DNA of 64,000 nt from the NCBI GenBank assembly GCA_963971305.1, contig OZ020311.1:6758001-6822000 (forward strand), written 5' to 3'. The translations under genes were made by a program, and so were the position numbers. Source of the DNA: Arcuatula senhousia (Eukaryota; Mollusca; Bivalvia; Mytilida; Mytilidae). The notes under the pieces were generated by a model. That model did not search any database, was not told the origin of the DNA, and saw only the letters and a program-made list of their open reading frames with translations. Shown here in pieces: positions 1 through 64,000 of this stretch (position 1 is its first letter; each line of letters opens with the position of its first letter).

Positions 1-631
1 AATCGTTTCCAAAAGGTCGCTTTCTCGAATTTCAAATCAATAACCAATATATAATTTATTATATATTAATGTTGCAGGGGCTGTTTCTGGGGGTAAAGAA
101 ACTCTGCGTAGGGTTCAATCGTTTTATTACCAAATATTACATGGCTCTGAAATTTACAACAAATCAAGTATCAAATATAGAAGTAACAATCAATCAATAT
201 AGTATAACAATATCACAGAAAAAATATAGTAAAATTTTTATGTTGTAATAGCTCTTTTGTAACTCAGAGGTGCGATCTGTTATAGTACATTTAACCTTTT
301 CAAAATATACATCGCATTCCATAGTGATTGGATGTGTATTGCATTCCAATAGAACGACATTGAGCCAACCTCAAAACTTTATATGAAAATATGAAGGTGT
401 ATTTGCGTGATTAAAATAGCAAAATAACTTTAAATGTGTAAATTGATAATCTGTAACTCTAATAAGTCATTATCAAAATATGTTTCTAAATAGTAAATGT
501 AAAGTTTTGTAAATCCGCTTGATACAATATTGGAATATTAAATAATCAAAAATATTAAGGGAGACAATAAAAATCTTACCACACGCAAATATACAGACTA
601 AGCTTACCACTTGTGGAGCAAGCCGTTAAAG
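1..631. other. Host flank left of the large transposon, part of an older inverted-repeat element
   Basis: No coding gene is visible. Bases 23-68 read as an imperfect inverted copy of 12105-12153 on the far side of the transposon: about 45 bp with 4-5 mismatches, starting TCTCGAATTTCAAATC. If the transposon is removed, these arms bound a sequence of roughly 680 bp, so the large element may have landed inside an older inverted-repeat element. The last eight bases (624-631) are the left copy of the target-site duplication. Confidence 0.5.
624..631. repeat. Left target-site duplication (8 bp)
   Basis: The bases cgttaaag directly precede the transposon terminus CACAGG and are repeated exactly at 12074-12081 after the opposite terminus. 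This fixes both element ends to the base. Confidence 0.9.
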
Positions 632-1748
632 CACAGGCGCTTGGGTACAAACTGTGATTCTCGGTGTTTTACCTTATTCCTGGCTTATTTGCATAATAAT
701 CCCTTGAGTGCCTCATATTGTGTTTGAATACGCATGTCTGACCCGTATTTCTAACGTTTTTATAATTTTTAGGCAAGCGCCAGCGAAGCCTTATGGAGTC
801 TATAGAGTAGTGATGATTTTCGCGTTTTTTTTCTGTCTAGACGGAGTGATTTTCCTGGATCCAGACTGGAAGAAAATGCTTTATTTTCTATATTACTTTT
901 CAATATTTTTTAACATGATATACACTTCTATAAATCTCAATTTTTATTGGCACTTTATATGACCGGCACAAGTTTTATTTATTCCTTTGCATCTTTCATG
1001 CCGAACTTTTTAGTTAAAGGCGATAGAATATACATTATGCATTCATCTATTACTTGATTGGTTCGTATAAATATTTCTCTCATTTGATTGGTCAATGCAT
1101 GGATTCAGATTCTAGCTTCACCATTCATAAAATCAGTACAAAATAATACACATCATTGGGACGAGTGCATTTTAATCGAAGGGGTGTTTCAATCGATACC
1201 GTTTTTACACGATACCTGTCTTGTGTGTGTAATTGTGTTCATTAACTTTAAATTTGATGGCATCTGCATGACGATCCTTTCTTCGCTCACCAAAATTAAT
1301 AATTTGCAAACATTTTGAACAATATACTTTAACAGAGAATAAATCTATTATAGTTCTTTATATTTCGCTTGCCTTTAAACGCTTTAGCGCTTTGATTGAT
1401 ATTTACCCTCGTATAAAAAACCACAAGGCAGACAACTGTCCGCCATTTTTTTTGTTATGAAAATACATAAAAATTTGACCTACCTTCTTTCCGGGGGAAA
1501 AGCGCTGTAAAAACGTGCTGTCCTCTAATACCTATCATTGGCGATGTTCACACACATACACAAGATAATGTTTATATCAGTCCTGAGGCACAAATTGTTT
1601 ATTAACCATTTATAATCAATCATTTTCGTCATAGGTTTCACATTTTCACATTTCCATGGACGGAAGTAGACCAAGGGAGGTCACTCTAATTTTCCCGCGC
1701 TTCAGAACTACTCGGACGTTTTCTTCTGAAACAATAAAAAATCCCGAT
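632..1748 (+). repeat. Left 1,117-bp terminal inverted repeat
   Basis: It pairs with 10957-12073. Short open frames of 84 and 76 codons inside it are identical in both arms, which reflects the repeat and not two conserved genes. Similarity stops after atcccgat at 1748: the next base differs from its partner at 10956. A TIR of this length is unusually long and could contain the outward-facing ends needed for transposition as well as promoters facing inward. Confidence 0.9.
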
Positions 1749-1824
1749 GACTTTTGGCGCAAAATTTGATTTTAGCAAAATAAGTTTACTTCTTTACCAA
1801 AAACATTAGAAAAAAGTATTCTGA

Positions 1825-1874
1825 GTCAGTTGGCAGACCTGCATGGAATTCCAAGCAAACTTGCCATTACTGAC
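1825..1874 (+). promoter_or_regulatory. Dyad-symmetric site upstream of the transposase (copy 1)
   Basis: The core palindrome TGGAATTCCA lies at 1844-1853. It is flanked by 13 and 15 spacer bases and then by complementary arms GTCAGT (1825-1830) and ACTGAC (1869-1874). The spacer shares GACCTGCA with the other two copies. The site ends 7 bp before the proposed start codon of transposase exon 1. It may be a protein-binding site, an RNA hairpin in the 5' UTR, or both. Confidence 0.55.
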
Positions 1875-1881
1875 ATCTACC

Positions 1882-4800
1882 ATGGATGAATGTGAAAAAG
1901 AAAGCTGTGCTGATGTACAAAATGCAAATGTACATGAATCCAACAAAATTGACATTGAAGATGGAAAGGAGACATCTAAAGAGAGAATAGTTTCTTGGTA
2001 ATTCATAAAATAAGTTATAAAAAGTCTGACAATAATATACATAACCATGTAACTTTTTGTTGTTATGTTTTCACAATTGAAAAAAAAAGGGGGGGGGTAC
2101 TCCTTGCTAAAAACAATTGATTAGCATTTCACTCTTTAAATCAAGAAAGATTTATCTTAAAATCTCAATAACATGCTCAAGCACCAACTATTGTGTGTAA
2201 TATCAAAGAAAGACTAATCAGCATTGCATTAGTCAAAAGGACCTTTTCCCTTTTTTTTTGGTAAAGGGGGGGGGCATTATTCTCTGACAATCCTTTATAT
2301 TCTAAAGAGCCATATTCTTTATTCTCTATATTTTGGGGCTTTTACTCTACTTATTTTTGGTATCACAATTCTTTATTCTAAACATGCCAAGACAAGGCAT
2401 TACAAGGCAAACTACATGTACATGTACAATGTACTGTGAGTAAAGTGTACATGTACAATGCAATAAATGTATGCATGTTTGTACAATAAAATTTTCAATT
2501 ATACATGTATGTTTAAACCGTACTTCTCCACTATTTCCTTCGCATATAATTGTGACTAGCATTGCTAATAAAAAACTAAAAAAGAAACATTAGAAACAGT
2601 ATACGCCACACAACATATTTGGCTGCTGGCTTAGCTCGTCCTAATTTTGGATTAATTTAAAAAAATGTTGGCCATGGTTAAAAAACACTTTTTACTATAC
2701 AATTATAGTAACCTTTATTCCATTAACCTTTTGCTATGCTAACACAACAGATAGCCTTAGGGAGCAACCATTTGATTTTTTTTTTTGGGGGGGGGGGGTG
2801 TGGATATTTTTGTCGTCCTGCTTTTTTATTTTGGAAAAAACAAGCCTGGATTTTTGTTTTGCATGCTAGGACACACAAGTTTCTTTATTTGTAAAGCTAC
2901 TATTAATTACTAAGCTGTTTTTTTTTTAATTCAAAGCACTGTCCTGCATGCCTTTTTATTTCTGGATTTTTGCCATCCTGCCTTTTTTATTTCAAATTTC
3001 ACTATAGACCCTCCCCCATAAAAAACCAAATGGTTGATCCCTTAAAATATGTACCCTTACATTTTGGTTGATGAAAAGGGGTAGTTTAAAATATGCATGA
3101 CATTTATATTATACAAAAATGTATCATTAATGACATTTTTTGAGAGGGAAGGGTTGTGGTTATATAAATCAGATGTGCATTACTCTTTTTATAGGTTACA
3201 AGAGCATATTCAAGTAGTGCCAGAAAAAGAATTATCATTAAATGAAATATGTGAAGCTTTTACTGGCACAAGTGGAAACATTAAATCTATCAGCAATGGT
3301 GTTGGCAGAACAGTGCAAAAAGTGTTCCCAAAATTAAAAGTTACAAGAAAAAGATGCAAAAGCGATTGGACAACAAGACAAATAGTTTATGGTGGAATTT
3401 TTTGGCGCTCTTGTAATAAAAATATTGAATTTCATCACATCACAACTTTGTCAAAAGATTTTTTTGTTCTAAATGAAAGCCAAAAGTGCATAAGACTTGG
3501 ACATATGCTTAATTTCATGATAAATTCAAACCGAGTTGTTATCGAATTATCTTTTCAAAGCAATTTGGAATGGTTCATCACTATCCGTGACAGACAGGAC
3601 GTCAAACCTAGTAATTTTGGCATGAGCGATAACTACGTCCTTGAAGAAAATAATGTACAAGGAATCCTCTATGGAATAAGAAATGTACGTATGTGCAAAG
3701 GGATTTCTGAAAATCTAGGGCATAGAGATAATGAATGTATAAAAGAAATATTCACCAATAATGCTGTCAAGTCCACCAATGAAGTATACCGCTCTCTTCA
3801 ATGTCAGCATATTCTCAACTTTAGATCTCATCCTGGAGTTCTGGTCTGCTCTGCTTGCAAAAGCCTTCTGCAAGAAAAAAATGTTTTAAGAGATGTTACT
3901 AACACACATGTCCAAATTGTGGACCATGAATATACAAGAATGGAAAAACAATGTAAATCTAAAAGTAAGAAACCAATCAATGACCATAATGACCATTCTT
4001 ATATGAACATAAATGATAAGGCTAAAAAGGCTAGAATTGAACTTAGTAGTACATGTTCAGCTGATTCTGAGCAAATTTCAGGTAGTGAGATAAGAAACAA
4101 TTTGAATAAAAAAACTGAACACAAGATTGTACAAAATAATGGTAACAACACAGAATTACATGTAGCTACAGAAGACAATGGGTTAGAATTAACATTGTCT
4201 AAAAGGGACTGTGATGATATGCATTCAATTTTGGATGAAATGAGTAAAAATAAATGTCCACCTAAAATTATGGAATTTTTATTGTCTCAGAAGGCTGCAC
4301 TTTCAAGTCATCCAAATGGAAGACGTTGGAATGCAAACATTATACGCCTGTGTCTTACCATGTGGTGCAGGAGTCCAAAATGCTATGCAGATTTGAAGCA
4401 AAGTGGGTTTGTGGTAATGCCGTCACAGAAAATCCTGCAAGTATACAAAAATAAATTTCATCAAAAAGCAGGTCTTAACAAAGAGTTGATACACTGGATG
4501 AAAAATGAAGCCCTCAATAGAAACCTACCGCCTGAAGGTTATGAGGGTGGATTGGTTTTAGATGAAATGTCAATTCAGAGTGATATACAGTTTTATTCCA
4601 AAAATGGCAAAACTTATCTTATTGGATTTACTGACATATTAGATGAATCAAACATGATGGACAGCATCAGTAGTGGAAAGAAGGAACTTTCGCTAGCAAC
4701 GCATGTTTTGCAATTTGTTTTTTTAGGATTTACAGGATTTAGATTCCCACTTTTTCATTTTCCAACAAAGCAAGCCAGTGCTTCTGAATTAAATATTTTG

Positions 4801-5769
4801 TTCTGGAAAATTATTAATTTACTACAAATCTTTGGTTTCACAGTCAGATATGTAAGCTTAGATGGGGCTCAAACAAATAGAGATTTTGCCAAAATTTTGT
4901 TAGGAGATTTCAGTTCTGCAAGTGTTACTACCATGAAAGTGCAGAACATATTTTCATTGGTCCCACAATACTCTTATGTTATCATGGACTATTCCCATGT
5001 TATGAAAAAAATAAGAAACAATTTAATTAAAAGTGGAAAAGAGGAGTCTTACAAAAGACATCTGTTACATAAAGGAAATTTCATATACTGGGAACATCTA
5101 AAAAATGCCTATATATGGGATATAACAAATAATCCATTCCCAATTCATCAAAAGCTCTCGCATGAACATTTCCATCTTTCAAATGAATCAAAAATGAGAA
5201 ACAAATTAGCAGAAGAAGTTCTTAACAAGGAAATGCTGCATTTGATGGACAGTTTGGGCGATAAAAGCTCACATCTTAAAAGCACAATTGAATTACTGGA
5301 ACAAACCAGTGTTCTTGTACAAAATTTTAGAGATCACCGCCCTATTAGTGAACCAAGTGATATTAGGCTTGAACAAAATCAACAGGTTTTAAGATGGTTT
5401 CAAGATTGGGAGAAGTGTATACTTTTAAATGCTGATTTAAAAGACAAAGAAAAGCATATGATATCACATCAAACAAGAGCTGACATATGTTCCCTTTTAA
5501 TAGGATTTCATGAGTTATGTACTGAAAAACTTAAAACTTGTTCAGCTTCTATAGTACCAGATAGACTAAACTCTGATGTAATTGAAAATGTTTTTTGTCA
5601 GCAGAGAGGGCTTTACAATGGCAACAACACCAATCCAACTTACCTTAACTACTGCCGCACTATGAATGCTATCATCTTAGGACAAGAGACTGTATCCAAG
5701 AAGTCTAACTCAGGTGGAATAATTCCAGAGGGGGCACAACCATTCAGCTACTCCTTAAAGCCATGTTAA
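1882..5769 (+). CDS. P-element-like DDE transposase, two exons
   Basis: Exon 1 is 1882-1997: an ATG in the context accATGGat, encoding 38 acidic codons starting MDECEKES. A donor GTAATT follows. Exon 2 is 3195-5769 after the acceptor tttttatag. The join keeps frame (TG|G) and gives about 896 residues. An unspliced frame from 3097 would give 890. Near residues 240-270 lies a Cys/His cluster (CQH...CSAC) of zinc-binding look. The catalytic-type blocks follow in P-element order: GLVLDEMSIQ (first Asp), then VSLDGAQTNRDF (second Asp), then LNSDVIENVFCQQRG with the third acidic residue and a later NPTYLNY. This spacing and wording match the P/THAP9 family. I see no canonical N-terminal THAP finger (C2CH). 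Neighbouring genes B and C face the opposite way. Likely role: cutting and joining the element ends in the nucleus. Confidence 0.75.
1998..3194 (+). other. Intron of the transposase gene
   Basis: About 1.2 kb with GTAATT at the 5' end and a pyrimidine-rich tttttatag at the 3' end. It contains stop codons in the reading frame just past the donor, so an unspliced message would encode only a 39-residue peptide from the exon 1 start. It holds TACATGTA-rich sequence at 2410-2515, G-runs and a nested small inverted-repeat element at 2755-3045. Confidence 0.6.
2755..3045. mobile_element. Small inverted-repeat element nested in the transposase intron
   Basis: The left end reads CCTTAGGGAGCAACCATTTG and the right end is its approximate complement, ending in CAAATGGTTGATCCCTTAA. 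G-runs and pieces with the word 'ttttatttctggattttt' lie inside. The same family, with better arms, occurs at 44545-44842. No coding capacity. Confidence 0.6.
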
Positions 5770-5856
5770 AAGATATGATGATAGTACATGATCCTTTCAG
5801 CTGTGATTTAAATGTAAGTACACTTTATATAACTCTGTGTACATGTATCTTAAAAA

Positions 5857-5907
5857 TATCAGACAGGACAGTTAGCTTGGAATTCCATGCAAGTCGCCCA
5901 TCTGATA
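5857..5907 (-). promoter_or_regulatory. Dyad-symmetric site between convergent genes (copy 2)
   Basis: TGGAATTCCA lies at 5878-5887, with 14- and 13-bp spacers and outer arms TATCAGA (5857-5863) and TCTGATA (5901-5907). On the minus strand it shares the GCGAC.TGCATGG core and AAGCTAACTGT tail with copy 3. It lies between the 3' ends of the transposase and helicase genes. Confidence 0.5.
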
Positions 5908-6068
5908 AACACATTTATTCATTGTCAGAAATATATTAAAGCCATTTAATGTCCATCACTTGAAGACTTAATAATTTGAAATCCTTCAAGGTGTCATATA
6001 GGGAGGTCCTTTGTTCCGGTAGTTATATAAATAATGTTCTATCAATTAAAAATCCTGTTTGTTCAATA

Positions 6069-9000
6069 TTACTGACATAGTGGACAGTGATATAACATAT
6101 TTTCAGCAGTAAACTTGTCCCACAATTCAATATCATCTAAATTTACACATGATCTGTGATACCAAACAGTGCAGTCATCACAGCATATCCAATCCTCACC
6201 TTCAATGTACTTTTTATTGCAAATTCCACAATTTTCATTGTTATCTCCACTTTCCTCTACCACATGTTTTTTCTTTCTGGTTGTTTTTCCCTTACTTTGC
6301 AATTTTCTCTTTCCCTTTCCTTTACCCTTGCCTTTACATGTACTTGTAGGCTTATTGGAAGATTGACATGTAGCCTCTTTTGTCACTTTGGCTGCTGAAT
6401 TAGATGGACCAGACTGATTTTCATCGTCCGACCTATCTGGCGACCTATCTGGCAAGCATGTTTGTAATCTCTTTCCCTTTCCTTTACCCTTGCCTTTACT
6501 TGTAGGCTTATTGGAAGATTGATATGTAGCCTCTTTTGTCACTTTGGCTGCTGAACTAGACTGATGTTCATTGTCCAACCTATCTTGCGAGCATGTTTGT
6601 AATCCTGACGTCCCAGGTAGCTGTTCATTATCAGATTCATTCCGATTATCAATGTCAACATCAACTAAATTATGTAATGCAGAAATTTCAGGTTGACTTT
6701 CAAGTTCATTTACATCCTTGCTTTTCTGCTCTTCCGTGTTAGTTGAATGATTGTCGTTACCCGGTTTTTGTTTAGTTTTATCAAATATTTGAAGTATTTC
6801 TGGATTTGGTATACTGTTGCAATTGGAAACTGCTGCAGATAATGTTTCAATTATGTCAGACTTTTTCTTGGATTTGGCTATCTGTAATCCATAGGCTGCA
6901 CATAATGACATTAAATCTTTTTTAATGAATTTGTCAAGCACATTAGAACCTTGCATCAGTTCACTTTTGAGTCTAAGGTGAAATGCCTCTTTGTTTTGGG
7001 ATCTGTCTTGTTGAAGAAATTGCACATCTAGATGTTTTGATTTCGTCTTGCTCTTTTCCATCACTTTTTTCCTTAGTGCTTTACTTTTGTCAACTTTTAA
7101 CGCACAAAGATAATCTTTTCTAAATTGGGCCATGGATACCTTGACAAACAAACATATGATGTTTTTAAATATTGACTGAAGTATGTCACAATACAAACAA
7201 CTGTCTGCTTTGCATAGTTTACAGTCATCTAAATTTGATTCAGATTCAGTAATTGTAATATCATGCTCTTGACCATAGAATTCTTTGATCAAATAAAAAA
7301 ATAGCTTCTCTAATATGTTACTCTTCAGTATTGAGGCCTCGACATCTGAGTACATATCACTCCTCTTTTCATACAAATTATCATATGTCATTTGGTCTCT
7401 ACAATGCTGTTCTAGCTTTTGAAAAAAATTAAAGCAATCATCAGTAATATTACAAAGTGCCTCTGCTCTATTCTGTTTTCTTTGGGTTTCCAGTAGACTA
7501 CCTGGGTATGATGTTGTTTGAGCCAGGTCAGCATAAGTAATACAAAGTGAGCTTAGGATATCATTAATCTTTTTACTCCGATTTACAATTTTCTCTTTCC
7601 CAGGTGCAAACAAAGCATTTCTAAGAACTTTGGAGTTTCTGTATTTCAATTTAGCAACAACATAACCACCAACATATCTTATCTTGCCTCTTGCAGATGA
7701 TTCTAAATTTTGATCCAAAGAAATTTTTGGCAAGATGTTTGGCCAAGATTTTTCATTTCTTTCTTCCACTTCTTTCAGCATTAATGACTGTAAATTGAAA
7801 GTTATATTGGATAATATCTGAAATGTTGAATTTTTGTCCAATGATTTGTACTTCTCTGCCAGTGATGATGTCATTTCTCTGTATTCAGAGGACTGCATGT
7901 ACCTATTTATTTCCAAATAGAATTTGTTGAAGTCTTTCGCTGCAAATTGAACTTTGGTATCTGGAAATGCATTCAAAGATATGTCATGGAATTTAGTTTT
8001 TTGAAAATCATACCACTGGGAAAAAGCTAATAATATTTCCAAAGACCCTGTTTTGACTTTTACTGCAGCATCATAGAGTGGTGTATCATGCATATCAGTA
8101 ATGACATCATCAAAAACTTTTGTTAAGTGTTGAGGCATTTCCATTTCATCAATGATATTGAGAATATCAGGTTCAATATCAGAAAACTCAGACCCTGTCT
8201 TCTTCTCCTCAAAATAATCTAATGTGTCATCATTTGATGTTGAATTGCAGTCTGTTTTATAACTATCAGTCTCTGAGTTGTTGTTTAAGTCACATTCTTG
8301 GTCTACTTTAGTTTTGCAGCATTTTATTACATCATTGTTGTTAACAACATGACCTGAGCTATCTTTATACAGCCGGTAAACATTATCAGGATGAGGTTTT
8401 ACTAGTGATGGCTTAAAATTCTTTATCATGAGTCCATCAGATGTTTTTGCTCGACCAACAGCTACTCCAATCTGGCCAGGAAAATGTGCATTACTGCAAT
8501 CAACAACAACATGTTCCAAAGTCATCCCCTGGGATTTGTGAATTGTTATTGCATAGGCTAACTTAATGGGAAATTGGAGCCTTTTTGCATAGATGATCTT
8601 GTCTACAGGGTCAAACTTGGTAAATAGGTATTTCTCTTATTTAACAGTTTTGGTATTTTTTCCAACGGGAAACTTTACTGTAATACTAATATTATCAAGC
8701 TCAATGACAGTGCCTATCTTACCATTTACCAAGTCATCAGTAAGATTTACCAACAGCATAACTGGTGTGCCCACTTTCACACCTAAATATTTTGGGGCAA
8801 GAATCTTTGCCAAAAAATTATTGCTACCATGATCCTCTGATTGAAAAACATACAGTTGCGAAGGAATACGTTGAAGTTTTTGGTAGTTGAACAAATCGAC
8901 ATCAACATTTCTTGCAAATAAATGAACCGCCTTTTCTGTATCTTCTTCACTTAGTGGTCTACTTAGCGATTGCAAAAATGCAGTTGTTTCTGGGGAAATG

Positions 9001-9608
9001 GATGCTTGTTCTAATTCATTAACGGCTTTAATAAGCAGATGTTCTGACTGTCTATGAATTATTAATAAATTTACATGGTGAGGAAACGCGTCTTTAAACC
9101 AGGGCACAGTAAAGCATGGGTGTCCAAAGTCTCCATACAATTCATTTTTAACGGGTGGAAGTTGGAAAAAATCCCCACTCAAAATGACAGAAATTCCACC
9201 AAAATACAGTGTTTTATTTTTTAGTTCCCGGCAAATAAACTCAACTTGGCTCAGTATTTTAGAACTGATCATTGATACCTCATCAATCACTAAATAATCA
9301 GTTTTCAAAATATTTGACTTCACATAGTCATATCTCTCATCATTTGAAATAAGATGCAGGAGTTCACAATTTTGGTACCTTCCATCTTGCAAACCAGCCC
9401 ATTTGTGCAGTGTGAAAGCCTTCTCTCCTTCAAAAACAGATGTAGCAATGCCTGTTGAACAGGTCAAGGCTACAACATGACCATGCTTTCTTAGATGTTT
9501 TACTGCTGATTGTATAACGAATGATTTGCCAGTGCCTGCTTGGCCTGTTAATAAAACATTATGACCTCCTAGTATTAAATCATAGGCTTGTCTTTGATCT
9601 TCATCCAT
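6069..9608 (-). CDS. PIF1-like helicase with SAP and PHD modules, one in-frame stop
   Basis: The start is the ATG at 9608, with a stop codon two codons upstream in frame. Walker A is GQAGTGKS (residues 22-29). Walker B is DEVSMIS. The PIF1-type block GDFFQLPPV follows, then VMLLVNLTDDLVNGKIGTV. A TAA at 8637-8639 stops the frame. Directly after it the same frame continues through the remaining helicase motifs AITIHKSQGMT and GQIGVAVGRAKT, so one base change separates this from an open gene of about 1,179 codons. Downstream are YVGGYVVAKL, a Cys cluster (CKLCKADSCLYC), a SAP-like helix pair (KKDLMSLCAAYGL), a duplicated Lys/Gly tract and a C-terminal C4HC3 PHD finger starting CGICNKKY and ending CPLC. 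Likely nuclear and involved in transposition or repair. I see no Rep/HUH domain, so it is not a Helitron protein. Confidence 0.78.
6306..6557 (-). repeat. Internal tandem duplication in the helicase gene
   Basis: Two copies of about 85-90 bp (6306-6400 and 6473-6557) encode the same stretch: SAAKVTKEAT, then SSNKPTS and a KGKGKGKGKR basic tract. One copy has 9 extra bases. The duplication lengthens the linker before the PHD finger without breaking the frame. Confidence 0.7.
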
Positions 9609-9669
9609 AGTTTATCAAAGGTGTGTTGGAAAATTAAAATCACAATTTACTTGTTTATGTAACGTTGAA

Positions 9670-9722
9670 ATATCAAACAGAACAGTTAGCTTGGAATTCC
9701 ATGCAGGTCGCCCATTTGATAT
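9670..9722 (-). promoter_or_regulatory. Dyad-symmetric site upstream of the helicase (copy 3)
   Basis: Perfect 8-bp outer arms ATATCAAA (9670-9677) and TTTGATAT (9715-9722) surround 14- and 13-bp spacers and the palindrome TGGAATTCCA (9692-9701). The site lies 62 bp before the helicase start on the minus strand and after the end of the SGNH gene. Confidence 0.55.
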
Positions 9723-9781
9723 ACAACCTTATTGTCAATATTATTGTCATACAAGTATACAAATGTACATGAAGTTAAAAT

Positions 9782-10522
9782 TTACCAACACTCTGTTAAT
9801 ATTCTATTTCCTATTTCTCTCAACCACACTCTGGCAAGATTTTGTTTTGGGTGAATCCCATCCTTGTATAGGTTAAAATTGAAATATTGTGTTGTAGTGG
9901 GTTTTTTACCGGCTTTGCGTTTTGAGCTTGCTTTGAGAAATTTTGAAAAATCTGGTGAGTCTGTAGAGCCTATGCTTGAATTTATTTTACAAATTTCAGA
10001 ATTTACTTTTTGTACTTGTGCTTCCAAAAGAATTTCTTGAGCTTCAAATATTGATGTATCAGGGTGGTTCTGGTAGCTGTTCCAATGAACAATGGAATAA
10101 ACTGGAATCTGCAAAAATGAATATTTAACATTATTAGTATATCCAGATAAAAGATCCTGAAACCTGTGCATATAATCTATGATGTGGTCAACAGTATCAT
10201 TGTTTGTAGTTCTCAATGAGATATCCATTCCTGTTGTACTCTTTTGTGTAAGGTCACATGTACCCAACCAGATAAAAATGTGAATCCGCACAAGATGTTG
10301 AAGTTCCGCATCTATATTACGTCTTAACCATTGAAAGCGGTCTTCTATTCTATCTCCACTTTTGCACCACCAAACAATATTATAATCAAAAGGATTTACA
10401 ATGTTATTCTTAAGATAGTTCCCTTTGCTGTCAGACAATATTACTGGTGTAAATTTTCTTGGTCCTATAGGTGCAGTAAATTGCGATTTGATTAAGTAAT
10501 TGGCAAGCTTTACCTCCGACAT
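9782..10522 (-). CDS. SGNH/GDSL-type hydrolase carried by the transposon
   Basis: A frame of 246 codons starts at the ATG at 10522, which encodes MSEVKLANYL. An upstream GTG at 10528 is in frame but ATG is preferred. SGNH blocks can be read in order: ILSDSKGNYL (nucleophile Ser, block I), WCKSGDRI (block II Gly), FIWLGTCDLT (block III) and KDGIHPKQN (block V, Asp-x-x-His). Block III has Cys where most family members have Asn (GxND), which would alter the oxyanion hole. A Lys/Arg-rich patch, SSKRKAGKK, lies near the C-terminus. SGNH domains are known in some non-LTR retrotransposons, where their function is unclear. The substrate here is unknown. It lies 173 bp upstream of the helicase start on the same strand, so a shared transcript is possible but not shown. 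Confidence 0.68.
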   Translation of the reverse strand: MSEVKLANYLIKSQFTAPIGPRKFTPVILSDSKGNYLKNNIVNPFDYNIVWWCKSGDRIEDRFQWLRRNIDAELQHLVRIHIFIWLGTCDLTQKSTTGMDISLRTTNNDTVDHIIDYMHRFQDLLSGYTNNVKYSFLQIPVYSIVHWNSYQNHPDTSIFEAQEILLEAQVQKVNSEICKINSSIGSTDSPDFSKFLKASSKRKAGKKPTTTQYFNFNLYKDGIHPKQNLARVWLREIGNRILTECW

Positions 10523-10956
10523 TATCACATTGAGATTTTAGAATATCAAAATTAAGGAACAGTATTAATTATAACAGTAAACTATTGAAGTGCATTGATT
10601 GTTCAGGATGACATATATGCTCACAATAAACCAAACAACTTCATGGTATTAATCACGCAACTTTGTTTAAATGTAAATGAATACGTACTGTTTGTCACAA
10701 TTTATACAGATGACAGTTTATATTGTTTAAGTTTTCACATTATTTATAGTTGCACTGATCAGCTGATTGTTTATGAAAAGTGACTTGTCCTCATTTTAAG
10801 CAAAACAATATGAATTAATGTTCTATGAATTACAGACAATGATGATTTTCGTGTAGAAATAAGTATCAGGGTTTATTATAACATTAATCCATGAAAATAA
10901 CTCGAAAATTTTAGAAAATCTTCAAAATATATCACATGTAAACAGATCGACTAATA
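10523..10956. other. Spacer between the SGNH gene and the right TIR
   Basis: AT-rich with no convincing open frame or known motif. It presumably contains the 5' region of the SGNH gene. A TGGAATTCCA dyad like those near the other two genes is not present here. Confidence 0.4.
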
Positions 10957-12073
10957 ATCGGGATTTTTTATTGTTTCAGAAGAAAACGTCCGAGTAGTTC
11001 TGAAGCGCGGGAAAATTAGAGTGACCTCCCTTGGTCTACTTCCGTCCATGGAAATGTGAAAATGTGAAACCTATGACGAAAATGATTGATTATAAATGGT
11101 TAATAAACAATTTGTGCCTCAGGACTGATATAAACATTATCTTGTGTATGTGTGTGAACATCGCCAATGATAGGTATTAGAGGACAGCACGTTTTTACAG
11201 CGCTTTTCCCCCGGAAAGAAGGTAGGTCAAATTTTTATGTATTTTCATAACAAAAAAAATGGCGGACAGTTGTCTGCCTTGTGGTTTTTTATACGAGGGT
11301 AAATATCAATCAAAGCGCTAAAGCGTTTAAAGGCAAGCGAAATATAAAGAACTATAATAGATTTATTCTCTGTTAAAGTATATTGTTCAAAATGTTTGCA
11401 AATTATTAATTTTGGTGAGCGAAGAAAGGATCGTCATGCAGATGCCATCAAATTTAAAGTTAATGAACACAATTACACACACAAGACAGGTATCGTGTAA
11501 AAACGGTATCGATTGAAACACCCCTTCGATTAAAATGCACTCGTCCCAATGATGTGTATTATTTTGTACTGATTTTATGAATGGTGAAGCTAGAATCTGA
11601 ATCCATGCATTGACCAATCAAATGAGAGAAATATTTATACGAACCAATCAAGTAATAGATGAATGCATAATGTATATTCTATCGCCTTTAACTAAAAAGT
11701 TCGGCATGAAAGATGCAAAGGAATAAATAAAACTTGTGCCGGTCATATAAAGTGCCAATAAAAATTGAGATTTATAGAAGTGTATATCATGTTAAAAAAT
11801 ATTGAAAAGTAATATAGAAAATAAAGCATTTTCTTCCAGTCTGGATCCAGGAAAATCACTCCGTCTAGACAGAAAAAAAACGCGAAAATCATCACTACTC
11901 TATAGACTCCATAAGGCTTCGCTGGCGCTTGCCTAAAAATTATAAAAACGTTAGAAATACGGGTCAGACATGCGTATTCAAACACAATATGAGGCACTCA
12001 AGGGATTATTATGCAAATAAGCCAGGAATAAGGTAAAACACCGAGAATCACAGTTTGTACCCAAGCGCCTGTG
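10957..12073 (-). repeat. Right 1,117-bp terminal inverted repeat
   Basis: Reverse complement of 632-1748 with no gap in the alignment. I saw no substitution in the segments compared by eye, including the two shared open frames and the inner end. Confidence 0.9.
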
Positions 12074-12081
12074 CGTTAAAG
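12074..12081. repeat. Right target-site duplication (8 bp)
   Basis: Exact copy of cgttaaag directly after the right terminus, which ends GCGCCTGTG. Confidence 0.9.
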
Positions 12082-12289
12082 AAGAAAAATGTTGTTTACA
12101 AAATTTAAATATTTAATAAATTATGTATCGGTTATGGATTTGAAATTCGAGAATAAACCATCAGGAAACTATTTTTTTTGGGGGGGGGGATACACAGAAA
12201 AACTACGTGTCGAACAAAATATTTGTCATAAGAAAAGAATATTTTTTTAGCGCTGTTCATAATAATAAACTTTGATCTCATAAAGACAA
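12082..12289. other. Host flank right of the transposon
   Basis: Contains the right arm (12105-12153) of the older inverted repeat described for the left flank, then a T/G homopolymer patch at 12172-12190. No gene seen. Confidence 0.4.
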
Positions 12290-12583
12290 AGTATCATCAC
12301 ATAATGACAAAGTATCACCACATAATGAAGAAGTATCATCACATAATGAAAAAGTACCATCACATAATGACAAAGTACCATCACATAATGACAAAGTATC
12401 ATCACATAATGAAGAAGTACCATCACATAATGACAAAGTATCATCACATAATGACAAAGTATCACCACATAATGAAGAAGTATCATCACATAATGACAAA
12501 GTACCATCACATAATGACAAAGTACCATCACATAATGACAAAGTATCATCACATAATGAAGAAGTATCATCACATCATGAAAC
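12290..12583. repeat. 21-bp minisatellite, about 14 copies
   Basis: The unit is close to catcacataatgacaaagta, period 21 bp, with small variants (gac/gaa, tat/tac). Because 21 is a multiple of three and the unit lacks stops in several frames, it stays open on both strands and gives false heptad proteins. I see no sign that it is translated. Confidence 0.9.
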
Positions 12584-12645
12584 ACGTCATCATAAGGCAG
12601 CTATGGCGTTCCATAGATCCTAGTTATATCATCACACGTGCATAA

Positions 12646-13317
12646 GATTACAATTAGAACCTTTATTTCGAACCTGAAATATGCATTTTTTTATTTGACT
12701 GCTTAAATCAAATAATTGCATCCTTGAAAATCTTCAACAAATTATTTTAACTGAAATTTTTTTTAAATTTTAAACCAGTGTAACATGAATGCAAACTTTT
12801 TTATCAATCTACATGTAATTTTAATGTATTGCTATGCTATTTTGAAGAACTCGTTTCTGTGTCATATTGTATGCAGTTGTAGTGAATTTTAAAACATTAA
12901 CCAAAAATAGGCTTTGGTGATTTTTTACATCAGTCGATTGATGATTCTCAGCTAGCTACCAGTAACAGCGAGTATTCTATAGAGAGTTCCTTTACCGTCC
13001 TTTCATTTGTTCTTGTTGTCTTTTGTTTAAGGTTCTCTCTAGTGGAATTGAGCTTTGATCGATTTGATTTTAATTGTGTGTTAAGATTTTGTGCTTTGTC
13101 TAGGAATATTGATTAAGGTAAGGTTGGGCCCAAAAAATAGTTTAACTGCGCCACATATTATATTGATGTTTTCTGTCCCTTGTTTAAGAAGAGGTCTATC
13201 TGTGACTATTTCATGACTGGATTTGAATTATATGCATGTTAATTTGACCATGCAGAACCGCGAGCAGCGCCTACTGTCCTCGTTGAAGGCTGCTCACGGT
13301 TGTCCATTGTGGTTTTT
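12646..13317. other. Non-coding stretch before the monooxygenase exons
   Basis: No convincing exon. Upstream exons of the monooxygenase gene, with the signal peptide, should lie in or beyond this stretch but I could not identify them. Confidence 0.4.
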
Positions 13318-13780
13318 ATACCCCGCCACACGAAGTGGCAGGGTATTATGTTATACCCTCAGTTTTTTTCGGTGTCTGTCCGTCCGTCTGTCCGTCCGTC
13401 CGTCCGTCCGTCCCCCGAAGGTTTCCGACCAATAACTTGAAAACACGTCAAAGGATTTGAATGATATTTTGCACAGCTGTTTAGTACAATAAAATACAGG
13501 TCAAGTTCGATTGCCAGCATGATCCAAAAAATAGTTTTCGAGATAGGCCACTTTGAAAAATCAAATTTCATGAAATTTTGAGTTTCCGACCAATTACTGG
13601 AAAACGCGTCATGGGATTCAAATGATATTTTGTACAGCTACTGAGTACAGTAAAATACAGGTCAAGTAAAATTTCCAGCATGATCTGAAAAACAGTTTTC
13701 GAGATAGGCCACTTTGAAATCAAATTTTATGAACTTTTGATATTAAAACGTGGCGGGGTAATGTCCCATTACATGCCCTA
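13318..13780. mobile_element. Pearl/Helentron-like non-autonomous element H1
   Basis: The left end forms a hairpin, TACCCCGCCAC-acgaa-GTGGCAGGGTA. The right end carries GTGGCGGGGTA (13750-13760), complementary to the left arm. Between them lie a (GTCC)n microsatellite at 13375-13412 and two tandem units of about 157 bp, each beginning near TTTCCGACCAAT. The layout of hairpin, microsatellite, tandem core and terminal arm matches the known pearl and HINE/DINE-type elements. Confidence 0.65.
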
Positions 13781-14504
13781 TTTTTCTACATTGTGATTGT
13801 GGGCTGTGTCGCGTACACTTATTCCACATCTCATTAATTTCTATTTAACTCTTTGATATTGATGCAATTTGTTTTTATGGGTAATTGTGGGAATACAAAA
13901 ATCTTGTTTCCATTGTTAAGCAATCAAAATTTCAACAAACTTTAAATTGAATTTAAGTGCAGATTGTATAAATTATATTTCTACATTTTAACAAATAAAT
14001 GGGTTTCATACAGTCCAATTCTAGTTTTATAACCTTTTCTAAATCATGTAATATGCATCTTATATTTGAGATCTATTTTTATTAATCTTATTAGACTGTT
14101 ATGAGAAGTATGAAGGAACCTATATTTCAAAACCGTTAATAAATTCTAGGCTAAATGGAGTCCTTTACGAATTTAAGTCTGTTTTAGGATTATGGTACAT
14201 AAATTTGTATGTTATTTCAAAACCAAAACTCTTCTTTTAAGCTTTTCCGTGCTGTATGATTCACTTTGATTTCCTTATTTTCTATCAATTTTGTATTTTT
14301 ACTTTCTTGATTAAGGAAAATGCTATATGCTTATGTAAAATCCCTCCCTGTGCAAGTGAGGCTTTGAAGGGCCCAAATTGAGCTAACTCTAATCGAGTAA
14401 AATTTAATCGGTAGTTCTATATGTGGTTTTAATTTAAATCTATATATGGTTTTATAGTAGATCATTTATGAAGTTTTATCTCGTTTCTGTTGATTCATTT
14501 CCAG
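13781..14504. other. Probable intron upstream of the first recognised monooxygenase exon
   Basis: AT-rich, no convincing exon. The 45 bp around 13800-13845 resemble 40405-40450 (both contain acacttattccacatctcatta), a small dispersed repeat. Confidence 0.35.
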
Positions 14505-17500
14505 GAATTTGTGAACCGTTGGAGTCTGACAAATGTAAGGAACAGAATGATTGGTTAGACTGTAGTGAAGATGATAATTGTGCTGCTTTAAACCAACAAG
14601 GTAACATTAGGATTGAATCAATGTTTCAATAGACCAAGTCGAAATAACAGTCAATAGGTAGTGGTTGTAATGAATATTCTACTTCAAGCCAAAAAATAAT
14701 AATAAAATGCCATTTAGCCTTAAAGCAGCTGTCAAACTTAACAAGTTTAACGTTACTACTTGAAGTTATTGACATAACTGTGCTGCTAAAGCAAAATAAG
14801 TAAATTCTAACTGGAACAGCTAACACAATTTAAAAAGCCGAACAAACATTCAAGCACTGTGCATTCACTTAAACTTTCTGCAGACGTGCTGGTCTTTGAA
14901 TTCTGGATAATATTGACAATATTAGATTGGTTCAAGAGATGTGTCTGCTGTAATAGACTAGCTGTTAGCTTGTTTATTACCATTCCTTGTCTTTGCCGAC
15001 TATCTACGCATTTAAAGATGCTATCTTTTGCAGATGTGAAGAAAATTGAGTTACGGATACCAAAAGTAACAATCCCAACGAAACAAACAACCTACCAGTG
15101 TCAGATTTTCGACCTACCAGAAGTTAACAGAGGCACCTATCACATGATCGGAACTAAGCCAATCATAGACAACAAGGATATCACTCATCACATACTCCTG
15201 TTCGGTTGTGATGAGCGAAGTATGTCAGGTTTAAAAACCAATATATTTAAATTATTTGTTGTTAATATGACAAAAGGTCAGACATGAATTTTTTATAACC
15301 AAAATGTATTACAGAACGATACTTTTATGTACATAGGAATGGTTTCGGGAATAGTTGTCAAGAATTTAATGCTTTGATAATTTTGAAATTAAAGTGGTAA
15401 AGACCCTTTTCAATATAAAAATCTTTTATACCCATTTCATAAGCGTCAAATTGGTCGTTAATGAGACTCACAAAAGCCTTTATCACTTACCTGGTCCTTA
15501 AGCTTTAATTGGTTTCCACAATGAGCTATTACCCCTGTAAGCTTTGACCAAATGGATACCTTTGTAGAGCTAAATGAGCTGAAAATTTAAGCAACCAACA
15601 GCTTTTCTCTATTTGCAACAGTTTTCTTTCGGTATGGCAATAACATTAGAAAACCGTTATTTTTACATTAATAGGCCCATAAATCCTTTAAAAGATCAAT
15701 CGTGTCAAGTTTCATAAAATTCTGTTCAGTTTCAGAGGAAATTTGAACTCAAATAGGCAACTTTTGAAGAACATTACTTACCAGTCTGAATGTCTTTGTT
15801 TAGGTGGTCCTCTAGAGTTCATCGACAACGTTCCTTATGAATGTGGTATGCTTGCCCACAGACAATGTGTTCATATCATTGGCACATGGACTGTTGGTTC
15901 AACTGGTGATTGCTTCCATAATTCTTCTGGATTTAGAATCGGTCAGAATGGATTTAAACGCGTCGCAATGCAGGTTCGAGAAATAAATTATTTTCAACTG
16001 TAGAAATGAAAGTAAATGATGATGATCGCACTATAAAGGTTCATGTATAAAGCTGCCTTTCTTTTTCGTTAAATGACACTCACTATCCTAAATACTAGTA
16101 TACTTTTCGATCATATCATTGTCAAAACTTAGTTAAACAACCTTTCATTGTGTTTGCCAACTTAAAGAAGCAGAGGTACCAATTGGGCATTCTAATGTCT
16201 TAAGTCCGAAATGCCATGAAAAACAGACAACAGAAACGAGAACAACACAAAATCAACCTCACAGTCAAAAGTTGTAATGCGAGTGAACTCTTGTGTTTCA
16301 GATGGGTAGGCAGTTATCATATATTGAAACAGATCTGTCGCGTTGCTACATGTAATGATAAGTTATGTTGTAAAACCTTGTGAATTTCCAACGTCAATTG
16401 TATCTTTTTAGATTCACTGGAATAATCCAAGTTTGATTCCGAATCTAACTGATTCATCGGGATTGGAATTGTACTACACAAAGATCCTCCGATCGTACGA
16501 TGCAGGAATGTTTGTTTTTGGACAAGAATATCTGGAAATCCCGCCAGAAAAACCGGAAGTTACGTTTCAGTCCTCTTGTTCTCCAGACTGCACAAAAGTC
16601 ATGTTTCCGAAAAGTGTTTATATTACGAGAGCTGTCAATCACATGCATTATCAAGGTAAGATTGTGGCATAAATTAAGGTTTGAACTGGAATCACTCTTT
16701 CTGCATTTTTTATTTTGTTTGCTTTATTTTTTGGGGGCACTTTTCTTAATTCTTAACAATTCATTTGGTCATGATACTCTAATTCTCCACTTTACGACCA
16801 TTTTATATCAATTCTTTAGTTATTTTTCTCTATTCCTCAAGCCTTATCCACAGTTCATTAAAGTGTTGGTTTATTCCAAAGAACAGTTTCTTGATACACT
16901 TGTTTTTCGTTAAGAAGAAAGATCATTCAAAAATATTTATATTGTGTAGGAGATTACAATCCCAATCCATTTTCTAAAGTAACTTGTCTTTTCAATGATA
17001 ATATTATTATTTCATGGCTTTTTAGTCAATGATTACACAGATTGAGTTTAAAGTTACTTCTGCTTCCTTTCCATTTATTTGTGGCTTTTATATTTTTCAA
17101 CATCCAGGTAGAAGTCAGAAAATAGAAATTTACAGAAATAACATAAAAATTAGAGATATAACAAACGATGATAATTACAGTTATGAAAGACCGATATTTT
17201 ACAAGTAAGTCTTTTCTTTTGCACTTTTGTTCATTTTATCTGTCGCTGTTGACTTTATGTCCGTTTCTCTCATAGTGTCTTGTTTTTTTTCCTGATTTCT
17301 GGTGCAGTCAAACGAATTTTCAACAAAATAATGTAAAAAAAAAATATTATACTAGTAGTCCTTCATCAGTACTTTATGATGTTTAACAACCTGTAGAGAG
17401 ATATGTTATAATATTACATATGGTTTATCATTCTTACATTTTCATTGGATTATTTGGTCATGTGATTTTAGTGATATTTAGTGTATTTCTTTGCTTTGGA

Positions 17501-19143
17501 AATAAAAACGATGCATTTTTGGTATATTGACGCTATGTTTCTATTTTTGCCCATATTGACGCTATGTTACTTAATTTAGATCCGGATATTCGTCCGTTCT
17601 TGGCATATTTTATACACATCTGTGTGACGTCATTTAGACGTACTAAATATTGGCATAGTTTGCAACGGAGCTTTCACTTTTTTTTTCTTTTTTTTCTTGG
17701 TAACGGTGTGGGAAAAGATACAAAACCAACAATGATTTTGTTTAAAATGTTAAGAATTTAATAAATTACAATTGATTTTTCGGTTAGTACGTGAATTGTA
17801 AATGCAGAAATATTGGGTTACCGCCATGACCACCAAGACAAAAGGTGAAAAGAATGCAGTGAAGAAGGGTATGTTTGTCAGCATTTTACCCAGACGTAAT
17901 AAACTGACTGCCCAAAAATTTAGCCTAGAAAAAATAACAATTAAGGTGTGGAAGATTTCCTAGGTAAATTAGTTAATTTTTGTTTTGATATTGCAAGTCA
18001 AAAAATTATGACATCGAAAAAAACGTAAAAAAAAACTGCGAATTTGAATTACATGATGTTAAAACAGCAATTCATTTTACTCTAATTAAAAAAAAACCAC
18101 ATATGTAATATAACAATGATGGACTTTTGACTCTGTCAATACATTATATATGGACCTGTTAGGAATATATTGACCTCGGACTTCGTCCTCGTTCAATATA
18201 TGCCTAACAGGTCCATATATAATGTATTGACCTCGTTAAAAGTCCATAATTGATAAATATTTGTCTTTGCCTTTTCAGCAAATATTTTTTATAGTTCTGT
18301 TAAATTCGAAATTTGTACATCATTCTTATTTTCAATTACAAGTACTAGTATTATGATATGCTCAAGTATGTAAATGCATTGTTATCTATTTTGAAGATTT
18401 GATCCTCCAATAGAAATAAAGCCAGGCGATGAAATCAGAACTACTTGCAGCTTTTCCTCATTATCGTCCAATGAAACGACATATTTTGGCGAAGGAACTT
18501 CCGACGAAATGTGCTACGGTTTTGTAACATATTACCCCGTTCAGGATATAGCATTACCTTCGTCTTCCAGAATTCCGACCAGTACCTCCCCGTGGTGGAA
18601 GACGGGCCCTGTCTCCAGGGCGTATGTACCTGGAACAGCTAACACTGGCGGTGGTGTGTCATGGGCTGGACGACCCATGGCACATAGCGAGTCTATACCT
18701 GTTTAGGTATTAAAGTCGACGCAGAGGGGCTTTCCCCTAGTCGCGACTATAAATACCCATCAGCAGTAGCATTACCTTACTGTACCACGTGGAAGACAGT
18801 GGATAAATGTAAACGATATTTACCAGCATTTAACGGTGAAATTCGAGGATGCAAATGGCGGGAATTTCTCTCGAGGTCTACGGAATACATAGGTATAATG
18901 ATGCTTGAGCTTGCTATGCATTGTGACCATACTTGTTCACAGAATTGTACAGAAAAGGTGAAACTTTTAAGACAACACGAATGTCTGCAAGGTGACCTTG
19001 GGGAGTTTATGGTGCACAAGCTGTATAGTCAATACAATGGAATCCATCTTTTGTTAGATTGTTATAGGGAAAACAAATCATCAATTTTAACACAGTCAAG
19101 CATTGTGATAGTTTTATATTTTATACTGCAGCTTGTATTTTGA
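14505..19143 (+). CDS. DBH/MOXD-family copper monooxygenase, 3' part, last exon interrupted
   Basis: Exons by GT-AG joins that keep frame: 14505-14600, 15034-15219, 15804-15973, 16412-16655, 17108-17204 and 18397-19143. The family hydroxylates small substrates with two coppers and ascorbate. Every expected copper ligand is present: the His pair in DITHHILLFGC and the His in MQIHWNNP (CuA), the His-x-His in NHMHYQG and the Met in TSDEMCYGF (CuB). Many cysteines suggest a secreted or luminal protein. The C-terminus ends in a hydrophobic tail (IVIVLYFILQLVF) that could be a membrane or GPI signal. Exon 1 listed here begins in phase 1, so upstream exons are missing from this annotation. The last exon is broken by a 206-bp insert (18561-18766) that shifts frame and adds stops. 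Without it the frame runs YYPVQDIALPYC through to the TGA at 19143. Confidence 0.75.
16160..16360 (-). repeat. Dispersed retroelement-tail repeat, copy A
   Basis: Shares words such as gaagcagaggtaccaa and aagtccgaaa with 20106-20388 and others. On the minus strand it resembles the region after the retroelement frame at 20389-20880, so it is best read as a 5'-truncated tail copy inside a monooxygenase intron. Confidence 0.55.
18119..18247. repeat. Foldback (palindromic) element
   Basis: Arms of about 50-55 bp: ATGGACTTTTGAC and TCAATACATTATATATGGAC on the left, and their complements on the right ending in AAAAGTCCAT. A short centre around 18172-18190 reads gacctcggacttcgtcctcg, itself a small hairpin. 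No coding capacity. It lies in a monooxygenase intron. Confidence 0.7.
18561..18766 (+). mobile_element. 206-bp hairpin-rich insert in the monooxygenase coding exon
   Basis: The insert is flanked by a 12-bp direct repeat, tagcattacctt, at 18549-18560 and 18767-18778. Removing the insert and one repeat (218 bp) restores the frame. The insert is much richer in G+C than its surroundings and contains successive hairpins: GCCCTG-tctc-CAGGGC, a 10-bp-arm stem TGTG.CATGGG...CCCATG.CACA, ATACCT-gttt-AGGTAT, and AGTCG...AGGGG-cttt-CCCCT...CGACT. The long direct repeat suggests target-primed insertion of a structured RNA or SINE-like unit. I recognise no A/B box or known RNA. Confidence 0.6.
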
Positions 19144-19410
19144 TATAAAATGTATGCATCAAATGCTTTTATGTCTTCTCATATAATGCTAGATTCATTA
19201 AGGGTCTATCGGAAGGTTTTGCCTTCTGGTCTAAGGTTTAGCGTTTTACCAGTGCTATATCAAAAATGTTTGAACCCATTGCCACAATGTCATGACGCTT
19301 TTTTGTCCCCACTTTATTATGATCTCAAGTTCAAACATAAATTAAATGTTTCATATCTCAGTTCCTAGAAATAAAATTACAACAAAGTTCCAGACATGAT
19401 AACTTTTGCT
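19144..19410. other. 3' region of the monooxygenase gene
   Basis: Follows the TGA at 19141-19143. It probably contains the 3' UTR; an AATAAA-type signal (aaataaaatt) occurs near 19368. No further gene seen. Confidence 0.35.
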
Positions 19411-19454
19411 ACTCCTGACTCCCGTTTCGTCTATTCAAGACTCATCAGAGGCCC
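19411..19454 (-). ncRNA. Hammerhead ribozyme motif (type I, minimal stem III)
   Basis: Read on the minus strand: stem I part CCT, core CTGATGA, stem II GTCT-tgaat-AGAC, core GAAA, stem III AC-ggga-GT, cleavage triplet ending in C at 19417, then AGG closing stem I (three pairs). All invariant hammerhead core bases are present. Expected cleavage lies between 19417 and 19416 on the minus strand. Hammerheads of this kind occur in bivalve repeat elements and in retrozymes. It lies about 0.9 kb past the end of a retroelement frame on the same strand. Confidence 0.65.
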
Positions 19455-20105
19455 TCTATCTTAAGATTGAAAATGCAAAACACTAACAAATATGAAGAGC
19501 AAAGAACAACAATTGGAAACCAAGTTATGCCTAAGATCAACCTATGGCTGGGGTCTGGGCAATTTTGAAATTTTGAACGGATAATTTATAGCTTTGATCT
19601 TCAAAACAAAAGTTTTGTTTGGTGTAAGATGTCAATTTAAAAGAAGTCATCCAATGGCTCCCAAAATTAAACTCTAGTTAGAAGTGTAGTTGATAAAGGG
19701 TATCTACAATCCTACCGAATAAATATTGCCGAAAAGGGACGATTAGTCTGAAGGGTCATGAAGAAATACTAAAGTAAAGTAAAGATCGCAATGATCCTGC
19801 GATACTGGTGTGATATCTTAAAAGAAATAAAAAAAGTTTGATTTTATAACGGCTAACTCTTTCTGCCATTGTGATCTTAGAGACCGATAGTAACAAAACA
19901 AAAACAAAACAAAAAAAAACAAAAACAAAAAAAGTACAAAACTACATCAACATAAATCACTGTTGTGAGGAACAAAAGGGGTGGTAAGATGATGGTCTCG
20001 ATTTAATAGAGACAACCAAAACAAACATATATATGACACATTTCCTCACAGAGGTTTGAATTTTCAGACAATGACTGATACCATTCAAAGGTTGAAATCG
20101 TTGGT
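19455..20105. other. Non-coding stretch with CAAAA-rich tract
   Basis: No gene seen. An A-rich (CAAAA)n tract spans about 19893-19936, which on the minus strand would be a T-rich run. Confidence 0.4.
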
Positions 20106-20388
20106 CTAAGGTCGGGTATCAAATTCTAACACGAATATTGTGACACTTAAGTGGAAGAAGCAGAGGTACCAATGGGGTATCCGAATGTCAAAAGTCCGAA
20201 AGGGCAGAGACAAAACCAGTAAACACCAAAGACAGGACAAAAACAGACAACATGTAAAACATGGAAACACAAAATAACTGAATATCAATCAACAACGCGA
20301 ACTCCAGTCGAAACAAGAGTGAACTGAGATGCTCCGGAAGAGTAAGCAGTTCCTGCTAGCTATAGCATATCCGTCACGTTGCCAACAG
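20106..20388 (-). repeat. 3' tail of a retroelement, type copy
   Basis: Directly follows the retroelement frame at 20389-20880 on the minus strand. Related copies sit at 16160-16360, 21310-21450, 42528-42730 (minus) and 41195-41385 (plus). The minus strand reads ...tgtctctgccctttcggact...cattggtacctctgcttctt. Copy number and 5' truncation fit a retrotransposon tail. Confidence 0.5.
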
Positions 20389-20880
20389 TCAATTTAGCGT
20401 GTCAAATCCGGTAAAAGAAGACAAAATAAAACTATATGTCAAACCAACATCTTCACTCATCTGAGAGATCGAAATCCCATATTTGTCTTTAAGTGGATGA
20501 TGTCTTCTGTAAAATTTCTTGAGTGAAGACAGCAACCGAGGAGCAACATAACCCTGTGTTAGCAATTTTTGCGTGAGACGTGCCGCTCTGCTAAGGAAAT
20601 CGATGTAAGTCCCGCACGCTCTGGAGTAACGAATCAATTGAGATAAGTAAACTCCATAAGCTGGAGCGGACGGAATGTTGCTACACAAGAAGGGAAAGTT
20701 GACAATTGGAAAGTTGAAGTCCCCACGTTTGTCATAGGGCCTTGTTGAAAGTCTTCCTTGGAAAGCAGTAACCGGATTAATGTTTTGTAGAAATTCTAAT
20801 TCCAAATTCAAATAAACTCCTTGGTATCGATTACTTTGGCGGAAAACGTTCCATAGCATTTTCAAAAGAAGAAAGTGCAT
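20389..20880 (-). pseudogene. C-terminal fragment of a reverse-transcriptase retroelement
   Basis: An open frame of 163 codons contains blocks typical of the region after the polymerase in a widespread metazoan retroelement type: RPYDKRGDFNFPIVNFPFL, APAYGVYLSQLIRYSRACG and LKKFYRRHH. The catalytic reverse-transcriptase part and upstream domains are missing in the open frame, so this is a remnant. The element class (Penelope-like or non-LTR) cannot be decided from this piece. Confidence 0.55.
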
Positions 20881-21309
20881 TTATCGAAATGGGCTTTTAA
20901 TATTCCCAACCAATGTCAATTACAGCTTCTTTCTTACAAGTGATAAATAGAAGTCAATTTGCATGTCAAGATGTAATGTTTGCAAAAAGTTCCACGGAAA
21001 ACTCAAATGAAACGAGGCATCAGACGACTTACCCTAAATGAGGACATCAATTCAACTAAGTAACAAGTATCAATCCACCTTTAGACTAAAGTTTGTTTAA
21101 TCTAGCCTTCACTTTGTAAACCGATTTCCTAGAAGTTGCCAAATAAAGAGACACAGAAACCAATTTATTTTTAATTTCTGAAAATAAGAGCTGTTGGATA
21201 AGGACATTGGCTGTAATCGTTTTATACTAAAAACAGACTGAACATTCCATTTAATCAGATTTTGTCACAGTTGGGAATATTAATTATGTATGCAGTGATC
21301 AGCCATATG

Positions 21310-21450
21310 GAAGACGCAAAGGGGTATCTATCGGGCATTCAAATGTTGAAAGTCCGAAACCAACTGACACCAAAGTTACATACATTATCAATGAGACACT
21401 TAATATAGCAAATGAACCACGCAACATAACAAATGAAATACACTATAGCC
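21310..21450 (-). repeat. Dispersed retroelement-tail repeat, copy B (partial)
   Basis: Contains ggcattcaaatgttgaaagt followed by ccgaaac, matching the other tails, and runs into the assembly gap. Confidence 0.4.
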
Positions 21451-21459
21451 AATTAAACA

Positions 21460-21559
21460 NNNNNNNNNNNNNNNNNNNNNNNNNNNNNNNNNNNNNNNNN
21501 NNNNNNNNNNNNNNNNNNNNNNNNNNNNNNNNNNNNNNNNNNNNNNNNNNNNNNNNNNN
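21460..21559. other. Assembly gap of 100 N
   Basis: Exactly 100 undetermined bases, the usual placeholder for a gap of unknown size. It lies just upstream of the first recognised INTS5 exon and may hide its first exon. Confidence 0.99.
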
Positions 21560-21810
21560 TATCAAACTCTTCAGTTTATCATTAGTGCAAAGCCTTATTA
21601 ATATTCCAAGTCATATGTTTCAGATAAAATGAGATAGATTGAAACCTACAATCATAATTCAGTAGCACACTTTGGATGGTGCTATACTGTGAACAATGGT
21701 GTTCCTTAACAGTACCTGTATCTCAAATTTTTATTGGTTTAATATATCATTTAGACATACTTGTATGTTTATGAGCTATTATTGAACTTAATAATTTTAT
21801 TGAATTTCAG

Positions 21811-24800
21811 GATGCCCTTTCAGAAATGAGACTGTTTTTACAAGGTGTGAATCGTGAGAGACCAGTTAACAATGAGAACTTGACCAAATCAGCCTTATAC
21901 CTTCTACAGACCTTACCCGTGGCCAGACATGCTGTCCTGGAATATTTGTGCAATGTTTTTGAAGAGGCTGTTCAGATCCAGATGAAACAATTACAGTTTG
22001 CTGAATTCCACCAAGATGATATAGGTTTGGTGTTTATTAATTTCTCTGTCCAATGCTTAACAGTTACTTCAATCTTCTTCATGGATTGAGTTTTAAAATA
22101 TTTTTTTTAGATTTTAAAGGATTGATACTGAAAGAAGCATATATAGTAGTACCATAGAGGCATTTCAATAAAGAGGAATTGGACTTCAAAAAGCAAAAGC
22201 ACTATCAGTGTACATGCACATGTACATTTAAGAAAGCACAAACGGTAACAGATTAACCACACATCATAACAAAAAATACTGCTAAACACATAAGCTTTCA
22301 ACTCCCATCAGAACTGTTTAAGCTACATGTACATGTTTCAATATTGTTATTTAAAAATCTGGAATATTACATTCCCTCAGAAATGAAAATTATAACAAAG
22401 TTCCAGACAAACAACAATAATGTTAAAATAACATGAAATATATTTTGTTAATTTGATTTTTTTGTGCAGAACATATGTTTTAATCATGTTAGTACCCATT
22501 TATTTCTATATTCAGCTCAGAATGGTGACAAGCTGGACTCTGTCATACAAGATGCTTGTGGAGTATTATTTAATTTTATCAAGACACACCCTACAGCTTG
22601 GGCACCCATTATTTCTACTGTAAGCATGCTATACTGTTATTTCTAAACAAATTCAGTGAAAGTTTTATTTTTGTTGAGAACTAATTTTCTTGGTTTTTTG
22701 TGGATTAAGCAAATCACATAATTTGATTTCCAACAAATAAAAAATAATGCATTAATTTATTTTAAAAGAAATATCAAAATGAAGCAATTCTATAAAAGGA
22801 GTACCCGATCTTTTCCATGGAGTTTCAGCAGGCTTTTTCAAAAAACAACAAAAATGTTTTACCATCCCATTTTAGGGTATTACTCTATTTTATTGACCGG
22901 GTTGGTCACGGGTCAATTATTTCGGGATTCTTCGTTTAAATCTTGCCTAAAACACTGAGAAATTTAAGCCCCGCCCAACCTTGTGAATAAAATAGAGTAA
23001 TATAAAGAAATAACACATTCAGGGGAGATAATTGTTGGACTGGAGTTTTATTAAAAGTAAAATAAAAGGTTGGGGTATCCTTTTGTTGGATCATTCATAG
23101 TTTTTCTTTTTAATCTACCACAACAAGGAGTCATGACAAAATGGTATTTTTCACAGGTAAAATATTTATTTTCATTCCCATTTCAGTGGTCTTTGGAACT
23201 CCTTGGACATTTAAGTAGTAAATACTCTAAACACAGAGGGGTTCCTCATTCAGGAAGTCTTAATGAACTGCTACAGCTGTGGATGACCTGTAAACCAACC
23301 AAATCTCTCATAGAGGTCGCCACTGAGTGTTTTGCAGCCATGTATGTATATTTGCAAAAAATCTTTGCCATGATCATGATGATCATCACACATTCTTGCC
23401 TGGTGAAAGTATCAATTTCAATGAGTACTTTTTGTAGTCCAAACAGAGAAATTTGATTTCCAACTAATAATAAATTTTGTATTGATATCTGTAACCATAA
23501 ACCATAAAACCATGAATTCATGGATCAACAAATTTGCATTTTATTCCAAATCCATAAATATTGATGCCAACATTGTCAAATTCAAAGTACACAGTAATTT
23601 ATATCCGTTTGAGAATTACCGTATTAGAATTTCATATATTGTTATTGTATATTGTTGAGATAACTTAGATGTATTTTTGACAAAGCTCGACTTGACTTTG
23701 TCAGGACTATAGTTTGTTGCTCTCTAGCTTAATTTTATAACTTTTTACAGGGTAAAAGGAGCACCAGAAGTGTGTGTTGATTCCTTGTTAGAAGCTTCTG
23801 TGAAGTACAGTCCACATTTTGATTGGGTGGTGGCTCACATTGGGTAAATACACACCATTATTTGTTTTTCAACTTTTTTTAATTTCATTTCAAAGAAATA
23901 TAGAAGGCATATAGTGTTCAAGTTTGTCTGTCTGTAATACCAAATAAGGTTTATCTAAAAAGGTTTTATTTGATAAACAAATAGTCAAAATTGTTCTTAA
24001 ATCTTACTAGATCTATCAAATACTCATTATTCTTGTTTGGAAAAAAATGATAATATCTCTAAGAGAAAAGCTTCATTGTGATGTTTTCAATTTATGACAT
24101 AAAAAAATTAACATTTATATGTTTTGAAAGGTGTGTTTAAACTTTGATGAAAAAGCTTGCTCATTTCAATTCTGAATGATTATAGAATTTCTGAAATATC
24201 AGGAAATAAATTTGATATTTTATAAAAATCAGCTTTGCAAGTCTTGATATTGAATTAGTCACAAATTATTAAATATTCCATGTTTTATTATAGTTCCTGT
24301 TTCCCTAACACTATCATTACTCGAGTGTTGATGAGTGGACTAAAGGATTATTGTAAACATGGATCACAGGCACCAGACGGAAGTGTGACGGACGATAAAG
24401 TTCCAAAGATGACATCAGCTGTAGGAATTCTGGGACATCTTGCTTCTAAGCATGGACATGACATCAGGAGTGCTCTTATGAAACTGTTTGAGGTATAAAT
24501 AGAAAAAAGAATTATCCATTCTTCTATAAATCTTATAGCATACCTTAGCAATTACACAAATTTCAGTAAATACCTTTGAAAACAAATAAGTTGTTACAGA
24601 TGTTTTCAGGCATAGTAAGAAAGCAATCAATACCAAAAAAGGCAACCTTATCAAAATTACAAATACCAAAATGCGGGTATAAACAATTAATTTGGATATG
24701 CTATATATTGATATTTCAAGGAGTAACCTCTCATCAGTAGCATTTGAATCAAAACTTTTGAAGGTCAAATTCCAAAACTGTTGAAAACAAAAAGTACTCA

Positions 24801-27800
24801 AAACCAAAACGTTCAAACAAGGAGCCAAATCCAGCACTGAGGATATCGACCATGTGCATTACAAGGAAAGAAACCTGGTGTTTTAAACAATTTTTAATTT
24901 AAAAATCGGAAATTTCAGTGACATAATAGAAATTTTATGGTTAATTGTGTCAGACAAGTCTAACAACCAGGCTTGTGATTACCCTTAGGGACCTCTGGTC
25001 CACTAGGAGCAGTTATCGCCTAGTGGTTTCAAAATTACAAATACCAAAACGCGGGTATAAATGGTTGATTTAGCTATGCTATATATCAATTTTTCAAGGA
25101 AATCATGTCCTAAAATTAAATAGAAAAGTTTAAAAAACCCTCAATACAATTTAGGGTAAAATAACAATGAATTTAACATTAACAGAAACAATCTTGCATC
25201 CAAAAAGAGCCTTGAGTTTGAATGGTCTTTATGTATCTTATTCTTCCGAGAAGTTTGAAAGCAGAGGACGAGATTATTAAGAAGTCTACAATACCATTCC
25301 TTTTAAAACTGGCCTCATTAACTTCTATGGTAATAAATATACTGACTGTTTGATTTATTTGCTTTTTCAGAGTAGTTTGACAGCAGAGAGTGAGATACTG
25401 AAGAAATATACAGTACCATTCCTGTAAAAACTGGTCTCATTTGCTACTGAAATTACTGACTATTTTATTTTACTTGGTTTTTCAGAGTAGTTTGACAGCA
25501 AAGAGTAAGATTATTAAGAAGTCTACGGTAACATTCCTGTTAAAACTAGCCTCATTATCTCTTAATTGACTGACCTTTAAATAAACTTGCCTTTTTCAGA
25601 GTAGTTTGACAGCAGAGAGTGAGATTATAAAAAAGTCCACAGTACCGTTTCTGTTAAAGCTGGCCTCATTATCTCCTATGTTACTGAATATACTAACAAC
25701 AGATCTGATGAAAATGTGTAAGTGTCACAGTGTGATCTGTAGTGGTACTGTGGATTCATTTATTTTCGTGGGTTCCAATTTTCGTGGTTTGGGAAAAAAG
25801 AATTAGTTGGTGGAATCTTGAATTCATGGTTTTGAAGTTTGTTGCATACAAAGCAATGTTAATTTTCCTTTTCGCTGGGTATAGAATTTCGTGGGTCAAA
25901 GCCACCCACAAAAACCATGAAAATTGGTACCCCACGAATAATAATGAAACCACAATACAAAAGAGAAAATTTTAATCACTGACCATCAATCCTACATTTA
26001 TATGTGTATTGTGTCTTTTACTTTATTCAAAATCAGCCAGTCATTTTTTAATCTTCTTTTTTTCACCCAGCTGCAAAATGGAGTGGGGACAGATATACCC
26101 TGTATCTGTCAGTGTATGTATTTGTCTCATGAAAAATGATGTGTTTCCCATCTATTTCAGTAACACCTCAAGTCCTTAATCAACTAAACACAGTACTGTC
26201 ACAATGGAAGAACACGAATCATCAAGAATATGAAAGGTAGGAAAATACTTGTTTAATCAACATGTTACTGTTTCAGTTACACCCACAAGTGTAAAAAAAA
26301 CACTTAATGTTATCACAAATGAAGTACACAAATCATTATTTGAAAGATTGGAACAAGAGAGGTCTATGTCCACAAATCATGATTTTAAGGTGATTCTTTA
26401 CTGTGGTTTTTTGATTTTTGTCTGGCCTGTGCAGCAGAGGGAGGCATTTGTGTTATTTTACCAGTGGCGACTGTGATGATGACCTGGTTAACCTTTTTGT
26501 TAAGGTTTTATGAGCACCTCCTTATATCAAGAACTACAAATGTATAAGTCCTAGGTCGATGAAACTTGGTATGCAAATGCCCAAGTAGTAGCTTAGCACA
26601 GCCTCATCCCTATATCTTGACCTTGATTTTCCAGTTGAGTGACTTTGACAATTCTCAATGCATATAACAGCAATGTTTTTTTAACTTAAAACTACTTGTG
26701 CAAACCACAAAACCAAATTTCCAATGCTTTTTGGGGGAAGACTATGAAAATTTATCACATTAAAAATAAATGAATCCAAAAAGTTGTTTATGACATTGTT
26801 ATATGAAGTCCTTTCTCAAGGTTATTAATCATGTTGTCTAATTTCAGTTTTCTCCTGCTGGTCGTCCACTTAGTAATACAAAGTGATATTGGAGCATACC
26901 AAGTTCTCTTGTTTTTTCTAAAGACAGCTATACCATCAGGTAATTCTAGTAGTGGGCATCCCATTGTAAAGAACAATATTGTATTCTGGTTTATTTTTGT
27001 TTATACATGTATCTATCAAATTAAAAAATAATCCTTTTGTTCATTAAAGTAAAAACCTGAATGCCAAAATCTTAAGTTTTTGTGTACATGTATAAAAACT
27101 TGTTGTACTGTTGAAATGACAATGTCTTGTTTTTGTCTCGCCTGCGACGAAAAGTCGCGGAAGGCGAGACATAGGTATTACTTTCGTAAACTTTTTTGTA
27201 AGACTTTTGTGGACAATAAATTGCTTGAAAAGTATAATAGCTAGACATCTGATATTTGTTATACAGACAGTTCAGGTTATGGTTTATGCAACTGTCACCA
27301 TGCCGTGTGACCCTGACCCAATTTTCACGCTCCAGTGACTCTGTGAACTTAGGTCTTTTTTCAGGCTGTAAACTTTTTTGAAAGACTTTTGTGGACGATG
27401 AATTGCTGGAAAAGTATAATAGCTAGGCATCTGATATTTGGTATACAGACAGTTCAGGTAATGGTCTATGCAACTGTTACCATGCCGTGTGACCCTGACT
27501 CCATTTTCACGCTCCAGTGACTCTGTGAACTTAGGTCTTTTTTCAGGCTGTAAACTTTTTTGTAAGACTTTTGTGGACGATGTATTGCTGGAAAAGTATA
27601 ATAGCTAGGCATCTGATATTTGGTATACAGACAGTATAGGTTATGGTCTACACAACTGTCACCATGCCGTGTGACCCTGACCCCATTCTCACGCTCCAAT
27701 GATTCTGTGAACTTAGGTCTTTTTTCAGGCTGTAAACTTTTTTGTAAGACTTTTGTGGACGATGAATTGCTGTAAAAGTATAATAGCTAGGCATCTGATA

Positions 27801-30800
27801 TTTGGTATACAGACAGTTCAGGTTATGGTCTACGCAGCTGTCACCATGCCATGTGACCTTGACCCCATTTTCACGCTCTAGTGACTCTGTGAACTTAGGT
27901 CTTTTTCAGGTAGAAAACTTTTTTGTAAGACTTTTGTGGACAATTAATTCTGGAAAAGTATAATCGCTAGGCATCTGAAATTGGGTATACAGACAGTTGA
28001 GATTATGGTTAACGTAAAAGTCCCCATGCCATGTGACCATGACCCCATTTTTAGGGTCCAGTGACTCTGTGAACTTAGGTCTTTTTTTCAGGCAGAAAAC
28101 TTTTTGCAATACTTGTGTGGACAATAAATTGCTTGAAAAGTATAATAGTTAGGCATCTGATACTGGTTATACAGACACAATTTGTGTTTATATCAAGAAA
28201 TCAAAGCTTAGGTGGTTGATTTTAGTGATGGTGCCGGCAGGCGAGACATACTTTTAGTGGCCACACTTGTATATGAAAAGTGGAGGTACTAGTATATAGT
28301 GATAGGGGTGTCCATCCATGCATACGTCTATGTGTCTGTCCTTCCATTACACCTTAGGGTACCCATCTCTTATACACAACTCCTCCAAACCCCTCAATGG
28401 ATTTTAGTGAAAGTTTCACACAATCTTAATTACATAATGTAGATGTGCACCTATTCTAAAATTTGATCTGATTGATTTTAGGGGTTTCCCATAGCAAAAC
28501 ATGGATTTTGCCATTAGATGACAAAGGGGGGTACCAAACTCTTATCTGCAACTCCACCCAAACCCTTAAATGGCATTAGATGATTACATAATATAGATAT
28601 GAAACTCCTATTTGAAATATTATCTGATGAATTTGGAGGTTTGTCATAGCAAAACATGGACCTAGCTATAAGACGACAAGGGGATACCCATCTCTTATCA
28701 ACAAGCCCTGAAACCCCTCAACGGAAATTTTCACACAGTCTTTACAACATAATGTAGAGGTTCATCTCCTATTTTGAAATTTTATCTGATTGATTTTTTT
28801 TGGGGGGGGAATTATATTTGAGCAGCTGCTTACAGTTTTTCTAGCTTTTGGTACATGTATTATAGTTTCTTCAGTAACTGCTTTATGATAAAGTTTTGTT
28901 TATTTGTTTGCCTATCTTTTCAGGTGAAATGTCAGATCAGATTCACCAAGATGTTCAGGATACCTGCTCTTTTCTGATTGTAAGTGAAAATATATTCAAA
29001 GTAGTGAAAACAAAACTTATTTTTATAGAATCTTTTTGAGACAAAAGCCATTATCATTATCGGTGTAACAAATTACTTTTCTAGCAAATGATGTGTATTG
29101 TGATATTCTACTTGAATCTTGGTACTTATCACAACACAAAAACTTCATCAAGGCTAAAAGTTCTTTGACTGTCAATTTCCGGAATCAGTAATGTTTTTCA
29201 GGATTTCAACTCATTTGCACATGTGCAGCAAATATTGTTGACGGTTTCTTTCCCCAGCAATAAAAAAAATAATTTTATTTATTGAAATATTAAAGCAAAA
29301 TACATCGTCTGTCATAAAATGAATGAGCAAAAACAAGATTATTAAAGCAGAACAGTATGATTTGGATTTATTGAATCAGAGGACAATATCATTTGTATTG
29401 TTTGCAGCCTGGCCGTATCAAGAATTGAATTGAAAGATTTCAGTACGTAAGGTGAATTGTTTCCCTCCTAATAAATATCACTTCTCAATTCAACAATGAT
29501 TTTATTGGACATACAATGTCATAGCGTGAGTCTGCTGCATAACACTTGAAATGGTCATTAAAACACATGTAAATTTTTAATAAAACAAAATCATAATGAT
29601 TCATATTCATCTGACTAAATGTAGACTTCTGTCAATTTTAAACAAACATTAAGTAATAATTTTGATTTATATTCTTGCCTATAATTCTTTCCCAGGACCA
29701 GTTATTAAGAGAGGTGCAGACGGCCGTCTATCACAGACAGAATAATGGTATGATAGAGGTCCCCTTCCTGGCATCACTGGCCCCAAAGGTCAACGAACTC
29801 ACTAGGCTGTTGTTACAGAGTGATGGCATGGTGTAAGTATTAGATACAATACATATGTAACAGTTATTAAGAGAGGTACAGACAGCCGTCTATCACAGAC
29901 AGAATAATGGTATGATAGAAGTCCCCTTCCTAGCATCACTGGCCCCAAAGGTCAATGAACTCACTAGGCTGTTGTTACAGAGTGATGGCATGGTGTAAGT
30001 ATTAGATACAATACATATGTAACAGTTATTACGAGAGGTACAGACAGCCGTCTATCACAGACAGAATAATGGTATGATAGAGGTCCCCTTCCTGGCATCA
30101 CTGGCCCCAAAGGTCAACGAACTCACTAGGCTGTTGTTACAAAGTGATGGCATGGTGTAAGTTGTGTTTACTCATCCATAAAACATTAAATTGGCCGGAT
30201 TTCACGGAGTGAAAAATCCGGGTTATAAAATGGTGAACGTCTGGCGGGCGGGCCAGAAAAATTTTTCGTTACAGTTTTCTCAGCAACTACTAATCACAGC
30301 CACTTGATATTTGGTATACAGCATCAGGATAGGGTCCCATAACGTGGGATTCGATTTTAGGTCTGTCGCTCACCTACTTCCTGTTTAACGAAATCTGGCC
30401 ATTTTTGACTTTGACAGATTTTTTGTAAACAGTTAATCACGCCTTTTAATAATTTTATCACCCCTAAGTTTTCATTCAACAATAGAACATTTTATCTTAT
30501 GAACAGTTAAACACCCCTGAGTTTTCATTCAATATGGACCATTCTTTCTTATAAACAGTTCAACAACCCTGAGTTTTCATTCAATAATGGACCATTCTAT
30601 CTTATAAACAGCTAATCACCCCTGAGTTTTCATTCAATAATGGACCATTTTATCTGAAAAACAGTTCAACACCCCTGAGTTTTTATTCAATTATAGAAGA
30701 TTCTATCTTATAAACAGTGAATCACCCCGAGTTTCCATTCAATAATGGAACATTCTATGTTATAAACAGTTCATCACCCCTGAGTTTTCATTCAATTATA

Positions 30801-33800
30801 GAACATTCTATCTTATAAAGAGTTAATCACCCCTGAGTTTCCATTCAATAATGGAACATTCTATCTTATAAACAGTTAATCACCCCAAGTTTTCATTCAA
30901 TTATGGAACATTCTATCTTATAAACAGGTAATCACCCCTGAGTTTTCATTCAATAATGGAACATTCTATCTTATAAACAGTTAATCACCCCGAGTTTCCA
31001 TTCAAAAATGGACCATTCTATCTTATAAACAGTTCATCACCCCTGAGTTTTCATTCAATTATAGAACATTCTATCTTATAAAGAGTTAATCACCCCTGAG
31101 TTTCCATTCAATAATGGAACATTCTATCTTATAAACAGTTAATCACCCCAAGTTTTCATTCAATTATGGAACATTCTATCTTATAAACAGTTAATCACCC
31201 CTGAGTTTCCATTCAATAATGGAACATTTTATCTTTTAAACAGTTCATCACCCCCGAGTTTCCATTCAATAATGGACCATTCTATCTTATAAACAGTTAG
31301 TCACTCCCTGAGTTTTCATTCAATAATGAACCATTCTATCTTATAAACAATTTATCACCCTTGAGTTTCCATTCAATAATGGAACATTCTATCTTATAAA
31401 CAGTTTATCAATACTGAGTGTCCATTCAATAGTGGAACATTTTATCATAAAAACAGTTTATCACCCTAAAGTATTCATTCCGTAATGGAACATTCTTTCT
31501 TATAAACAGTTAATTATCCCTGAGTTTTCACTTGAAATTGGAACATTCTATCTTATAAACAATTAATTAATCAACCTGAATCTTATTTTTTCATCATATA
31601 GAATAAAAGTTAGTGCAGATATAGAAAAATTTCTTTTTATCAAATTTTTATTTTGTTGTAACACCTTAACAAAGCAATATAAAGACTTCTTGCATTGAAT
31701 GTCAGGCAAGGAGTTCAGATTCCTTGGAGCCTCTAGTGTATTGAATGAATTCCTCTTGCAGCTCTCTATGGCTGATGAAGCTGCTGTCTTATGTAGCACT
31801 CTATAGTGGACAAGATTGTACAGCTGAGATCCTTGTTTGTATTCTGTCAGAAGCCACAAATCATAAACAGGTATAGTTATATTATCGGTGAACTTTCATC
31901 AGATCTCTAATTGTTTTATAATATTTCAAGCTTTATTATTGTCATGATAAATCTTAAGCAAAATTTCTCATAGTGAAACTCTAGATGATGAAATTGTGGC
32001 TGTTAGTAGGTGGGCTGATAGGAAAACATTTTCTTAACAGATTCCTCAGAAACTACTTATCACAGCATCTTGATATTTGGTTTAAAGCATCAATATAAGG
32101 CCCCACATTGTGGGAGTTTTTTCAATTTTTTTCTTTGGCTTTCTTTATTCCTTTTTAATGAAATCTGCCATTTTTTATGTCCCTGTGACGACATGTCGGG
32201 GGGCATTAAGTTTTACTCATGTCCGTCCGTACATACGTACGTACGTACGTCAGTCCATATGAATTTCTGTCAAGCTTTTCTCAGATAACATACATGACAG
32301 TGATTTGAAACTTGGTAGGATGATCAAGTATGACAAACTGTATGTCCTAAGCAAATTTTAGACCTGTCAGACATCTACTTCCTGTTTTGGACATAAGCCG
32401 ATATGAAAAAATGTGAACATGACTTTGGAAATATCTGTCAAGCTTTTCTCAGAAACCCTACATGAGAATGATTTGAAACTTGGTAGGATGAATCAGTATG
32501 ACAAACTGTACGTCCTGAGCCATTTTCAGACCTGTCGGGCATCTACTTCCTATTTGGGACTTAGGCCGATGTGAAAATATATGAACATGATTATGAAAAT
32601 TCCCGTCAAGCTTTTCTCAGGAACCTTACTTGAGAATGATTTTAACTTAGTAGGGTGGTTCAATGTGAGGAACTGTACATCCTAAGCGGTTTTCAGACCT
32701 GTCGGGTATCTACTTCCTGTTTGGGATTTAGGCTGATGTGAAAATATATGGACATGACTATGAAAATGTTCGATAAGCTTTTCTCTGAAACTGTACATGA
32801 GAATAATTTCAAACTTGGTAGGATGATTTATTATGAAAAACTGTATGTCCTAAGCAATTTTCAGACCTGTCGGACATCTGCTTCCTGTTTGGGGCTAGCA
32901 GGGGCATCTGTGTCCCATGGACACATTCCTTCTTTATTCTTTATACAAGCTGTTTTTAACAGCTTTAGTTATAAAAAAAATTATCTTGTTTTACAGTTAT
33001 CAAGATCTTTGGACCTTCAGAGCACAGTCGAAGTCAAGCTTGGGGATGTTTTGCCCACAACTGTACAGAAAATTATAGACTTGTTCATGACAGAGAAATT
33101 AGAAAATACAAAACAACTTTTAGGGAACTTGCTTTCTATTGTTAAATGGGAGAACTCATCCCATGTGGCAAAGGAATTAAGGTGAGAATTGGAAGGTCTT
33201 ATGGTTGTAAAGGAGTATACCCATAAAGGCCCTAAGTGTCATGTTATTTTTTTCAGATTTTCAAAAACCTTTGAAGTTAAGAAAAATCAGTGGGGCTAGA
33301 TGGACTTGAATCATAATATCTGACAGATAAGATTTTAAGGATAATTAACTTTTTAGAACACAATTAGGCTTAACATACTACAGAAGCAAAGGTAGCTATT
33401 TAGTTTGCAAAAGTCAGAGCTTACACAGTCAACTAAAATACCTGTTATAGTCTGTGTAGCTCTAGCAATTTGAATAGCAAATAAGAGGTTAAAACCGTTT
33501 TTTGGAACACCGGGATGCAAAAAAAAAAAAGGATTTTTTTAATTCAGGTGTATTATAATGTCTTAGAAAATTTACTTAACCATAAAAATTTCTTTTTTGC
33601 AACAAAATCTGAGAAATTTTCAACACACTTCAAAAATCAAAATAAAAAAATACTTATAAAAGCATACATATTCTTTTTCCTTTCAGGTCTCTATATCAAT
33701 ATTGTATACACCAGAAGTGGGAATCCTTCCTGCCACTGCTGAACCACTCTGACCTCGATGTGGCCATCACAATGTTACGCATTATAAACCTCGTAAAGAT

Positions 33801-36800
33801 ATCAAACTCTTTATCCAGCCACACCAGTCTAGTTCTTTGTTCATCTTTAGCCCAGTTGTTCTTTAGAGTTTTAGATATAGAAGGTGAGTTTGTTGTTTCT
33901 ATTTCTCCATGCTTTACATCATAAAACTTATCAAGCTTTCAAAGTCTGTATCCAGTCATAAAACGTCGGTAAACCTTGCTTTTCTACCTGTTAATAAGAC
34001 TCACCTAAATAAAAATTCTATATTTTTTGGCAATAACTATGTAAAGTGAATTTAGATGAAAGATGATTTTGACGTTTTTTACGTAAGTGATGTAAATTCA
34101 TATAATTTCAGATTCTAAAAAAGCATTTGAGATGGCTAACGTCTGTAAACAGTGTGTGAAACAGTTAAATACTCAGTCTTATACTCAGTGTGTTATGGTG
34201 AGATTCATCCTTGAGGCATTGTTTACAAATGTAAGTCTTATATGAGGCAGGTTAAACCTGTGACGCTCCCGAAGTTACAATTAATTTTATTCTTTTTTTT
34301 GTTTGAAAATAATTGTGGGTTACGTGTGCATTTTAATGACCTCTAAAAATTTTAAAGAAAAAAGCGTTAAAAAGACGCCGAAAGTTTGGGAAAACAAGCA
34401 TGCTTAACCGGAAGTTGAAGGAAAATTCAGCTCATAGTATAACTAAGATATTAATATTTCTACCATTATCGCTCTCTTTGGGAGCGTATTAACCATGTAA
34501 ATCTGTTTTAGCAAAAAAAGTGGAAAAAATGCTATAAGAAAGTCATCTTAGTCTAAGGATCATCTTTGCTTATATTCTAAGACAGAAATAAACTACCATT
34601 TCACCTCATGTATTTTCCTGTGTCAACTTGTCTGTCTGAAGTAAATCTCTCTGAACCTAACACAGTGATAACAAACACTTTGAAAATGTGCACTTAACCT
34701 TTAGAGGTCATCTTATACCCCATTCGCACAAAAAATGATGGAATGTTTAACTGAGAGCTTTTCCAAGAAAAAAAAATATGTATGGTTGCATTGGAATGCA
34801 TTTTTAGCCGAGTTGTAACGAAGTTGAACTCGGCTATTGTGATGATGATGGCGGGCGGCTGGGCGGGCGGGCGGGCAGGCGGTTGTCAACAATTGGTTTC
34901 CAGACCATAACTCAAAAAGTTGTGAACCGATTTTAATGAAACTTTAGGATATTGTTACATACCATAAGAGGAGGAACCCTATTGATTTTGGGGTAAATCC
35001 GTTCAAGGTCAAGGTCACAGCGATAGAAAAACCTTAGAAAATTTCTTGAATTAGTGGTTTCCGAACCATAACTCAAATAGTTTTCGACTGATTTTATTGA
35101 TAGTTTGGGATATTGTTGCATACCATAAGAGCAGGAACCCTACAGATTTTTGGGTAAATCCGTTCAAGGTCAAGGTCACGGTGACAGAAAAAGGTTAGAA
35201 AATTTCTTGAATTATTGGTTTCCAGACCATAACTCAAAAAGTTTTCAACTGATTTTAATGAAACTTAAGGATATTGTTACATATCATAAGAGGAGGATTC
35301 CTATTGATTTTTGGGTGAATCCGTTCAAGGTCAAGGTCAAAGCGATAGAAAAACCTTAGAAAATTTCTTGAATTAGTGGTTTCCGGACCATAACTCAAAT
35401 AGTTTTCAACCGATTTTATTGAAAGTTTGGGATATTGTTACATACCATAAGAGGAGGAATCCTATTGATTTTTGGGTAAATCCGTTCAAGGTCAAGGTCA
35501 CAGTGACAGAAAAAGGTTAGAAAATTTCTTGAATTATTGGTTTCCAGACCATAACTCAAAAAGTTTTCAACTGATTTTAATGAAACTTAAGGATATTGTT
35601 ACATACCATAAGAGGGGGGACCCTATTGATTTTGGGGTAAATCCATTCAAGGTCAAGGTCACAGCGACAGAAAAACATTTGAAATTTACTTAAAAAAGCA
35701 GTTTCTGGTCAATTACTCAAAAATTTGTCAACATATTTTAATGAAACTTTGTAATGTTGTTACCAATTATAAGAGGAGAAACCCTAATGATTTTTAGGTA
35801 ATTTCGTTCAAGGATCAAGGGCAGAGCGGCAGAAAAACATGGTTTCAGGACAATTACTCGAATAGTTCTCAATCGATTTTACCTGCTGAAACCATTCCTC
35901 AATTTGTCTCGATTTTACATGTAATGCCTGTAATAACCAATTATGTTAAATCTTATAATAAAGACAAGGAAAGTTTAGGTTAATAAAATACGGCAACTCG
36001 GCTTTTGCACCCATGTGCATATTGATTTATGTATTTTTAATATGTTGTATGAGGTTCTTGAAGAAATGTTACAAATTACAAATTGCAAAAAAAACAGGAG
36101 GGGTGGCAGGTTCTAGACTAAGACATTAATTGTCTTTAAATGCATGTAATGTGTTATAAACAAGCTGTATACAAAATTATTATTTTGTCTAACAGGAAAT
36201 AGCTGGATTATTTGGCGGTAAAATAGTTGCCAAGGTGATACCAGAAAAAGGTGAATTTGTTATGTTGGGTGATGAGAACAGAAAGCAGGGGTTGACATTG
36301 ACCCTTCAGAAGTCAAACTCCAGTGTCTTCCATGCTGGAATCATTGGCAAGGGTCTAAAACCAAGTCATCAGTTCCATGTATTGAAAAGGGTAGGTTTGT
36401 GAAAACGTAATGATGTAAATAAATGTTCATCCATAATATTAAACAATGTGTTAAAATGTGCAAAAATGTGAACAGACTGACATTCAGATATGATCATTTG
36501 CTAAAATTAAAAGGTTTCTCTGTATGCAGATGAGCAATGTGATTTTTTTTTATTCAGCCTTTTCTTAAAAGGTTTGATTTTGATTGATATTCTTTTATGA
36601 TCTCTATAATGACACGGATCAAGCCTATTAATGAACATTTTTTTTACGAAAATCCACTTTTTGAGGAAATTTTCTTTCCTTACTTTATACAACAAATCGA
36701 AAGTATCTAACTCATTAATCACCTGCTGTTACCAATGCTTTTCAAAAAAGGTTTGTTCAATTTTAGGATCACGTTATAAGAAACAAGCAATGTCTGATAG

Positions 36801-39800
36801 AAATACTCAAGACCTGTTCTGTTGGATCTCCCCACCCTGATGAAATCCACACCCCCATGGAAACAGACACCCACCCCATACCACCCCGTCGTAGACCAGC
36901 TAGCCTTGGACAAGAAATGTGCCGCATGGTAGGGAGTCTAATCACAGAGCTGGTCACTCCAGATGTGCTGTATAACAATAGGTTCTGGCCTGAGGAGGAC
37001 TCTATTAGGCTTACAGTTGAGAGGTGAGTACTGTATGACAATGTAATACAAATGTGCCTTCAGCTGAAAGTTGAAAAATGTGTAGTGCTGTGTACTTTAA
37101 AACAGAGGTTTTTTGTCCAAAATGTAATGTACAAAAATAAATTTTGACCCGAGGAAGACTCTTAACAGGCTAACAGTGGAAAAAGTCTGAAAAAGCAAGG
37201 AAAAATCAGCAAAGAAGCTAATAGAATAAAACCATACAAAATAACCAAGCTGTAATAAGGTTTGTTTCCTGCTTCCTAGTTCCTACTCTTGAAAATTAAG
37301 GTAGGTACCGTATTTTCCGGTGTATAAGCCGCTATTTTTTTCCTGAAAAGTTTTGGGTGCGGTTTATACTCCGGTGCGCTTAGTGTGTGTATTTTTTAAA
37401 AGTTTTCAGGTGGACCAGTGTGAAAACATCGATGTTTTCAAGCAAAAATAAAGACTTCTTCTTGGTCATTCCTTGACTACTGCAATTTCTATTTCAGCTT
37501 CATTCATGTGATGTTTTGTTTGTTATTGTATGAAATAAAAAGTAAATACACTGGAATGTGTTTGTTTATTATGTATTTCAGTTGTTTCGATCTTTTTTCT
37601 CCATAATCGGCCATTTTTATTTTGATTATGAAATCAGACAGAGGTGTGCCTAAAATATGGAGTTTATATAATAAATAAAATTCATGCAGTCCCTTTCCTT
37701 TCTCTTCCTTTGTTTTATATCTAATACCTTTGAAATTACACAAAATTGTGTGCTTAATATGCCCTTTTCTATGTTGGTTATGTCCACATTATTACGTTGG
37801 TAAGTAATATTTACATAATTTAGACAGATGTGTTCATTTTCTCCCTACGTTTATACAGAGTTTTGTTCATTTTCTCCCTACAATTTTACAGACTGTTTTC
37901 CTTTAATTCAAGATTTTTTGTCATTATTCTATCTATTTTAGAGCAAACATAAATCATTTTAAAAATTTATTCAGTTAAAACTCATGTGCAGGAAAATTAA
38001 TGAAAAACTACCTTTGACCTGTTGACATCAATCTACACAAGACAATATTACACACCGTTTCATGTGTATTTTTACCAAATGAATATCATGGATTTGTTTG
38101 ATCAAGGAACCATTTGTTCTTGTGATTTTTATTTAATAAATAGTTAATAAATAATCAAGGACACACAACAAATCTATTATTATAAATTGGACACATTTCC
38201 ATACACAGGTATGCCATTTTGATTTTCTTTTCTTTTCCACCACGTGGTCAAAGCTTGAATCTAACTAATGATTAATCAACACAAACAGATCTTGAGTAAT
38301 TGTAACCAAAACATATCAAGGTCAATAAAATTCACTTTAATTGCAATCAAAACAAAAACTGGAGAATCAGGTTGCCGACAAACGATTTAAGGGCGATTTA
38401 AATGCCAATCATAACACCTGTCAAGTGTCATACACTAATTTGCAATTTACCGATATACACACATATACCGTTAAAATCAATAACAATAAGTCAACACACA
38501 AGCTTTATTTATTCATTTTTATTAAGATCAAACACAATTTTATTAACAAATCATAAATAAATAATAATATAAAATGGAAACGATCTTCAACAACATCGGG
38601 AGTCTTTGTGCTGAAAATGAAATAAACGTCACAAAAACCATTCAATATACGTTATAAGACTGAAGAAAGGGGTGCGTTTAATACTCAGGTGCGCTTTATT
38701 AATGGATAAAATCAGATATTTCCCTGAAAATCGGCCCTGCGCCTTAAAGTCCGGAGCGCTTTATTCTCCGGAAAATACGGTAGGTAGGAATTTTTTTTTT
38801 TTTAATTATTTTACATAGAGTCAATGGGGAAGCAATCCCAACTTTATCAGTGCTTGTTCCAAAATGCCAATAAAGACTTCAGGGTAGGGTTAAAAAAAGG
38901 GTAGGAAGGGAAGCAGGAAACAGACATATATTTTTTTATTTTTGTCTTGCCTGTGACTTAAGTCGCTGAAGCCAAGACATAGGTATTACTTTCCGGCACC
39001 GGCGGCGACGGCGTAAACTTTTTTGTAAGACTTTTGTGGAAAATGAATTCCAAGAAAAGTATAATAGCTAGGCATCTGATATTTGGTATACAGACAGTTG
39101 GGGGTATGGTCTACGCAACTGGCACCATGCCCTTTGACCCTGACCCAAATTTCATGGTTCAGCGACTCTGTGGACTTAGATGATTTTTGGTGAAAAAAAC
39201 CTCTTTGTAAGACTTTTGTGGTAAATGAATTCCAAGAAAAGTATAATAGCTAGGCATCTGATTTTTGGTATACAGACAGTTGGGGGAATGGTCTAAGCAA
39301 CTGGCACCATGCCGTTTAACCCTGACCCCAATTTCATTGTTCAGCTACTCTGTGGTTTTAGATGATTTTTGGGGCCAAAAAACCTCTTTGTAAACTTTTG
39401 TGGAAAGAAAAGTATAAAAGCTAGGCATTTGATATTTGGTATACAGACAGTTGGGGTTATGGTCTATGCAACTGGCACCATGCTGTTTGACCCTGACCCC
39501 AATTTCATTGTTCAGCGACTCTGTGGTTTTAGATGATTTTTGGGGCCAAAAAACCTCTTTGTAAGACTTTTGTGGAAAAATGAATTAAGTGAAAAGTATT
39601 ATAGCTAGGCATCTGATATCTGGTATACAGACATCTGGAAATATGGTCTATGCAACTGAAACCATGTCCTGTGACCTTGACACAATTTTCACGGTTCAGT
39701 GACTCTGTGGACTTAGATGATTTTTGGAACAATTAAAACTTTTGTGGAAAATAAATTAAGTTAAAAAGTATAATAGCTAGGCATCTGATATTTGGTATAC

Positions 39801-42423
39801 AGACATTTGGGGTTTTGTTCTACACAACTGACACCATTTTGTGTGACCATTACCCCATTTTCACGGTTCAGTGACTTTGTGAACTTAGATGATTTTTGGG
39901 TGGAAAAAGAATTAAATGAAAAGTATAATATTATAGCTAGGCATCTGATATTTGAGGATTATGGTACATGTATTCACAACTGACATCACCATGTTATGTG
40001 ACTTTGAACCCATTTTCATGGTTGAATGACTTAGTGAATGTTGGTCTTTTTTCATTGTTTATCAATAACTATGGTATCTAGAACACTCTTCAGATATTTT
40101 TGTGATGGTTAAATGGAATTCTGTAACATGACCTTGACCTTAACTTTTCTGAAGGCCCAGCTAGACCTTCAATGAGTTCTGTGATGGTGCCGGCAGGCAA
40201 GACATACTTTAGCCTCAACTCTTGTTTGGCTTAAGCAATGCAAAGTTATAGCAAGACTGAACTAAGATGCTCAAGAAGGGTAAAAATTTTGGTTTTGAAT
40301 TGTTAGTTAAAGAGAGATTAAAATTTGAAACAAGCTATCACACATTCCAAAAATTTATATTGTTATTACATGTATATAATTTATATTGTATTACTGTATT
40401 GATATTGTAGGTTGTGTCTTATACACTTATTCCACATCTCATTATCTTCTATTAATATTTTAAATATTTGAAAAATATTTATTCCAAATGTAGTATTTAA
40501 ACAAGATAACATATTACATTTTTGTTTCAGGGATTTATATGTTTGGAAATTATTTGATGAGAACCCAGTGATGTGGGACATTCTTGACCTTTACTCTGCC
40601 AGTAAGTACATTGTTTAAGTCTCAAAGTTGAATATTAGACACTCTTAATTTCTTTTACCAAATTTAAGAGGTAAATTTTTTTGTTATAGCAAAGTGAATA
40701 TCAGAAGATGGTCTCACAGAAATTTAAATTTAGAATTTTCAAAACTTTTTTAGAACAACACTAGAATACAGCACTTGATTTTGTTTTGTTAAGGTTCACT
40801 AGCCATGTGTAGATGTTCTACAGTGTTGAAATCTCTAACAGCATCCTTGATGAATCACTATGAAAGCTGTCGAGAAAAACAGGCCAGCAATTCTCCAAAA
40901 CATACTGAAGCTTGCTGTAGGGTTGTTAGATGTTTATCTAAGGTTTGTTGAAATACATCTCTTACCAAACACTATGAAATAACATGCCAGCAACTCTTTG
41001 AAACAAAATGAGGCTGAAGGGTTGTCAGATGTTAATCAAAGGTTGGTAGTCACTGCCAAAGTGGTCACTGTAGTTTAAATTCACCCCTTCCACAGGTAAA
41101 AATAATTACCAGAGCTACAGAGAGAATCTAGCCATTACAGATATTGGTATGTCATAGGGTTTTGTTTCGTCCTCTAGATTTGACTTGCTAGAGTGACTGT
41201 TAGCAACATGGCTGGTGTGTTGCAAATGCAGGAACTGCTTATCTGCTTTGAGCACCTGAGTTCACTCTCGTTAAAACTTGAGTTCACATTGTTGTTTGCT
41301 ATTCAGTTATGTGTTTTATGTTGTCTGTTACTTCATGCTGTTTACTGGCTTTGGCTTTACCTTTTTTACCTTTGACATTCTAATGCAACATTGTTATTGG
41401 TCTGCTTTTTATAAAATATAAAATTATCTGTAATTTTATTTTCAGTGTCATCTTTTACCTGCACCTATGAAGTACATATCAGAGTTATTCCCCTTAGTTA
41501 CATCATATGAAGCATACTTATTACTTGTGGAAATGTGGAAATATATCAAGGTAAGCTTCAAATCTTTTGTTATGTTTCACTAATACTAGTAACAAAAGTT
41601 AAGATTAGAGAATAATGACCCATTAAAATATTCAAAAAATTCACATTAATAAAGCAGAAAGGGGAAGTAGAGAAAAAGGCAAAACATCTACTTCTTCTTC
41701 TTCCAACTCAGACTTGAGCCTTATACTCTGCTCTATTCTATATTTAATGAAGAATTGAGTACCAAGTGCCCCTCACTTTTCTATTTATACCTTCATGAGG
41801 ATATAAAGGAAGGAAAGTCGTTGCTTTCTGATATCAGGGGAGATAATTTGGGTTGGTTTTTTTTTGCAGAATGATGTATCTTTAGCTAGCTTTAAATAAA
41901 AATTATCCTATCTTATCTTGCTTGTAAATCTAGATTACAATGTCCTCTTAAGTTGTTTGTTTTAATTGACTTATTTTATTTTTAGGAAAATCCTCCTACT
42001 GAGGATCCTGATGAAGTAAAGAAAAGAGGTGAGTTATGCCCCTTTGTTTAGTTACTAAAATCTATGACAAAGGCAGTGTGGAAGTGAATGAAATATTTTG
42101 TAACTGGACTGTTTAATACAGGAAACTACAGTCAATAACATCCTCTATGACATTGAAGACCATTATGCCAGTATTAAATAATTCAAATGAAAGTTTCCAA
42201 CGTTAATTCAAAAGCCAAAATTGTTGTAAAAATTAACAGTCAAATTAGGACATTAGACAAAAACCTTAGCATTGTTTTTAAGTTTATATTTTTTTATTTT
42301 TCAGTTTGTGAGCCGAGACATACGGTGACAGTTAGATCTGTTTTACATAAAGATATTGACAGGATGGGACATATTTATTCTAGATTTTTCAGCCATACGG
42401 TGCCAACATCATCAAGTTCATGA
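21811..42423 (+). CDS. INTS5: Integrator complex subunit 5
   Basis: Subunit of the nuclear Integrator complex, which cleaves snRNA and paused mRNA transcripts made by RNA polymerase II. Exons, all GT-AG and phase-consistent: 21811-22024, 22516-22619, 23187-23341, 23751-23843, 24294-24492, 25600-25717, 26161-26236, 26848-26939, 28924-28979, 29696-29832, 31762-31870, 32997-33181, 33687-33883, 34112-34230, 36196-36390, 36767-37023, 40531-40601, 40794-40942, 41446-41550, 41986-42028, 42305-42423. They give 930 residues, against about 1,020 in the human protein. Landmarks are [66 protein letters not shown] and [10 protein letters not shown] near the end. The helical-repeat character is clear; no enzyme motif is expected. 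The first listed exon lacks a convincing start, so the N-terminal exon is probably upstream or in the gap. Introns carry many repeats, including copies of two of its own exons. Confidence 0.85.
22879..23001. mobile_element. 123-bp inverted-repeat element in an INTS5 intron
   Basis: Perfect 16-bp terminal arms ATTACTCTATTTTATT and AATAAAATAGAGTAAT. No coding capacity. Confidence 0.7.
24601..25105. repeat. Pair of diverged direct repeats in an INTS5 intron
   Basis: About 75 bp are shared between 24650-24725 and 25029-25100, both reading tcaaaattacaaataccaaa, then gcgggtataaa and ttcaagga. Meaning unknown. Confidence 0.45.
25249..25599 (+). pseudogene. Three decayed tandem copies of an INTS5 exon
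   Basis: Copies at about 25249, 25371 and 25486 precede the intact exon at 25600, with spacing about 122, 115 and 114 bp. The last two decayed copies keep the pyrimidine tract and CAG acceptor. The copy at 25371 has a TAA inside the exon. The copy at 25486 reads into TGA and has lost the region encoding the exon end. The copy at 25249 has lost the AG acceptor context. Only the 25600 copy has a full frame and a GTAAGT donor, so it is taken as the working exon. Confidence 0.75.
25746..25957. mobile_element. 212-bp inverted-repeat element in an INTS5 intron
   Basis: Left end TACTGTGGATTCATTTATTT followed by TCGTGGG. The right end is its imperfect complement with CCCCACGAATAATAATG and ACCACAATA. 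Small non-autonomous DNA element; no coding capacity. Confidence 0.6.
26480..26700. repeat. Fragment of a pearl-like tandem core
   Basis: Words such as tatgagcacctcc, tatatcaagaac and gatgaaacttgg are shared with 56400-56525, and the wording resembles cores of the other pearl-like elements. Terminal arms are not visible here. Confidence 0.4.
27131..28275. mobile_element. Pearl/Helentron-like element H2
   Basis: Terminal arms TGTCTCGCCTGC (27134-27145) and GCAGGCGAGACA (28237-28248) are exact complements. The left end also folds on itself: GTCTCGCCT.GCGAC-gaaaa-GTCGC...AGGCGAGAC. The core is about six tandem units of about 180 bp, each containing gctaggcatctgatatttgg and cagtgactctgtgaactta. 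Same family as 38940-40225 and 59653-60638. Confidence 0.75.
28288..28805. repeat. Tandem-core repeat of about 150 bp, three units
   Basis: Units begin near cccatctcttatacacaact and contain ccaaacccctcaatgga and catagcaaaacatgga. A tgtctgtcc tract precedes them, which again suggests a pearl-like element with unclear ends. Confidence 0.5.
29696..30156 (+). repeat. INTS5: Tandem triplication of an INTS5 exon (162-bp period)
   Basis: Copy 1 is the exon 29696-29832 with acceptor cccag. Copies 2 and 3 restart at TTATTA (29864 and 30026) and end at 29994 and 30156, each before GTAAGT. Copies 2 and 3 are preceded by the triplet CAG, usable as an acceptor in the same phase, and lack only the first two codons. 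All eight differences I see among the copies within the coding part are synonymous. Only 31 bp lie between successive copies, too short for an ordinary intron, so a transcript could include only one. Including two would also shift frame. Confidence 0.75.
30193..31566. mobile_element. Pearl-like element H3 with about 21 copies of a 53-bp unit
   Basis: A left hairpin is formed by GGATTTCAC and GTGAAAAATCC (30198-30219). A ggcgggcggg tract follows, then a lead region with cacttgatatttggtata, and from about 30430 about 21 units near agttaatcacccctgagttt followed by tcattcaataatgga. The right arm is unclear. A fragment of the lead region recurs at 31990-32170. Confidence 0.65.
31990..32170. repeat. 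Fragment of the H3 lead region
   Basis: Shares cagcatcttgatatttggt and the gggcc-acattgtggga arrangement with 30280-30420. It is directly followed by another pearl-like element. Confidence 0.45.
32177..32925. mobile_element. Pearl-like element H4
   Basis: The left end ATGTCCC...GGGGGCAT can fold. A (ACGT/GTCC)n tract follows at 32220-32255. Four tandem units of about 166 bp each contain gtcaagcttttctcag and gaaacttggtaggatg. The right end has AGGGGCAT, partly complementary to the left arm. Confidence 0.6.
34806..36010. mobile_element. Pearl-like element H5
   Basis: Left hairpin AGCCGAGTT...AACTCGGCT (34806-34835) and a right terminal AACTCGGCT at 35995-36003. A (GGGC)n tract at 34850-34882 is followed by tandem units of about 161 bp with accataactcaaaaagtttt, taccataagaggagg and gttcaaggtcaaggtcac. 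Confidence 0.7.
37308..38780. mobile_element. 1.47-kb inverted-repeat DNA element
   Basis: Terminal arms CCGTATTTTCCGG and CCGGAAAATACGG are exact complements. Both sides carry the direct repeat taggta (37302-37307 and 38781-38786). Subterminal regions also pair: the left has cggtttatactccggtgcgc, the right gcgctttattctccgg. No transposase frame is visible, so it is non-autonomous. Superfamily not assigned. Confidence 0.75.
38940..40225. mobile_element. Pearl/Helentron-like element H6
   Basis: Same core as H2 (gctaggcatctgatatttgg) in about six units. Its ends read TGTCTTGCCTG and CAGGCAAGACA. Both differ from H2 at the same paired position, so complementarity is kept. A ggcggcgacggcg tract follows the left end. 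Confidence 0.7.
41195..41385 (+). repeat. Dispersed retroelement-tail repeat, copy C (plus strand)
   Basis: Diverged copy in an INTS5 intron with ggaactgctta, gttcactctcg, ttgttgtttgctattcagtt and tttactggctttgg, in the opposite orientation to the others. Confidence 0.45.
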
Positions 42424-42527
42424 ACTGAATTATTTAAATTATATTAAATTGTAAATAATTGTGTTGATGTTTTACATTATTTAAGAATAACTTGATTGTG
42501 ATCATCGACTTCATGAATTAATGTAAG

Positions 42528-42730
42528 AAGTTTAGAGGTACATGTATTAGTGGAGCATCTGAATGTCAAAAGTCAGACAGGGCGAAGACAAAACGAAACA
42601 CACAGCACATAAAAACTACTGAAAAGCAATCAACAACACAAACTAAAGTTGTATTGAGACTGAACTCAGGAGTTTCAGAAGGCAGGTTTGCAGCAGGTTG
42701 CAACTAACCCACCCATACATCTACGAAGAC
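42528..42730 (-). repeat. Dispersed retroelement-tail repeat, copy D
   Basis: Lies just past INTS5. Shares gcatctgaatgtcaaaagtc and agcaatcaacaacacaaact with the type copy at 20106-20388. Confidence 0.55.
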
Positions 42731-44544
42731 TTTTCTAATTTTTGTATCTATTAATGTGCTAGTCTTTTAATGAATCATACTGGTGTCAATTGATGATAAA
42801 ATATAAAACATGGTTTTGAACATGGTTTAAAATGCACTATGGTCACTTGTTTATAAAACAACAAGAATTGGTATTTAATAGGTAAAATTTACGTAGGATG
42901 CATAAGAAAAAAAACCATTAACATGAAAGAAACACATATTTATCTTTAAATGTTAAATACAATTTTGAAAAATACTTTTTCAAACCGAGGCAATATTTCT
43001 TTGTCCAGAAAATGCAGTTAGACCTGTGGGTTTCCAACCCCCATGAATTTTTATTTTTTATTGAGTCTGAATGTTTTTTATGTAGCCTGGTACTTAAAAT
43101 ACAATAAAAAATGAACTAACCATTTACATATTACCCAGTTTAGTGTTTCATTTGCATTAAATTATGATTACATACACTTTTTCAGCAATAAAAAGTCATA
43201 TTCAATGCACTTTCTTTGTATAAATATTAATTTCCACAGAAAAAAAAATACATGGTAGAATAAATATGTATAAGACAAGTTAAGTAACATAACGAGGCAG
43301 TCAATTGAGCCGTAGGATGAAGCTGGATTTAAAAAAAGAACACCAAAGGGATTGCTTGCTTAGAAATTCTCAATGGGGTTAAGTATCAAGTTTATATAAT
43401 TAACCTCATTAACTAAAGAATAGTTTTGCTAAAATTTGATTTTTAGCTTTAATATTCATTCTTTTTTTATTCCTGGTGGGCATTGTGCCCTAAACATGTA
43501 GAATGAAAGCTTATTGGCAGATAGAAAATTAACCATTTACTGGTAGCACTACAAAAGTGTTCAATGAGTCAAAACTTAACATAACCACTTAGAGACACTA
43601 TTGCAAATGAAGTGTTTTTGTGTGCTCACCCAATTGAACAAAACCTATTGTTTAATGTTTAGTTTCTCCATTTAGGAAGGTAGTTGACCTTGAAGAATGA
43701 ACATCAGATAAGCAATTTATGTTCCTTGGAGCCTTTACCTGAATAATATTTTACATGTAACAAAATGAATAATGTAAAACTAGAACATTAGAACACAACT
43801 TTTGGTTATCATAAAGAAAGATTAAAAGTCAATATCATACATGTGACGGATCTGTGATGACAAAGCTGGAGATTTTGAATTGACAATTGAGGGCACTAGC
43901 GTGTGCCAAATATACATGGCTTCACTGATTAATCTCAAACTGTTTATACAATCATCGGGTCAATTTTGGCAATAAACTTTTAATTAACACCTATACCTGT
44001 TAATTTAACGTCTACCTAATTGACAAACCCCTAAAACATCGGAAATGTTTTATGACTGATCAATTACATGTCTATAAAATTAAAATTTTGCCATGTCTTG
44101 AAAAAGCGTGAGATTACACAAAAAGTCAGGAGAAAGGGAGATGGATAAAAAAGTCGGGAGATTTCGTCTCCCGGCGGGAGAATCACATGTATGCAATATC
44201 ACATACATTTGAAAAAACAAAGCAGACACAGTGCCCCACCTTTATATTTATCAAACAGCTAGATAATCTATCAATTACAATGCTCACCTCGTTACGCATT
44301 ATTGTCTCTAAGCAGGAATTGACTTTAACTTTTCAAAAATCACTCATCGGTGTAGAAAAAGAAGTTCACAGCAAGCATCTGAACCATCAATGTATCTTGC
44401 TTAGCATCCCTAAATGCACCTGCCATACCATTTTGGTCAATGTAGTACTTGCCTATTAACAGGAATGGACTTTAATCATTCTTCTGTATGTGGTCATTCA
44501 TGCAGAAAATATAGGTCAAAACCAGCATCTGAAGCATGCATAGT
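42731..44544. other. Intergenic stretch between INTS5 and AK5
   Basis: AT-rich with short chance open frames only. I see no gene, RNA or clear repeat structure here. Confidence 0.4.
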
Positions 44545-44842
44545 GCTAAGGGAGCGACCATTTGATTTTAATGGGGGGGGGGGGGGGGGGGGGTTATGGT
44601 GTAATTTGAAATTAAAAGGCAGGCAAAATCCAGAAATAAAAAGGCAGGACAGTGCTTGAGTAAAAAAAAAAAAGGGCAGGCTGGTATTTTGGCTACAAAA
44701 TTTATAGTTGCTTTGAAAAAGAAAATATTTGAGTGCGCAAGCGGGCAAGAAAAAATTCAGGCTCGACTTTTTCCGAAAATAAAAAGGCAGGACAAAGAAA
44801 ATATCCATAGCCCCCCATAAAATCAAATGGTTGCTCCCTTAG
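44545..44842. mobile_element. 298-bp inverted-repeat element, same family as 2755-3045
   Basis: Left GCTAAGGGAGCGACCATTTG and right CAAATGGTTGCTCCCTTAGC are complements apart from one base. An inner G-run (44573-44593) faces a C-run at 44811-44816. Internal text includes two aaaaaggcaggaca words. Confidence 0.7.
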
Positions 44843-45948
44843 CATCACTAGGTACACCTACCATACCGTATAATTGATGTGGCAAATGTCAGAAAGCATG
44901 CAGGGATTGGAAATTTGGGGATTTTGAATGGAAGGATGGATGGACAGATGAACGGACCTGAACACTGTATGCCCCTCTACTTTCGTAGACTGGGCATAAA
45001 AATTAGTATTAAATTGACCAATCATTTACCTTGAAAGTGGGGGGGGGGGGGGTTATTTTTTCTAAAAAAATATTTGGAATCTGATTTTTGGTAAAAATAC
45101 ATTTTGGTAGAATGAAAACAAATTTTCTGAAGAAAGATTTTCGCTTCATCAAATCATGTCAATTATGTGAAAAAAAAAGGTTTTCATGACACTTGACTCC
45201 TTAAGTAAGAAAAAAATTTGACCAGAACAATAACCCCCCCCCCCCTTTTCTGGTTAATTTCTTACAGTTGTTTTTTTTTTTTCAAGACATCGGAGGTTTT
45301 TTTTACATGTTCCAAAAAAGGAAACGAATAAAAGAAATTTGTCCGCTCAAACTCTTATTTTTTCATGCATTGTCTGAAGAACTATGAATTAATTTTGGTG
45401 TGGCCTTAATGTAAAAGTACTATAAGAAGGTGACCCTTAATGTTCAGTTATTTAGATTCAATTAGCACTATAGAAAAAAGTGACATTATTATAAAACTTA
45501 TTTACAGTTTTTTTGTTTTCTAATTTATCAAATTGCAGTTAATCTGATATGGCCTTGACATTTTGTACGACATGGTGTTCTGTTGTATATCTAAATTTTG
45601 GTTTTTAGGCGGAGTTTTTAACGCGAATGATTATTTTCGATATTTTGAGTTTGTCAAATATTAAAATTTCTCTGTCTGTAATATGATGAAATGTATTTTT
45701 CGATGTTTTTATCAAATCGACTCAAAAATTAATAGAGACTTTTAATAAATAGTATTGTTTATTTAAAGAACTATTTTATCGGAACCGGAAACCTATCCGC
45801 GATTTATTTGTTGTCCTTGGATACAGGTGCCCGTTGGAGAGTTTGATTACTGAATTCGTGGTTTCTACAACATTTTATTGAATAGGATACTGTAACCGTC
45901 AAGATACCTCCTAAAAAGCAATCGTATATCCGCGTCCGTAGCGGAAAG
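44843..45948. other. Upstream region of the AK5-like gene
   Basis: Contains G-run 45040-45052 and C-run 45233-45245, which could pair as ends of a further small element. The 5' UTR and promoter should lie near 45750-45948, but no TATA box or initiator is convincing. Confidence 0.35.
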
Positions 45949-48900
45949 ATGAGTACGGATGATGCAAAAACGTATTTGTCCAAGCGAGAAATACCTCGCT
46001 TGTTTGAGGTGAGAAAAAATTACATGTTTTGCTTTATTTTAGAAACACATGCACAACAATAAACAAAAACTTATATAGCTGTTTTATGCGCTAATGAAAA
46101 GGTGCTTAATGAAAATTTTCTACTGATTATTGTAGAATTTACAAGGCAATCTTTCATATCCATGTAATTCATTTGCACAGTCAGTCAAAGTGTTTTTTGA
46201 AATGTTTCATACATACTGTATGTATGCAGGCCTGTCCATGGATCATGATTTGTTCAGCAAAATTTGCTGAGTTCTATCAAAATATACAGCAATGTACACA
46301 TATTTATCTTTTCGGTGGTCCGGCAAAACCAAAACATATTTCAAAAACTCTGTTTGCATGCGGCATTTGGAGCAAACATTTCACTGGCCCTGGTCCTGGG
46401 TCATGTGTATTATGTAACATTTAAAAAATTATATGTTTTTTGACATTCATGACTTTGGCAAGTCACCCATTGGCATAGAGGTTTATTACTGTGGTGGATC
46501 CAGAAATTTTCAAACGGGAGGGCTAGCAATAAAAAAAAAACAGCTTGGTCCTCTTGTTTCATACAGTTCATAACCAAAATTTTCTGTCAAACATGAACAG
46601 GCCTGCCTCAAGCGGCCTTTTCTTAATCCACATATCCACCTTTGTATTTTATGCTGGAAAAAGGGTCTATGATTATCTGTTCTCTCAGCTTTCACCTCAT
46701 TCCCAGATAAACTTGTACAATTTCTGTCCCTGTTAAAAATTTTGGTTTTCACTGACATCCCTTAACCTCCTGTTTCTACTTTAGGATCCCCAGTCAGCAT
46801 TTCACGGTTTTCTTATCTGAACAAGCCTCCATCAATTATATTTCTCATATCCATAACACCTAGCTTCCTGTCTATCCCTTTGAGTTGAGAAAATGCATAG
46901 CAAGATTCAGAATCAGCAATTATAAATTGTTCATTGAGACCGGATGGTATACCAAACCCTTAACAAAAAAAAGAAGAAAGAATTTGTCAAAAATATAATT
47001 AGAATGAAATTGAAAATGAACTACATTTCTTTTCCTCTTGTACTACATTGTCTGATCTCAGAAATAAATTATTTGAAAGTCAAAATATCATATTAACTTC
47101 ACCCAGTTATCAAACTTTAATAAATTCTACTGGTGCTTCAATAATGGAGATATAAGAACTCTGAATGACTTGGGCTCTTTCCTGCTAAATTGTGATCATG
47201 TAATGTTACTTAATTAAAGTAAAAATCTCATGTGCATGCATAGACTCCTATTTTACATACCCTTGCTTTTTAACTTTTTTGATTATAGTCACTTCATATA
47301 TGTGAGTACACTGATCATTTATGTCTGTACATGTATATGTAAATGCCCCTTGGGGCCAATAATTGTCTAATAAAATTTGTATTTTGTATATATACATGTA
47401 TGTACTTGCAATATAGTTCAAAAATACAAGCACATACAGTTGTAAATACATTTATAACAACATTTTAAACTAAAAACTTGATATAATTACAGAGTCTGAT
47501 GACGGGACTGATGTACCACAGGCCATCTGACCACATCAGTTACCTTATTGAATGTCTCAACAAGGTCAAGGACAAAGGTCAAGAAAACCTGGCATGGAAC
47601 TCCTTTGTTGAAGTCAGACGCACCAAGACTCCTCTTCCACCAATTACACCTGAGAATGGAAAACGACCAAAATCTAGGTCAAAAACACCTGTCAAAATAG
47701 GTAATTACAGTAAATTGTAAAGAGCTGATAGGCAAGTGTCTATAAGTAGATTTGTTGTTGTTTTTTGTGTTTATATATTAAAACCAAAACAATAAGCTTT
47801 TTTTTAAATATTATGGTATTTCAATATTTTATGTGCATGAATATATAAAAATGTTTTGCTAGATTAATTTTTATATCATGTTTTTTTTTCATTTTTTGTG
47901 TATGTTTAATTAGTATATATATATATGATGAAATATACATGTAGCATACATGTATAATTATTAAAGTGAGATAAATCATGCTTGGTAAAATATTTCAAAA
48001 TTAATCCTTTTGTCCTGCAGACCGAGTTATACAGTTTAGAGGTTCAGGACTTGCACATGTCCCATGGAATATTGTCCAACAAAAATAAATAATACATTTT
48101 CCTGTACAATTTTGACTAATTGTCAATGATTTATTTTATTAGACAAGGAATATTTCTGGGTGGAAAGATCTGGACGATCAAATATAGGTACTTTGTGTGC
48201 CAATCATGTAACAAGGTTGTCTCCCTTTGTGATCATGTGAATAAATTTCAATTCTAACAGCAACAAATGTTTTTTTTTTCACATTCACTGACTTCAATCA
48301 AATTTAATAATTGATCGCTTAACACAGGGTTCCCACACCATCCTTGAATTAAAGGAAACCTGGAAATGTCCTTGAATTTCATTTCAAGGCTCTGAAAAAC
48401 CTGTAAAAATCCTTGAATTTTATCAAATATCCTTGAAAAACCCTGTAATTTTTTAATATGCAGATTTGTTGATTGTTTGATAAAAAAAGTCCCAAAAATA
48501 TTTGATTTTTAAAATTTGTGTGAACTAATTTAATCCTTGAAAATGACCTCAATACCCTTGAAAAGTCCTGGAAAAACCCTTGAATTTTGTGTCAAAAAAT
48601 AGTGGGAACCCTGTTAACAGTCACTCAATTAAATAATTGTACATTATTTACATTACATTTCAGGAAGTGCATTTTATTTTCAATGTATTGAAGTACTATT
48701 CCACATAAGGATCAGTCAGGGGATGGCACATTGATAATTTCTGATCTCAGATTTAGGGGTTAAGACGAATTCATTTCATCTTAAAAAAAAACAATGCAGT
48801 TTCTATGTTTTAAAATAATAGTGTAGATCTTTTTTGACTGGTTATCTAGAGAAAAAATTTGGAGGGAAAATTTCCTTACTTTTTACTGTATAATGTAAAT

Positions 48901-51900
48901 AAATTCTGACAGGTTATTTCTCCTAAACCCAAGACTGACTTAAAAATCTAGTGGTCAAAACAAAGTTTTTTTTTGGTTGCTTTACCTAATTCTATGGAAT
49001 ATTTTGTTTATTTTTTTATGGGTGTGCCACCCTATAAACAGTAGCTGCCTGATTCTTAGAAAAAGTAGTACTTAATTTTTAATGTGATTAAATTGATTTA
49101 AATAATTAGGAATGTTGTCCCAAAATTTTGTCTTTGAACCAGATCTTGATTGGTGATTTTGATTTTCAGTTATATGACATTTTCAAGATTGGAATTTGCT
49201 CTAAAGATTGCATGTTCATTTAAAATGAGGATAATAAATGACATCATTCATAAACCAAGAAGCTGATTTGCTGAACTGATGGACCCTTTTAAGCTAATAT
49301 GCATCTTCTAAAAGGGTCAAATTAAGAATTCCATGCCCAAATATGCTTTAAAGATCCAGTGGTTGGATATCTCATCTAACTTCAGTTTCTTGATCTATAT
49401 CTTTGTGTTCAAATTGTTTGCAGATTCTGAGAGGTCTATCACTCCTGTTGATCGACAAAGGTCCATAACCCCAATTGATAGGCAAAAATCTACCACCCCT
49501 GTTAATAGGCAACGCTCAATCACCCCTGTTGAAAAGCAGCGCTCTATTACACCTGTTGATAGGAAAAAATCTAAGACGCCAGTCGACAAGAACAGGAAAC
49601 AGGGTAAAAATCAGCACCAAAGCAATCAAGCAGATATAGATGTTCTTTTCTCTCATTTTCTTTTCCTTGATTTGTATATCTGTTAGTGTTTTAGTGCATG
49701 GCATGCAGAAAGCGCTATAATGCAACCCATCTACATTCAACTTTTCTATACATTTATCATGTATGCATGCATGCAAGCTAAGGCTTTAGTGTATATTTAA
49801 AGCATGGTGATGGTCAATATGTATGAACTTTTTTTCAAATTTTATTTAAATATAATAGAAAATAATGAAATGCGAAATACATTTTCATGACACAACCTAA
49901 TAAAATCATAAAACAATGTCTTTGAAAATAGATTGAACTGTGGTGCATGCAAAAAAGCCAACAACTTTATCATGGAACTTTACATTATTTTATTTTTGAA
50001 ATATAAACTGTATTAAAATGGCTCAATGTTCAATATACAAATATAAACTCTGACATTCCTATTTTTCAATACCATGAATACAGACATGGAAATTTAGAGA
50101 ATCAGATAACGGCTAAAAACTCTGCAAGTTTTCAGTGGAAGTTCCAGAATTTTTTAATAAGGGGGGCCAGTACAGGACAATTAATTCTAGATAAATTTTC
50201 AAGGAAACAGAGTGACATATACACTTAAGGATGTTCGAGGGTGACTTTGAAAGTGATGAGGTTTTGAAATTAAGGCCTTAAATCATAAGGGAATAATTAA
50301 AAATACAAAATAAGCTAAAAAAATTGATAGTTTACCGAGCTCCTTTTAAAGATAATAAGAGTTCAAAAGCATAGTTTAGCTGTTTAAACCTGTGAAAAAG
50401 TGATTAGAATTTGAAATAAATTTGTAAAACAGATATTTTTGATATACTGGTAATGAAGACCTTACATAAAAGAAAAATAGGTGTTACCGTGCAAAAATGT
50501 TTGCCTTAGTTTGATGGAAAAAACCCGAAGATTCCAAAAAATGTCAAAAATCTCAAAAGCTGACCCTCCAACATCCTTAAGGGGAGCCCTGGTTTTCTTC
50601 AACAACCTTATGTCTACATTTAATGTAAGGAATTTCGCAGTGAAAAGATTGGAAAATTAAATGGACCAAAATATTTTATAATATTTATTTTTGAATGAAT
50701 GAATTTTTTTTAAACTTAGCATTAAATGTGTAATATACAAACGTAGTGAATTTTAATATTTTTCACTGTCTACTGCACTTATAAATATTTCACCTATATA
50801 TAACATGTAGATCACACACACACCATTTAAGTTTTTAGTCAAATCATATGCAAACTTTTTTTTTTATTTAGTAATTTTGTTTTCAGTTTGTCACCTTCAA
50901 AGGTTATTTATGTGGTATTTCAGACCAATTATTTTGTGGGATAGATGCAATGGATCATAAATTGATCATCTCTTTTTAGCTCACCTGGCCAAAGGCCACG
51001 TGAGCTATTGCCATCACTTGGCGTCCGTCGTCGTCGTCGTCGTCCGTCGTCGTCGTCCGTCGTCGTCGTCGTTAACTTTTCTTCAAACTTCTTCTCCTCT
51101 GAAACGGCTGCACAGATTCAAACCAAATTTGGTCTGGTGGTACTTTAGGGTATCCCCCACAGAACTGATGTGGGGATTTTTGATTCGTCGAAAAACATGG
51201 CCGCCGTTGCTAAAAATAGACCAGGGGAGTCAGACTACTGTTTTTGGCTTGTAAATCAAAAAGTATAAGAGATAGATGAAATCTGATGCCACGCTACTGC
51301 TTCAGCATCAAAAGCTCTACAAAAGTCTTCATTGAGTCGAAGTTGTCAGATGATGCCTTATGGGAGTTACGGCCCCTTAAAGGTAAAAAATAGCATTTTT
51401 TCATGTTTTTGGCCTATGGAATGAAAACTATTGCAGATAGAGAGAAGCTGTTGCTTGCTTAAATGTTCAGCTCATTAAGCTCTACAAAAGTCTCCATAAG
51501 GGCAAAGTTGTCAGATGACCCCTTATAGGGGTTACGGCCCCTTAAAGGCAAAAAATAGAGTTTTTGGTCATAGAATGAAAACTATTGCAGATAGAGAAAA
51601 GCTGTTGCTTGCTTAAATGTTCAGCTCTTTTAGCTCTACACAAGCCTCCATAGGGTCGAAGTTGTCAGATGACCCCTTATAGGGGTTACGGCCCCTTAAA
51701 GGCAAAAAATAGTGTTTTTGGCCTATAGAATGAAAACTATTGCAGATAGAGAAAAGCTGTTGCTTGCTTAAATGTTCAGCTCATTAAGCTCTACAAAAGT
51801 CTCAATAAGGTCAAAGTTGTCAGATGACCCCTTATAGGGGTTATGGCCCCTTAAAGGCAAAAAATAGAGTTTTTGGCCTATAGAATGAAAACTATTGCAG

Positions 51901-54900
51901 ATAGAGAAAAGCTGTTGCTTGCTTAAATGTTCAGCTCTTTTAGCTCTACACAAGCCTCCATAGGGTCGAAGTTGTCAGATGACCCCTTATAGGGGTTACG
52001 GCCCCTTAAAGGCAAAAAATAGTGTTTTTGGCCTATAGAATGAAAACTATTGCAGATAGAGAAAAGCTGTTTCTTGCTTAAATGTTCAGCTCATTTAGCT
52101 CTACAAAAGTCTCCATAGGGTCAAAGTTGTCAGATGACCCCTTATAGGGGTTATGGCCCCTTATAGGCAAAAAATAGAGTTTTTGGCCTATAGAATGAAT
52201 ACTATTGCAGATAGAGAAAAGCTGTTGCTTGCTTAAATGTTCAGCTCATTTAGCTCTACAAAAGTCTCCAAATGGTCGAAGTTGTCAGATGACCCCTTTA
52301 AGGGGTTGTGGCCCTTTAAAGGTGAAAAATAGTGTTTTTTGCATTGGAATGAAAACTATTGCAGATAGAGAAAAGCTTTTTATTGCTTAAACATTCAGCT
52401 CATTTAGCTATACAAAAGTCTTCAAAGGGTTGACATTAAACCAGGTGAGCGATTCAGGCTCCTGGGAGCCTCTTGTTTAAATATAGTCATTCCTAGAAAT
52501 ATGTATATGGTTAACAAATCTGATTTGATTTAAAATTGTTCATCTTAGGAGAATTTTATATGAAATTTACACAGAAGAAATAGTTCAAGTTTCAGTTTTG
52601 CTGAAATTACATAATTTCATTAAATGTCCTTTTCTTGTATGAGGCAATTTAAATTGGTTCTCTTTGAATATTTCCTTATTTAAAAATATCAGCCAGGTTA
52701 AAGCATGTAGATAATTGTAATGTTTTCTGGCAGATTTTGAACCTTAACCATTACATCTTAGCTTATAGTGAAAATAGTAATTCATAACTGAATTCTGATA
52801 CTTAGAGCTAATATATATGTTGTGATGAACTTTTGGTCCTTGGAAACTTTTTAAAGGTTATTGATTTTTTTGTTTATACATTGTAGAATCTCCATTACCT
52901 TTAGAAGAGAAGAAAGCTAAACCACTGCCTGCTATAGGGGACAGCAAGACTCAGACTCCAGCAGATAAAACAACCACACCCGATAAAGGGATACCCGATG
53001 TCCCAATTATATTTATCATGGGTGAGGTTTTTATAGCTAGACTAAGATTGCAGCTAAAGTACATACCCAATGTCTGTATCATATTCACACAAAAAGTACA
53101 ATGTATATAACATTATTTGAAAAAGCAGTGAATATAAGTACATCATTTACAATTAAAATCATGCTTTTGACACTTGAATGTCCATTAGTACATTTTTGCC
53201 TCTTAAAAAGAAAATGTAAAAAAATATTTATGTTCATGTTTTTCTTTAATAATTCAGAAAAAAAACCCACCTTGAGTCTTTTATTTTATTTTGAAATGTA
53301 ATCTCTCTACTTACAATACAAAAACAAATTTATTATTTACAATGTAATGATTAATGATATTATACATTTACAGGAGGACCTGGTTCTGGTAAACTTACAC
53401 AGGTTAACTGTCTACTGAAACTGGCCGAAGGTTTTGTCCACTTGTCCATGGGAGATATTCTACGATCAGAGATTGCTACCAAAGGAAAAGCTGAGGACAA
53501 ATGGGGTATGATCGGTGACCTCATGTCCAAGGGAGAAATGGCACCTGAGGTTAGTCTTATTAATGATTCCCAGCCTCCACACACACACACATAAACTAAA
53601 GGCAAATGGGGTATGATCGGTGACCTCATGTCCAAGGGAGAAATGGCACCTGAGGTTAGTATTATGTATGACAAATGGGGTATGATTGGTGACCTCATGT
53701 CCAAGGGAGAAATGGCACCTGAGGTTAGTATTGTGTATGACAAATGGGGTATGATTGGTGACCTCATGTCCAAGGGAGAAATGGCACCTGAGGTTAGTAT
53801 TGGTTATAAATGACAACCCCCTCCCACATACACACACATAAACTAAAGACAAATGGGGTATGATCGGTGACCTCATGTCCAAGGGAGAAATGGCACCTGA
53901 GGTTAGTATTGTGTATAAATGACAACCCCCTCCCACATACACACACATAAACTAAAGACAAATGGGGTATGATTGGTGACCTCATGTCTAAGGGAGAGAT
54001 GGCACCTGAGGTTAGTATTGTGTATAAATGCCAACCCCCCTCCCACACACACACACATAAACTAAATTTAGGCAAATGGGGTTTGATTGCTTACCTCATG
54101 TTCAAGGGACCTGAGGTAACTTATTAGTGTTCTTTGTGAAAATAAAATTTTTAAGCAAGTGATTTCAGGAATTAATCCATATATTTGTTGCTTGCAAGCA
54201 TACTTCACTGATGAAAAAAGTTAACGAGCAGTAGGACTTTAGTTCAGAACTTGTGTAAATAGTTAGTTATTTCTAAGAAAGGTTGGACGATGATATTCTA
54301 TGTAGATGTGATAAATATTGTATTGTTACTTGTTAGAAGACCATATGTTTGAAGTCCTGTGTAAGATTTTTAAGAAAAGAGCTATGTTTATGGATGGTTT
54401 GAACATTTCTTTTTCTGTTTTAAAATGTGTTCTCAAGGTTTTGGAGAATTGTCTTGCCATTTTGACGCGAAAATTTTTCCTGTACAATTTGAGAATATAC
54501 ATATTAAACATGCAATGCACATTAAAGATAGATTTTATTTGTTTTTGTAAAAGCTTATTTGTTGTATTGAAACATTCACTTGCTTTATTTACAGGAAGTA
54601 ACAGGAGAACTGCTAGTAAATTCCTTTAAACAACATCCTAAAGCTAAGGGATTTATCCTAGAAGGTTATCCTAGAGATATGGCTCAAGTTGAAGAATACA
54701 TGAGAGTAGTATGTATCCAGTCAAAACTAAGTACTAAGTGTCACAGATTTAGAGTTATTTCCCTTTGCCTGAAACTATGCACAGAAAAAAAAATCTATGT
54801 AAATGAATTGTTCTGATGCCACAGTGCTTATGTCAGAATTGAATAAAGATATTCTTCTTTGCATAAAGCTAAGAATAAAGCTTGTTTATATCAAACCAAA

Positions 54901-57900
54901 ACTAATACAAAATCTTCAAGTACACAAATTTTTAAAGCAAAACACTTTCTTGAAAATCCAGGAGCATTTTCTTAAAAAGCTTGTGCTAAATTAAATCACT
55001 TGAACTAACATAATCTTATTATTATCAAAAAGGTGTAACTGAAAGTAGGACTTGATAGAATGTTCCCTACCTTTTCTTGAAAATTCAGAAGTTAACACTA
55101 TGGAAATTTCTCATTATAAAAAATGGCAGAAAAAGTTTCAATTTCTTATTCAAAATATAGGATGTCAAAATGCTCTCCCAGATGTAAACAAAAGTTGATA
55201 ATAGACTTCAATAGTCGTCTAATGAAAATCCGCAAATAATATTAAAAATTTTGCAATGAAAATGGCTTCCATTTACAATGGGAAAAAAGGGCATAAAGTT
55301 CTCACCTCCATTTTGGAAATTAATAGTGTTGAAATCTTGTTAAATCGTACAGGTTGGTAGAGTGAACGCTGTTTTCTACCTCGACTGTGAAGAATACTAC
55401 TGCACACAGAGATTGCTCAAACGAGGCCAGCAGACGGACAGAATTGACGATAATCTAGGGGCCATTGCAAAGAGGATAACTTTCTTCAAAGACAACACAC
55501 TGCCAGTTGTTAAATATTATGATGACTGTGGAAGACTGTTTGTGGTGAGTACAGTGGTTTTTTTTAATGCATCCAGGTATTTGCACTTTTCACAATAGCA
55601 TTTTCCAGTTTAGATTATAGCATCACTATTTCTTATGTGTTTTCTTAAAGAAGATTTCAGATTCCATCAAATTGTCAGGATACTACATGTATAAGGGCCT
55701 GGGTTGAACACCAGAGTAATAAAAGAGATTCTTTTATTTAATTTTGATCAGAACAAATATCTTTACAAACAGTAAAACAATGATTTCCAAAAACATGTAA
55801 AAAAAATTTTTAGGAATATTCCAGAAACAAATGTATTGGTTTGTTGAAAGGCGCTTTATATATTTAAAGAGGGTGACAGGTTTCACAAGGAAACTTAATC
55901 ATTCATTTTTCTGCAGAGTTGTTAAACATAAGTTTGGTTTTTTTTTCATTACAGATAAATGGTGACAGAGATAAGCAAGAAATTTCCTTTGAAGTTTCAA
56001 ACTTGTTCAAATTCCTGAAGAAAAATAATTTTGGTATGTATTACAAGTACAGCTCACAGTTTTGCAAATGGCTGTATATCCAAATTATAATGCACATTAA
56101 TGAAAACCAATCCTTCAGTTATCAGCAAAAAATCTTATATAGAACAACTAACACAGAGACAAAAAGTACAAACATAAATTTTGACAAAGATTCTCAGCAT
56201 TGGACAGGCATATATAAGTAATGCAGGGTTTAACAAGTCATATATATATAGATTATTAAATGCTTGACTCAGAGCATGTCCCTGCAGAATTATATTTAGG
56301 TATACTCCTGATGTTTAACTTCCCAGTCAGTCAGGGACTACGGTAGTTGTATCAGTTTTATAGTCTCACCTGCAAAGCAGAACGGGACATACGTGTTACT
56401 TTACCGGCGGCAGCGTTAACTATTATGTAAAGGTTCTATGAGCACCTCCATATCTCAAGAACTATTTCTATGAGCACCTCCATATCTCAAGAACTATAGG
56501 TCCTAGTTTGATGAAACTTAGAAGTAACTTTAGTGTTAACTCTTGTTTCTTTTCTCACAGAAATAAAGACTGCCAAGGCGATGGTAGCACCAAAGCCAAG
56601 GAAGAGATCACCTAAACAGGAACGTAAGAGATCAGCAAAGGGAGATAAGAAGGCTGAGCCAGCTGTGGTGTCAATTGCCAATAAACCCCCCACGATTGAC
56701 GTTGAAGATAAGGGGAGACAACCAGGATTGCCAGCATGTCCAATCATTCTTCTTGTTGGTAAGCAGATATTTATGCATGAATTGTTTTATCCCCCCTTTT
56801 CCCAACCAAAAAGGAGGGACTTTGCAATGGTCAGTATTTGCTTCCTCTGGGTTACCATGTTATGAATACAACTTCGTTGGTTTTTAGGTCATGGGAAAAA
56901 TTTCAGAAACAACTTGCGGAAAAATTTTAATGAATTTTGTAGTTAAATATATATATAACATTTTGTGGATGCAACTCCTCTGAAACAGCTGAACAAATCT
57001 TAGATCTGTACATTGTCCATCCAATGATTTTGTAATGTAATTTTACTTTTAAATCATTTGGTGAACATATCTTTTTTACTGTATTTGCATAAAAGGTTGT
57101 AACTGAAATGACACTGATCAATTAATCAATCAATCTTCTTTCTCAGGTGGACCAGGAAGCGGTAAGGGAACCCAATGTAAAAGGATCGTAGATCGTTACA
57201 AGGAAGTCGTCCATTTGTCCATGGGTGATATAATACGTAACCAAATATCCACATCTGGTACAGCAGACATGAAGTGGGGCATGATTGGTCAGTTAGTTCA
57301 AAAAGGAGAAATGGCACCACAGGTACGTTAGAAATTAGGACACAGAGTATTATTGGCTTTAATGGTAAACATGAAATCTGGAGACAGTCCCCAAAAAATA
57401 CAGTGTAGGATTTTTAACAAAGAAAAGGACATAAGGGAAAATGGTAGACAACAGTTTTTCATTAGACAGTTGTCTATCATTTTCTCCTATTATTGTTTTC
57501 TTTGTTAAAAATCATCACAGTAAATCTATTAGACTTCCTTAAGATTTCCATGTGTTAACCACAACAGGTGAAGGGGTCTGGTCAAAATATATCCCTTGGC
57601 AGATGTGACATATGGGAAAATTATCTTGTATTGATTGTATAAAAAAATCAATCTCAGACGTTTCTGCAAGTAAAATATCACATGAACCCATAGCAGAAGG
57701 TTCAGATATCAATCATCTTTGCAGTTGTCTTAGATTAACCATCAAAATTTTTTCTGCAAAATTATAACATCTCCCTGTCTGTCCAGATATCCATCTAAAC
57801 TGCTTCATAATTTTTTTTATGAAACTTGAAGACAGTACATCATGTTGAGATGGAAATTTCATCGCTATCAGATATCTTGCAGGGGACACAATTGTGAATT

Positions 57901-60900
57901 TTTTTGCAATTTGTGAGTTTAATATGAAACAGGGGTATCCTTTTATTAGCTTGTTTACAGTACATGTATTCCCTAAGAAAAGCTAGATTTAGGATGTATC
58001 TAACAAATTTGATTGCCTTAATTTAGCAACATTGATACTAATTTTTTTCTACATCACTTTATTTTCCAATATTACAGGAAGTTACAGCAGACTTATTAAT
58101 AGAACAGATAAAGAAACACAAGGATGCTGCCGCCTTCATTGTTGAGGGGTATCCAAGAGATAAACTACAAATGGAGGAATTCAACAAACAGGTCAGTATC
58201 AAAGAGAAACATGATTCTGTATACCATATAAGCAAGATTTACAATTTTTGTTTATGTCTTTGTAATAAAGTTGTTTTAAATACTGCTTGATCTTCAATAA
58301 AATTATTTTCTTCATCTAATGAAATCTTTGAAAATAAACACATTTTGTTTGATACATATTTGAAAAAAATGTGCATGCTTAAATAGACAGTCATTTTTGT
58401 AAAAAGTTAGAGTTATTGCCCCTCCATCAATATAATGCCTGGGATATATAGTAAATTCTTTGCCTTAACTTCATGTATTATGGTTAATAAAAAGTTTTAT
58501 TTACATGTACTGTAAAAAATATATATCCTTGGAAGATTGGAAGATATAAGTTTGCTCTTTTTTGGAGATAATTAGATCCCACAATGTTAAATGCCCTTGA
58601 AATTATTAGTCCCCATTTTAAATGATACATGTATTTTCTCCATAATTCTACTCTTTACATGTAAATTTTTGGGGAGTATAGAAATGACCTTTTCTTTTAT
58701 CTGTCTGTCTTTCCTGTAGTTTTGAGTCGCATGATGAAAAAATTATGGAAATATAATTTACCCCCCCCCCCTTCCCCCTAAATAAAGAGTTTAATATAAG
58801 GGGAAGAGGATCCATTGTGACTAGCTCACAGTATTCAAACTTTCATGACCATGCTAGTCTCTTTTTTAATTACAGATTGGTGGACTAAACTTTGCATTAT
58901 TATTAGATTGTGATGAATATTATATGCAGAAGAGATTATTGGACCGAGGGAAAGCTACAGATAGAGTTGACGATAACCTTAACGCCATCCAAAGCAGACT
59001 AACATTCTTCAAAAATAATACACTGCCTATACTTAAATACTTAGACGACCAAGGAAAACTTGTTTGTGTAAGTAGAAAATAAAGAACATTGACTAAAGAA
59101 AAAGAATGTTATTTATATTTAAAGTATATGTATTGATGATTGTATCATAGTTAAGAGATGCCTATGATTAATGTAAAATGAAATGAAAATGTGTTGGGGT
59201 ATTCGAGTGTTGCTGAACAGGGAGATTGGGCTACAGTAGTCAAGGGGGTTGGATGCTAAGGTTAAGAGAATAGGGAGAAGAGGATCAGAAAACATGGAAG
59301 ATGGTGAAAAAAAGAAAAGAAGGGGTTAAAATAATAACAAGGGGCAAGAAGCAGAAATCAAAAAGGGGAAAAAGCAAGAATTGAAGACCCTCTGTCAAGC
59401 CTCACCCCTACCCCCCTCAATAAATTTTATATCATCAGTTGTGTCGTTGTCAATTTAAGTCCCCAGTATCTTGTCATTCAATATAACTATAGTAACAAAA
59501 TGTGTGCAACTGTGAAACTTTATATGTTAATAATAGTTTCTTCTTATGATGTTACTCTTTGTAACGTTCACGTTGTCAAGCAAATCCATGTCAAAATTAA
59601 CTTCCGCTGAGGAAGGCCGTGAGGCCGAAACGTCCAGAAAACTATCATCATTTTTTGTCTCGCCTGCGACGAATAGTCGCGGAAGGCGAGACATAGGTAT
59701 TACTTTCCGGCGGCGACGGCGGCGGCGGCGTCGTAGACTTTTTTGTAAGACTTTTGTGGACAATGAATTGCTTGAAAAGTATAATAGCTAGGCATCTGAT
59801 ATTTGGTATACAGACAGTTCAGGTTATGGTCTACGCAACTGTCACCATGCCGTGTGAACCTGACCCCATTTTCACGCTCCAGTGACTCTGTGAACTTAGG
59901 TCTTTTTTCAGGTCGTAAACTTTTTTGTAGGACTTTTGTGGACAATGAATTGCTGGAAAAGTATATTAGCTAGGCATCTGATATTTGGTATACAGACAGT
60001 TCATATTATGGTCTACACAACTGTCACCATGCCATGTGACCTTGACCCCATTTTCACGCTCCAGTGACTTTGTGAACTTAGGTCTTTTTTCAGGCCTTAA
60101 ACTTTTTTGTAAGACTTTTGTGGACAATGAATTGCTTGAAAAGTATAATAGCTAGGCATCTGATATTTGGTATACAGACAGTTCAGGTTATGGTCTACGC
60201 AACTGTCACCATGCCGTGTGAACCTGACCCCATTTTCATGCTCTTGTGACTCTGTGAACTTAGGTCTTTTTCAGGCTGAAAAACTTTTTTGTAAGACTTT
60301 TGTGGATGATGAATTGCTGGAAAGTTATAATAGCTAGGCATCTGATATTGGGTAAACAGACAGTTGCGGTTATGGACAATGCGACTGTCACCATGCCATG
60401 TGACCATGACCCCATTTTTACGCTCCAGTGACTCTGTGAACTTAGGTCTTTTTTTCAGACAGAAAACTTTTTGTAATTCTTGTGTGGACAATGGATTGAT
60501 TGAATAGTATAATAACTAGGCATCTGTTATTAGGCATACATACACTTTTTGTGTTTATATCAAGAAATGAAAGCTTAGGTAGTTGATTTTAGTGATGGTG
60601 CCGGCAGGCGAGACATACTTTTAGTGGCCACACTTGTAATAATAGTTTATAGTTATTTTTATTTTCAAATCTTAAATTTATCTCCTATTCATTGCCAAAA
60701 CAAGATTTCATAATTTGAAAATGAAAATTTTGGGTTTAAGATAGGAAAAAACTTTTAAGAACAAAAATTTGGTTGGACAACTATAAACTATTAAAAACAT
60801 AAAAAAAATCAAAGCATATTTATAAAATACATATTTCTGTTTAAGCATTTATAACTTATGTTTTTATTTTAGCTGAATGGTGACAGAGACACAGATGAAA

Positions 60901-63611
60901 TCTTTTTTGATATTTCTCAAATATTAGATTTGGCATTTTTTGGCAGAAAGGTAAGGTTATCAATATGTTATCAAAAAAATGTTCGATTTTTCTGTTTTTC
61001 GAATTACATGCACTTCCCTTAAATAAGTCTTTAATGAATTATTTCCCCTTTAAAGAGTTTACAATCAACATCAAATATTAAAGGTAAAGGCAAATATATA
61101 TATCTAGCTCCAAATGCATAGTGCTACATGTATTAAACTCTTTTTTTCCATCAAAAGTTAAAAAGATCTACTTTTTTGTAAAAAAAAAAAACAAATTCTA
61201 TTTTTTGATTTCAATTCATTTTTCTGTTGACCATTGATGTTTCAGCCTATTAACATGTAGTATGAATGTAGTTATAGGATTATTGTTGTTTTCTTAACAC
61301 ATGTTGTTAGTGTACAGAACAGTTAATTATCAGTACCAATTAGCGCCAGAAAGATATTATCATTACTATTGTTCTGTTGGAATTATTTATAAAAGTACTG
61401 CAGGGGCTCCCTAAGGGGTATCATAAAAAGACAATTAAGTTAAAATCTCAAAACCTAAATTGTAGTTTGAAATTAAATTTTCAATGTAATTCTATAAAAA
61501 AAAAAAGTAATAAGTAATATTTTTTTAAAGAAAATGAGTTATTTCCCTTTGAAGATTGGCATTTGTTTCCCCTTTTTTTCCTTGCCACTCAGGCATTGAC
61601 CCCCACTTTTCTTTCAAAGTCACCCGTAGGTAAAGAACCACTTTTGTTGGAAGCAAAAAAAATACCAAAGCTAAACAATGAGTGTAAGTTTTTATTTATA
61701 TTTTTATTTCATTCAAAAAATTATTTAAAGGTTTTTAATGTTTGAGAGAAATTCTTGAAAATGGTCTTTAAAACTGAAACTGGCATTGACACCATACCAG
61801 AAAATTAACCTAATTTAGCTTAATAGAAAAAGCTATAATTTTTGTAAAGGTTATTTTCAAGTTTAGAGAATGTTTTTGTGAACTATTAGAAAAATGTTTT
61901 CTGTTAAATAAAAAAAAATCTTCATAAGTGAATTTTGGTGGTACCTAAACTTATCATATGAAAGTGAAGCTTCAAAAATGGCTCAGGTACCAAAAAGGTC
62001 ACATTGACACTTTTTTCTTCTATTGTTCAGTCCTTTAAGATTTTGGTATTTTTCAGGAAAATTGTGCTGTTTTAATAAAAGAAAACAACATTGAAATAAA
62101 ATGGCCAGAAATATTATTTGATATACCCCAAAAAATCTATAACTATAACCAGATGTACAGTAACAGGAATGAAAAAAAAAATGTGGAAACAAAATATTAT
62201 GAATATTAAATTTTCTTTTTTTTTTCTTTTTAGCCAAAGCCACCAGGTGCAGGTGAGTTGATATATTTGTTTTAAGTGATAAAATCATAAAATTAGAATG
62301 TTTTCTTCTGAAATATATTGTTTGAGCTTTTCCAGCAGTCATTTGTGGTTGGAATATTTTATAATCTATTTAAATCTAACTTAGTTTTTCGCTTTCAATT
62401 CATCAGACTCCAATAAATACTGTTCTTGACTGGAAAACCCCTAAGTCTCAATCAATTATACAGGTCATATATAAGTTCAATGTGACCTATAATTAGAAGG
62501 TCATTATTTAAGGTCACTCTGTTATGAAGGCTTTGTGTCTAAGATGCATGCCCTTCTTCATTCTTTAAACTCCATATCCTTATTATCATCAATGCCTATA
62601 TAAATGTAATTTTAACTTCCTGGAGAAAGGAAGCTCAGAGATGAAGCTCCTAGCTTGATATGGTCCTTTTTGAAATGTTTTGACTCAATGATTTAAAATA
62701 AGCAAACAGACCATAAGAGCTTATAATGGTCTAGCAGATTAAGATAACGCTACTCTTTTCCTGCCTAGGATGGTTATGGTTTGACATATACACTAACATG
62801 GTTTCATACAGTATAAAATCTTGTTTTTTACACACATTAAAAATAAGATTAGATTTTGAAAAAGCCAATAAACAGGACTAAAAAACTAATTTGATCTGAT
62901 AAATCAAAAGTAGAGACTTCTGGTCATGCTTCGGCTTTTAAAGTTTCTTCGCACTTTTTGAAAACTTTGTGAAAATGGACAAAGACACAATCACTTCAGG
63001 TAAATTATGCACAATATTTTATTTTGATTTTTGTGCCACCTCTGAAAATCTTTGTTTCCTATGACCAGCATTTTGTGCATTTTCTTTATCATGTGTGTGA
63101 ATTCTTTCTCATTGCCTTAATGTAGCAACATTAACAAAAACTTTAGTCAAAGGACACAAACATTTTCAGATTGGTTGATTTTAATGTTTGAATGAGATAT
63201 TATGCTTATTTATATTTATTTAGCCAATTTTTAAATATAATTTTTATATTTTCATTTCAATGCAGATTTTTACTATGCTTAAATATATTAAAAATGCAGT
63301 TTTCAAAATTTCTAGTAATTAGATTTGTTTGATTTAGTTTAAAAAAAATCATTATTGTTGCTTGTTCAGACTATGAGATATATTTCACTCTAATTTGTTT
63401 CTTTGTGATTGACCTTCACCTTTTATCAAGCATGACCTTGAAATATCCTTGACCTTGCATGTTTATTTGATTTTCAGAGGAAGAAGTTGAAGAAGTTAAA
63501 GAAGAAGTTGTAGAAAAAGAAGTGACAAAAGAGGGGGCTTCAAAGACTGGAGAAAACATTGCAAACCCATCTCATACTGCCAAGCTAGATGCTTCAGAAA
63601 CCAGTAAATAA
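45949..63611 (+). CDS. AK5: Adenylate kinase isoenzyme 5-like protein, two kinase domains
   Basis: Transfers phosphate between ATP/ADP and AMP. Exons: 45949-46008, 47493-47700, 48143-48187, 49424-49603, 52887-53021, 53374-53549, 54595-54708, 55353-55544, 55955-56033, 56561-56758, 57147-57322, 58078-58191, 58876-59067, 60873-60950, 62234-62252, 63478-63611; 699 residues, all phases consistent. The start ATG is preceded in frame by TAG. The N-terminus (DDAKTYLSKREIPRLFE, then SLMTGLMYHRPSDHISYL) matches the AK5 leader, a docking/dimerisation-like region. Domain 1 has GGPGSGKLTQ, MGDILRSEI, GYPRD and DRIDDN. Domain 2 has GGPGSGKGTQ, MGDIIRNQI, GYPRD and DRVDDN. The P-loop of domain 1 has Leu where Gly is usual. 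A linker of basic and acidic repeats joins the domains, and the C-terminus is Glu/Lys-rich. Exons at 48143 and 49424 are in-frame (phase 1-1) and could be optional. Cytosolic or axonemal location is an inference. Confidence 0.85.
48325..48613. mobile_element. 289-bp inverted-repeat element in an AK5 intron
   Basis: Ends CAGGGTTCCCAC and GTGGGAACCCTG are exact complements and are flanked by the direct repeat ttaaca (48319-48324 and 48614-48619). Inside, the word ccttgaatt recurs many times. The CAGGG start is hAT-like, but the duplication seen is 6 bp, not 8. Confidence 0.7.
49424..49603 (+). repeat. AK5: AK5 exon of six 8-residue S-x-T-P repeats
   Basis: Six copies of a 24-bp unit encode variants of RSITPVDRQ. 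Each has a Thr-Pro preceded by Ser and basic residues, the pattern favoured by proline-directed kinases. The exon is phase 1 at both ends, so it can be skipped without a frameshift. It sits between the N-terminal leader and kinase domain 1. Confidence 0.75.
50224..50581. mobile_element. 358-bp inverted-repeat element in an AK5 intron
   Basis: Ends CTTAAGGATGTTCGAGGGT and ACCCTCCAACATCCTTAAG are complementary except for three adjacent bases. No coding capacity. Confidence 0.65.
50975..52480. mobile_element. Pearl-like element H7
   Basis: Left hairpin AGCTCACCTGGCC-aaa-GGCCACGTGAGCT (50978-51006). A (GTC)n tract runs at 51023-51073. About eight units of about 155 bp contain gaaaactattgcagatagag, aagttgtcagatgacccctt and aggggttacggcccctt. 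The right end CCAGGTGAGC complements the left arm. Confidence 0.72.
53602..54115 (+). repeat. Tandem copies of an AK5 exon end and donor
   Basis: The last 55 or so bases of the exon ending at 53549, plus its GTTAGT donor, recur at about 53602, 53669, 53735, 53849, 53959 and, degraded, 54071. Some spacers carry a (CA)n tract with ataaactaaa. No copy has an acceptor before it, so these are not full exons but keep intact donor sites. Confidence 0.75.
56371..56525. repeat. Pearl-like fragment in an AK5 intron
   Basis: Begins tctcacctgcaaagcagaac and gggacatacgtgttact, followed by ccggcggcagcg. The core words ctatgagcacctccatatct are duplicated within 30 bp. Related to 26480-26700. Confidence 0.45.
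57408..57514. repeat. Foldback element in an AK5 intron
   Basis: The left arm gatttttaacaaagaaaa pairs with ttttctttgttaaaaatc on the right, and gtagacaac pairs imperfectly with gttgtctat further in. Confidence 0.6.
59607..59634 (+). ncRNA. Hammerhead-like motif of Penelope type (degenerate)
   Basis: CTGAGGA, one extra A, stem II GGCC-gtga-GGCC, then GAAAC and GTC. Flanks TTCCG and CAGAA give four pairs and one mismatch for stem I. Penelope-like elements are known to carry minimal hammerheads ending GAAACGTC. The extra A at the stem II base may weaken it. No reverse-transcriptase frame is nearby. Confidence 0.45.
59653..60638. mobile_element. Pearl/Helentron-like element H8
   Basis: Ends TGTCTCGCCTGC (59656-59667) and GCAGGCGAGACA (60604-60615) are identical to those of H2. 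The left hairpin GCGAC-gaata-GTCGC, a ggcggcgacggcggcggcgg tract and about five tandem units of about 180 bp follow. Confidence 0.75.
61593..61683 (+). CDS. Possible alternative AK5 exon
   Basis: A 91-base open stretch after the acceptor ccactcag ends before GTAAGT and starts in the phase left by the exon ending at 60950. It would encode ALTPTFLSKSPVGKEP and a further 14 or so residues. Joining it to either downstream exon leads to an early stop, so it would give a different, shorter C-terminus. The main isoform presumably skips it. Confidence 0.35.
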
Positions 63612-64000
63612 CACTGGTACCCTAAAGAAACAATCAGCAGATGACAGCTTCACTGGTATCAGTCTTTTCCAAACTGGTTACCAGTTCTTTCATTTTGACT
63701 GTAGAAGTAGAAAAACATCACCAATCTTATGTATAATATTCGATGGGCCAATCAGATTGCTGGAATATATTTGAAATGCTTTTCGACTGTGAAATTATAT
63801 TGTACATTCAGAACTAAAACTGAAAGCAATTGATATTTTTGAAAGCATGGAATTTTGCATAGCTTCTTTTCATTTCAAATTTCATTACTAACATTTTGTT
63901 ATACATTCATTGCTGACTTATATTATTCATAGCTTTAATTTCATACATTCAGGGGGATCTTTAAAGGGAGGAAATTTATAAAATGTGAAGCAAAACAATA
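63612..64000 (+). other. 3' UTR region of the AK5-like gene
   Basis: Sequence after the TAA at 63609-63611. No clear AATAAA before the window end. No further gene seen. Confidence 0.4.

Follow-up and report, generated by a model that had tools for sequence, protein, structure and literature searches.

A P-type transposon with genes for a PIF1-PHD helicase and an SGNH hydrolase in the bivalve Arcuatula senhousia

The element we investigated is 11.4 kb long and lies in a stretch of 64,000 nucleotides from Arcuatula senhousia, hereafter the window (Table 1). The initial annotation had placed its ends by a perfect 8-bp duplication and 1,117-bp inverted repeats, and both were recovered exactly; 9,208 bases separate the two terminal inverted repeats (TIRs). 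A repeat finder prolongs the TIR arms by six bases, into flanks that are partly palindromic. The identity of the TIRs suggests that the element inserted recently; however, gene conversion could equally maintain such identity. A blastn search with the element found no second copy elsewhere in the window. The only ATG-started open reading frames (ORFs) of at least 120 aa in positions 1-14000 are four pieces, namely the transposase, two parts of a helicase and an SGNH hydrolase, and an Rfam scan of 400-12400 returned no match at E ≤ 1. All three genes proposed for the interior were located, although a stop breaks the reading frame of the helicase here.

Table 1. Features of the element; positions are those of the window.
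Feature	Position	Strand	Basis or remark
P-like transposon	632..12073 of 64,000-nt window		Arcuatula senhousia OZ020311.1, GCA_963971305.1
TSD left copy, 8 bp, CGTTAAAG	624..631	.	direct reading
TSD right copy, 8 bp, CGTTAAAG	12074..12081	.	direct reading
Left TIR, 1,117 bp, starts CACAGGCGCTTGGG	632..1748	+	0 mismatches to right arm
Right TIR, 1,117 bp, starts CACAGGCGCTTGGG	10957..12073	-	0 mismatches to left arm
36-bp repeat copy 1, near-palindromic core GCTTGGAATTCCATGC	1826..1861	-	just 5' of transposase exon 1
Probable transposase exon 1, ATG to donor GTAATT	1882..1997	+	spliced frame open, predicted
Probable transposase intron, GT...AG	1998..3194	+	predicted
Transposase main exon, likely RFX-like N-terminal winged helix and P-type RNase H core	3195..5769	+	
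36-bp repeat copy 2	5870..5905	+	between transposase and helicase stop codons
PIF1 helicase, long C-terminal extension, terminal PHD finger	6069..9608	-	domain searches, family alignment
36-bp repeat copy 3	9684..9719	+	between SGNH stop and helicase start
SGNH/GDSL-fold hydrolase, 246 aa, Ser32-Asp221-His224	9782..10522	-	domain searches, model, alignment

The transposase ORF spans 3097-5769 on the forward strand, and splicing to the probable first exon predicts a protein of 896 aa with an open frame across the junction. By eye, the sequence at the junction (...IVSW/LQEHIQ) resembles the start of the relative P0006 (...LFSWLVENIE). Part of the predicted intron (2125-2386) is a dispersed repeat, similar to 44585-44842 on the opposite strand (72% over 281 columns, blastn). 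Judged from its sequence, the protein is a member of the P superfamily, with a P/THAP9-type domain and D-D-E residues. The P/THAP9-type catalytic blocks noted earlier were thereby confirmed: the superfamily domain is matched, and the three acidic residues are kept across the aligned rows (D493 in 14/14, D593 in 13/13, and E834 in all nine rows that reach it). The C/DxxH motif between the second D and the E, as defined in the available text of PMC9587614, is represented by D635 and H638, both present in 13/13 aligned rows. The GTP-binding insertion (PF21788) was matched in 4 of 14 transposases, with a best E-value of 1.7e-4, whereas the transposase of the window itself gave no match at E ≤ 1; the structural match of the transposase model covers the region of this insertion. 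No THAP zinc finger was found at the N-terminus, which likely forms an RFX-like winged helix. The structure prediction is weak (pLDDT 57). A fold prediction had been expected to show an RNase H core with three acids; the acids are conserved in the alignment, but the N-terminal part of the RNase H model has a pLDDT below 50. A phmmer search of the PDB with the transposase core alone gave no match, and only the family profile did.

The helicase reads on the opposite strand, and a single in-frame stop at 8637-8639 splits its frame into 323 and 855 codons. The relatives P0015, P0016 and P0020 read uninterrupted across this position. As the two 1,117-bp TIRs still show no mismatch, this copy either acquired the stop very recently, relies on helicase provided in trans, or does without the enzyme. 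The first part of the protein matches PIF1 (4.4e-25) and a 2B domain (2.9e-7) in Pfam; the second contains the final helicase motifs and about 700 further residues in which no curated family was matched, along with repeats rich in lysine. Its C-terminal PHD finger scores 25.1 bits (1.8e-5), where the cut-off is 24. PIF1 was matched at E ≤ 0.1 in 15 of the 21 rows of the helicase family and PHD in 9 of 21, several rows being partial. When seven relatives were scanned singly, including P0024 from Pinctada, all seven matched PHD (three of them above the curated cut-off) and six matched PIF1; the Mytilus galloprovincialis relative P0026 matches both. This shows that the PIF1-PHD architecture is no product of this single locus. 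The SAP module that had been proposed alongside PIF1 and PHD did not hold up in the same way: in seven helicase segments, sub-threshold Rho_N, HeH or SAP_new25 matches appeared in four, and none was curated. A common origin of the helicase extension and the transposase was considered and rejected (hhalign probability 0.5%). Defence-system profiles matched none of the three pieces from the window, and the relative P0015 gave generic helicase matches; in NCBIfam only helicase/ATPase-type matches were found, all far under their cut-offs.

The third gene encodes a protein that has a real SGNH fold, as the initial annotation had it. Each residue of the catalytic triad (S32, D221, H224) is kept in 20/20 aligned rows, and G56 in 18/20. 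With blocks assigned by eye, the position of the block III Asn, which would contribute to the oxyanion hole, is Cys89 in all 20 rows. The ZfL2-1 esterase is absent among the PDB matches listed for the SGNH model, which is uninformative either way.

A 36-bp repeat occurs three times in the element, and GGAATTCC is confined to these copies within the 64 kb. The repeat may be a regulatory site, a transposase-binding site or a scar of gene capture; it does not match the RFX X-box. An RNA hairpin was rejected, as copy 1 alone folds clearly better than its shuffles (z -3.6, against -1.6 and -0.4 for the others), and we describe the repeat as a palindromic DNA motif only. The repeat also bears on an alternative explanation, namely that a plain P-like element was invaded by a Helitron, which brought the PIF1-type helicase and the SGNH gene with it. 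Helitrons encode PIF1-like helicases, and the helicase gene is flanked by copies of the repeat in the same orientation (5870 and 9684); the repeat, however, is also found beside the transposase gene, in the opposite orientation. An association of SGNH genes with fish Helitrons, described in the portion of PMC4021074 at hand, would fit this explanation as well. We nevertheless consider it very improbable, as no HUH replication initiator domain is among the Pfam matches listed for the helicase proteins, and the helicase profile is much nearer to Pif1 chains (2.6e-92) than to the Helitron transposase Helraiser (2.7e-30).

Database searches found relatives of all three proteins: 13 for the transposase, about 21 for the full-type helicase and 92 for the SGNH hydrolase. 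The helicase search gave 132 matches; among the 120 listed, those beyond the full-type relatives share helicase motifs only, and some carry bacterial names. The named bivalve sources for the three families are Mytilus coruscus, M. edulis, M. galloprovincialis, Pinctada imbricata, Mercenaria mercenaria, Mizuhopecten yessoensis and Saccostrea echinata, with Mercenaria the sole named source among the transposase relatives. A few further relatives are assigned to bins of Candidatus Thiodiazotropha, which are clam symbionts, and we take these matches to be host contamination. The three gene families travel in parallel, and the helicase and the hydrolase, for which confinement to this locus had been a concern, both recur across bivalves. 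The excess of SGNH relatives over transposase relatives indicates that the SGNH gene may live outside this element too, in other mobile elements or as a host gene.

A second locus common to the helicase and the SGNH gene is suggested by their best relatives, P0014 and P0134, which both come from contigs 5,247 long of the same source. Under a length-jitter null this coincidence has a value of about 0.0003, and over all helicase-SGNH pairs 0.10 coincidences would be expected, against two seen. The other pair, P0022 and P0136 (both 3,349), can hardly be one contig, as the two genes need about 3,860 bases and the sources differ; equal sizes therefore do arise by chance. None of the 13 transposase contigs equals in size any listed helicase or SGNH contig, and P0001, the closest transposase relative, lies on a contig of 10,835 bases for which no helicase or SGNH partner is listed; broken or short helicase ORFs escape this kind of detection. 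No second locus that joins the transposase to either partner was seen, which counts against our inference that the three genes are inherited as one unit.

One could assume instead that the helicase and the SGNH gene are passive host cargo, captured once at this locus and without a role in transposition. Such a history fits the stop that interrupts this copy's helicase and the unmatched transposase contigs; it also fits the case of fish Helitrons, whose associated SGNH gene is thought to be captured and most of which have none, as far as the consulted part of PMC4021074 goes. However, a single capture is an unlikely explanation for two families that recur across bivalves, with PHD in many of the helicases and the SGNH triad invariant in 20/20 rows. 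Each Mytilus species contributes two to four SGNH entries, as mobile genes would give; the identities to the best relatives are alike for the transposase, the helicase and the SGNH hydrolase (74, 71 and 67%); and one helicase/SGNH pair is apparently linked. An endogenous virus or a virus-transposon hybrid is a further alternative. The large size and the accessory enzymes are reminiscent of mobile elements with viral traits, for example Teratorn, as described in the excerpts consulted, but there are no ATG-started ORFs of at least 120 aa beyond the four named above, and no capsid or polymerase family is among the matches listed for these. Pattern-based searches of viral contigs returned no relative of the three proteins and no exact match to the TIR end, and we regard a viral origin as extremely improbable. 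A pattern-based search of prokaryote genome contigs with the SGNH and transposase proteins returned no relative.

The locus as a whole is probably best explained as a P-type element with its own transposase, promoters in the TIRs, an accessory helicase and an accessory SGNH protein. The transposase, with its RNase H fold and D-D-E residues, would cut the element out and insert it with 8-bp target duplications; the type of transposase and the duplication observed at this one insertion together point to such a cut-and-paste mode. DNA would probably be contacted through the RFX-like winged helix. The transposase exon begins 134 bases inward of the left TIR, and 434 bases separate the right TIR from the SGNH start, with the SGNH and helicase genes running leftward. 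Because the TIRs are identical, face inward and have genes starting nearby, a promoter inside the TIR would serve both sides, the left one driving the transposase and the right one the SGNH and helicase genes.

The textbook example of dependence on host gap repair is the P element, in which aborted repair gives rise to internally deleted copies. Our element would multiply when the gap left by excision is filled in again by the host, with the sister or the homologue as template, and its PIF1 protein would most likely aid synthesis through the whole element, the 1.1-kb inverted repeats included. Help in gap repair is the role we prefer for this helicase, although the preference is a tentative one; the replicative or repair-coupled mode and the chromatin targeting proposed in the initial annotation are likewise hypotheses. 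According to the available text of PMC8951532, loss of HELQ in flies shortens repair synthesis, and earlier work cited there reported that without POL32 the efficient repair of a 14-kb P-element gap depends on PIF1. A PIF1-type helicase of its own would benefit an element as long as this one (11.4 kb) and with inverted repeats of 1.1 kb. The PHD finger would link the helicase to chromatin, possibly by contact with histones. By analogy, the SGNH protein may be an accessory enzyme that acts on membranes or lipids, or on acyl groups; phospholipid binding and hydrolytic activity are reported for the ZfL2-1 esterase in the part of PMC3905857 consulted. The more specific scenario, in which a bivalve lineage of the P superfamily carries its own gap-repair kit (a PIF1-PHD protein for long-tract copying into the donor site), has swapped THAP for an RFX-type domain and has adopted an SGNH gene, is conceivable, but we hold it with considerable doubt. 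If it were correct, cut-and-paste would become reliable copying by repair, and the dependence on gap repair could be tested in a comparison of lineages that have the helicase with others that lack it.

The element is a real and well-bounded variant of the P superfamily, and probably one that has not been described before. It shares with Drosophila P and THAP9 the transposase fold, the catalytic blocks, the 8-bp duplication and terminal inverted repeats, and some relatives of its transposase may share the GTP-binding-type insertion. Known P elements have short TIRs and, to our knowledge, encode the transposase only, whereas this element has 1,117-bp TIRs, an RFX-like N-terminus without a THAP match, and two extra genes. 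For a member of the P family it would be unusual to carry a small esterase and a helicase whose tip reads chromatin. Among the papers that full-text searches listed, no title or abstract opening describes an element of the P superfamily that carries PIF1, an SGNH gene or an RFX-like domain, in agreement with the earlier view that the gene set is undescribed for the superfamily; Repbase, Dfam and subscription papers lie outside this scope. Within the text available, the main part of a bivalve transposon survey names no P element, P superfamily, PIF1, SGNH or THAP (PMC10294476), and a survey of transposon-derived transcription factors names no RFX (PMC10027918).

Several other transposons show part of this content. 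The Kolobok superfamily, as described in the accessible sections of PMC9587614, has the C/DxxH motif in common with P and combines a cut-and-paste DDD/E transposase with added repair-type enzymes (RecQ helicase in KolobokH, nucleases in KolobokD/E/P); in a red-algal family the helicase is encoded on the complementary strand, as it is here. Unlike our element, Kolobok lineages make 4-bp TTAA duplications and carry RecQ rather than PIF1, and those sections mention neither SGNH nor PHD. ORF1 of CR1/L2/RTEX LINEs such as ZfL2-1 encodes SGNH esterases and in some groups PHD (PMC3905857 and PMC4120745, both in part), but these are retrotransposons, whereas here SGNH is a separate gene and PHD is fused to PIF1. 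The Cys at the putative oxyanion position would also set our SGNH family apart from the LINE esterases, to which it is likened by description only. An SGNH gene, texim, is found near or beside the coding regions of fish Helitrons in the portion of PMC4021074 consulted, and bdelloid LTR elements carry a GDSL ORF3 (PMC5408684, in part); these Helitrons and LTR elements are both without a P-type transposase. With its SGNH gene, the element extends the list of transposon classes in which enzymes of this kind occur.

Outside the element, 14811-15284 is a probable exon of a copper type II ascorbate-dependent monooxygenase (PF01082, 3.2e-14), which places a probable host gene about 3 kb away. Many long tandem arrays occupy 25244-60544, several with periods of 155-182 bases, and the arrays at 27186, 39015 and 59730 have a similar 182-base unit in common.
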